Assembly (NCBI GenBank): GCA_021827605.1 | Contig: JAKAVF010000042.1 | Coordinates: 1-32,243 of the forward strand | DNA from: Microcaldota archaeon | GTDB lineage: Archaea; Micrarchaeota; Micrarchaeia; Micrarchaeales; Micrarchaeaceae | Direction of reading: 5' to 3' | DNA length: 32,243 nucleotides | Shown here: positions 1-32,243 of the stretch, in pieces | Numbering within the stretch: the stretch's first letter is position 1 | How the letters are laid out: every line of letters begins with the position of its first letter | Position numbers and translations under genes: made by a program | Notes under the pieces: generated by a model | The model's database searches: none | What the model was told of the DNA's origin: nothing | What the model saw: only the letters and a program-made list of their open reading frames with translations

Positions 1-1
1 T

Positions 2-127
2 TATGGTCTTGTCGTCAAGGTCAGATTCCAGACTGGAATGGAACCGTCCAATGTGGTGGATTTTATAACGAGGAAGATAGGCAGCAGGTTCGGCACTCTC
101 GACAGCTATTATCAGTACAGGAAATAG
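2..127 (+). CDS. C-terminal end of an unidentified protein (partial)
   Basis: The second frame is open from the left edge to a TAG at 125-127 and gives 41 residues with balanced protein-like composition (ends GTLDSYYQYRK). The gene begins outside the window. I do not recognise the family; the fragment has alternating hydrophobic stretches (YGLVVKVRF, VVDFITRKI) that would suit a small alpha/beta domain. The next gene lies on the opposite strand and ends at 173, so the two are convergent with a 45-nt gap. Another frame is also open here, so the frame choice rests on residue composition only. Confidence 0.45.
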   Translation, partial: YGLVVKVRFQTGMEPSNVVDFITRKIGSRFGTLDSYYQYRK

Positions 128-172
128 GAAGAGCTACGCTGCTTTTACGTGGTTATTTGCAGCGTTTTACTT

Positions 173-580
173 TCATATGTTCGCTTTCGCGTAGTCCATC
201 AGCCTTCTCACAAGCTCCTGCTTTGACATGGCGCTCCTGTATTCCTCATCCCTTGCCATGTGAGTCTGCTCCTCATCGTCGTACTCCAGAAGATTCTCGT
301 CCGCCATCATCTCCGCGCGCTCATCAGGAAGCGATACAAGGTCATCGAAGATCTCTTCCGGAAGCTCCATCTGCATGGCCATGAACTCCATGCTTGCGCT
401 CTTTGGCGGCTCCCTGTTCTTTCGCTGCGTGTACAGCGCCTTCAGAATTTTTTCCGTAGCCTTACGATACAGGATGGATGCGGTGATGTATTCCTTTGCG
501 TCACCGTACTTCTTGGCCAACTCAAAGTCCCGCGCTGCTCTTTTTATGAGGTCCACACCCTTTCTTATCCTTCTCATCAT
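173..580 (-). CDS. HEPN-like domain small protein
   Basis: This 135-residue protein starts at ATG 580 or the adjacent ATG 577; GGTGG just upstream fits the second better. Residues 8-52 form two predicted helices, and the second (ASILYRKATEKILKALY) has the spacing of HEPN domains, in which a helix with aromatic and Lys-rich turns follows a short N-terminal helix. The Rx4-6H nuclease motif of toxin-type HEPN proteins is not evident, so an RNase role is not supported. The middle (res 60-110) is Met- and acid-rich and probably disordered, followed by a short C-terminal helix. A TATA-like box at 610-617 lies about 30 nt upstream of the start. No partner nucleotidyltransferase gene is adjacent. The family call is from helix pattern only. 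Confidence 0.6.
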   Translation of the reverse strand: MMRRIRKGVDLIKRAARDFELAKKYGDAKEYITASILYRKATEKILKALYTQRKNREPPKSASMEFMAMQMELPEEIFDDLVSLPDERAEMMADENLLEYDDEEQTHMARDEEYRSAMSKQELVRRLMDYAKANI

Positions 581-609
581 TCCACCCGATTAAAAGTAGC
601 AAAACCATC

Positions 610-617
610 TTTAAATA
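610..617 (-). promoter_or_regulatory. TATA box for the HEPN-like gene
   Basis: On the minus strand the sequence reads TATTTAAA, 30-37 nt before ATG 580, which is the usual archaeal TATA spacing for a transcript with a very short leader. Confidence 0.45.
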
Positions 618-695
618 CTTTCTCTCCCTATTTTGTAATTGACTAACACGCGTTAAGATTTTGTCTAATTGCGTCGTTGCCCACCAGTGATCCCT

Positions 696-2975
696 ATGCA
701 AGAGACAACGATGAGCAAGTTCCTCAACGATCTCGTCCCGATAGCAACGAGCGCAGTCAGCGAGGAGGAGATTTCGAGGCGTTTCACAGATTCTGTTTCT
801 AGGAACTTTGGCATAGACAGCGTTTCCATCCTCGATCTGAGGAACGACAGGGGTACGGCCATAGAGGGGTATCTGAAAAACACTAAAAGAGCCTTTGTGG
901 ATAACCAGCTCAGCGACTACTCTGCGTTTCCGGAGCTCATAGACTATAGGAACAAGGGTTTCAAGAGCTATGCCGCGATGCCCCTTCTCGCCGACGGGAA
1001 GGTCATGTCGATGCTTGAGATGGTCTCGCGCAGCGAGAACAAGTTCAGCGACGATCTCATCAGCAATGTGATGGTCGGCGCTTCATTCATCGGCTTTGTC
1101 CTGATGTACAAGGGAGAGCTGAGCAGGAGCATACGCCTCGCCACATATTTCGATGCAGCGTTCAACACGACGTTCCCACAGCTTATAGTTGCTGAAGACG
1201 GGACGATAGTAAAGTACAATAAGGCTGCGATAAAGCAGTTCGATCTAAGCACGCCGGAGGGAAGGCCGTTCAGCAAGATAATCAAGCTAGACTTCGATTC
1301 CATACTAAGGCTGACGAAGGGAAGCACGGCGAACATACTGATAGACACCACATCCGGAAGGGAGCGCGTCTTCGCAATCGCCGCGAGCAAGATAAACGAC
1401 AAGCTTGTGCATGTCGCGGCTAACGATATAACCGATGCCTTCACCTACTCTTCCCTCTCCGGGCTTCTCAACAGGAACAGGGATGTTTGCGTCATGTTTC
1501 TCGGGGCAGGCTTCGCAGTGAGCAACATGTCGCAGAACGTGGAGCAGATGTTCGGCTACACAAAGGCAGGCCTTTCCAGCTCGAATTTCCTGAACCTGAT
1601 AGCAGAGCAGGAGCGGAATGGCTTTGAGAAGAGCGTTTCACAGCTGAAGGAAGATGAGATAGCAAGCGGCGCTGTCACCCTAATCTTCCCGGAGTTCGGG
1701 CAAAGATACGTCCACTATGTTGCAAAGAGGCACAACAACGGCTATGCGTTGATGTTAATCAATGCCAATATGGAAAAGAGCCTTGTCGACGCGCAGAGGG
1801 ACCTGGACGATTTCATAACCAGCACCTCAGACATAGTCTTCGCCGTCGACAGCCTTGGCTACATACGCGAGTGCAACCTCCCTGCTGAGATAGTCCTTGG
1901 TTACAAGCGGGAGGAACTTCTCGGAAAGGAGCTGAAGTTCCTCTACGGGGAGCAGGCTGTACTCGACAGGGACATAACATACGTGAGGAACGGCGGGAAG
2001 ATAGACAACTCATTCGTGACGCTCATAGCGAGGGATATGATGCCGGTTCCTGCGACGCATTCGCTGCGGCTTCTCCACACCGCATCTGAGAGTGGAGCAG
2101 AATACCTTGTCTTCGTCAAAGAGCTAAGGACGAAGAGGCGGCTGAGCGACCAAGAGGACACGATAAGGAACCAGGCGAATCAGCTCAAGCGGATGAAGCA
2201 GGAAGGGGAGCTGAAATCGCAGTTCATCTACAACATCTCCCATGAGCTCAAGACCCCGCTGACCAGCATAAAGGGATATTCTAAGCTCCTCTACGACGGC
2301 GAGTTTGGCCCGCTGAACGATGACCAGAAACGTTACCTTCAGACAACCCTAGACGAGTCCGATAGGCTGATGCTAATAATACAGCAGGTGCTCGACGCAG
2401 CGAAGCTCGAGGCGGAGATGATAAAGCTCGAGCCGAAGGAGGTAGACCTGGTCAACATGGCGAACAACCCGAGCATAGTGGCACTCGAGGAGAGCGCGAG
2501 GAACAAGGGCTTAGATTTCAAGTGGGAGGTAAACTGGGAAGTACCGAAGATAATGGCAGACCCGAACAGGCTAATACAGATTTTCGTGAACCTTATAGGC
2601 AATTCGATAAAGTTCACACAAAAGGGCGGCATAACAGTCAAGATAATAAGGAAGAACAAGAGGAACATAGAGTGCAAAGTCATAGATACTGGAATAGGGA
2701 TAGCGGATGATGACAAAAAGAAGCTCTTCAGAAAGAAGTTTTTCGAGGCGAAGAAGGACGCGTCGCTAGTGCAGCAGCCAGGCGCCGGGACCGGCCTCGG
2801 CCTTTCGATAACGAGGGATCTCGTCAAGCTGCACGGTGGGAAGATAAACTTTGAGTCAAAACTCGGGCAGGGAAGCACATTCTTCTTCACACTCCCGATA
2901 AATCCGAAGGCGAAGAAGAGGGCTGCGCCTCAGGTTGTAAACAACAGCGCCTCATCACCTGCGTCTGCATCTTGA
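696..2975 (+). CDS. Cytosolic multi-PAS sensor histidine kinase
   Basis: Sensor kinase of a two-component system, about 759 residues, with no membrane segment, so it should sense a cytoplasmic signal. Order seen: GAF-like domain (about res 10-135), two or three PAS-like modules (about 150-235, 265-345, 365-465), then HisKA with the phospho-acceptor in NISHELKTPL (His516) and a HATPase domain with N box (NLIGNSIKFT), G1 (DTGIGIADD) and G2 (GTGLGLSI) plus a KLHGG stretch. The end is a short Ala/Ser/Lys tail. I chose ATG 696 because GTGAT lies 4 nt upstream; a TTG at 669 and ATG at 711 are alternatives. The likely partner is the response regulator at 5609-6820, separated from it by two genes on the other strand. 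Histidine kinases are uncommon in small DPANN genomes. Confidence 0.9.
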   Translation: MQETTMSKFLNDLVPIATSAVSEEEISRRFTDSVSRNFGIDSVSILDLRNDRGTAIEGYLKNTKRAFVDNQLSDYSAFPELIDYRNKGFKSYAAMPLLADGKVMSMLEMVSRSENKFSDDLISNVMVGASFIGFVLMYKGELSRSIRLATYFDAAFNTTFPQLIVAEDGTIVKYNKAAIKQFDLSTPEGRPFSKIIKLDFDSILRLTKGSTANILIDTTSGRERVFAIAASKINDKLVHVAANDITDAFTYSSLSGLLNRNRDVCVMFLGAGFAVSNMSQNVEQMFGYTKAGLSSSNFLNLIAEQERNGFEKSVSQLKEDEIASGAVTLIFPEFGQRYVHYVAKRHNNGYALMLINANMEKSLVDAQRDLDDFITSTSDIVFAVDSLGYIRECNLPAEIVLGYKREELLGKELKFLYGEQAVLDRDITYVRNGGKIDNSFVTLIARDMMPVPATHSLRLLHTASESGAEYLVFVKELRTKRRLSDQEDTIRNQANQLKRMKQEGELKSQFIYNISHELKTPLTSIKGYSKLLYDGEFGPLNDDQKRYLQTTLDESDRLMLIIQQVLDAAKLEAEMIKLEPKEVDLVNMANNPSIVALEESARNKGLDFKWEVNWEVPKIMADPNRLIQIFVNLIGNSIKFTQKGGITVKIIRKNKRNIECKVIDTGIGIADDDKKKLFRKKFFEAKKDASLVQQPGAGTGLGLSITRDLVKLHGGKINFESKLGQGSTFFFTLPINPKAKKRAAPQVVNNSASSPASAS

Positions 2976-3025
2976 TGTGCAATGCAGAAGAGTTGGAAGG
3001 AAAAGGCGAATGCGCTGCAACCGTT

Positions 3026-4381
3026 TTACTCCTGAAAGTGCGCCCTGTGGAACTCGGCGATCCGCGCATCGGTAATTATGTGCCTCATCTGCAGCTTCCT
3101 CCTCAGCACTATCCCTTCCAACGTTGTGCACCTGCTCAGCGCAACGTAAAGCTGGCCGTGTGCGAATGTCCCGTCCCCTACGTCAATGATGACATGGTCA
3201 AAGGTCTTCCCCTGGCTTTTGTGTATAGTCACCGCCCATGCCAGCATCAGCGGGTATTGCGTGAAGCTCCCGGTGCTCGTCGATACGAGCTTCTTCCCAA
3301 CGCTGTCATAGGATAGCTTTGACGTCTCCCATGTATACGGAGCGACGGATTCACGCTTTCCATCCTCAAGCTCCACCACGATGCCGCCATCCTCCCCTTT
3401 CCCTCCTATCGAGACGACCCTCCCAAGGCTGCCGTTCACCCATCGCTTCTTTGAATCGTTGTTCAGCATCATCACCTGCGCACCCTCTTTAAGGCAGAGG
3501 ACGTCATCGGCGGGATAGACGCCCCTGCCGAATTTGCCGGTGATCAAAGCGCGGTATTCGTAGCGTCTTGCAGGGATTTTTTCCAGGTAGATATTATTGA
3601 TCCGATCTGCGATGCTGTTCGTGGTCGTCAGCGTTATATACAAATATGGCGTGGCCGGCGCGCCCCCAGATTCATCGAACCTTCTGTTAATCTTTTCCAG
3701 GTCATCTTCCGTTGCCGTGTTGTCCCGTATTGCATTGAGCAACTCTATGAATTTCGGGTCGCTATGCCTGTAATAACTCTTGAGCTCCACGAACTCCAGC
3801 TCCAACCCATCGAATACCCTGCTGTCGAAGAAGTAAGGGCTTTTGTACTGGCCTTCAAATATCCCCCTCTCTCCTTCGGTCACGACCGGCGGCAATTGAT
3901 AGAGGTCGCCGACGAAGATCATCTGGACGCCGCCAAACCGCTTATCCGGATTCCTCCCATTGAGCCGCATAAATCTATCCAGGCAGTCAAGAAGATCGGC
4001 TCTGACCATCGATATCTCGTCTATCACGATGGTGTCTAGGCTTTTGTACATGTTCGCCGTGGCAAAAGAAACGTTTGATAGCCTTTCCACAGTCTCTGGG
4101 GTTATATCGGGCTTGAACCTGCAGAACGAATGTATTGTCTGACCTCCTACATTCAGGGCAGCTACGCCGGTAGGGGCCAGGATGGCGATCCTCTTTGATG
4201 TGATAGACCTTAGGTAAGCCAGCAGCGTCGACTTTCCTGCGCCCGCCCTGCCGGTTATAAACAGGTTCTTGCCGCTGCCCTCGATTATGGCGAGTGCATT
4301 GCGGAACTCCCGGTTCAATTCGATGCCGTTGGCAGATAGCCGCGGTTGCAAGGCCATACGCACATTTTCCCGCAAAACCAT
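3026..4381 (-). CDS. Pif1-like superfamily 1B DNA helicase
   Basis: ATP-dependent 5'-3' helicase of the Pif1/RecD-like group, 451 residues. Walker A GRAGAGKST is at res 44-52, motif Ia APTGVAALNVGGQTIHSF follows, then the Walker B region IDEISMVRADLLD, motif III (QMIFVGDLYQLPPV) and, near the C-terminus, the Pif1 signature TIHKSQGKTFDHV with YVALSRCTTLEG (motif VI). Family members unwind DNA during replication and recombination and resolve structured DNA. It stands alone on the minus strand, convergent with the histidine kinase (51-nt gap). The start is ATG 4381; ATG 4357 (MALQPRL) is possible, and neither has a strong ribosome binding site. The core is complete, with no extra nuclease domain. 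Confidence 0.9.
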   Translation of the reverse strand: MVLRENVRMALQPRLSANGIELNREFRNALAIIEGSGKNLFITGRAGAGKSTLLAYLRSITSKRIAILAPTGVAALNVGGQTIHSFCRFKPDITPETVERLSNVSFATANMYKSLDTIVIDEISMVRADLLDCLDRFMRLNGRNPDKRFGGVQMIFVGDLYQLPPVVTEGERGIFEGQYKSPYFFDSRVFDGLELEFVELKSYYRHSDPKFIELLNAIRDNTATEDDLEKINRRFDESGGAPATPYLYITLTTTNSIADRINNIYLEKIPARRYEYRALITGKFGRGVYPADDVLCLKEGAQVMMLNNDSKKRWVNGSLGRVVSIGGKGEDGGIVVELEDGKRESVAPYTWETSKLSYDSVGKKLVSTSTGSFTQYPLMLAWAVTIHKSQGKTFDHVIIDVGDGTFAHGQLYVALSRCTTLEGIVLRRKLQMRHIITDARIAEFHRAHFQE

Positions 4382-4425
4382 AAAACACTTGCGTGCTCAG
4401 CTGCAGTGCTGCACCTTCTCTGGCA

Positions 4426-5475
4426 TCAGCACGGATAGGAGCAGGATAGCACGTACACCCCGCATGCGTTGTGGATGTTATTTATGCTCAGGTAGCTGCT
4501 GTAGACTGTCGAGTAGTTGAGCCCCCCGAAGACCCCCTTTGTCACGGAGCTGACTATCTGGTGCCTTGTGAGGTTCATTGTTACTACCAGCGCAGGCCCT
4601 CCCGTTATCGACGGGGTGTGCGAATAGGTGCTGTATGTTGCAAGCCATACCGATGCGGATGTGCTCCCGAGGGTGTAATTGAGATCGTACGGAACCAGCT
4701 TCGTTATGTTCAGGAACGAGTTCGTCGCGTTGGGCAGGTGGCCATACTTTGTCACATAGGTTGAATTGTAGACGGTTGAGTTGCAGTTGCTCGCCGCGGT
4801 CTCATAGGTCTTCGTGTAATTATTCATAAGCCCGTAGTAGACATCGGTCTTTAGCAGGCTCTGCGCTGCGGAGTAGTTGCCGCTGGTGCCTACGGTTGTG
4901 GTGCCGGCTGTTGTAGTGCCTGTGGTGCTGGTCGTTGTGGCGCTTGTTGTCGATGTTGTCGCGTTTTCCTGTGAAGACGAGCCTACAGGCGACAGAGACG
5001 ACTGGACCATCGTTATCCTTGAAGAGGTCGGCGCAAGAGCAAGCCCCGTCGGTACTGGCGTAACCGTGATCGAGACCGTGTTGTTGCTTATTTTTGTGAG
5101 CAGTAGCTGCATGTCCGCGAAGTTGCCTAACGTGTTGATATCCGTTGCATTGTTTGATACAAGGGATACTTCAAGCGTCGGATTGACGAAGACGGGCAGT
5201 CTCGTCACCGCGACCTTTGCAGTCGATGATGCAAGCGATGAGGTTACGAGGTGCATTGCATATTCATTGCCACCCATCATGAACACCGTTGTCGAGTTCG
5301 TAATCGCAAGGGATGTCGCTCCGGTAATATTTACGATCGAAAGGACACCGATTATGAAGCTGATGGCGAAGTATGCGATGATGATAAGGATTATGAGCCC
5401 TACCGCTGGCAGTATAAACTTCCCGTAGTCCGTCCTCTGCCCCTGGGGTTTTCTTCTCGGCGGGTCTATAGGCAT
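4426..5475 (-). CDS. Membrane-anchored Thr-rich surface protein
   Basis: 349-residue protein of unknown function. A charged N-terminus (MPIDPPRRKPQGQR) is followed by one long hydrophobic helix (about res 22-48) and a mostly extracellular-type chain. A Ser/Thr-rich spacer (about res 168-200, repeated STTSATTTST units) separates two halves, and many NxS/T sites (NYT, NST, NAT, NLT, NYS) suggest N-glycosylation. The C-terminal half carries a few cysteines, including CGVYVLSCSYPC at the end, which may form disulfides. The architecture fits a type II-like anchor with an exposed domain. A TATA box at 5505-5512 serves it, and it is divergent from the response regulator. No named domain was recognised. 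Confidence 0.75.
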   Translation of the reverse strand: MPIDPPRRKPQGQRTDYGKFILPAVGLIILIIIAYFAISFIIGVLSIVNITGATSLAITNSTTVFMMGGNEYAMHLVTSSLASSTAKVAVTRLPVFVNPTLEVSLVSNNATDINTLGNFADMQLLLTKISNNTVSITVTPVPTGLALAPTSSRITMVQSSLSPVGSSSQENATTSTTSATTTSTTGTTTAGTTTVGTSGNYSAAQSLLKTDVYYGLMNNYTKTYETAASNCNSTVYNSTYVTKYGHLPNATNSFLNITKLVPYDLNYTLGSTSASVWLATYSTYSHTPSITGGPALVVTMNLTRHQIVSSVTKGVFGGLNYSTVYSSYLSINNIHNACGVYVLSCSYPC

Positions 5476-5504
5476 GGAATTCTACCTATATCTTCAAGCC
5501 AAGA

Positions 5505-5512
5505 CTTATAAA
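5505..5512 (-). promoter_or_regulatory. TATA box for the surface-protein gene
   Basis: Minus-strand TTTATAAG lies 30-37 nt upstream of ATG 5475. The short spacing suggests a leaderless or nearly leaderless transcript. Confidence 0.5.
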
Positions 5513-5608
5513 CATTTTTGTCAGGGAAGGAATGAAAGTTTACATTCCTCTAATCAAAAATCGGCAAAGCATATTAGCCTTTATGTTGATATTTTAGCGG
5601 TGACCGGC

Positions 5609-6820
5609 ATGGTGGCAAGCGACGATTTCAACGAAGACCTAATGAACATCATCAACGAAAGGCAGCAGATCTCATATGGGGAGCTGAGCGACATCGCGTT
5701 TTCAAGGGGCGTCGCGGAGAAGATGCTTAAGGACTCGCTTTCCGAGTTAGAGAGGGCGAAGAAAATCGCATCAAGAAGCAACGGCGGGATCTTGACATAT
5801 TACCTCCTACAGGGGGAGGACGGGATGAGGAAGGTGCTCATCGTCGAGGACGACAAGAACATCAACAAGCTCATGGCGCTTTCCATCGGGAAGGGGTTTG
5901 ACATAACGCAAATCTACGACGGAGGCGAGGCGATCGCGGCCGTGAGGGAGAAGAGACCGGAACTTGTAATACTGGACCTGATGCTTCCGCACAAGGATGG
6001 CCTTGACCTATGCCAGACCATAAAGACAGACCCTTCGCTCAGGGAAACGGTCGTCATACTGATAAGCGCCATGGATCCGACGAGCAACAGGTTCAAGGGG
6101 ATAAAGTACGGCGCGGATTATTACATAAAGAAGCCGTTCGATCCGAGCGACCTAAGGAGCCTCGTTACCCTTTTCCTTAGGAAGAAGGGAAAGCGCTTCG
6201 ACCCGCTCATAGACCTGCCGGATGAGGAGAGGATATCCAAGCAGATAGAGCACTCGATAAGGCAGAACGAGAAATATGCCATAGGGGAGCTCAAGATTGA
6301 CAATCTGGGCACATACGCGAAGAGGTTCGGCGAGAAGTCGGCGATAGTCCTGCTCAGGCTGGTATCGCAGCTTCTTCAGGATGCGATAAGGAAGCAGCAG
6401 TCAAGCACATTTGTCGGTTTCCTGAACAGCGACGAGTTCATAGTTGCGGGAGCCCACGACAGCGTCGATGCAGTGGTGAAGGAGGTGCAGCAGGAGTTCG
6501 GTGCGGTGCTGCAGTTCGTCCTCCAGGACGCTGGATTCAAGCAGATAAATATAGACGTGGAGGCGCTCTTCGAATCCAAGGAGGCGCCCAAGCTCGCGCT
6601 TGTCTTCACAGAGGTTGACAAGGAGAAGCTGAAGGCGAGGAGGAACGAGGTGCTCAAGAGCAAGGGAGTCTCAGCCACCGCGCAGGAAGGCATAGGCTCA
6701 TACTCATATGACGAACTGCAGAAGATATTCGGCAAGGACGACCTTGATGTAATAATAACAAGGGACGAGAGCGGAGTAAGGCTGCAGGTCGGCAAGAGCG
6801 CCGAAGAGAAGGAGAAGTAA
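5609..6820 (+). CDS. Response regulator: winged helix + REC + degenerate GGDEF
   Basis: 403 residues from ATG 5609, chosen because GGTGA (5599-5603) precedes it by 5 nt; the frame is open further upstream to 5474 but that part is poorly protein-like. Residues 1-70 look like a winged-helix domain (QISYGELSDIAFSRGVAEKML). Residues 73-190 are a REC receiver: acid pair VEDD, phospho-acceptor Asp123 in LDLMLPHKDG, a Ser in the Thr/Ser switch position (LISAMD) and Lys in YIKKPF. Residues 200-300 follow the GGDEF fold pattern (DPLIDLPDEERISKQIEH, then IGELKIDN, then FLNSDEFIVAG), with NSDEF at 273-277 in place of GGDEF, so cyclic-di-GMP synthesis is unlikely. A last domain of about 100 residues is unassigned. 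It probably receives phosphate from the kinase at 696-2975. Confidence 0.88.
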   Translation: MVASDDFNEDLMNIINERQQISYGELSDIAFSRGVAEKMLKDSLSELERAKKIASRSNGGILTYYLLQGEDGMRKVLIVEDDKNINKLMALSIGKGFDITQIYDGGEAIAAVREKRPELVILDLMLPHKDGLDLCQTIKTDPSLRETVVILISAMDPTSNRFKGIKYGADYYIKKPFDPSDLRSLVTLFLRKKGKRFDPLIDLPDEERISKQIEHSIRQNEKYAIGELKIDNLGTYAKRFGEKSAIVLLRLVSQLLQDAIRKQQSSTFVGFLNSDEFIVAGAHDSVDAVVKEVQQEFGAVLQFVLQDAGFKQINIDVEALFESKEAPKLALVFTEVDKEKLKARRNEVLKSKGVSATAQEGIGSYSYDELQKIFGKDDLDVIITRDESGVRLQVGKSAEEKEK

Positions 6821-6854
6821 TAAAAGTATTGGCAGACCTGTTAACTCGATTCCG

Positions 6855-7388
6855 ATGAAGCAGCAGTCAGCTATAGACTTCATGACATCTTACGGCGTAG
6901 CCATGTTGATAGTGGTGATAGCGGCTTACGTAGTTCTCAGGCTTGGCATATTCACCGGGAACGTTGCGCAGCCGGTTTGCACCTCAGCGTCCTCGTTCTC
7001 ATGCGGCGCCCTCTCGCTTTCTACGAACGGGACCGTTACCTTCGTCCTGACGCAGGCTGTCGGAGGCACGATAGACATAGTAGGAGTGGCGTGCTCCAGC
7101 GGAATCAACACGGCAGGCACAGGTCCGGCATATGGAAACATAAACGTGCTGAACTACTCGGATGCGCCGCAGTATTACCCGAGCACTGCCCTACAGAGCG
7201 GCCTGCAGATGTACAGCGGCTCATCGAAGACGATACGGATAGGCTGCTGGGGTCCATTCGGCCAGTCGAAGGAGAACCTCGGCAATTCCTATACCGGATA
7301 CATATGGATCAACTACACCTACGAGGGCCTGCCATCGCACCTGTATACAGTTACAAGGGTCATAGATTTCGCTACGAAAGCGACTTAG
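6855..7388 (+). CDS. Type IV pilin-like protein with class III signal peptide
   Basis: 177-residue exported protein. The N-terminus has the class III signal shape: a short polar leader (MKQQ), SAIDFMTSYG, then a hydrophobic helix (res 14-33). In archaea such leaders are cut by a prepilin peptidase and the helix packs into pilus- or archaellum-like fibres. The remaining domain is beta-rich with paired cysteines (VCTSASSFSCG, GVACSS, IGCWG) and NxT sites. It aligns by eye with the first 150 residues of the protein at 27496-29016, sharing the C..FxCG segment, a GxACxx segment and TGYIWxxY, so the two are paralogues. It follows the response regulator by 34 nt and may be cotranscribed with it. The filament type is not determined. 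Confidence 0.8.
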   Translation: MKQQSAIDFMTSYGVAMLIVVIAAYVVLRLGIFTGNVAQPVCTSASSFSCGALSLSTNGTVTFVLTQAVGGTIDIVGVACSSGINTAGTGPAYGNINVLNYSDAPQYYPSTALQSGLQMYSGSSKTIRIGCWGPFGQSKENLGNSYTGYIWINYTYEGLPSHLYTVTRVIDFATKAT

Positions 7389-7433
7389 GCGGATTCGCCC
7401 GCTTAAGCAACACATTTAAAAGTTGACAGGCAA

Positions 7434-7439
7434 TATAAA
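7434..7439 (+). promoter_or_regulatory. TATA box for the 7473-9310 gene run
   Basis: TATAAA sits 34 nt before ATG 7473 in an 84-nt gap, with GGTAAT 3 nt before the start. This indicates a promoter that separates this run from the pilin gene. Confidence 0.5.
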
Positions 7440-7472
7440 GCTTGACACAGCGGTCCAAACGAAGGTAATCCA

Positions 7473-8291
7473 ATGAGAGCCCTGCTTCCTATCTTGCTTA
7501 TATCCATAATAGCGTCAACAGCGGCAGCAAACTATGTCACGCTTATAGAGCCGCACCCCGCCGTTGTCTATTCCAACCAGAGCGTCGCACTAGGCAAGGT
7601 TGGGCCAGGCCAGACGTTCTACGTAACGATATCGGCCAATGCGACAAACAGCACAGGCGCGCTCTTTACCAGAGGCTGGAACAAGGTCGTAGCTACCGGC
7701 CTTCCGCCAGGATGGATAGCCGAGAACTCCTCACTTAACAACCAGGAGCTCTCGGTGAAGGTGACAGCATCGCCCCTTGCGCAGAACGGCACATACGCGT
7801 TCAACCTTACCGCGATAAACCTGGGGAACTATTCCAAGCTCGGCACGGTCAGGTTCACCGCGCAGATAAACGTTACTCCGGATGTCTTCAAGCTCGGTGT
7901 CACTCCAACAAACATAAGCACCGGACCAGGGCAGCCTGAGAACATATACGTAACTATAAACAACACCGGCGTCTCCGACAGCCCATTCATAATATCTGTC
8001 AACAACCTGCCCGGCTGGAACACGACGCAGACCGTCATAGCCCTCCACAACACACAGGAGACCTTCACTTATCCAGTATACGTGAACGAGCCAGGCGTCT
8101 ATACCGTACAGCTGAACGTCTCGTCCGCATCGAGCTCCCTCGTCTCAAAGAGGGCGGGTATTACATTGACAGTGGCGGCATCGGTCCTCAATGACTACAG
8201 GGCGCTCGGGCAGGGATCGATCGCGTTTCCGGTCATCTACGAGCCCGTATATGCGATAATGAGCTTCATCAGCTCCCTTTTCAACAGCTAA
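7473..8291 (+). CDS. Secreted Ig-like beta-sandwich protein
   Basis: 272 residues with a Sec-type signal peptide (MRALLPILLISIIASTAAA, probable cut near ANY). The body has about two Ig-like modules of the kind found in archaeal S-layer and alpha-galactosidase-associated (NEW3-like) domains: repeated VxPGQ or GPGQPENIYVTINNTG turns, GLPPGWIAE and NLPGWNTTQ strands, each followed by a YxFNLTA or YTVQLNVSS edge strand. Many NxS/T sites are present. A moderately hydrophobic C-terminal stretch (IAFPVIYEPVYAIMSFISSLF) could anchor it to the membrane. It is the first gene of a three-gene run and precedes an intracellular protein by 12 nt. Function is unknown; a cell-envelope role is inferred. Confidence 0.75.
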   Translation: MRALLPILLISIIASTAAANYVTLIEPHPAVVYSNQSVALGKVGPGQTFYVTISANATNSTGALFTRGWNKVVATGLPPGWIAENSSLNNQELSVKVTASPLAQNGTYAFNLTAINLGNYSKLGTVRFTAQINVTPDVFKLGVTPTNISTGPGQPENIYVTINNTGVSDSPFIISVNNLPGWNTTQTVIALHNTQETFTYPVYVNEPGVYTVQLNVSSASSSLVSKRAGITLTVAASVLNDYRALGQGSIAFPVIYEPVYAIMSFISSLFNS

Positions 8292-8303
8292 TTTTGTGAT
8301 ACG

Positions 8304-8996
8304 ATGGAGAAGCAGCAGAAGGAGAAGAAGCAGGGCAAGCCGAGCGTGCAGTTCGTGAAGCTCGTTTCTCTTGCGGACCTCGCAAGGAACGCAACGACCT
8401 TCTCGGATTCGGCAAGGCCAATATTCGCGATGAAAGCGGGAAGCTCATACAGGCTGTTCGACCAGGGCCCGAAGGCGGGAGATGCCAGGATCATCTTCTA
8501 CGTAGAGTCAAAGTCAAGCAGCGGCTTCCTCTGCTACAAGCCTGCGGGAAGCTCGGACAAGGAGGTTGCAGAACTGCGGGAAACCGTGTCTTTCACGCCG
8601 CAGGGCAGCGAGATGCACAGCATACCGATAATAGAGATAAAGCAGAGCCCGTTCGAGGAGAAGAAGAGCGCCAGCGCGATGAACGTTGCAGTTACCGACT
8701 ATACTGCGATAATAAAGGGCACCATAACGAAGTCGTTAAGCAGCGAAAGCATAGGGAAGGTATACGCATTCAAGAGCGGGAACAAGGCATACATCGGGAC
8801 TTTCAGCCTGATAGAGGAGGAAGAAGACCTGAGGGTCTTCTGCTATGCGCAGATAGAGAACGGGAACGCATTTGCATTCTACAGGTACAACTACCAGACG
8901 GACAAGGTGGAACAGACCGATGTGTTTGGTGAGCACCAGTACCTTTACGTAAGGGTAATAAACCTTGCCCAACCATTCTCATTCTTCAAGGAATGA
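8304..8996 (+). CDS. Conserved-looking soluble protein, function unknown
   Basis: 230 residues, no signal peptide or membrane helix. The first 15 residues are Lys/Gln-rich (MEKQQKEKKQGKPSVQF); the rest alternates beta-type segments such as RIIFYVESK and AIIKGTITK, a pattern that would fit two small beta domains (about res 20-110 and 125-230). GTGAT lies 3 nt before ATG 8304, a clear ribosome binding site. Its stop overlaps the start of the next gene by 4 nt (ATGA), so translation of the two is probably coupled. I do not recognise the family; the repeated TxTxY/F edge strands would suit an OB-like or beta-barrel fold but that is a guess. Confidence 0.75.
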   Translation: MEKQQKEKKQGKPSVQFVKLVSLADLARNATTFSDSARPIFAMKAGSSYRLFDQGPKAGDARIIFYVESKSSSGFLCYKPAGSSDKEVAELRETVSFTPQGSEMHSIPIIEIKQSPFEEKKSASAMNVAVTDYTAIIKGTITKSLSSESIGKVYAFKSGNKAYIGTFSLIEEEEDLRVFCYAQIENGNAFAFYRYNYQTDKVEQTDVFGEHQYLYVRVINLAQPFSFFKE

Positions 8997-9310
8997 GCAT
9001 GAGCATGGATCCTAGGAAAGAGGCGAAAAAGCTAGGCTACAAGATAAGGTATGTAAACCATGACAGCATAAGAAAGGAGGTAGCCTGCTATAACGTTGTA
9101 TTTAACGGGAAAAGGATCGCACCGAAGGCCGCGCTGGAACGGTTGCACATTCCAAAGAACGAAATATGGATCTCAAGAAAGTATAAGAAGCATGGAGGAC
9201 TAATACTCTTCCATGAATTAAGGGAGATAGCCTACAGGTCGAGGGGCTACTCAGAGAAGAAAGCACACGAAATGGCAAGAAAGGCTGAAAGATTGTACAG
9301 GCCCGATTAG
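8993..9310 (+). CDS. Small basic protein with HELRE zincin-like motif
   Basis: 105 residues starting at ATG 8993 inside the 4-nt overlap with the previous gene; ATGs at 8999 and 9005 follow in frame. The C-terminal half holds LILFHELREIAYRSRGYS followed by KKAHEMA, that is HExxE with a second His 16 residues later, a pattern that could bind a metal as in compact zincin-like proteins. The N-terminal half is basic and beta-rich. Proteolytic activity is not shown: the motif is HELRE, so the second His of HExxH is Glu. The stop codon TAG (9308-9310) lies inside the D-arm start of tRNA-Asn, so gene and tRNA overlap by 10 nt. Confidence 0.7.
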   Translation: MSMSMDPRKEAKKLGYKIRYVNHDSIRKEVACYNVVFNGKRIAPKAALERLHIPKNEIWISRKYKKHGGLILFHELREIAYRSRGYSEKKAHEMARKAERLYRPD

Positions 9311-9372
9311 CTCAGCGGTAGAGCGACTGGCTGTTAACCAGTAGGTCGCAGGTTCGATCCCTGCATCGGGCG
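9301..9372 (+). tRNA. tRNA-Asn (GUU), integration target
   Basis: Full cloverleaf: acceptor GCCCGAT pairs with ATCGGGC, D-stem GCTC/GAGC, anticodon stem ACTGG/CCAGT around loop CTGTTAA (anticodon GTT), T-stem GCAGG/CCTGC with loop TTCGATC, discriminator G. No CCA is encoded. The 5' end overlaps the preceding coding sequence by 10 nt. From 9320 onward the sequence is repeated at 18668-18722, so this tRNA is the insertion site of the element and its 3' half is the left attachment copy. Confidence 0.97.
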
Positions 9373-9374
9373 CT
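9320..9374 (+). repeat. attL (tRNA-Asn 3' part)
   Basis: 55 nt matching 18668-18722 at 52 positions. The differences are 9327 C/18675 T, 9341 G/18689 A and 9356 G/18704 A. Confidence 0.92.
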
Positions 9375-9570
9375 CAAGTTTTTCGAGAGCGATGCCACGT
9401 TCGGAGCTAATCAGCATCCACGCTTCAAGCCAAGCAAAAACAGAGAAATCAGGTTCGAATTCAGAGAGCTTTTAGACGCTTTGGAAGAGGTTGCAAAAAC
9501 GCTGCCTCAGTCGAAGCTTGAAGAGATGAAGGCTTCGCTGCACAAGGTCTATAGTTACGGACATAAATAA
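9322..9570 (+). pseudogene. Integrase, middle fragment (intC part 1)
   Basis: An open frame runs out of the tRNA (SDWLLTSRSQVRSLHRAL) into KFFESDATFGANQHPRFK and a helical segment (FEFRELLDALEEVAKTLP), reaching ...SLHKVY at 9552 and then stopping at TAA 9568-9570 inside the IS end. There is no start codon of its own: the natural N-terminus is at the other end of the element (18622 onward). Joined to 10660-11364 after removing the IS, the frame is continuous. It corresponds to the core-binding region of the tyrosine recombinase, upstream of the catalytic domain. Confidence 0.85.
9552..9568 (+). repeat. IS630 left terminal inverted repeat
   Basis: Reads TAGTTACGGACATAAAT, inward from the left end. 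It contains the stop codon of the transposase ORF B (9555-9557). Confidence 0.8.
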
Positions 9571-10073
9571 CGTTGTATATTGAGATTAAACCTTTTGTAC
9601 CTGTAGTAGTGCGTCACCCTTTTTCTGAACTCATCATATGTGTCGTATATCTTGCTTCCTACAAGATAATCCTTACTCTGGTGCCAGCATTCTTCTGTGG
9701 GATTCAACTTTGAGGCTGCAGTGGGAAACGATACGACCTTTATGCAATCTTTATTTGCTCTGAGGTACTTCTTCACCCTCCAATGGTTGTGATATCCTGC
9801 CTTATCCCAAAACAAAATGAACCTCCTGTATCGATTCTTAAGAAGATATAGGAATTTTAGGGAAGTCTTCCAGTTGAACTTCCCAATATACTTCTTCTTG
9901 GCATTCTTGTCTGGATTTTTCATTCGTTTGTCATCCAAGACGAGAAAAAGTTGCTTCTTTTTCCTTGTCACTGCACCGAAAAGGTATAGTTTTCTTTTTG
10001 AACCTGTCGTCATTCTTATCGGAGTTTGTCCTTTCTTTATCCAAACTGCCTTGGAAATGGAGTCATAGTACAT
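9555..10073 (-). CDS. IS630 transposase, C-terminal DDE part (ORF B)
   Basis: 172 residues from the first ATG, but the protein-coding frame is open further upstream to the A-run at 10137-10144 and includes EDES, holding the first catalytic Asp, just before that ATG. The other DDE-type residues are in FILFWDKAGYHNHW (second Asp) and LNPTEECW (Glu). This is the RNase H-like catalytic domain that cuts and joins DNA at TA targets. Because the first Asp is upstream of the ATG, ORF B alone would be inactive; it needs fusion to ORF A through a -1 frameshift. The stop lies inside the terminal repeat. Confidence 0.85.
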   Translation of the reverse strand: MYYDSISKAVWIKKGQTPIRMTTGSKRKLYLFGAVTRKKKQLFLVLDDKRMKNPDKNAKKKYIGKFNWKTSLKFLYLLKNRYRRFILFWDKAGYHNHWRVKKYLRANKDCIKVVSFPTAASKLNPTEECWHQSKDYLVGSKIYDTYDEFRKRVTHYYRYKRFNLNIQRYLCP

Positions 10074-10123
10074 GATAGACTCGTCTTCGCATATTATCTC
10101 CCAGTTCTTTGGCGTTTCTTTAA

Positions 10124-10609
10124 TTATTCTTTTCGCTTTTTTTTAAACTGGTAGACTGCAGGTTTGCTCATTCTTCTATTCTCAGATCTAGGAACAACCA
10201 TGGCAAATCCCCACTTGTGGGCGATTCTGGTGATATGCCGATCTGTATAAACAACACCGGTCTCTTTGATAATGGTCTCCTTTATTCGTTTTGTTTCCCA
10301 TCCATATGGACTGCTTTCAAGTATAGATATTATCTTCTCTTTCTTCTTTTCTGGAATTTCAGATGGCCTTCCCGGAGGAGTTTTATATCTCAAACCTTCA
10401 ATGCCATCTTTACTATATGCAGCAACTATCAATCCAAGATGATTATAAGACATGTTTGCTTCTTTTGCAACATCTCTCCTTGGTCTTTTACTACATAGAA
10501 GTATGAGTCGGTATCTCTGCCACATCTTCACGTCTTTCTCCCTATGGAGAAGCCCCTTCAATCTCCCCTTGTCGCCCTTTCGAAGGGCCAATAAAACTGC
10601 CGGTCTCAT
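10124..10609 (-). CDS. IS630 transposase, N-terminal DNA-binding part (ORF A)
   Basis: 161 residues. Residues 30-75 form a helix-turn-helix (RDVAKEANMSYNHLGLIVAAYSKDGIEGL) followed by a GRPSEIPEKK linker and a second HTH-like region (WETKRIKETIIKETGV and YTDRHITRIAHKWGF), the paired-HTH layout of IS630 transposases that bind the terminal repeats. The frame ends soon after an A-run (YQFKKKRKE stop) where the catalytic half continues in the -1 frame. The fused product would be about 340 residues, normal for the family. Confidence 0.85.
   Translation of the reverse strand: MRPAVLLALRKGDKGRLKGLLHREKDVKMWQRYRLILLCSKRPRRDVAKEANMSYNHLGLIVAAYSKDGIEGLRYKTPPGRPSEIPEKKKEKIISILESSPYGWETKRIKETIIKETGVVYTDRHITRIAHKWGFAMVVPRSENRRMSKPAVYQFKKKRKE
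10135..10147 (-). other. Candidate -1 ribosomal frameshift site in the transposase
   Basis: Minus strand TTT AAA AAA AAG CGA (zero frame of ORF A) contains the classic slippery heptamer A_AAA_AAG. Slipping by -1 gives AAA then GCG and continues through TPKNWEIICEDES into ORF B. Without slippage ORF A ends four codons after the run. A simple one-base indel would look the same. Confidence 0.6.
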
Positions 10610-10642
10610 AAAGTCGCCTTTAAGATACCATTATACCACAAG

Positions 10643-10659
10643 ATTTAAGTCTTTTACTA
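10643..10659 (-). repeat. IS630 right terminal inverted repeat
   Basis: On the minus strand reads TAGTAAAAGACTTAAAT, matching the left end at 13 of 17 positions. TA at 10660-10661 is the right target-site copy. Confidence 0.8.
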
Positions 10660-11364
10660 TACAAGAAGAGGTTTATAACCGACAATAGACCGAAGTACGG
10701 CAGCATAAACAAAGGCTTCACTGAACTTGAACTGCAACATTTCCTCAGAAATGTTAAAAACGACAAGTTCAGGCTTCTTTTCAAGTATCAGGCTTATCTC
10801 GGCCTTCGAGTTGGAGAAGTTTCAAAGTTGCAGGTAAGCAACATCAACTTCGACAAACGAGAGCTGACGCTGATGAACGAAAAGTCAAAGAAAACTGACA
10901 CTCTGCTCATACCGCTAGAACTCTTTAAAGAGACAATAGAGTTCGTAAGCGGATATGCAAAAGAGATAAAGTCGGCAGGCGGCTATCTCTTCTTCAAAGA
11001 CCACACTTACAATACAAGAAACACCGAGCAGCACATAGACGTAAATTACGCCCGCAAGGTGTTCCGCGAAACCATAATAACATCAAACTTGAATGAAAAC
11101 TATGGCTATTCGGAAGAGACGTATCCTGACCACAAAGAAAGGCGTCTCTACCGGCTTACGACACATAGCCTTCGCCACTATGCAATAACGCATTTCGCGA
11201 AGGCAACAAACGGCAACGTAGTGCTCGCCAGCAGATTCGCTAGGCATTCCAAACCGACCATGACCATGCGTTATATAGGAAGAGACAACGAAGAGCTGTT
11301 CAAAAACATAGACTTCGCGTTCTCGGATAAAATGAGAACCATAAAAGAGTCGTTTCCAAGGTGA
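10660..11364 (+). pseudogene. Integrase, C-terminal catalytic fragment (intC part 2)
   Basis: The frame continues from the interrupted gene at TAC (10660-10662): YKKRFITDNRPKYGSIN, then the tyrosine recombinase catalytic domain with Arg in YLGLRVGEVSKL, HSLRHYAITHF (His-x-x-Arg), RHSKPTMTMRYIG (second His and the nucleophile Tyr) and a C-terminal SFPR. All catalytic positions are intact. Internal TTG or ATG codons could start a shortened product (for example from 10828), but that would lose the first Arg. Together with the middle and N-terminal pieces it gives a protein of about 326 residues, normal for SSV-type integrases. Now broken by the IS. Confidence 0.88.
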
Positions 11365-11368
11365 TCTT

Positions 11369-11482
11369 ATGGCAAGGTATATAAACTTCAACTGCGTGAA
11401 AATAGTCAAGACACGCGCTTCTAGCAACGCTATACAAACGGCTAGTTCCTCGGTAAGGTGTTGTAAATTTCCTAGAAGTTAG
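11369..11482 (+). CDS. Possible small ORF after the integrase
   Basis: 37-codon frame (MARYINFNCVKIVKT...) with GGTGAT 3 nt before ATG; the binding site overlaps the integrase stop codon, which would give coupled translation. The second half is Ser- and Cys-rich and shows no domain. It may be a small basic protein or a chance frame. Confidence 0.3.
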   Translation: MARYINFNCVKIVKTRASSNAIQTASSSVRCCKFPRS

Positions 11483-11526
11483 CGTATGCTTTAAAATAAC
11501 CTAAATCCATCAATAGGTGAGTGTGA

Positions 11527-13422
11527 ATGTCAAATCAAACAGATTATACAAAAATGGTGTCCTTTCCTATGTCGGGAAAAACCAGAACAATAACAGCACA
11601 AATTGTTTCTGAATTAATGGCCATTGCTCCAATAGACGCAATCGAAGCTGGTGTTGTGAAGTACTTCCTTTATAAAAACCACATTAAAAACGTGCAAAAT
11701 TTACTTATAAAGAGTCTCACATCATCTGAAGCAGCAAAGCCAATATTTGACTATTTAGTAGAGAACAACCTAGAATTAGATATCCTAGATGTAGAGAAGC
11801 TCTTCGAACTTCTCATTCCAGAAAAAGATAAGCAATTGAACGGAGCTGTCTATACGCCTTCTTATATCGTTGACTATATAATCAGCATAACAGTAAACAG
11901 AATAGGTTATGTATGCGATCCCGCCTGCGGTTCGGGCGCTTTCCTATTAAGAGTATTAAAAAAGTTCAAGCAAATTGAATCAGATATTCCGTATACAGAA
12001 CTCCTCGAAAAATATGTGTATGGACTTGATATCTTGGATTACGCTATCCGTAGAGCAAAAATAATCTTGAGCCTCTTTTTACTAATTAATGGCGAGGACA
12101 AACCTGAAATCAACTTTAATCTTGTCATCGCGAATAGTCTTAAAGCAAACTGGAAAACCTTCTTCCCAACAATATCCTCCGGCTTTGATTTTATAGTTAG
12201 CAATCCACCATATGTAAGAATCCAGGACCTCTCCACCAGCAATAAAACAGCCTTAGCAAACCGTTGGATTGCAGCAGGAAAAGGCAACTTTAATATATAT
12301 TTTGCCTTCTTTGAATTGGGTTTTAACTTCTTGAACCCCTCCGGAAAGCTTGGTTATATAACACCTAATAACTACTTTACTTCATTATCCGGAGTCAGTC
12401 TACGCTCATATCTATCGGGAAAAGCAGCAATAACAAAAATAGTAAATTTCAACCATTTAAAACTTTTTGAAAATGCCCAAACCTATACGTGCCTGACTTT
12501 CCTAGAGAAATCTTATAAAGAAGACTATTTCGAATATTGCTATGTGGATGACAAAAATCTTCTCAAGAATCTTAGTGGATTAAAATTTAGCAAATACTAT
12601 TTCGCATGGTTAAACAACAAAAAATGGCGTCTCATGCCCGAGAATGATTATCGTAATATAAAAAAGATTGAGACAGCTGGTCTCCCACTAGGTAAAATTT
12701 GTCCAATTAAGGTTGGTATTGCAACTCTGAAAGATACTGTATTTTTTGTAGAAGACCTCGAAGGCGAATATTGTAAGGCATCCGCTAGTGGAAAAGAGTA
12801 CAACGTAGAGAAATCAATAACAAGAAAGGTGGTAAAAATCTCTTCCGTAGACAACGAAGAAGATATTCGTATGGATAAAAGACGAATAATTTTCCCGTAC
12901 GAAAAGATTGGTGGAACTTACAAACTTATACCTGAAACTAAGCTTAAGTTACAGTATCCAAATGCTTATGAATATTTGTTAGCTTCAAAAACGATTCTAG
13001 CCAAAAGAGATAAAGGTAAAAAAAGTTATCCTGCTTGGTATGCATTGGGAAGAACGCAAGGCATGGACTTCAAAGGTCCTCGTTTATATACTCGTACTTT
13101 TTCGCACTATCCGCATTTTATGTTAGATACGGCAGAAGACAACCTTTTCTGCAATGGGTATGCCGTCTTTATTAAAAAACCACAAATGAAGCACGTTAAA
13201 GCCATTCAAAGAATATTAAATTCAGAACTTATGGGTTACTATGTAAAAAGAACCAGCGTTGAGATAGAAGGTGATTATCAGTGCTATCAGAAAAACTTTA
13301 TCGAAAACTTCTCTATTCCTGATTTAACAGAAGCGGATTGGAATTATCTAGACACTGAGTCAGACTCTGCAAAAATAAATGAACGCCTATTGAGAATTTA
13401 TTCCCTCCATTCATTATTTTAA
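11527..13422 (+). CDS. N6-adenine DNA methyltransferase (Eco57I/TaqI-like)
   Basis: 631 residues; start ATG 11527 with GGTGAG 5 nt upstream. The SAM-binding motif I is DPACGSGAFL (about res 137-146) and motif IV is SNPPYVRIQD (about res 225), the NPPY form of amino-methyltransferases acting on adenine. A motif X-like YTPSYIVDYI precedes motif I, so the order is X-I-IV (gamma class). The C-terminal half (about 290-620) fits a target-recognition region, with TRTFSHYPHFMLD and AEDNLFCNGYAVF as in type II and IIG enzymes. No N-terminal nuclease is fused. Its 3' end overlaps that of the putative endonuclease on the other strand by 9 nt. The gene is visibly more AT-rich than the chromosomal genes, a sign of transfer. 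Confidence 0.9.
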   Translation: MSNQTDYTKMVSFPMSGKTRTITAQIVSELMAIAPIDAIEAGVVKYFLYKNHIKNVQNLLIKSLTSSEAAKPIFDYLVENNLELDILDVEKLFELLIPEKDKQLNGAVYTPSYIVDYIISITVNRIGYVCDPACGSGAFLLRVLKKFKQIESDIPYTELLEKYVYGLDILDYAIRRAKIILSLFLLINGEDKPEINFNLVIANSLKANWKTFFPTISSGFDFIVSNPPYVRIQDLSTSNKTALANRWIAAGKGNFNIYFAFFELGFNFLNPSGKLGYITPNNYFTSLSGVSLRSYLSGKAAITKIVNFNHLKLFENAQTYTCLTFLEKSYKEDYFEYCYVDDKNLLKNLSGLKFSKYYFAWLNNKKWRLMPENDYRNIKKIETAGLPLGKICPIKVGIATLKDTVFFVEDLEGEYCKASASGKEYNVEKSITRKVVKISSVDNEEDIRMDKRRIIFPYEKIGGTYKLIPETKLKLQYPNAYEYLLASKTILAKRDKGKKSYPAWYALGRTQGMDFKGPRLYTRTFSHYPHFMLDTAEDNLFCNGYAVFIKKPQMKHVKAIQRILNSELMGYYVKRTSVEIEGDYQCYQKNFIENFSIPDLTEADWNYLDTESDSAKINERLLRIYSLHSLF

Positions 13423-14241
13423 CGCTTTTGTAGACCCGTGTCTTTGCTCATAAATCTTCAACAAATCCTCAATAAAGCTACTAATAGTCAGACCCTCTAT
13501 TTCATACCTTTTCCCCTCACTTTTTTCAATGAAACCCTCCTTTATCAGGTCTTCCGTAGAAGATATTACCTTTGGCTCTTTACCCCTAAAATCAACAATC
13601 AAAAGGCAAACCCGTTCGTATTTATGCTCCGCTCCTTTTACAGATATTCTGCTATTAAGCTCTTGGAATGCAGGTATGTACTTTATTGGAAGCTTCTCTC
13701 TAAACTCTATCGCCTTTCGCTCAATTGCATCAGAATCATAAGCATACAACGGCACCATATATAGCTCTCCCATCACCAATTCTGGCGTCCTAAGATGTAA
13801 ATTAAGCGGTTCGGCAAAAGTTCTCTCAAACAGAGTATCAAAGTTCTTCGATAAACTGCTTAACTGGCTTCTGATGTTTATACAAAGACTCTTAGACATA
13901 ATCGGCTTCCCAAGTTTGTCTGTCTCTCCAGCTAAAACTCCCTCTAGTATCTCCTCCGGCTTTGGATTTTCTGGCAAAACCGAAACATCCTGATCTTTTT
14001 CCTTCAAGAATCCAGCCATCTTAATTTCGGGACTATTATGTCCTAAAGGTGGAAATATCTTGGCAGGTGCTACGCCAGCACTTACCAACTCTGCTTTTAT
14101 ATATTCATGCAAAATCGCAATAAGCTTTTTCGAACGAATGAGAGACGTGGTCCCTGCACCGCCATCCTTTACTATCGCCGCTTCGTAAGTACTCTTAATT
14201 TTCGTCAATGCCGCAATTAAGTTCTTGCCATCTTTATCCAT
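13414..14241 (-). CDS. Putative type II restriction endonuclease
   Basis: 275 residues from ATG 14241, preferred over GTG 14250 because AGTGAT lies about 4 nt before it. The region GHNSPEIKMAGFLKEKDQDV (about res 85-105) has a Glu, a Lys and a QDV end resembling the catalytic strand of some PD-(D/E)XK restriction enzymes, and the length suits a type II enzyme. The rest shows mixed helix/strand segments with no other landmark. The strongest argument is position: it is convergent with the methyltransferase with overlapping 3' ends, as in restriction-modification pairs. The family and target sequence are not recognised, and a different element-borne function cannot be excluded. Confidence 0.6.
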   Translation of the reverse strand: MDKDGKNLIAALTKIKSTYEAAIVKDGGAGTTSLIRSKKLIAILHEYIKAELVSAGVAPAKIFPPLGHNSPEIKMAGFLKEKDQDVSVLPENPKPEEILEGVLAGETDKLGKPIMSKSLCINIRSQLSSLSKNFDTLFERTFAEPLNLHLRTPELVMGELYMVPLYAYDSDAIERKAIEFREKLPIKYIPAFQELNSRISVKGAEHKYERVCLLIVDFRGKEPKVISSTEDLIKEGFIEKSEGKRYEIEGLTISSFIEDLLKIYEQRHGSTKALK

Positions 14242-14281
14242 AAATATCACTCATAATATTTAGATGGATAATTTAAGAACT

Positions 14282-14698
14282 TTAGTCCTGCCCAAGTTTA
14301 GCATATCTTTGCTGTTTTAATGATAAAACGTAGATAGGCACACCAAAATTAAATCTTTCCGCTCTCTCCGTACTCCCTTTCAAATACCCATAACCGGTAA
14401 TACCGATAGCAATATCTGGTTTTATCTGAACAATCTTCTGAAAACTCTTGTATTTCACGTTATATTTGTGATCGTATTCGATAGCAACCCTAAACTTACC
14501 TTTCCTAGCGACTAGGTCTATCCTTCCAGACCTACCGCTCTTATCCGTCATAGCGTATATCGGATATTCCTTCGTAGTGTAGAAGCCTGCTTCTCTGAAT
14601 ATCCGCTCTATATCGCTTACAGTGTCGTTATGTTCTTGATATGGGCTAACTTTGATGAGCTTGTAGAGTATTGGTTTCATATCATAAGCTTCGGTCAT
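14282..14698 (-). CDS. Small PD-(D/E)XK-like nuclease
   Basis: 138 residues. A central GRIDLVARKGKFRVAIEYD stretch places Asp61 and Glu74 with the spacing of the PD-(D/E)XK fold, though the usual Lys is Asp76 (E-Y-D); Lys84 and Lys88 in the following helix might substitute. A strand KPDIAIGITGYG follows, as in Holliday-junction-resolvase-like and plasmid nucleases. The start ATG overlaps the stop of the upstream ATPase gene by 4 nt (ATGA), so translation is coupled and the two proteins probably act together. Catalytic activity is inferred only from the motif pattern. Confidence 0.6.
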   Translation of the reverse strand: MTEAYDMKPILYKLIKVSPYQEHNDTVSDIERIFREAGFYTTKEYPIYAMTDKSGRSGRIDLVARKGKFRVAIEYDHKYNVKYKSFQKIVQIKPDIAIGITGYGYLKGSTERAERFNFGVPIYVLSLKQQRYAKLGQD

Positions 14699-16920
14699 AT
14701 ATGCACCAATAGATACTCGTCCGTTTTGCCTTTCCTGTACTGCTTTATCGCGTCAAGTACTTCCTGATTCCAAGAGACCCACGTTAATGGCAGACCGTAT
14801 TTATCTGCTCTATCTCCATGGTCTTGAATCTTGACCTTAGTGGCTGTGGTCTGTATCTCATAGCCACGTCTAGCCTTGTCGTTCCATAGATATTTGCGCC
14901 TATCATCAATTGGATAAGCGACCAAATCGACACAGTCGTAAAGTTCTGTGTCGGTCTTATCTTCTGGCTCAGGCACAACCACGAGCATGAACCTCTTCTG
15001 AAGTTGCCTTATCGTCTCCACCAGTATGCGCTCGTGCAGAGTCGAACCGAGCCTGCTTTTATCGGTTTCGAGAATCCAGCTTGGATCAACCCAGCGAAGA
15101 CCAGCGTCGGTCAATCCAAAGCGGTCGTCGCTTTGCTCTGCAAGCTTTAGCTTCAGCAGAGTCTCGAATATTCCCGGTCTTCCCGGCGAGCCATAAATGG
15201 TATGATTTGCCTTAATCAAACCGGTCTCTTTGATAGAGTTTGTTATATCGACCTTCTTTCTACCTTGGTTGTTGAATATGGCGAGCAATCCGATATACTG
15301 CGTAGGTGTCGGTCTGTCCTTTGGCGGAGGCCAGTGCAGAGTCTTAGGTCGTCTTTCCTCGACCTTCTCTGCCTGCTTGGTGGTGGTCTTTGCCATGTCT
15401 ATTGGCAATTCAGGTTCTTCCAGAACCTTTGGCAGATATGCCTTCTCTGTCCGCTTGACGGCATCAAGCTCCTCTTCGGTTATCTGCCTGACCTTGACGT
15501 AGTCCGCAAACTTCTGGCCTTGCTGCGCTCTAGATTGGTCGAATACGAAACCTTCGCCAATCCCGGCAGTCTCAAGGTATGCGCTCTCGAACTTGCCAAG
15601 GCCGAACACGCTCTTTGCACTGTTCAGGAAGCTTGCGTCGCGATAGTTGTGGATTATCCTAATCGCGCTTGAGTTCATGAAAGGCTTCGGTATGTCCTCC
15701 ATCTGCTGGGTGCTTACCACCATGCCGAAGCCGTACTTCCTGCCGAGCCTTACAATCCTGCTCGGCAGCGACTCAAAGACCTGATCGCCCTGCGTCTGGC
15801 TTTGCAGGACAGCCCAGGCTTCGTCCAGAACCAACAACATTCGTATGTTTTGGTTAAGCTCCGGCTGTTTGTTGAAGAATTCTACTATCCTCTGGAACAC
15901 GGAGTATGCGACCACGCTCTTCTCGTTCTCGTTCAGCCCTGCAAGGCTGATGATATTGTTGCGTGTGAGCATCCCGTTCCAGAATTCTTCAGGCTCCGTG
16001 CCGAAGACACGCTGCACGGTCCTTAGCCTCTGGTCTATCCAGTTGGCGTATTGCCTCTCTTCCTGAGTGGCCTTCCTGTCCTTACGGACCTTGTCTATGT
16101 CCTGCCATAATTCCATTAGCGTGGGCGGCGCATGCCCGGCGTAATGGTCTAGGACGATAGTTCTTATCATGTTTGACTGCAACGGCGTCAGATGCGCGCC
16201 GAACTGGAACAGTTCGGCTATGCTGCTGGCTCTGTCAGCTATGCTCGCATCGCGCAGCATGAACGGATTGATCTTGAACTGCTTGCCGGCCTTCCAGACG
16301 GTAGCGTTGATCTTCTGCGCCCATCCTTCGGATTCGCCGTTCCAGTCTATTATCAGGAAGCGGAGCTTGTACTCAAGCGCAGCCCTGATCAGGAAAGCCC
16401 TGAGAGTGGTGGTTTTCCCAGAACCCGACCCGCCAAGAATTATCGCGTGTGGGTTTGGTTCCTTTGGATAGTCGAGGATGTATTCCGACGTATCCCCCGC
16501 CATGATAGGCTTTGCCTTGTCTCCGTCGTCGTCCCCAACGACGTCTGTGAAGTGCGAGGTCTCGACGTAGTGCTTGTAGCGAGTGCCGAGCCTGATGCCC
16601 TTGTCATCGGACTTCTTGACTTTGAGTTCGCCGTAGTAGTTCCCTCTTAGCAGGAGCAGGAATCCGGGAACTATGAAGAAACCGGCTATGAACCAAAGTC
16701 CAAGTGCTCCCCAGACACCGAGCGGCGCCCAGAAGAGGATCAGGAAGATTGCTGGCGCTACGAATAGATAGCCGACCCAGAAAAGAGCGGTGTAAACGAG
16801 GTGTCTCTGAAAGTAGTGAGTGGAATGCCATCGCGCGTGTTCAGGGTTTATCCTGTTGCGCAGGTCTTGGATGGCATTGTTCACGTTGATTTTGATATCG
16901 ATGCTCGATTTGCCGCTCAT
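14695..16920 (-). CDS. Membrane-anchored VirB4/HerA-like ATPase with nuclease-like tail
   Basis: 741 residues. Two or three hydrophobic helices lie at about res 40-95 (ALFWVGYLFVAPAIFLILFW, then a second cluster). The motor follows: Walker A GGSGSGKTTTL (about 163-173), Walker B LLVLDEAWAVL (about 358-368) and QQMEDIPKPFMNSSAIRI downstream, as in conjugation and HerA/FtsK-type DNA-pumping ATPases. After the motor there is a winged-helix-like part (about 550-620: QGRKKVDITNSIKETGLI) and a last domain with VDLVAYP (Asp665) and GYEIQTT (Glu688, Gln690) that resembles a PD-(D/E)XK site. Start: ATG 16920; TTG 16929 is in frame, and an AT-rich TATA-like box at 16948-16956 fits either. Coupled to the small nuclease downstream. 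Probably moves or processes element DNA at the membrane. Confidence 0.82.
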   Translation of the reverse strand: MSGKSSIDIKINVNNAIQDLRNRINPEHARWHSTHYFQRHLVYTALFWVGYLFVAPAIFLILFWAPLGVWGALGLWFIAGFFIVPGFLLLLRGNYYGELKVKKSDDKGIRLGTRYKHYVETSHFTDVVGDDDGDKAKPIMAGDTSEYILDYPKEPNPHAIILGGSGSGKTTTLRAFLIRAALEYKLRFLIIDWNGESEGWAQKINATVWKAGKQFKINPFMLRDASIADRASSIAELFQFGAHLTPLQSNMIRTIVLDHYAGHAPPTLMELWQDIDKVRKDRKATQEERQYANWIDQRLRTVQRVFGTEPEEFWNGMLTRNNIISLAGLNENEKSVVAYSVFQRIVEFFNKQPELNQNIRMLLVLDEAWAVLQSQTQGDQVFESLPSRIVRLGRKYGFGMVVSTQQMEDIPKPFMNSSAIRIIHNYRDASFLNSAKSVFGLGKFESAYLETAGIGEGFVFDQSRAQQGQKFADYVKVRQITEEELDAVKRTEKAYLPKVLEEPELPIDMAKTTTKQAEKVEERRPKTLHWPPPKDRPTPTQYIGLLAIFNNQGRKKVDITNSIKETGLIKANHTIYGSPGRPGIFETLLKLKLAEQSDDRFGLTDAGLRWVDPSWILETDKSRLGSTLHERILVETIRQLQKRFMLVVVPEPEDKTDTELYDCVDLVAYPIDDRRKYLWNDKARRGYEIQTTATKVKIQDHGDRADKYGLPLTWVSWNQEVLDAIKQYRKGKTDEYLLVHI

Positions 16921-16929
16921 CCCCCTCAA

Positions 16930-17116
16930 AGAATGGTGAGCGCGGTCAAATATTTAGCTCTTTTCTAGAAAAGAACTGCACAGTTTGGGCAGTTCGCTCA
17001 ACAAAAATTGAGACAAAGGTATTTAAATACATAACTTCTAAGCCATAAGCGATAAAGACGCATTAATACGATGGCTTTATATTATCGCTTACCGATTATA
17101 ATAACAAGGAGATTAT
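16930..17116. promoter_or_regulatory. Palindrome-rich divergent control region
   Basis: Between the ATPase and regulator genes. Seen: AAATATTTA (16948-16956) as TATA for the left gene; a 16-bp perfect palindrome TCTTTTCTAGAAAAGA (16959-16974); GAACTGC (16973-16979) facing GCAGTTC (16989-16995); CTCAA/TTGAG (16997-17012); palindrome GTATTTAAATAC (17019-17030); and interleaved pairs AAGCCAT (17040-17046), TAAGCGATAA (17046-17055), ATGGCTT (17071-17077), TTATCGCTTA (17082-17091), the last pair bracketing a TTTATATTA TATA-like box for the right gene. Most likely operators for the winged-helix regulator; an origin is possible. Confidence 0.6.
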
Positions 17117-17524
17117 ATGACAGAACACAAATCAGCAGAACAAAAAGACGACGTGCTCGAAGAGCTGTTCGTTGACAGAGCTACAGTGCTGGACCAAAGT
17201 GTCCTTAAGGATATGTTGAAGGATCGTATCCAATTGACAAAAGAGGGCAGCGTAATGCCGCTCCCGCAGTTTCACACATTGAAACGCGACCAAAGAGTAC
17301 TTCTAGCATTGCTGGCTCAGAAGGTCATCAAAATTAAACTTGGTGGCGAAGAAAAGCTCACGCCTGGAGCCATTGTCGCAATAACAGGTATGCCAAGAGG
17401 CACCGTAGCCCCCACAGTTAGAGACCTCGAACGCGATGGCTATATCAGGTCAGAAAAGGGAGCATATTGGGTTCCTGACTCTTTGCTTTACAAGGCACAG
17501 CAGATATTAACACCGCAAAAGTGA
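17117..17524 (+). CDS. Winged-helix regulator of the element
   Basis: 135 residues; AGGAGAT lies 4-5 nt before ATG 17117. The first 30 residues are acidic and helical; residues 65-130 form a winged helix: helix LLALLAQKVIKIKL, then LTPGAIVAITGMPRGTVAPTVRDLERDGYI as the recognition region and a wing SEKGAYWVP, as in MarR/TrmB-like archaeal regulators. It is divergent from the ATPase gene across a region full of inverted repeats, which are its likely operators, so it may control both the ATPase operon and its own three-gene run. Effector and partner are unknown. Confidence 0.75.
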   Translation: MTEHKSAEQKDDVLEELFVDRATVLDQSVLKDMLKDRIQLTKEGSVMPLPQFHTLKRDQRVLLALLAQKVIKIKLGGEEKLTPGAIVAITGMPRGTVAPTVRDLERDGYIRSEKGAYWVPDSLLYKAQQILTPQK

Positions 17525-17528
17525 TTGA

Positions 17529-17936
17529 ATGGATCAAGAAATACAACAAAGATTCGAAGCACTGGAAAAAAGACTTGCAGTAGTTGAAGAGCAGAAGGTA
17601 GTATCGCCGCAACCTGCGTCTCAACCAACGAAGGAAAAGTCGGTTGGCGAATTCCTTCAAGAGAAGAAGCCGAACTCAGACCCGAAGAAGACCAGAGCTA
17701 TTGCCTATTACCTCGAACACTACAAAGGGTATACGTCGTTCACGTCTGAGGACATCCAAAAAGGTTATCAATCAGCGAAAGAACAGGTTCCAACCAATAT
17801 AGCCGATACGATAGGTAAGAACATCGCCGGTCGTTTTATGATGTCGGCACAAAAGAAGGATGGCAAGCGAGCATGGACCCTAACAACAACAGGAGTAAAG
17901 AATGTCGAGGCTGGCTTCAAGGGTGGTGAAGAATGA
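17529..17936 (+). CDS. Coiled-coil plus helical DNA-binding-like small protein
   Basis: 135 residues, starting 4 nt after the regulator stop. Residues 1-25 are a coiled-coil (QQRFEALEKRLAVVEEQ) for oligomer formation, then a Pro/Gln-rich linker, then a helical domain (about 52-130: TRAIAYYLEHYKGYTSF, DIQKGYQSAKE, and a wing-like RAWTLTTTGVKNVEA) of the kind seen in archaeal plasmid winged-helix proteins of the helix-helix-strand type. Cotranscribed with the regulator and with the next gene, whose start overlaps its stop by 4 nt. Function unrecognised; partition or accessory DNA binding are options. Confidence 0.65.
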   Translation: MDQEIQQRFEALEKRLAVVEEQKVVSPQPASQPTKEKSVGEFLQEKKPNSDPKKTRAIAYYLEHYKGYTSFTSEDIQKGYQSAKEQVPTNIADTIGKNIAGRFMMSAQKKDGKRAWTLTTTGVKNVEAGFKGGEE

Positions 17937-18229
17937 CAGAACAACCACGAACAAAGCGCGAACTCAAAATCTGCAACAAAATAATACAGTATACGATTAT
18001 TTTGCAGGAAGATTCAGGTCCTCACGAAGAGGGCTACGACCGCGTCACAGCAAGACGCAAACAGCTTTACCAAGACCTCGACCAGATTTGTCTGAACGAC
18101 CCAGAAAGATATGATGCCAACATGTTTTACATAAAGGCGCACATTAAGAAGACGAGGCCATCATGGAAAGCGCGGTTGGGTTTCACCGGCCCCGTTCCAC
18201 ACGGCGAAGTCGAAGTAGGAAACAAGTAG
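17933..18229 (+). CDS. Element-encoded small protein, unknown
   Basis: 98 residues, ATGA overlap with the preceding gene. The sequence is basic and mostly helical in the first 80 residues (KRELKICNKIIQYTIIL, DRVTARRKQLYQDLDQI), ending with a Gly/Pro/Glu-rich tail. No signal peptide, membrane segment or named motif. It is the last gene of the regulator run, followed within 12 nt by a hairpin that may end transcription. Coupled translation suggests it works with the coiled-coil protein. Confidence 0.55.
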   Translation: MTEQPRTKRELKICNKIIQYTIILQEDSGPHEEGYDRVTARRKQLYQDLDQICLNDPERYDANMFYIKAHIKKTRPSWKARLGFTGPVPHGEVEVGNK

Positions 18230-18240
18230 CCCTTTACTCC

Positions 18241-18485
18241 ACCGCAGCCCTCACCAACGTGAGGGGCGGTTCCGTTCTCGCCAACGCTCGTTAAGCTAGC
18301 CAACTAGCAGTCTAAGGGCACCCATTCAGTCGCTTTTGGAGGGGGGCAAAAGCGACGCCGAGCCACCGAAGGTGGCGAGGAAGTGAGTGACAGCAGGATG
18401 GAAGTGACAGCTGAACGCCTTGTTGTCACTAGTCCGACGACAAAAACAGGGTGTTTTTAGCTTCCGACGGAAGTTTTGTGACAGC
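18241..18485. other. Hairpin and direct-repeat-rich noncoding region
   Basis: No convincing gene lies between 18230 and 18620. Inverted repeats seen: ACCGC-ag-CCCTCAC/GTGAGGG-GCGGT (18241-18270), GCTAG/CTAGC (18295-18308), GTCGCTTTTG/CAAAAGCGAC (18329-18356), GCCACC/GGTGGC (18362-18376), AAAAACA/TGTTTTT (18442-18458), CTTCC/GGAAG (18461-18473). GTGACAGC occurs three times (18387, 18404, 18478), with a facing TGTCAC at 18424. The first hairpin could be a terminator; the rest suits an iteron-like origin or a structured RNA. Strand and function are not determined. Confidence 0.5.
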
Positions 18486-18564
18486 TCACCCCCATCTAAA
18501 GCCGTTCTGCTGCGCAGTTATTGGCTTTTTCAGGTTCGTTTCGCACAAAATCGCACCTGCAGGC

Positions 18565-18572
18565 TATATAAA
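18565..18572 (+). promoter_or_regulatory. TATA box of the integrase gene
   Basis: TATATAAA about 45-50 nt before the first usable integrase start codons (TTG 18616, ATG 18622). In the circular element this would drive the whole integrase gene. Confidence 0.5.
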
Positions 18573-18621
18573 GCTCAATGGTTGAAAAGAGCATGTAGAA
18601 ATCAGGTTCGAATGGTTGAAT

Positions 18622-18750
18622 ATGCTTGGTGGAAAGGTGGAGAGCAAAAATAGAGCTTTGTATTCAGAGAGCGATTGGCTGTTAACCAATAGGTCGCAGG
18701 TTCAATCCCTGCATCGGGCGCTTACCTTCAAGTTCTGCTGTAATCAATGA
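18622..18750 (+). pseudogene. Integrase, N-terminal fragment (intN) at right end
   Basis: From ATG 18622 the frame MLGGKVESKNRALYSESDW runs straight into the att core in the same frame as the left fragment (LLTNRSQVQSLHRAL), then passes into chromosomal sequence and stops at 18748-18750. In the excised circle the frame would continue as LKFFESDATFG at 9373 onward. Partition of the integrase at its N-terminal part is the hallmark of SSV-type integration. TTG 18616 is a possible earlier start, and the open frame reaches back to an upstream TGA near 18580. Confidence 0.75.
18668..18722 (+). repeat. attR (tRNA-Asn 3' copy)
   Basis: Second copy of the tRNA-Asn 3' part. The 5' acceptor and D-arm strands are missing, so it cannot fold as a full tRNA. 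Two of its three differences from attL (18675 T and 18689 A) keep the anticodon-stem pair intact. Confidence 0.92.
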
Positions 18751-18810
18751 GCAGGCTGAAATAAACTGAAGGCATTTAATACTATTAAGTATAAACATTT
18801 GTGTGAGACT

Positions 18811-18990
18811 ATGGCAAATGTAGAATTTGAGTTTACCAAAGATGGGCCTGTGCTTGTTAAAATGGATGGCGAGGTCGTTTATGCACTGTGCAGATGCGGC
18901 CATTCAACCAAGAAGCCGTTCTGCAGCGGGGCACATGTGAGCGCGGGATTTAAGGCAGATGCATCAAAGCTTGAGCTAAAGAAAAATTAA
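18811..18990 (+). CDS. CDGSH-type iron-sulfur protein
   Basis: 59 residues from ATG 18811 (a TTG at 18799 is in frame). The motif CRCGHSTKKPFCSGAH (about res 28-43) matches the CDGSH pattern C-x-C-x2-(S/T)-x3-P-x-C-x-G-x2-H, three Cys and one His that bind a [2Fe-2S] cluster; CDGSH itself is CSGAH here. Family members carry electrons or sense redox state. It is the first intact gene right of the element, with no partner gene. Confidence 0.85.
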   Translation: MANVEFEFTKDGPVLVKMDGEVVYALCRCGHSTKKPFCSGAHVSAGFKADASKLELKKN

Positions 18991-19157
18991 GCGCGTCAAT
19001 TCCCAGTCAGAGCTGTGCCTGTTGCGGGCGGACAGTAGATGACAACCAAGTTCATGTTGGTATCGAAAGCAAGTCGGCCGGCCACATATTATATAATACT
19101 TGGCGTTTTAACGCACTTCTGGATTTTGTGCCACCTGTTTTATAATTTTTGGAATGA

Positions 19158-19436
19158 AGTAGTAGCATATGGGGGAGACGGGGACCGCGCACGATAAGGC
19201 AAAGAAGGAGCATATACCAGGTCGGAGGCATAACGATAAACATCGACAAAAAGGCGTCCATGGATGTAAACGGCAAGCGCGGGGAGCTCGGCGACTTTAT
19301 TGAGATAAGTTACCTCAACGATGCGGAACGCCAGCGAGCAGAGGAGCTTGCAGCCGAACTTGGCCTGTCAGAGCCTCCGGAGTCGCCCTACATAAGGCTC
19401 CAGATACAGCTTCCATGCTTAACCGAGAACCGATAA
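19158..19436 (+). pseudogene. CYTH-domain remnant (5' truncated)
   Basis: The stretch RRSIYQVGGITINIDKKASM, then KRGELGDFIEI, then RAEELAAELGLSEPPESPYI resembles the C-terminal half of CYTH proteins (class IV adenylate cyclase / thiamine triphosphatase group), where a basic strand is followed by a beta hairpin, LGxFxEIE and a final helix. The N-terminal half with its ExExK motif is absent, and no ATG is in frame before the matching part; the frame is closed by a TGA at 19155. I read it as decayed. The flanks 18991-19157 and 19437-19512 show nothing further. Confidence 0.5.
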
Positions 19437-19512
19437 AACACATCCTTTGCAGGATGCAGTGATTGCATGAAGCAGAGGAAGCCCACACCGTTTACTGGTG
19501 GGAGGATGTCAC

Positions 19513-20130
19513 TTATGGGGCTGACACGAGGTGCGCTGGTATTGCCTCTATTCCGACAAGCGCAGCCACTCCGCTCGCAAGGAATAAGAATATACAGAAT
19601 GTCGCGAGCACAAAATACCACCCTATCCACGGCTTCTTCTGAAGGCCTGGAAGCCTGTCTGCGATGAGGGCCACCGGATATGAGAACACTCCGGCTATTC
19701 CATAGAAGAAATACATGGTAAGCAATGCGATTGGCGCGCTTGTGAGGCCTATATTATAGCCCTGTATTCCGTACCCTATGGTCATGAAGCCTACCATGAG
19801 CCCGAGAAAGCCGGCGTATTCCAAGCTCACCTTGTACCTTATCGCAAGGGAGAATGCAATCAGCAGGATGCCGAATGCAATCAGCGGATCATAGAACAGT
19901 ATGTTGTAGCTGCCCGGTAGCGGCCATATCGACTGCCCCCAGAACGCTGATATAAAGAGATAAATGCCGACTACAAGCATCGGTACGCTTGCGCCTTTCA
20001 GATGCCTTTGGTAGTCCTTTGCGTGGTTCCTGAAGTAGTCAAAAGACATCGACAATACTACATACAGCAACAGGAACCCCCCGAAGCTTATCGCGAACAG
20101 GTTTGCGGCAAGGTTATCTATGAACACCAC
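19513..20130 (-). CDS. DUF981-like multi-pass membrane protein
   Basis: 205 residues with about six hydrophobic helices and short loops. The pattern YFRNHAKDYQRHLKGASVP after the first helix, then YDPLIAFGILLI and a Gly-rich YGIQGYNIGL turn, is what I associate with the archaeal DUF981 membrane family, whose role is unknown. The start ATG 20130 is the first codon of a hydrophobic N-terminus. Convergent with nothing; its 5' side faces the SDR gene's 3' end across 89 nt, so it has its own promoter region. Confidence 0.7.
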   Translation of the reverse strand: MVFIDNLAANLFAISFGGFLLLYVVLSMSFDYFRNHAKDYQRHLKGASVPMLVVGIYLFISAFWGQSIWPLPGSYNILFYDPLIAFGILLIAFSLAIRYKVSLEYAGFLGLMVGFMTIGYGIQGYNIGLTSAPIALLTMYFFYGIAGVFSYPVALIADRLPGLQKKPWIGWYFVLATFCIFLFLASGVAALVGIEAIPAHLVSAP

Positions 20131-20219
20131 TAAATCACCGTCTTTTGCCTATTAAGCTATCAATGCAAAGCCTTTTAATCGCTTCCTGGTTCTGCGCAAA
20201 AGCAATGACTTTCCCAGAT

Positions 20220-20996
20220 TTACTTCAGCAGCACTCCCCCGTCGATTACTATCTGCGATCCGGTCATGTAGCTTGACATGTCTGACGCGAGGAACAGCAC
20301 GGCCTTGCCTATGTCATCAGGTTCGCCGAACCGCGCCATGGGTATGTTCGCCAGGAATCCCTTGAGCATCTGCTGCGGATCAACTCCGCCTGGCGCTGGC
20401 ACCGAGCCCATGAAAGCCCGCACACCTGGCGTGTCTATCCCGCCGGGCGCTACCGCATTCACCCATATCTTATGCGGCGCAAGCTCGAGCGCTATGTTCT
20501 TGGTGAAGCCCCACACCCCGTGCTTCGATGCATCGTAGTGGGCCAGCCCGACGCTGGACGGATGCAGAGCGTCCACCGATGTTATGTTTATTATCCTGCC
20601 CCCGGCCTTCTGCAATATCATCTGGTCTGCGACGTGCCTCGTGCACAGGAAAGTTCCCTTTAAGTTTATGTCAAGCACCTTGTCGAAGTCCGCGAGCGTC
20701 ATCTTAAGGAGGGGGATTATCGGGTATATGCCGGCGTTGTTGACAAGTATGTTTATCTTCTTGTATTTCTTGATGACCGTGTCAACGAGGTTCTTCACGC
20801 TCTTCTCATCTGAGATATCTGTTTGGATTGCAATCGCCTTGAACCCCGCCTTTGCCAGCTTGTCTGCAGCAGCTATTCCCTCCTCCTTTGTCCTGTTCGC
20901 TATCACTACTGTTGCGCCGGCCTCGGCCAGCCTGTATGAAATGCCCCACCCGATCCCGATCGCGCCACCCGTCACTATAGCAACCTTTCCTGACAA
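20220..20996 (-). CDS. Short-chain dehydrogenase/reductase (SDR)
   Basis: 258-residue classical SDR: nucleotide-binding TGGAIGIGWG (res 8-17), NNAG (about res 87-90), catalytic Ser in ITSVDA, Tyr and Lys in YDASK, and the C-terminal GSQIVIDGG typical of the family. NAD(P)-dependent oxidation or reduction of an alcohol or sugar; substrate not predictable, though the set resembles glucose 1-dehydrogenase-like members. ANRT at the end of strand 2 suggests NADP use. The start is uncertain: TTG 20996 gives MSGKVAIVT, but the frame is open upstream (EKLERLLDLSGKV) with GGTGAT near 21028, and no ATG is available. Confidence 0.92.
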   Translation of the reverse strand: MSGKVAIVTGGAIGIGWGISYRLAEAGATVVIANRTKEEGIAAADKLAKAGFKAIAIQTDISDEKSVKNLVDTVIKKYKKINILVNNAGIYPIIPLLKMTLADFDKVLDINLKGTFLCTRHVADQMILQKAGGRIINITSVDALHPSSVGLAHYDASKHGVWGFTKNIALELAPHKIWVNAVAPGGIDTPGVRAFMGSVPAPGGVDPQQMLKGFLANIPMARFGEPDDIGKAVLFLASDMSSYMTGSQIVIDGGVLLK

Positions 20997-21096
20997 GTCA
21001 AGAAGACGTTCTAGTTTCTCTATGGAATCACCAATCTATATCAAAGAAGCAACGCTTGCTAAGCTTTAATATCTTGCTGGGCATAAGTAGAAAGAA

Positions 21097-21171
21097 GGGC
21101 CCGTAACTCAGCTTGGCCAGAGTGGCTGGCTTTTAACCAGCAAGTCAGGGGTTCAAATCCCCTCGGGCCCA
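21097..21171 (+). tRNA. tRNA-Lys (UUU)
   Basis: Acceptor GGGCCCG pairs with CGGGCCC, anticodon stem GCTGG/CCAGC around CTTTTAA (anticodon TTT), T-stem AGGGG/CCCCT with loop TTCAAAT, discriminator A. No CCA encoded. Confidence 0.95.
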
Positions 21172-21188
21172 TTATGCTCGGTGATTCT

Positions 21189-21275
21189 ATGAAGGCACCG
21201 CTCGTTATTGACATGCAAAAGGTCTATGTCGTCGAGGAAAAGAGAAAGCGCGCCCAATTGTTCGCTACAGGGTAA
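21189..21275 (+). pseudogene. Isochorismatase-like N-terminal remnant or small ORF
   Basis: 28-codon frame with GGTGAT 3 nt before ATG, 17 nt after tRNA-Lys. MKAPLVIDMQ resembles the first strand of isochorismatase-family hydrolases (usually LLVIDMQ), but the next residues lose the pattern and a TAA follows. Probably a decayed or truncated gene; a real small protein is possible because the ribosome binding site is good. Nothing else is seen up to 21320. Confidence 0.35.
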
Positions 21276-21320
21276 TTGCGTACTCCGTCAGCACGCTTCT
21301 CCTATTTTACTATGTTGCAC

Positions 21321-21872
21321 CTATGCTAATTGGCTAGTCTGTCCTGGTCTTGGATTTGAAGCGCGTACAAGCACAATCCCGAAGTGATTCTTACCGGCCT
21401 CGAACCTCTTTGCGATCTTGAATCCCTTGAAGTACTCAAGGTAGTCACTCTCGTCCATTCTTATGGACTGCGGCGGGCCAAACCCGTATCTTCCGCCCTT
21501 CTCCCAGTCAACCACTATTATCTTTCCACTACTCTTCAGTATCCTAATAACACCGTCGCGCATTTTTTCCTTGTCCTCGACATCATGGAACGAGTTCGCG
21601 AAGAGCACAACATCTACAGATGCGGTCCTTATTCCCGATGTTGATGAGAGCAGCCTGAACCTTGTCTTGCGCTTCTCCCCGAGCCGCTCGCCCGCCTCCT
21701 TCAGCGCTTCCCTGTCTATATCAATGCAGTAAAGCATCGAGGAGTAGTCTGCAAGATACGCGCAGTAGAATCCCCTCCCGCAGCCTATGTCGGCGATGAC
21801 GGAATTCCTGTCAAGGAGTTTTGACAGGAATATTCCTGGATTGTCAAATCTTTTCATGGACATAAGACTCAT
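21321..21872 (-). CDS. Class I SAM-dependent methyltransferase
   Basis: 183 residues. Motif I is VIADIGCGRGFYCAYLA (about res 26-42), the acidic end of strand 2 is CIDIDREAL, motif post-I/IV is VDVVLFANSFHDVED, and strand 5 is KIIVVDWEK, the order of UbiE-like small-molecule methyltransferases. The substrate is not recognised. The N-terminus has three candidate starts within six codons (ATG 21872, 21863, 21857). It lies downstream of the DUF1059 gene on the same strand with a T-rich stretch between them. Confidence 0.85.
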   Translation of the reverse strand: MSLMSMKRFDNPGIFLSKLLDRNSVIADIGCGRGFYCAYLADYSSMLYCIDIDREALKEAGERLGEKRKTRFRLLSSTSGIRTASVDVVLFANSFHDVEDKEKMRDGVIRILKSSGKIIVVDWEKGGRYGFGPPQSIRMDESDYLEYFKGFKIAKRFEAGKNHFGIVLVRASNPRPGQTSQLA

Positions 21873-21886
21873 TATATGCCCGGAGC

Positions 21887-21901
21887 AAAAAGAAAAAAAA
21901 G
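21887..21901 (-). terminator. T-rich terminator after DUF1059 gene
   Basis: On the minus strand a run of T with single C interruptions (CTTTTTTTTCTTTTT) follows the gene ending at 21919, as in archaeal poly-T terminators. Confidence 0.5.
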
Positions 21902-21918
21902 ATTAAAATTGCGCCTCT

Positions 21919-22095
21919 TCACGCTTCCCTTATCGCTGCCTTTACCTTGGCCATGGTCGCCGCATCTATCGTAGCCATGCCATGCGCCTTTTTTGCATGA
22001 GCCGCTATCTTTGACATCAGCTCTTCCTCGCTGTCCGCCCGTGCCTTGAAGCCGCAGCTCATTCCTATATCCTTGCATGCAAATGCCTTCGCCAT
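21919..22095 (-). CDS. DUF1059 small protein
   Basis: 58 residues from ATG 22095, chosen because GGTGA lies 4 nt upstream; the frame extends to 22119 without support. The pattern FACKDIGMSCGFKARADSEE and then HAKKAHGM is that of DUF1059, a small family with a Cys-containing N-terminus and a His-rich helix; no function is established. A poly-T terminator follows. Confidence 0.82.
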   Translation of the reverse strand: MAKAFACKDIGMSCGFKARADSEEELMSKIAAHAKKAHGMATIDAATMAKVKAAIREA

Positions 22096-22275
22096 GTACT
22101 CACCAGCACAACTTCTCAATATAGTATTAAAAAGGTGTTCTGGCCTGTTCCGCTATAGAGATAGCTTATTATGTTTTGCTGTTTTGCGCGGCTTTTCGAG
22201 GGGTTTCCGTCGGCAATCCGCAAAAACCGAAGCTATGCGTATAGCATTTAATACAGCAGCCATCAATGGATAAAC

Positions 22276-22749
22276 ATGGCAAACCAGATTGCATTGGCGT
22301 TGGTCGCAGCAGCTGTGGTGCTCGGGAGCGCTGCATCGTATTACTATTTTACTACAGGCCAAGTGCTCCCGGCGCCGCCGCATCCAATCTACTGCGGGAC
22401 CATATCAAGCCACGGGAGCGGTGCGCAGCCGTTCAGCCAGAACTTCACGAAAGTTGCAAAATGCTTCTATGACGCTTATGCCAATGGTGATAGCGCAATG
22501 TTCAACCTTTATTACATGGGTGTAGATACCGGCCAGAACAACAACTTTACGATAGCGTCAGGGTCGAGAAATGTAACTGACAGGGTAACGGGATTTATGA
22601 ACACCAAGCAGACGGCTCCGTATACAATATACTGCACCAGCGTCTCTATAATCCTCAACACCAGCATCAATGCGACGGCCAGCAGCAGTCTGCTGATATC
22701 GTCGTGCTCGAACGGAGCCTCTTTCCTCATACCAGATGCGATAAGCTAG
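22276..22749 (+). CDS. Small exported or membrane-anchored protein, unknown
   Basis: 157 residues. The N-terminal 22 residues are hydrophobic (IALALVAAAVVLGSAASYYYF) and act as a signal or anchor; the remainder is Ser/Thr/Asn-rich with NxS/T sites and paired cysteines (IYCGT, AKCFYD, IYCTS, SSCSN), suited to an extracellular disulfide-bonded domain. The segment AKCFYDAYANGDSAMFNLYY may be a helix in a mostly beta fold. No family recognised. Its stop shares CTAG (22746-22749) with the convergent glycosylase gene. Confidence 0.65.
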   Translation: MANQIALALVAAAVVLGSAASYYYFTTGQVLPAPPHPIYCGTISSHGSGAQPFSQNFTKVAKCFYDAYANGDSAMFNLYYMGVDTGQNNNFTIASGSRNVTDRVTGFMNTKQTAPYTIYCTSVSIILNTSINATASSSLLISSCSNGASFLIPDAIS

Positions 22750-23411
22750 GCGATCATCTCCTTCTTCCTGAGCTTTTTTGCCTTGCTGTTGTCGTGGCTG
22801 TGCCAGAGGTAGAGCGCGGCTATCGACCTGTAAGGTCTCCACTTCTCCCCGATCTGCACCATCCTCACCCTGTCTGGCTCCTTCCTGAGGTTGTACACCC
22901 TCATCACCGCGTGCCTTATGCCAAGGTCATCGACAGGCCAGACGTCGGTTCTGCCTAGGCTGAACATGAGGAACATCTCAGCCGTCCATCTGCCTATCCC
23001 CTTGACGTCGTCTAGCTCCTCCACTATGTCGTCGTCCGCCATCTTCCCGAACTTCGCAAGCTCGACGTGTCCATCCTCTATCTTCTGCGCCAGGTCCTTG
23101 ATGTAGGAGTACTTCTGCGGCGAGATTCCAGCACTCCTTATCCTGTCCATCCTTGTCCTGAGGAACTGTCCCGGCGTCGGCAGCCGTCCGCCGTATAGCG
23201 ATTCGAGCTTCCTGAGTATTGCGTTGGCGGCAGCCCACGATATCTGCTGTGATACTATTGAACGGATTAGCGCTTCGTAATAGTTGTCATGCAGAGGTAT
23301 ACGCAGATAGCCTACTCTTCTCGCTATCATCGCGAGTTTTCTGTCCTTCTTCCCGATTATCCGCCTCGCTTTCGACCAAACTCTCCTGTCTGCTATGCTC
23401 TCGAACTGCAT
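22746..23411 (-). CDS. AlkA-like HhH-GPD DNA glycosylase
   Basis: 221 residues from ATG 23411; the frame is open a further 318 nt upstream but that part reads as a low-complexity shadow. Helix-hairpin-helix LDDVKGIGRWTAEMFLMF and the following PVDDLGIRHAV, with the catalytic Asp, mark the 3-methyladenine/AlkA group of base-excision repair enzymes, which cut alkylated bases from DNA. SIVSQQISWAAANAI is the conserved early helix. No iron-sulfur Cys cluster is present, unlike EndoIII. A TTTATAAG box lies about 30 nt upstream, suggesting a leaderless transcript. Tail is Lys-rich. Confidence 0.9.
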   Translation of the reverse strand: MQFESIADRRVWSKARRIIGKKDRKLAMIARRVGYLRIPLHDNYYEALIRSIVSQQISWAAANAILRKLESLYGGRLPTPGQFLRTRMDRIRSAGISPQKYSYIKDLAQKIEDGHVELAKFGKMADDDIVEELDDVKGIGRWTAEMFLMFSLGRTDVWPVDDLGIRHAVMRVYNLRKEPDRVRMVQIGEKWRPYRSIAALYLWHSHDNSKAKKLRKKEMIA

Positions 23412-23524
23412 GATATTCTTCGTGAGGCATAAGCTTATAAATCTAAATATAGGAGTAATTACCACGGAGAAGGAAAGCATAACAGCTCTAATTCTGCGTA
23501 CAGAAAGAAAAGAAAGTGAATAAA

Positions 23525-23857
23525 ATGGACGAAGATCAAGAAGGAAGCATGGAAGCTGGCTCGATGGAAGAAGGCCAGCAGGGAGAAGAGAGACGCGGCG
23601 GAAGAATGGGCGGAAGACCAGGAGGACGCGGCGGAAGAGGCGGAATGGGCATAAAGCCAAACTATTTCCTACCGAAGCCGGTAAAGCCTGGCGACGAAGT
23701 GGAAGTGGAAGTAGAAGCAGTAGCTTCAAAGGGCGATGGCATAGCCAAGAAGGACGGATTCGTCATCTTTATCAAGGGAGCCCAGCAGGGCTGGAAGGGT
23801 AAGGTGAGGATCACTGAGGTTAAGGCCAGGTTCGCATTGGGCGAAATGATAGCCTAA
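23525..23857 (+). CDS. TRAM-domain RNA-binding protein with RG-rich N-terminus
   Basis: 110 residues. ATG 23525 is chosen with AGTGA 5 nt before it. The first 20 residues are Glu/Gln/Met-rich, then a Gly/Arg tract (about 22-45, repeated GGR), then a TRAM domain (about 55-110: VKPGDEVEVEVEAVASKGDGIAKKDGF, then a final FALGEMIA). TRAM domains bind RNA and stand-alone archaeal ones act as RNA chaperones; the RG tract would add non-specific RNA contact. It has its own terminator and precedes ValRS. Confidence 0.85.
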   Translation: MDEDQEGSMEAGSMEEGQQGEERRGGRMGGRPGGRGGRGGMGIKPNYFLPKPVKPGDEVEVEVEAVASKGDGIAKKDGFVIFIKGAQQGWKGKVRITEVKARFALGEMIA

Positions 23858-23868
23858 GCTGAGCTGCT

Positions 23869-23900
23869 AATTTTTATATTTTTATTTTCTTTTTCATTTA
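23869..23900 (+). terminator. T-rich terminator after the TRAM gene
   Basis: Several T-runs of 4-5 within about 32 nt, directly after the stop at 23857, as in archaeal terminators. Confidence 0.55.
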
Positions 23901-23935
23901 TTGTCTTGTCATAAGGCTTACTCAAAGGTTTGAAA

Positions 23936-26377
23936 ATGTACAATGCGGATGCGAACGCGGACAGGTGGAAAAAGCTCTGGATAGAGGAGAAGCTGTTCGC
24001 ATTCGACAGAAAGGACCAGAAGAACAGGCTGTTCGTAATAGACACGCCTCCTCCGAACACTACCGGAGGGCTGCACATGGGCCACGTGTTCTGGACATGC
24101 TACATAGATGCTATCGCCAGGTACAACAAGATGAAGGGACTCAACATCCTCTATCCTGTTGGATGGGACGAGCACGGTTTCCCTACTGAGATCGAGACCG
24201 AGAAGAAATACGGCAGGAACCTAAGCAGGGAAGAGTTTTACAAGAGATGCGTCGAGGTCTCTGCGAACAACAAGGACGACATGAAGAAATGGATGCTCAA
24301 GCTTGGCGCAGTCTTCGACCAGAGCCTCGAATACAGGACGACAGACAAGGACTATACGAGGAAGGTGCAGCTATCGCTGCTGATGATGTACAACGACGGC
24401 CTTCTCTACAGAGGCGATCACCCGATAGAGTGGTGCGTGAGGTGCGGCAGCGGCATCTCCAGGGAGCAAGCCAACGAGAAGGAGATGGAAACGGATCTGA
24501 ATTACGTCGATTTCAGGATTGCTGGGGAGAAGGGCAAGGACTCTACCATCACGATCGCGACAACGAGACCTGAGCTGATGCACGCGGCTGTCGCGCTCGC
24601 CGTCAATCCGAAAGATAGGAGATATTCCAAGCTGATAGGGAAGACCGCAGAGGTCCCAATGTTCGGCACGCAGATAGAGATAATAGGCGACGACATGGTA
24701 GACAAGGACTTCGGGACCGGCGCAGAGATGATCTGCACATTCGGCGACAAGCGCGACATCAATATGTATTATACCCACAAGCTGAAGCTCGTTCCAGCAA
24801 TGGATTCCAAGGGGATTCTTCAGAACGCGCAGAAGTTCAACGGCATCCATGTGCTGAAGGCCAGGGAGCAGGTCCTCGCTGAGTTGAAGAAGGAGGGAGC
24901 GTTGAAGAAGCAGGAGAAGATAAAACACGTGGTGAAGGTCCACGACAGGTGCGAGACGCCAATCGAGCTGATCTCGACCACGCAGTGGTTCCTTAAGACG
25001 AAGGATTACGCCGATCAGATAAAGAGGACGGCCCGCGAGATAAAGTGGGTTCCGGAGTCGACGCGGCAGAGGCTTGAGGACTGGGCTAACTACATCGAAT
25101 GGGACTGGGCGATAACAAGGAACAGGGCGTATGCTACCCCGATGCCGTTCTGGTACTGCGAGAAGTGCAACCACATCCTTCCTCCTAGGAAGGAGGATCT
25201 TCCCCTGGACCCGACATCGAAGAAGCCCTACGAAGCAAGGTGCCAGAAGTGCGGGGGCATCATGATAGGCACGAAGGAGACTCTCGACGGATGGATAGAC
25301 ACATCGATAACCTCTATGGTGATAGCCGGATGGCCGGATGACAAAAAGCTTCTCGAAAGGGCGTTTCCCGCGGCTATGAGGATACAGGGCACGGACATAG
25401 TCAGGACCTGGGCTTTCTACACGATATACAGGACGCAGGCTCTCACAGGCAACAAGCCATGGGAGAAGATACTCGTCCACGGAATGGTGCTCGGAGAAGA
25501 TGGGAGGGAGATGCACAAGAGCTGGGGCAACGGCATCTACCCAGAGGAGCTTATGAAGAAGTACCCCGTGGATGCGATAAGGCTGTGGGTTGCGCTGAGC
25601 GGAGGAATCGGGAAGGACAAGCCATTCTCTTACGCAGAGGTTGACTATGCGAGGAGCTTCGTGATAAAGCTCTACAACACCGCAAACTTCGTGAAGCTCG
25701 CGCTCGAGCAGGGGAGCGTGCCAAAGGAGGAGCCCCACAAACACCTCAACGTTTTTGATATATGGATACTAAACAGGTTGAACGATGTGGTAAAAGGCGT
25801 CACGGAGGCGTACGACGGATTCATGCTCAACGATGCGATGAACCAGGCGATAAACTTCTACTGGCACGAGTTCGCAGACTATTATATAGAGAACGTCAAG
25901 CACAGGGTGTACTCAAAGGAGAAGAGCGACGAGAAGACAAAGAGCGCCGCGCTTTTCACCCTCAAGTACGTCCTCGACACCGCGCTGCGGCTTCTCGCGC
26001 CGGTAATCCCGTTCGTTACGGAGGACATAAACGAGATGTTCAGCAAGAAAAGCATCTTCACAGAGAGGATGCCGGAGCACGTGCCCCTCGGCGCCGACGG
26101 CAACTACGTGATAAATGGCCTCATCCAGAAGAGCCCGATTGTCGAGGATGCGTCGAACATAGGCACATTTCTTAACCTGGTGATAGCTGAGGTGCGCAAG
26201 GAAAAGGCAAAAGGCAGGGTCGCCCTCAACGCCGAGATAACATCAATTAATATAAATGTTCCTGATGAATATATTAGCGCGGTCCTGGCCTCTCAGGATG
26301 AGCTTAAAAACATACTGAAAGCGAAGGAGATAACCGCGAAAAAAGGGAAGGAGTTTTCTGTATCGATAAAGATATAA
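23936..26377 (+). CDS. valS: Valyl-tRNA synthetase
   Basis: 813 residues; charges tRNA-Val. HIGH-type motif HMGH at res 47-50 after PPPNTTGG, and a KMSKS-type motif MHKSWGN at 526-532, which departs from the usual KMSKS. The editing (CP1) domain has TTRPELMHA and FGTGAEMICTFGDK, the latter typical of archaeal ValRS and not of IleRS. A Cys4-type knuckle (CEKCNHI and CQKCGG) is present. The C-terminal anticodon-binding part is compact and no long coiled-coil tail is seen. Start: ATG 23936; TTG 23930 is in frame two codons earlier. A long opposite-strand open frame over this gene is a shadow. Confidence 0.93.
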   Translation: MYNADANADRWKKLWIEEKLFAFDRKDQKNRLFVIDTPPPNTTGGLHMGHVFWTCYIDAIARYNKMKGLNILYPVGWDEHGFPTEIETEKKYGRNLSREEFYKRCVEVSANNKDDMKKWMLKLGAVFDQSLEYRTTDKDYTRKVQLSLLMMYNDGLLYRGDHPIEWCVRCGSGISREQANEKEMETDLNYVDFRIAGEKGKDSTITIATTRPELMHAAVALAVNPKDRRYSKLIGKTAEVPMFGTQIEIIGDDMVDKDFGTGAEMICTFGDKRDINMYYTHKLKLVPAMDSKGILQNAQKFNGIHVLKAREQVLAELKKEGALKKQEKIKHVVKVHDRCETPIELISTTQWFLKTKDYADQIKRTAREIKWVPESTRQRLEDWANYIEWDWAITRNRAYATPMPFWYCEKCNHILPPRKEDLPLDPTSKKPYEARCQKCGGIMIGTKETLDGWIDTSITSMVIAGWPDDKKLLERAFPAAMRIQGTDIVRTWAFYTIYRTQALTGNKPWEKILVHGMVLGEDGREMHKSWGNGIYPEELMKKYPVDAIRLWVALSGGIGKDKPFSYAEVDYARSFVIKLYNTANFVKLALEQGSVPKEEPHKHLNVFDIWILNRLNDVVKGVTEAYDGFMLNDAMNQAINFYWHEFADYYIENVKHRVYSKEKSDEKTKSAALFTLKYVLDTALRLLAPVIPFVTEDINEMFSKKSIFTERMPEHVPLGADGNYVINGLIQKSPIVEDASNIGTFLNLVIAEVRKEKAKGRVALNAEITSININVPDEYISAVLASQDELKNILKAKEITAKKGKEFSVSIKI

Positions 26378-26408
26378 GGACTTTTTTCTTCGTAAATCGA
26401 GTGTTCTA

Positions 26409-26879
26409 ATGGCACGAATGCACAGCAAGAAGCACGGAAAGGCGAAGTCAAGGAAGCCTGTAGTGGAGCTTGGAGCCGTGCCTACCGGCTCTCCGATATC
26501 CAAGGGAGAGATAGAAGAGCTCATCGTGAAGTACACGAAGCAGGGGATGAGCCCGGCGCAGATAGGGGAGAAGCTGAAGAGGGAGCACTCGGTTCCCTAC
26601 GTAAGGCAATACACAGGCAAAAGGCTTGTCCAGATACTGAAGGAGAAGAAGATGTCGGGGCAGATTCCGGCTGACCTCATGGACCTCATGAGGAAGGCGG
26701 TTATAATGCACGCACACATGGAGAAGAACAAGCAGGACAAGCACAATGGACTTAGGCTGAAGAGGGTTGAATCGAAGATATGGAGGCTTAGCAAGTATTA
26801 CATTCGCGAGGGGGAGCTGCCAGGCACCTGGAAGTATGATCCAAAGCAGGCAGAGCTCCTGATAAAAGGAAAAGCTTGA
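26409..26879 (+). CDS. rps15: 30S ribosomal protein uS15
   Basis: 156 residues, usual archaeal length. The N-terminal extension MARMHSKKHGKAKSRKP is the archaeal/eukaryotic form, followed by the helical uS15 core (LIVKYTKQGMSPAQIGEKL, NGLRLKRVESKIWRLSKYY). Binds 16S rRNA in the small subunit platform. It follows ValRS by 31 nt and precedes eS1 by 15 nt; the three are probably cotranscribed. Confidence 0.96.
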   Translation: MARMHSKKHGKAKSRKPVVELGAVPTGSPISKGEIEELIVKYTKQGMSPAQIGEKLKREHSVPYVRQYTGKRLVQILKEKKMSGQIPADLMDLMRKAVIMHAHMEKNKQDKHNGLRLKRVESKIWRLSKYYIREGELPGTWKYDPKQAELLIKGKA

Positions 26880-26894
26880 GCATGGAGTGAATAG

Positions 26895-27461
26895 ATGGCA
26901 ATACAGAGAGGAGTTGACAAGTGGAAGATGAAGCACTGGTTCACCGTCAGGGCCCCAAATATGTTCAATGACGCGCAGGTGGGCGAGATGCCAGCCAACG
27001 ACGAGAAAGCAGCCATAGGGAGGAACGTAACCGTAAGCCTCGACTACCTGACGAAGAACCCATCGCACGCCTATACGAACGTAGTTCTTAAGATCACGGA
27101 GGTGAAGGGGGACGCAGCGCAGACAAAGCTTGTCAGGATAGAGCTGCTCCAGAGCTACCTCAGGTCCTTCGTGAGGAGGTACAGGAGCGTCTCGAGCGCT
27201 GTGATTCCAGTCACATCAAGGGACGGAGCCTCGGCGGTCGTGAAGCTGATAGCCGTGACCCGCTCAAGGGCTGCGCACACGAAGATTTCCGGTGTAAGGA
27301 AGGAGATGTCCGACTTCACGAAGAGCTACTTTGCGGAGAACGGCATTGATAGCATAATCGGCGCGATAATAGAGGGCAAGTTCCAGGCAGAGCTCGGGGC
27401 GAAGCTGGGCCACATAACAGACCTCAACAAAGTGGAAGTGAGGAAGATCGAGCTGAAGTAA
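26895..27461 (+). CDS. rps3ae: 30S ribosomal protein eS1 (S3Ae)
   Basis: 188 residues. The order VDKWKMKHWFTVRAPNMFN, GRNVTVSLDYLTKN and the RRYRSVSSAVIPVTSRDG segment are those of archaeal S3Ae, a small-subunit protein near the mRNA exit. GGAGTGA lies 4-5 nt before ATG 26895. Linked to uS15 as in many archaea. Confidence 0.95.
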   Translation: MAIQRGVDKWKMKHWFTVRAPNMFNDAQVGEMPANDEKAAIGRNVTVSLDYLTKNPSHAYTNVVLKITEVKGDAAQTKLVRIELLQSYLRSFVRRYRSVSSAVIPVTSRDGASAVVKLIAVTRSRAAHTKISGVRKEMSDFTKSYFAENGIDSIIGAIIEGKFQAELGAKLGHITDLNKVEVRKIELK

Positions 27462-27465
27462 GACT

Positions 27466-27474
27466 ATTTTTATA
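27466..27474 (+). promoter_or_regulatory. TATA box for the pilin-propeller gene
   Basis: ATTTTTATA-type AT-rich box ending about 22 nt before ATG 27496, without a ribosome binding site, suggesting a leaderless transcript. Confidence 0.4.
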
Positions 27475-27495
27475 GCTTCCTTTCGCATTAATCAC

Positions 27496-29016
27496 ATGGC
27501 TTTCCGGAGGGCGCAGAGCGCAATCGAGTACCTTATGACGTATGGCTGGGCCATACTCATCATCGTTGTTGTGCTGGCAGTACTGTTCCTCTCCAATATT
27601 TTCAACAGCTCCGTCTACATATCAAACAGCTGCGCATCTTCGCAGGGCTTCGTCTGCGGCAGTCCGGTGCTCAACCAGTCCGGATATCTCAGCGTGACCG
27701 TCAGCAGATACGGGCAGGCGCTGAATGTAACCGGGCTCGCGTGCGTCGACAACACATCCGCACCTTCTGCCTTCATCCAAATTCCAACTACGGAGCTAAA
27801 GGAGAGCTATACCTATACTCTCGTATTCCAGTGCACGCTCCCTAAGAGCGCCATAGGAAGCGGATTCACCGGATACATCTGGATGCGGTACAGCGAGGCA
27901 GGCCAGTCTGGTCTTGTCAGCGAGATAGGGAGGGTATCCACCAGCGTCGAAACCAGCACACCCATTACCTCGTCGACGACTACAACGTCAACAACATCGA
28001 CCACATCCACCACATCCTCCACATCCTCCACATCAACAACATCAACCATTGCACCCTTAACGTACGTGTACTGCTTTGGCGGGAACGACAACGATGGCTA
28101 CCATGAGGCCGCGCAAACCGCATCGATTTATCCAAATGGCAGCATGACCTGGAACAGCACAGAGTTTAGCCTACCATTTCCTGTAAATGGGGGTGGTGAT
28201 TGCGCCATGTACGGCGGTTATGCCTATTGCATGGGTCAGTCCTCCTCAAACACGGTGGCTTCTGCTCCAGTCAGCGGCAATGCTGTTGGGCATTGGACGC
28301 TGCAGGCAAGTACGCTTCCGGCTGGATTTATAGAACAGGGCGATGGTTCGTGTTCAGCCCTGAATGGATACATCTATTGCACCGCAAGGAATTCTACCAG
28401 CAGCTCAACTAATGCGATACTCGCGGCACCGATCTCGAGCGGAACCGTAGGTGCCTGGACCATTGCAGCAAATTACTCATACCCCGGCAGGCTCTCAGCT
28501 GCGGGCGGCACATGTTTCGCATACCAAGGCTATTTTTACTGCCTTGGAGTTGGCAATTCTGGCAATACTGCATACTATGCGCAAATCCTATCTCCGACTA
28601 CCATAGGCAGTTGGACCTCTACAAATGGCGATCCGAATACGAACGGGAACTTCCAGTCGCCATGCACAGTGTACAACGGCTATGTATTCTGCATAGGGGA
28701 CACGCCCTACTCGTCACAGTCTAATTACGTATACTCCGCTCCATTGCTTAATCCTGGAATAGGTACATGGACGCAGCAGACATCGATACCAGTCCCAATA
28801 ACATTCCAGGCCCCGCCATGCGGCGCGACAAACAACAATCTCTACTGCTTCGGCAATGACGGAGCTGTGGAAAATGCCATATATGCTGCGCCGCTTTTAG
28901 GCGGCACCGTTGGGAGCTGGAGCCTTGTAAGTAACGCTCCTCTTAACCTAGTAGGGGCATCGTGTATAGGCAGCGGCTTTAGCGGGGGATACCTGGGTTT
29001 CGGCGCCCCGAACTAG
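27496..29016 (+). CDS. Pilin-like protein with Thr-rich stalk and propeller-like repeats
   Basis: 506 residues. The start has a class III signal (MAFRRAQSAIEYLMTYGWA, then a hydrophobic helix to about res 33), as in pilins processed by a prepilin peptidase. Residues 38-155 are paralogous to the protein at 6855-7388. A Ser/Thr stalk (about 155-187) leads to a C-terminal region with about six repeats of roughly 50 residues, each with a C...(N/G)GYxYC(x)G unit: CAMYGGYAYCMG, CSALNGYIYCTA, CFAYQGYFYCLG, CTVYNGYVFCIG, CGATNNNLYCFG, plus TYVYCFGG at the start. Each unit is followed by an APxxxGxxGxW strand, which resembles Kelch-type beta-propeller blades with an added disulfide. Likely a fibre-tip or surface adhesin; ligand unknown. 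Confidence 0.8.
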   Translation: MAFRRAQSAIEYLMTYGWAILIIVVVLAVLFLSNIFNSSVYISNSCASSQGFVCGSPVLNQSGYLSVTVSRYGQALNVTGLACVDNTSAPSAFIQIPTTELKESYTYTLVFQCTLPKSAIGSGFTGYIWMRYSEAGQSGLVSEIGRVSTSVETSTPITSSTTTTSTTSTTSTTSSTSSTSTTSTIAPLTYVYCFGGNDNDGYHEAAQTASIYPNGSMTWNSTEFSLPFPVNGGGDCAMYGGYAYCMGQSSSNTVASAPVSGNAVGHWTLQASTLPAGFIEQGDGSCSALNGYIYCTARNSTSSSTNAILAAPISSGTVGAWTIAANYSYPGRLSAAGGTCFAYQGYFYCLGVGNSGNTAYYAQILSPTTIGSWTSTNGDPNTNGNFQSPCTVYNGYVFCIGDTPYSSQSNYVYSAPLLNPGIGTWTQQTSIPVPITFQAPPCGATNNNLYCFGNDGAVENAIYAAPLLGGTVGSWSLVSNAPLNLVGASCIGSGFSGGYLGFGAPN

Positions 29017-29033
29017 AATCTTGCAAAGACTTC

Positions 29034-29372
29034 TTAACTTAGCCCTATCAGGATCACGCCTACAAATATTACGGCGACCCCAACCCATCTTAGTGGTGGA
29101 ATGTTCTCTAGAAGTATGAAAGCCGCGAATAGAGTAGCGAATATGTAGCTCAGTCCACCAATCCCGTATGCCCAGCTGAGGTGGACCCTGCTCAGCACAA
29201 CAAAGTAGAAAACGGTCGAGGCTGCATAGGCGCCAAGCCCTATGAGGATGCCGGAAACGAAAAGCGCGGGAGACGACGCGTTGTTGAGTCCGAGCTTGAA
29301 GAGGAGCTGCCCTACGGCCGCGGTAAAAGTGGAGACGAGGAGAAGCATCACGTTGTTCATTCTTTCGCTCAA
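29034..29372 (-). CDS. SMR/EamA-like four-helix transporter, subunit 1
   Basis: 112 residues from TTG 29372, chosen because GGTGAC lies 3 nt before it; ATG 29390 and ATG 29360 are alternatives. Four hydrophobic helices, with VGQLLFKLGL in helix 1, and a last helix VGVAVIFVGVILIGL, as in small multidrug resistance and half-length EamA transporters. SMR proteins are often heterodimers of two similar subunits, and a near-equal-length partner lies 24 nt upstream. Substrate unknown; lipid-linked sugar flipping or drug export are both known in the superfamily. Confidence 0.78.
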   Translation of the reverse strand: MSERMNNVMLLLVSTFTAAVGQLLFKLGLNNASSPALFVSGILIGLGAYAASTVFYFVVLSRVHLSWAYGIGGLSYIFATLFAAFILLENIPPLRWVGVAVIFVGVILIGLS

Positions 29373-29396
29373 GTTGTCACCATAAACCATTCAATT

Positions 29397-29753
29397 TCAA
29401 TAAGTGCTAGCCACCACGACAATGCCGATGAATATTACCAGGACGCCTAATATCCTGATCGCGGGAATCTTTTCCTTCAGCCAGAAGTGCGATATCAGTG
29501 TTATAAATATGAAAGTGCTTGCGAACGTGGGATAAACGATCGAGAGCGGCGCTGAGGATAGCGCATAGAGATATATCGCAAGCGCGACGAACACCATTCC
29601 CAATCCGGTAAGTATACGCCGGTTCCTGATGAGTTTCAGCACCTCCCCTTTCTTTTCTAGCCTGCTTCCGAGGGCTTTCTTGAACAGAAGCTGCGCCAGC
29701 GAGGTTATCAACGCGGCGAAAAGTGTTAAAAAGATGACTAAATATATATTCAA
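29397..29753 (-). CDS. SMR/EamA-like four-helix transporter, subunit 2
   Basis: 118 residues from TTG 29753; the longer open frame (to 29861) reads poorly and would overlap the divergent gene. The start gives LNIYLVIFLTLFAALITSL with AQLLFKKALG in helix 1, aligned with VGQLLFKLGL of its partner, then a positive loop (RLEKKGEVLKLIRNRR) and three more helices. A GGTG core 4-5 nt upstream of the TTG supports it. Together with the 29034 gene it probably forms a heterodimeric exporter. Confidence 0.75.
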   Translation of the reverse strand: MNIYLVIFLTLFAALITSLAQLLFKKALGSRLEKKGEVLKLIRNRRILTGLGMVFVALAIYLYALSSAPLSIVYPTFASTFIFITLISHFWLKEKIPAIRILGVLVIFIGIVVVASTY

Positions 29754-29772
29754 GGGGAACACCGGTGGTAAT

Positions 29773-30033
29773 GTGGAAAACCAGATTGAAGTAATACTCT
29801 CGTTAACTATAATAATATTAGCGATACTCGCAATTGTAGTGTACCTGTATTCCGGCGCCAATGCGGCCTTCTATGGGATATTTGTAGTAGCCCTGGTTAT
29901 CATGTTCTACACCTGGAGAAGGACCTCCATGTCGCCGTTGCCCGCATCACATGCTCCGGAGGTGCGAAGGAGGAGGAGCGTCCCGAGAAGAAAGAGGACA
30001 GGGAAAAGCGCAGGAAGGAAAGCAAGGGCCTGA
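29773..30033 (+). CDS. Small two-helix membrane protein with Arg/Lys-rich tail
   Basis: 86 residues from GTG 29773 with GGTGGT 4 nt upstream; ATG 29734 (MTKYIFKG) is in frame but would overlap the divergent transporter start. Two hydrophobic helices (VILSLTIIILAILAIVVYLY and YGIFVVALVIMFYTW) are followed by a strongly basic C-terminus (RRRRSVPRRKRTGKSAGRKARA) that could contact nucleic acid or membrane lipid. An AT-rich TATATATT stretch (29742-29749) about 25-30 nt upstream may be its promoter. Function unknown. Confidence 0.55.
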   Translation: MENQIEVILSLTIIILAILAIVVYLYSGANAAFYGIFVVALVIMFYTWRRTSMSPLPASHAPEVRRRRSVPRRKRTGKSAGRKARA

Positions 30034-30050
30034 TTCCCGCCCGCCGATAG

Positions 30051-32243
30051 ATGATGTCCGTGAACACACTAATCATAGCAGAGAAGCCAAGCGTGGCAAA
30101 TAGGATAGCCAGCGCTCTCGGCAATGGAAAGGAGCAGAGAAAGGCGGGGAGGGACAAGATAAGCTACTACGAGATAGACACAAGCACGGGAACGGTCTAC
30201 GTCGCAGCTGCTGTTGGACACCTATTCACTATAAGGCAGTCTGACAGCGAGAGAGGCTATCCTGTCCTCAATGTAGAGTGGGCTCCATCTTACGAGGTAG
30301 GGAAGAAATCCGAGCATACGAAGGACTATCTTGACACGCTGAAGGATATAGCGAAGAAATGCGACAGGTTCATCAATGCGTGCGACTTTGACATAGAGGG
30401 CACGGTGATAGGGACAAACATAATCAGGGAGGTGGACAAGAAGAGCCTCAAGGATTCAGCCATGAGGATGAAGTTTTCCACCACCACAACCCAGGACCTG
30501 CGCGAGTCATACGGGCACCTGATGCCGCTCGACATGAGCAACTTCTACGCTGGCGAGGCCAGGCACATGCTGGACTGGCTCTGGGGCATAAACCTCAGCA
30601 GGGCGCTGACCAGCGCAGTCTACGGCGCGAGCATGAGGCAGATGCTGAGCATAGGGAGGGTGCAGGGCCCTGCGCTTGCGATAGTGGCTGAGAGGGAAAA
30701 GGAGATAGCGAAGTTCAAGCCAGAGCCGTTCTGGAGGATAATAGCGCTTATAAACAGTGTAGAGTTCCTCAACACGAAAGGGGACATCTTCGACAAGAAG
30801 GTCGCAAATGACGCTTTCGAAGAGTCGAAGGCCAAGAGGGAAGCGGCTGTAGTGGAGGACATAGAGGTGAAGGAGCAGCAGACCGCTCCGTATCCTCCAT
30901 TCGACCTCACGTCCCTGCAGATAGAGGCGAGCAGGGCGCTGCATCTCGACCCGTCGGTCACACTGGCTCTTGCGCAGAGCCTTTATGAGAAGGCTTACAT
31001 TTCATATCCGAGAACCTCGTCGCAGAAGCTTCCGGCGGCGCTCGGGCTTCCACGGATAATATCAGACATATCAAAGAATCCGGCCTATTCGCAGCTTGCT
31101 GGCAGGCTGGTTTCAGGAAAGAGGTACACGCCACACGAAGGGGCGAAGACCGACGAGGCGCACCCGGCGATCTTCCCGACCGGAGACATGCCAAGCGGCC
31201 TTGCTGCACAGGAGGCGAGGCTGTACGACATGATAGTCAGGCGTTTCCTTGCCTGCTTCGCAGAGTTCGCCATTGTTGGAAGAACAAAGGTCACTGTGGC
31301 CATCGGCGGCGAGAAGTACTCCGCGTCCGGCGCGACAATACTGAAGCCGGGATGGTTGGAGTTCTACACATACGCAAAGATCGACGAGAAGATGCTACCA
31401 GATTTCAAGAAAGGGGCAAGGGTCTCGGTTTCTGACGTGCAGATGCAGGACCTTGAGACGCAGCCGCCGAGAAGGTACACAAAGGCGGGTCTCATCTCGG
31501 AGCTTGAGAAGAGGAACGTTGGCACGAAGGCTACGCGCGCACAGGTCATAGACACCCTTTTCAAGAGGAGGTATGTTGAGGGAGCGACAAACATAATCGT
31601 CACGAACTTCGGGATGAGCGTCTACGACACGCTGGCGGAGAACGCTAGCATGATTGTCGAGGTCGACACTACGAGACAGCTTGAAGAGGACATGGAGAAG
31701 ATATCGCAGAACAAGATAAAGGAAGAGGACGTTATTGAGGAGGGGAAGAGGATGCTTCTCGATGCGCTCAAGCAGTTCGACAAGAACAAGGAGCAGATCG
31801 CCACAAACATGAGGAAAGGCCTTCGGGAAAGCAGCATACTCGGAAAGTGCCCCGTCGATGGCGGAGACCTGCTTGTGAGGAGGTCGAGGGCTGGCAAGCA
31901 GTTCGTCGCTTGCGGGAACTACCCTAAGTGCACCAACACTTATTCTCTTCCGCAGAACGCGCTGATACTCCCTACCGGAAGGACGTGCGAATACTGCCAT
32001 ACCCCGTTCATAAAGGTGATCAGGAAAGGAAGGCGGCCTTTCGAGATGGACCTTGATCCAAAGTGCATCACCAAGAAGGACTGGGCAGGCTACGGCGAGG
32101 AGGCGCCTGCTAAGGCAGTATCGGCAAAGCCGGAAGAGCCAACTGCACCGCAACCGGTGATTCATCAGCAGAAGAAGCAGCAGGCAAAGCCAAAAGCGAA
32201 GCCAAAAGCGAAGAAGAAGCCAGCAAGGAAGAAAAAGAAGAGC
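30051..32243 (+). CDS. topA: Type IA DNA topoisomerase (runs off the edge)
   Basis: 731 codons open to the right edge. The N-terminal Toprim starts with LIIAEKPSVANRIASALG and has ACDFDIEGTVIG (acidic residues for Mg2+). The catalytic Tyr319 lies in AYISYPRTSSQKL. SIGRVQGPALAIV and NVGTKATRAQVIDTLFKR are conserved core segments. C-terminal zinc-type clusters are at CPVDGG...CGNYPKC (from res 600) and CEYCH (from res 646). The tail (res 690-731) is Lys/Ala/Pro-rich and unfinished. No helicase part is fused, so it is not reverse gyrase. It relaxes negative supercoils. Start ATG 30051, or 30054; no clear binding site. Confidence 0.93.
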   Translation, partial: MMSVNTLIIAEKPSVANRIASALGNGKEQRKAGRDKISYYEIDTSTGTVYVAAAVGHLFTIRQSDSERGYPVLNVEWAPSYEVGKKSEHTKDYLDTLKDIAKKCDRFINACDFDIEGTVIGTNIIREVDKKSLKDSAMRMKFSTTTTQDLRESYGHLMPLDMSNFYAGEARHMLDWLWGINLSRALTSAVYGASMRQMLSIGRVQGPALAIVAEREKEIAKFKPEPFWRIIALINSVEFLNTKGDIFDKKVANDAFEESKAKREAAVVEDIEVKEQQTAPYPPFDLTSLQIEASRALHLDPSVTLALAQSLYEKAYISYPRTSSQKLPAALGLPRIISDISKNPAYSQLAGRLVSGKRYTPHEGAKTDEAHPAIFPTGDMPSGLAAQEARLYDMIVRRFLACFAEFAIVGRTKVTVAIGGEKYSASGATILKPGWLEFYTYAKIDEKMLPDFKKGARVSVSDVQMQDLETQPPRRYTKAGLISELEKRNVGTKATRAQVIDTLFKRRYVEGATNIIVTNFGMSVYDTLAENASMIVEVDTTRQLEEDMEKISQNKIKEEDVIEEGKRMLLDALKQFDKNKEQIATNMRKGLRESSILGKCPVDGGDLLVRRSRAGKQFVACGNYPKCTNTYSLPQNALILPTGRTCEYCHTPFIKVIRKGRRPFEMDLDPKCITKKDWAGYGEEAPAKAVSAKPEEPTAPQPVIHQQKKQQAKPKAKPKAKKKPARKKKKS

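Follow-up and report, generated by a model that had tools for sequence, protein, structure and literature searches.

What does a membrane-anchored DNA pump do when it ends in a nuclease-like domain of its own and its gene runs directly into that of a second, small nuclease-like protein: does it move a mobile element's DNA, or does it destroy the DNA of invaders? The gene pair that raises this question lies on contig C10 of a Micrarchaeota genome of 971 kb (completeness 91.5%); we refer to the whole stretch of DNA analysed, 32,243 nucleotides, as the window. The original prediction had read the pair as a coupled ATPase-nuclease DNA-processing module, comprising a VirB4/HerA-like membrane motor with a winged helix and a C-terminal D...ExQ site and, starting across its stop codon, a separate protein with a D...ExD site. 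These features are all present in the sequence, and conserved sites, predicted folds, recurrent linkage of the two genes and purifying selection support the coupled module.

A motor and a small protein with two nuclease-type sites

The features of the pair, with the evidence for each, are as follows.

14695..16920, minus strand: VirB4/CedB/HerA-like motor with a C-terminal winged helix and PD-(D/E)XK-type domain (Pfam AAA_10/DUF87/FtsK, NCBIfam)
16648..16788, minus strand: two predicted transmembrane helices of the motor, residues 48-66 and 76-94 (hydropathy)
14698..15324, minus strand: winged helix and PD-(D/E)XK-type domain of the motor, residues 536-744 (alignment, AlphaFold, Foldseek)
14926-14928, 14857-14859 and 14851-14853, minus strand: codons of the C-terminal site, D668, E691 and Q693
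14282..14698, minus strand: small PD-(D/E)XK-type protein, 138 aa (ORF; conserved sites, AlphaFold model, Foldseek, locus clustering, dN/dS)
14516-14518, 14477-14479 and 14471-14473, minus strand: codons of the small-protein site, D61, E74 and D76

Counted from the ATG at 16920 the motor has 741 aa, and from a TTG at 16929 it has 744 aa (ORF 14695-16929, minus strand); residues are numbered here by the 744-aa version; its stop codon and the ATG of the small protein overlap by 4 bp. Both reading frames are longer than expected by chance: shuffling the larger gene gave a longest open frame of 244 aa, against the real 744 aa, and shuffling the smaller one gave a frame of at least 138 aa in 0.1% of shuffles.

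Intact Walker A (GGSGSGKT, residues 166-173) and Walker B (LLVLDEA, residues 365-371) motifs, together with Pfam matches over the cut-offs to AAA_10 (7.5e-11), DUF87 (5e-9) and FtsK (FtsK_SpoIIIE, 1.5e-8), place the motor, by sequence, in the FtsK-HerA superfamily. Because the best NCBIfam models for the motor domain are CedB (9.8e-20), the VirB4 of mycoplasma integrative and conjugative elements (4e-14), CedD (1.5e-13) and VirB4_CagE (3e-12), the motor appears most like DNA-transfer ATPases. These CedB and VirB4 scores all lie far under the equivalog cut-offs, and at 70.7 bits against the 700 bits set for CedB, the motor resembles CedB without being classed as one. The motor also matches a PHROG model for the terminase large subunit (5.8e-12), which raises the question of DNA packaging. 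We consider such a role very improbable: no capsid or other virion gene was recognised among the elements examined, no homolog was found in IMG/VR, the C-terminal domain has no homolog in phage records, and A32-type packaging ATPases are unlike this motor with its predicted transmembrane anchor and C-terminal nuclease-type domain. A precedent for such a role exists in archaeal double-jelly-roll viruses, whose DNA is packaged by FtsK-HerA ATPases (PMC6563490).

D668, E691 and Q693 do not vary among the 21 C-terminal domains aligned, nor do H632, W682, T694 and A696, and the E-x-Q arrangement is a BglII-type variant of the PD-(D/E)XK motif. The AlphaFold model of residues 536-744 (mean pLDDT 89.9) consists of a winged helix followed by helix, three strands, helix and strand, the order of the PD-(D/E)XK core, with D668 opening the second strand and E691-x-Q693 within the third (site placement in this model and in that of the small protein was read from secondary-structure strings). 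Foldseek supports this fold weakly: matches to FokI, Ecl18kI and Bax1 are mixed with Rossmann methyltransferases, and a viral structure library contributes Vsr-like, MmcB-like and competence-protein-like entries alongside viral proteins of winged-helix type.

The small protein has the same core order, helix, three strands, helix and strand, in its AlphaFold model (mean pLDDT 82.9), with D61 opening the second strand and E74-x-D76 in the third, and many PD-(D/E)XK structures are among its best Foldseek matches, the top ones including EcoT38I, Hjc resolvases, OkrAI, BglII, AF1548, McrC and Bax1 (all E>0.001). For neither model did Foldseek return a match at E<=0.001. Across the 10-11 small proteins aligned, R59, D61, E74, Y75, D76, H77, K82 and K84 are invariant. 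The motif reads E-x-D instead of E-x-K, the canonical lysine of PD-(D/E)XK is absent from this site and from that of the C-terminal domain, and the invariant K82 and K84 might substitute for it. Between the window and the sister genome G008, the first 110 codons of the small gene give dN 0.034, dS 0.79 and dN/dS ~0.04, from which we conclude that the protein is under strong purifying selection. Given the conserved acidic residues and modelled folds, we infer that the C-terminal domain and the small protein may both be DNA-cutting nucleases. The original prediction named a non-nuclease fold of the C-terminal domain, or variable Asp and Glu positions, as grounds for rejecting it, and neither was seen. 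A profile comparison gives the two domains a 0.3% probability of homology, which leaves an origin by duplication unsupported.

The pair had also been put forward as possibly undescribed. This holds for its parts, in that neither the isolated C-terminal domain nor the small protein has a convincing family in Pfam, NCBIfam, PHROGs, PADLOC or PDB sequences (one small-protein member has a weak Pfam Hjc match), and the viral, phage and plasmid collections searched contain no relative of either; it does not hold for the overall kind of system, which, as discussed below, is already known.

The element in the tRNA-Asn gene

Around the pair, on either side, lie the features listed here.

9301..9373, plus strand: tRNA-Asn(GTT), the integration target (ARAGORN, Rfam)
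9320-9374, plus strand: left attachment site, the 3' part of tRNA-Asn (direct repeat)
9379..9552, plus strand: N-terminal part of a tyrosine integrase, severed by an insertion sequence (tblastn with the intact integrase of the related locus L070)
9555..10609, minus strand: IS630-like insertion with a DDE_3 ORF at 9555-10073 and an HTH ORF at 10124-10609 (Pfam DDE_3, HTH_32/HTH_33)
10639..11364, plus strand: C-terminal part of the tyrosine integrase (Phage_integrase 6e-8, PHROG integrase 6e-16; the listed ORF begins at 10828)
11527..13422, plus strand: type II DNA methyltransferase, cargo (PADLOC MTase_II 2e-135, Pfam Eco57I 2e-27)
13414..14250, minus strand: type II restriction endonuclease, cargo (PADLOC REase_II 1e-71)
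17117..17524, plus strand: 135-aa MarR-like winged-helix protein (MarR_2 8e-6, slightly under the cut-off)
17529..18229, plus strand: two small genes, 17529-17936 (135 aa) and 17933-18229 (98 aa), without an assigned function
18668..18722, plus strand: right attachment site, repeating 55 bp of the tRNA-Asn 3' part at 94.5% identity (direct repeat)

A tyrosine integrase, a tRNA target, flanking direct repeats and an empty site in a relative are all found, and on these sequence hallmarks the pair sits inside a 9.3-kb integrative mobile element in the tRNA-Asn gene. The empty site is that of sister genome G008 (L169), in which the left flank is collinear and 88% identical through tRNA-Asn, the element is missing and the gene that follows is presumably DUF1801-like. 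Much of the element is lower in G+C. In genome G010, a contig end falls within the apparent right end of the same element. The integrase reads out of tRNA-Asn, and its C-terminal part is 67% identical to the L070 integrase. Because the IS630-like insertion splits the gene, near the position equivalent to residue 79 of the L070 protein, the window's copy of the element is probably immobile; in the related L069 element the integrase is intact and the attachment repeats are identical. A decayed fragment of the C-terminal domain, with a stop, lies beside another tRNA-Asn of the same genome (contig C45 of G000, L144, 3587-4096) and is likely what remains of an earlier element of this kind.

The MarR-like protein is probably a regulator of the element. 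The two small genes have no counterparts among the related loci examined, and no membrane helix is predicted in the products of any of these three genes. Family searches recognised neither a pilin nor a VirB6/CedA-type channel in the element, nor a coupling protein of type IV secretion, a relaxase or a gene for replication. A comparison for repeats showed the attachment repeat and scattered short matches, and no clt-like array was recognised.

These gene contents bear on whether the pair could serve maintenance inside the cell, resolving junctions or dimers, segregating copies or repairing DNA once the element is excised. In that case the small protein would act like the resolvase Hjc and the motor like the pump FtsK. 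Hjc structures rank high among the fold matches of the small protein, the weak Hjc match of one member points the same way, the motor matches Pfam FtsK and a transfer apparatus is unrecognised in the element. We nevertheless think this reading quite unlikely, since the motor is closer to CedB and VirB4 than to FtsK, a membrane-anchored motor with two nuclease-type domains exceeds the needs of junction resolution, and the element has no replication gene that we could find.

Recurrence of the pair in a family of elements

A search through 301 genomes of the phylum yielded 33 with the C-terminal domain and 21 with the small protein; both occur together in 12, against 2.3 expected (P=6e-8), and in 11 of these 12 they lie close together on the same contig. 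All positive genomes belong to two families of one order of Micrarchaeota; the named relatives are Candidatus Micrarchaeota MAGs, and two contigs of one bin carry a Nanoarchaeota label. All-against-all clustering of the ORFs of 12 loci yielded three widely shared families only: the motor or C-terminal domain (12/12), the small protein (11/12, or 12/12 with an HMM match in L095) and the integrase (9/12). For the two proteins of the pair, a Mantel test on nine loci shows correlated distances (r=0.52, p=0.0035); the correlation of small-protein with integrase distances is not significant (r=0.25, p=0.08).

The elements of this family measure ~9-14 kb. The pair is found with an integrase at tRNA genes in L056 (Ala), L067 (Arg), L069 (Asn), L070 (Asn), L071 (Arg) and L072 (Lys), and four of the elements, those of the window (55 bp), L056 (52 bp), L069 (59 bp, 100%) and L067 (29 bp), are bounded on both sides by copies of the 3' end of the tRNA in direct orientation. 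The available stretches of L070, L071 and L072 contain no second attachment copy. Cargo, which often separates the motor gene from the small-protein gene, differs from element to element: an N6-methyltransferase and a restriction endonuclease in the window; Vsr, an Eco47II-type restriction endonuclease and a C5-methyltransferase in L069; a BsaWI-type restriction endonuclease and a methyltransferase in L055; a methyltransferase and a GmrSD/Mrr/AlbA_2 fusion in L056; a restriction endonuclease and a methyltransferase in L072; DUF6602 in L071; and a large methyltransferase-type protein in L067. Because the pair recurs with the integrase while restriction-modification and other cargo varies, we regard it as part of the element's core and not as defence cargo.

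The same pattern weighs on the proposal that the motor and the nucleases degrade invading DNA, in the manner of HerA-DUF4297, HerA-Sir2 or DndFGH-type systems, which we consider unlikely. That proposal draws on matches of the motor domain to the PADLOC HMMs mad8 (4e-19), DndH and HerA, on the restriction-modification genes next door and on the known HerA-nuclease defence pairs (PMC11291478). The PADLOC matches, however, are confined to the generic motor and do not exceed in strength those to CedB; the element has no Sir2, DUF4297 or NurA partner and no Dnd modification genes; and the pair persists while all defence cargo changes, with the integrase as its sole other constant partner. Of the two uses first suggested for the pair, transfer of an element or action against invading DNA, the evidence thus favours handling of the element's own DNA and disfavours defence.

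Two classes of motor can be told apart, with 16-21% identity from one class to the other and 39-80% inside each, whereas identity among the C-terminal domains is 33-62% over all pairs and is given as 36-62% or 33-56% across motor classes. Since domain identity stays this high across classes, two distantly related pumps appear each to have been joined to the C-terminal domain, and on sequence it is this domain, rather than the pump, that is the travelling partner of the small protein. The fusion to two pump classes suggests that a recognition-plus-nuclease domain, rather than a pump, defines the element family.

By hydropathy, no N-terminal helices are predicted in the motors of L069, L070 and L057, and the membrane anchor is, on these predictions, not universal among family motors. 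Upstream of the anchorless L069 motor lie four small genes (5882-7471), some with predicted membrane helices, that might provide it with a channel or anchor; small membrane proteins are predicted in the L056 and L067 loci as well as in L069. Three loci are motorless, retaining the small gene and a partial C-terminal domain (L071, 10837-11277; L072, 6036-6407; L058 on contig C22 of G008, 18593-18826), and may be decaying or non-autonomous derivatives. Many broken remnants of the small gene in the related genomes G005, G035, G044, G050, G063, G073, G074, G077 and G124 suggest frequent gain and loss of elements. L057 of G008 also holds a gyrase/topoisomerase A-like gene (11978-15763, 1261 aa) with an apparent in-frame intein-like insert.

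A proposed role in DNA transfer and its known counterparts

From the sequences and by analogy with known systems, we suggest that the pair, on balance, probably processes and translocates the element's own DNA for transfer from cell to cell. In our model, a hexameric motor would sit anchored in the membrane, the C-terminal winged-helix/nuclease domain and the small nuclease would recognise, cut or trim the excised element DNA, the motor would pump the processed DNA through the membrane toward another cell, and the integrase would insert it into a tRNA gene of the recipient. The module would form a relaxase-free minimal transfer set, comparable in its action to TdtA-NurA of ICETh1 or to the TraB protein of Streptomyces elements. 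The cutting, the membrane translocation, the cell-to-cell transfer and the direction of movement are putative throughout. In favour of transfer, the nearest NCBIfam relatives of the motor, CedB, CedD and VirB4, are DNA-transfer ATPases; the reading is weakened by the absence of ComEC and of any recognised channel or pilin, by the anchorless motors and by the three motorless loci. As ComEC is not detected in the host genome (91.5% complete), a recipient route through natural competence, as used by ICETh1, is not evident.

More tentatively, and with some doubt, we speculate that these elements encode a minimal relaxase-free and pilus-free DPANN transfer machine, in which the fused winged-helix PD-(D/E)XK domain of a swappable membrane pump recognises and cuts the element's origin and the second, small nuclease aids it. 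If this were true, three genes would suffice for excision, processing, export and re-integration, and would carry restriction systems between tiny archaea. A three-gene core that recurs in one archaeal order is a small, testable candidate machine, and it touches on how mobile DNA moves among ultra-small DPANN archaea and how archaeal transfer proceeds without recognised relaxases. The elements also offer restriction systems a route of spreading among Micrarchaeota.

Several known systems share parts of this arrangement. TraB of Streptomyces is membrane-anchored and is not known to have a nuclease domain. As is proposed for the present motor, TraB serves small elements as the only pump, a hexamer that moves dsDNA, recognises DNA through a C-terminal HTH and needs no type IV secretion (PMC5365140). 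It is FtsK-type and actinobacterial, and clt-like repeats were not recognised in the window's element. The pT26-2 family of Thermococcales and Methanococcales likewise comprises integrating plasmids with a VirB4/HerA-like ATPase proposed for transfer (PMC6972569), although these are 17-38 kb in size with seven core genes and many membrane proteins, and the likeness is by description only. The HerA-NurA end-resection pair also joins a HerA-type pump to a nuclease, but it is a repair complex, NurA has the RNase H fold (PMC9905601) whereas the partner here has a different predicted fold, and NurA was not found in the host genome. The Sulfolobales Ced proteins CedB and CedD, together with TedB, are VirB4/HerA-type ATPases with membrane helices that act in archaeal DNA movement (PMC11868833); Ced, in contrast, imports chromosomal DNA with CedA/CedA1, and the Ced models span no C-terminal winged-helix/nuclease domain. 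In archaeal Ced/Ted transfer, HerA-NurA has been proposed to produce the transferred strand instead of a relaxase (PMC9905601).

The closest counterpart in organisation is ICETh1 of Thermus thermophilus, an integrative element of similar size (14.9 kb, with 47-bp direct repeats) in which the HerA-like TdtA adjoins a NurA-like nuclease and the Tth111II restriction-modification enzyme; deletion of TdtA abolishes donation, and deletion of the nurA-like gene cuts transfer by 4-5 orders of magnitude (PMC5365140). The resemblance to ICETh1 in sequence concerns the motor domain. No DNA-binding domain is recognised in TdtA, the nuclease beside it belongs to the NurA family rather than to PD-(D/E)XK, and transfer runs through the recipient's competence system, whose key gene comEC was not found in the Micrarchaeota host. 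With ICETh1 combining a HerA-like motor, a nuclease and restriction-modification (PMC5365140), and with CedB and CedD anchored in the membrane, the view that the arrangement could not be placed was too strong. A search of open papers found no description of such a pair or element in Micrarchaeota. An element-borne HerA-like pump with a nuclease and restriction-modification is thus already known, and what is new, as far as searched, is the fusion of a winged-helix PD-(D/E)XK-type C-terminus to a membrane pump, shared by two motor classes and paired with a second family that matches no model of the libraries searched.

Follow-up and report, generated by a model that had tools for sequence, protein, structure and literature searches.

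Modular pilins are established in bacteria, as illustrated by PilB and PilC of S. sanguinis, which carry a vWA and a lectin module, respectively (PMC8179133, PMC9934059). Type IV pili also present beta-propellers through the tip adhesins PilY1 and PilC1, although PilY1 is not itself a pilin (PMC8179133). In the ultrasmall and host-dependent Saccharibacteria TM7x, the minor pilin PilX2 bears a C-terminal beta-propeller, and its deletion reduced the share of host cells bound from about 10.6% to 4.6% (PMC12206443). In archaea, diverse unrecognised DPANN pilins were predicted earlier (PMC6393860), and the micrarchaeon Mia14 has been described with kelch/YVTN surface proteins, proposed to act in cell contact, and with an expansion of LamG proteins, some of them linked to pilus loci (PMC5498576).

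Here, we describe a gene of a Micrarchaeota archaeon carried by contig JAKAVF010000042.1 (assembly GCA_021827605.1), whose 32,243 nucleotides were analyzed as a whole and are hereafter called the window. As in modular type IV pilins, a bulky functional module is grafted C-terminal to a small pilin module, and LamG/ConA-type modules occur in both; the differences reside in an anchor that such a model does not recognise and in the stalk and Cys-paired kelch head. The survey of modular pilins deals with the bacterial IPR012902 motif, and its text mentions neither archaea nor kelch (PMC8179133). Likewise, PilX2 differs in being a bacterial protein with a seven-bladed RCC1 propeller, and the article reporting it mentions neither disulfide nor cysteine (PMC12206443). 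The Mia14 propellers, from the same phylum, are fused to CARDB-like modules, pilin fusion and head exchange not being described in the available sections of that study (PMC5498576). Across the open-licence literature, we found no account of archaeal pilins that bear a kelch head or exchange their heads. The protein is an archaeal, kelch variant of the propeller-bearing pilins, with probable in-place head exchange.

Gene layout and the pilin-like anchor

The 506-residue open reading frame on which the original prediction was based is present, and is organized as follows, together with two genes used below for comparison:

27496-29016, forward strand: complete gene of 506 aa, encoding a pilin-like anchor, a Ser/Thr stalk and a predicted kelch head (ORF and translation)
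27496-27513, forward strand: short basic leader MAFRRA preceding a conserved Q (sequence), with a putative cleavage site
27514-27603, forward strand: hydrophobic helix, residues 7-36 (helix 3-32 and 9-36 predicted by two models; anchor profile A4)
27649-27942, forward strand: strands of a small beta-domain, residues 52-149 (model of residues 1-150, pLDDT 71.8)
27946-28056, forward strand: Ser/Thr stalk, residues 151-187 (composition; model)
28057-28971, forward strand: predicted six-bladed kelch propeller head, residues 188-492 (repeats, profile search, model, structure matches)
26895-27461, forward strand: ribosomal S3Ae gene, upstream neighbour, conserved at the sister-species (G008) locus (94% protein identity)
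6855-7388, forward strand: headless pilin-like paralogue (ORF; sequence comparison)

Regarding the anchor, the proposed paralogy between the N-terminal part and the stand-alone protein at 6855-7388 holds for residues 1-150, as a remote relationship (27% identity over 169 aa, E 6.6e-14, four Cys in common), nearer paralogues being encoded elsewhere in the genome (best, 58% over 144 aa). Four Cys (46, 54, 83 and 113) are conserved in the anchor and, across 16 paralogues, Q7-S8-A9 is invariant and E11 nearly so. Type IV pilins are recognized by a basic leader, a Glu five residues into the mature protein and about 20 hydrophobic residues. The anchor has these N-terminal features, with MAFRRA followed by QSAIEYLMTYGWAILIIVVVLAVLF and a predicted helix. 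Its model combines this helix with beta-strands; the fold matches are unspecific beta-sandwiches, among which archaeal filaments are few, one being the archaeal pilus 8fk7 (Z 9.0), and Foldseek gave no match at E 0.001 or better. None of the Pfam, NCBIfam and PDB sequence models identifies the anchor as a pilin, and a search of Pfam alone, at E up to 10, assigned it to no family of the IPR012902 type. The protein would hence work like a modular pilin while not being filed as a member.

The anchor profile recognizes 23 places in the genome, and the family is present in all 41 genomes considered (this one and 40 relatives) with 8-42 copies each. The genome also encodes one prepilin peptidase and two secretion ATPases, one having two weak platform-protein matches beside it while five tandem headless anchors abut the gene of the other. 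By motif, predicted fold type and genomic company, the anchor is pilin-like, as originally suspected, and it may undergo prepilin cleavage and assembly into a filament. The Thr stalk that had been noticed is equally apparent, 18 Thr and 12 Ser being found among its 37 residues, and residues 151-183 have pLDDT values below 50 in the model.

The gene starts 35 bases downstream of the ribosomal S3Ae gene and is faced by an EamA-type gene pair, and no pilus machinery gene adjoins it. The EamA-type pair (29034-29861, reverse strand) consists of two ORFs of 118 and 154 aa in one frame with in-frame stops between them, which are probably two half-size transporter genes since the sister species also has two pieces. 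Elsewhere in the window, a response regulator gene (5474-6820, forward strand), whose C-terminal stretch is weakly GGDEF-like (E 1.8e-4, below the cut-off), directly precedes the headless pilin at 6855. The window also contains genes for a histidine kinase with PAS domains (669-2975), an Eco57I-type methylase (11527-13422) and a HerA/TraG-like ATPase with AAA_10 and DUF87 matches, possibly conjugation-like (14695-16929, reverse strand).

The predicted kelch head and its cysteine pairs

Used alone, the head sequence retrieved no match in Pfam, NCBIfam or the PDB. Profile A1, built from 16 heads, retrieved six-bladed kelch chains from the PDB, including the designed SAKe6 (E 2.2e-15) and KLHL12 (E 3.3e-13); Pfam kelch models match 10 of these 16 heads, and no family the window's own. 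The propeller of about six repeats originally proposed is also what structure prediction returns. In the AlphaFold model of the protein (mean pLDDT 65.5, pTM 0.57, five sequences), the head, with its six repeats and 12 Cys, forms a six-bladed ring whose top match is KLHL17 (Z 24.3, 3.2 A over 268 residues, model range 187-494), followed by the six-bladed kelch domains of SAKe6BC and KLHL12 (both Z 24.2); Foldseek agrees (KLHL12, E 1.5e-8). Kelch repeats are characterized by a double Gly after strand b and by spaced Tyr and Trp. In the blade profile, the two Gly are found in 426 of 510 and 345 of 511 blades and the Trp in 502 of 505. It is thus well supported, at the level of models, that the head is a six-bladed kelch propeller with four-stranded blades arranged in a ring; with six repeats of kelch type, it does not fit the seven-bladed RCC1 propeller of TM7x PilX2. 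The fold is shared over the whole head with KLHL12, KLHL17, Keap1 and SAKe6 (Z 23-24), but unlike them the head has a Cys pair per blade with a split ring-closing pair, is pilin-borne and is predicted to be extracellular.

The original prediction of a conserved Cys pair in each repeat stands for five in-line pairs, the sixth being split between the first and the last strands:

28072-28074, forward strand: C193, first half of the predicted ring-closing pair, first strand (model; masked census)
28201-28230, forward strand: hairpin with C236/C245 (model; blade profile)
28351-28380, forward strand: hairpin with C286/C295 (model; blade profile)
28513-28542, forward strand: hairpin with C340/C349 (sequence; model)
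28663-28692, forward strand: hairpin with C390/C399 (model; blade profile)
28819-28848, forward strand: hairpin with C442/C451 (sequence; model)
28963-28965, forward strand: C490, second half of the predicted ring-closing pair, last strand (model; masked census)

In the model, the two Cys of each in-line pair are equidistant from the turn of the hairpin joining strands a and b. Such equidistant positions form the non-hydrogen-bonded site where cross-strand disulfides are made. When the head was shuffled 100,000 times, five C-x8-C pairs arose once; as the pattern is moreover found again in 89 related heads, a chance repeat was rejected. These 89 unique heads, from the window, the rest of the genome, its relatives and three further related records, constitute a census from which two entries were removed as duplicates, L054 of L049 and L024 of the window's gene. 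Blades were located with a profile of 62 blades chosen for having Cys, which were masked, and which was searched against masked proteins; as the nine-residue spacing is partly built into this profile, it was taken from the masked census, where it holds for 444 of 454 pairs. Among 426 internal hairpins, 418 have both Cys, five neither, three the second only and none the first only, 24 census matches having no Cys column. The Cys vanish in pairs, and a protein with free Cys was therefore not favoured.

First hairpins behave differently, 36 being complete, 47 half and one devoid of Cys. A half-hairpin opens 46 of the single-ring heads whose C-terminus is complete; in 40 of these, a single Cys follows the last hairpin, at a distance of 35-49 residues, and the remaining six carry additional Cys in the tail. 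As to the three internal hairpins that retain the second Cys alone, they belong to giant multi-propeller proteins (L072, L094 and L095) and may mark the start of a new ring. A 12-Cys head of the same kind, with six complete hairpins, is found in three relatives, two of them in Nitrososphaerota records and the third in a record from an unclassified archaeon; its ends accordingly fall at another strand. Altogether, the Cys are placed for bonding in the model, and placement and co-occurrence fit disulfides within the blades. Neither of the findings named beforehand as refuting the original prediction, a fold other than a propeller or Cys misplaced for bonding, was obtained. We infer six cross-strand disulfides in the head; among these, C193-C490 would make the ring covalently closed. 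A VKOR gene and one STT3-type match are present in the genome.

The blades also suggest how the head would be presented. Loop length varies far more between the GG and YY motifs than at the c-d turn (sd 2.84 vs 0.56 in the blade profile), and, in both strand layouts, the a-b and c-d turns are on the side where the head begins and ends. In KLHL and Keap1 domains, the opposite side is the ligand side. Since the ends are on the constant side and the loops vary on the other, the stalk would attach at the former and the variable-loop side would face outward.

Turnover of heads on conserved anchors

The locus was compared with its counterpart in G008, a close sister species whose S3Ae protein is 94% identical. 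One segment stands apart:

28046-29032, forward strand: segment without DNA match to G008, between two conserved flanks (blastn)

DNA similarity extends over 25898-28045 (85.5%) and 29033-31492 (82%), with no match in between. It is lost at codon 184, where the stalk ends, and reappears 17 bases beyond the stop codon. At the protein level, identity to G008 is 90% for residues 1-150, 53% for the stalk and about 39% for the head.

A sister species with a different head at the same spot suggests that recognition heads are traded on a fixed anchor. The two heads might instead be orthologues that diverged fast in place, as both are 12-Cys kelch propellers and a tree with them as sisters is not rejected (p-AU 0.31). 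We judge this rather unlikely, given the fall from 90% identity in the anchor to 39% in the head with sharp edges at the stalk and the stop codon, the difference in third-position GC (0.70 in the anchor, 0.545 in the head) and the rank of the window's head, only 47th when the G008 head is the query. In a preliminary 76-row tree, the window's head is placed beside L104 with a support of 90, apart from the syntenic G008 head. Because the sister-head tree is not rejected, exchange at this locus is likely rather than proved.

Two other loci show replacement of unrelated heads, which also speaks against divergence in place. At locus C19, the anchor gene has an NHL-type head and G008 a kelch head in the same place, the DNA being 82% identical on both sides and breaking at the stalk and just past the stop. 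At locus C3, a DUF2341 head corresponds to an unrelated domain in G008. Heads have been replaced at both loci. Seven syntenic head-bearing pairs could be compared, those lacking matching flanks or truncated at a contig end having been excluded: two are unrelated, three are 31-35% identical by BLASTP (for one of them, C44:4469, the upstream flank alone being comparable), one is 51% and one, a LamG pilin, 88% identical. Headless anchors are at least 75% identical to G008 in their C-terminal part wherever comparable.

The turnover evidence comes from one species pair and one further case, with two counter-cases in another pair, G010/G011 having been excluded as a second close pair because these genomes are too incomplete. 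In the further case (L040/L084), which counts for a turnover rule, DNA similarity is lost in the head beside an 83% flank. The counter-cases are plain-helix heads (L077/L080 and L085/L086) across which DNA similarity is kept; like the LamG pilin at 88%, they count against a general rule.

Distribution and proposed function

Kelch heads are not restricted to pilins. Among the 89 heads, a plain N-terminal membrane helix bears 46, pilin anchors bear 23 and neither is present in three, while 17 have an open N-terminus; with most heads of known N-terminus on a plain helix, the head needs no pilus. Conversely, the anchors of this genome carry DUF2341, NHL/lactonase-type, LamG and kelch heads. The suggested search for the repeat in other Micrarchaeota was productive: heads occur in 59 of 196 genomes sampled from the phylum (E 1e-10), all within two families of one order, and at E 0.001 they were detected in 49 genomes out of 100, a relative being found in Candidatus Micrarchaeota archaeon REEA68. 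In a collection of genome contigs, the window's head as query retrieved nothing and a relative's head yielded five loci, including a bacterial kelch that is poor in Cys.

Several variants are worth recording. In three related species, a kelch head on a plain membrane helix is followed by a Cys-rich tail with about six Cys after the ring (L044, L076 and L098, from G011, G013 and G010). Giant proteins of 1300-2850 aa (L072, L094, L095 and L103, from G023 and G074) contain at least two consecutive rings, their recognised blades numbering 11-17. In the window's own genome (contigs C31 and C44), three anchors (L017, L019 and L020) share a Cys-rich head type that is unnamed and lacks a clear Pfam match, each protein having 14-15 Cys; the G008 counterpart of this type is only 31-35% identical where compared. 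In G011, the anchor is borne by about a dozen ORFs of around 300 aa spread over several contigs, the size seen for LamG-bearing pilins.

The explanation we favour, with moderate confidence, is that of a surface-displayed recognition protein. The N-terminus would insert in the membrane like a prepilin, be cleaved before Q7, and either be built into a type IV filament or be kept in the membrane as a pilin. Beyond it, the six-bladed propeller would be held out by the beta-domain and the Ser/Thr stalk, its blades being pinned by six cross-strand disulfides; as C193-C490 would close the ring, the propeller should not unravel outside the cell. With the head ends on the face of short fixed turns, the variable-loop face should point away from the cell and might recognise a ligand carried by another cell or by a surface. 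In this view, the anchor would act as a conserved socket, while the head region would turn over by exchange at the stalk. The missing adjoining pilus genes, the lack of pilin-model matches, the unspecific fold matches, the plain-helix attachment of most related heads with a known N-terminus and the moderate model confidence (mean pLDDT 65.5 and 71.8) count against this explanation. The protein may be part of a pilus-like fibre, sit at its tip and contact a host, as first envisaged, and an adhesive role, with a partner cell as the presumed target, is plausible.

Alternatively, the head could bind environmental polysaccharides, mineral surfaces or the cell's own coat, making the protein a general attachment or biofilm factor. 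The LamG and DUF2341 heads on sibling anchors fit carbohydrate binding generally, and in S. sanguinis a ConA-like module enables PilC to bind glycans (PMC9934059). Nevertheless, fast head turnover on a fixed anchor suggests a changing target, less expected for a constant surface, and we consider this alternative improbable. Still less probable is a turnover driven by viruses using the heads as receptors, with adhesion secondary: whole-domain exchange of exposed heads on conserved anchors is what receptor escape would produce, yet one scan of viral contigs revealed no relative of the head, and escape is not exclusive with adhesion. Finally, kelch domains being known in sugar oxidases and epimerases, a secreted enzyme was considered and appears very unlikely, for although one of the 16 heads matches the N-acetylneuraminate epimerase Pfam family (E 2.7e-5), no catalytic motif is seen and no conserved polar residue stands out beyond the repeat motif in the blade profile.

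Extending the recognition reading to the phylum, we tentatively suggest that Micrarchaeota may possess a socket-and-cassette system, in which pilin anchors, numbering 8-42 genes per genome of about 1 Mb, would receive heads of unrelated folds. Strains would exchange these heads in place by recombination with edges at the Thr-coding stalk and at the stop codon, and the head present at each locus would set the partner cell; this proposal is more doubtful than the function of the single protein.

How ultrasmall host-dependent archaea choose and hold their partner is an open question, to which the present analysis contributes a family of genes, a head whose outward face can be predicted, and loci at which the head accounts for most of the difference between sister species. 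Comparing heads could hence serve to test partner choice, and the change of heads in place is the part most worth following. The locus also points to a pilin-with-propeller design common to ultrasmall bacteria and archaea.
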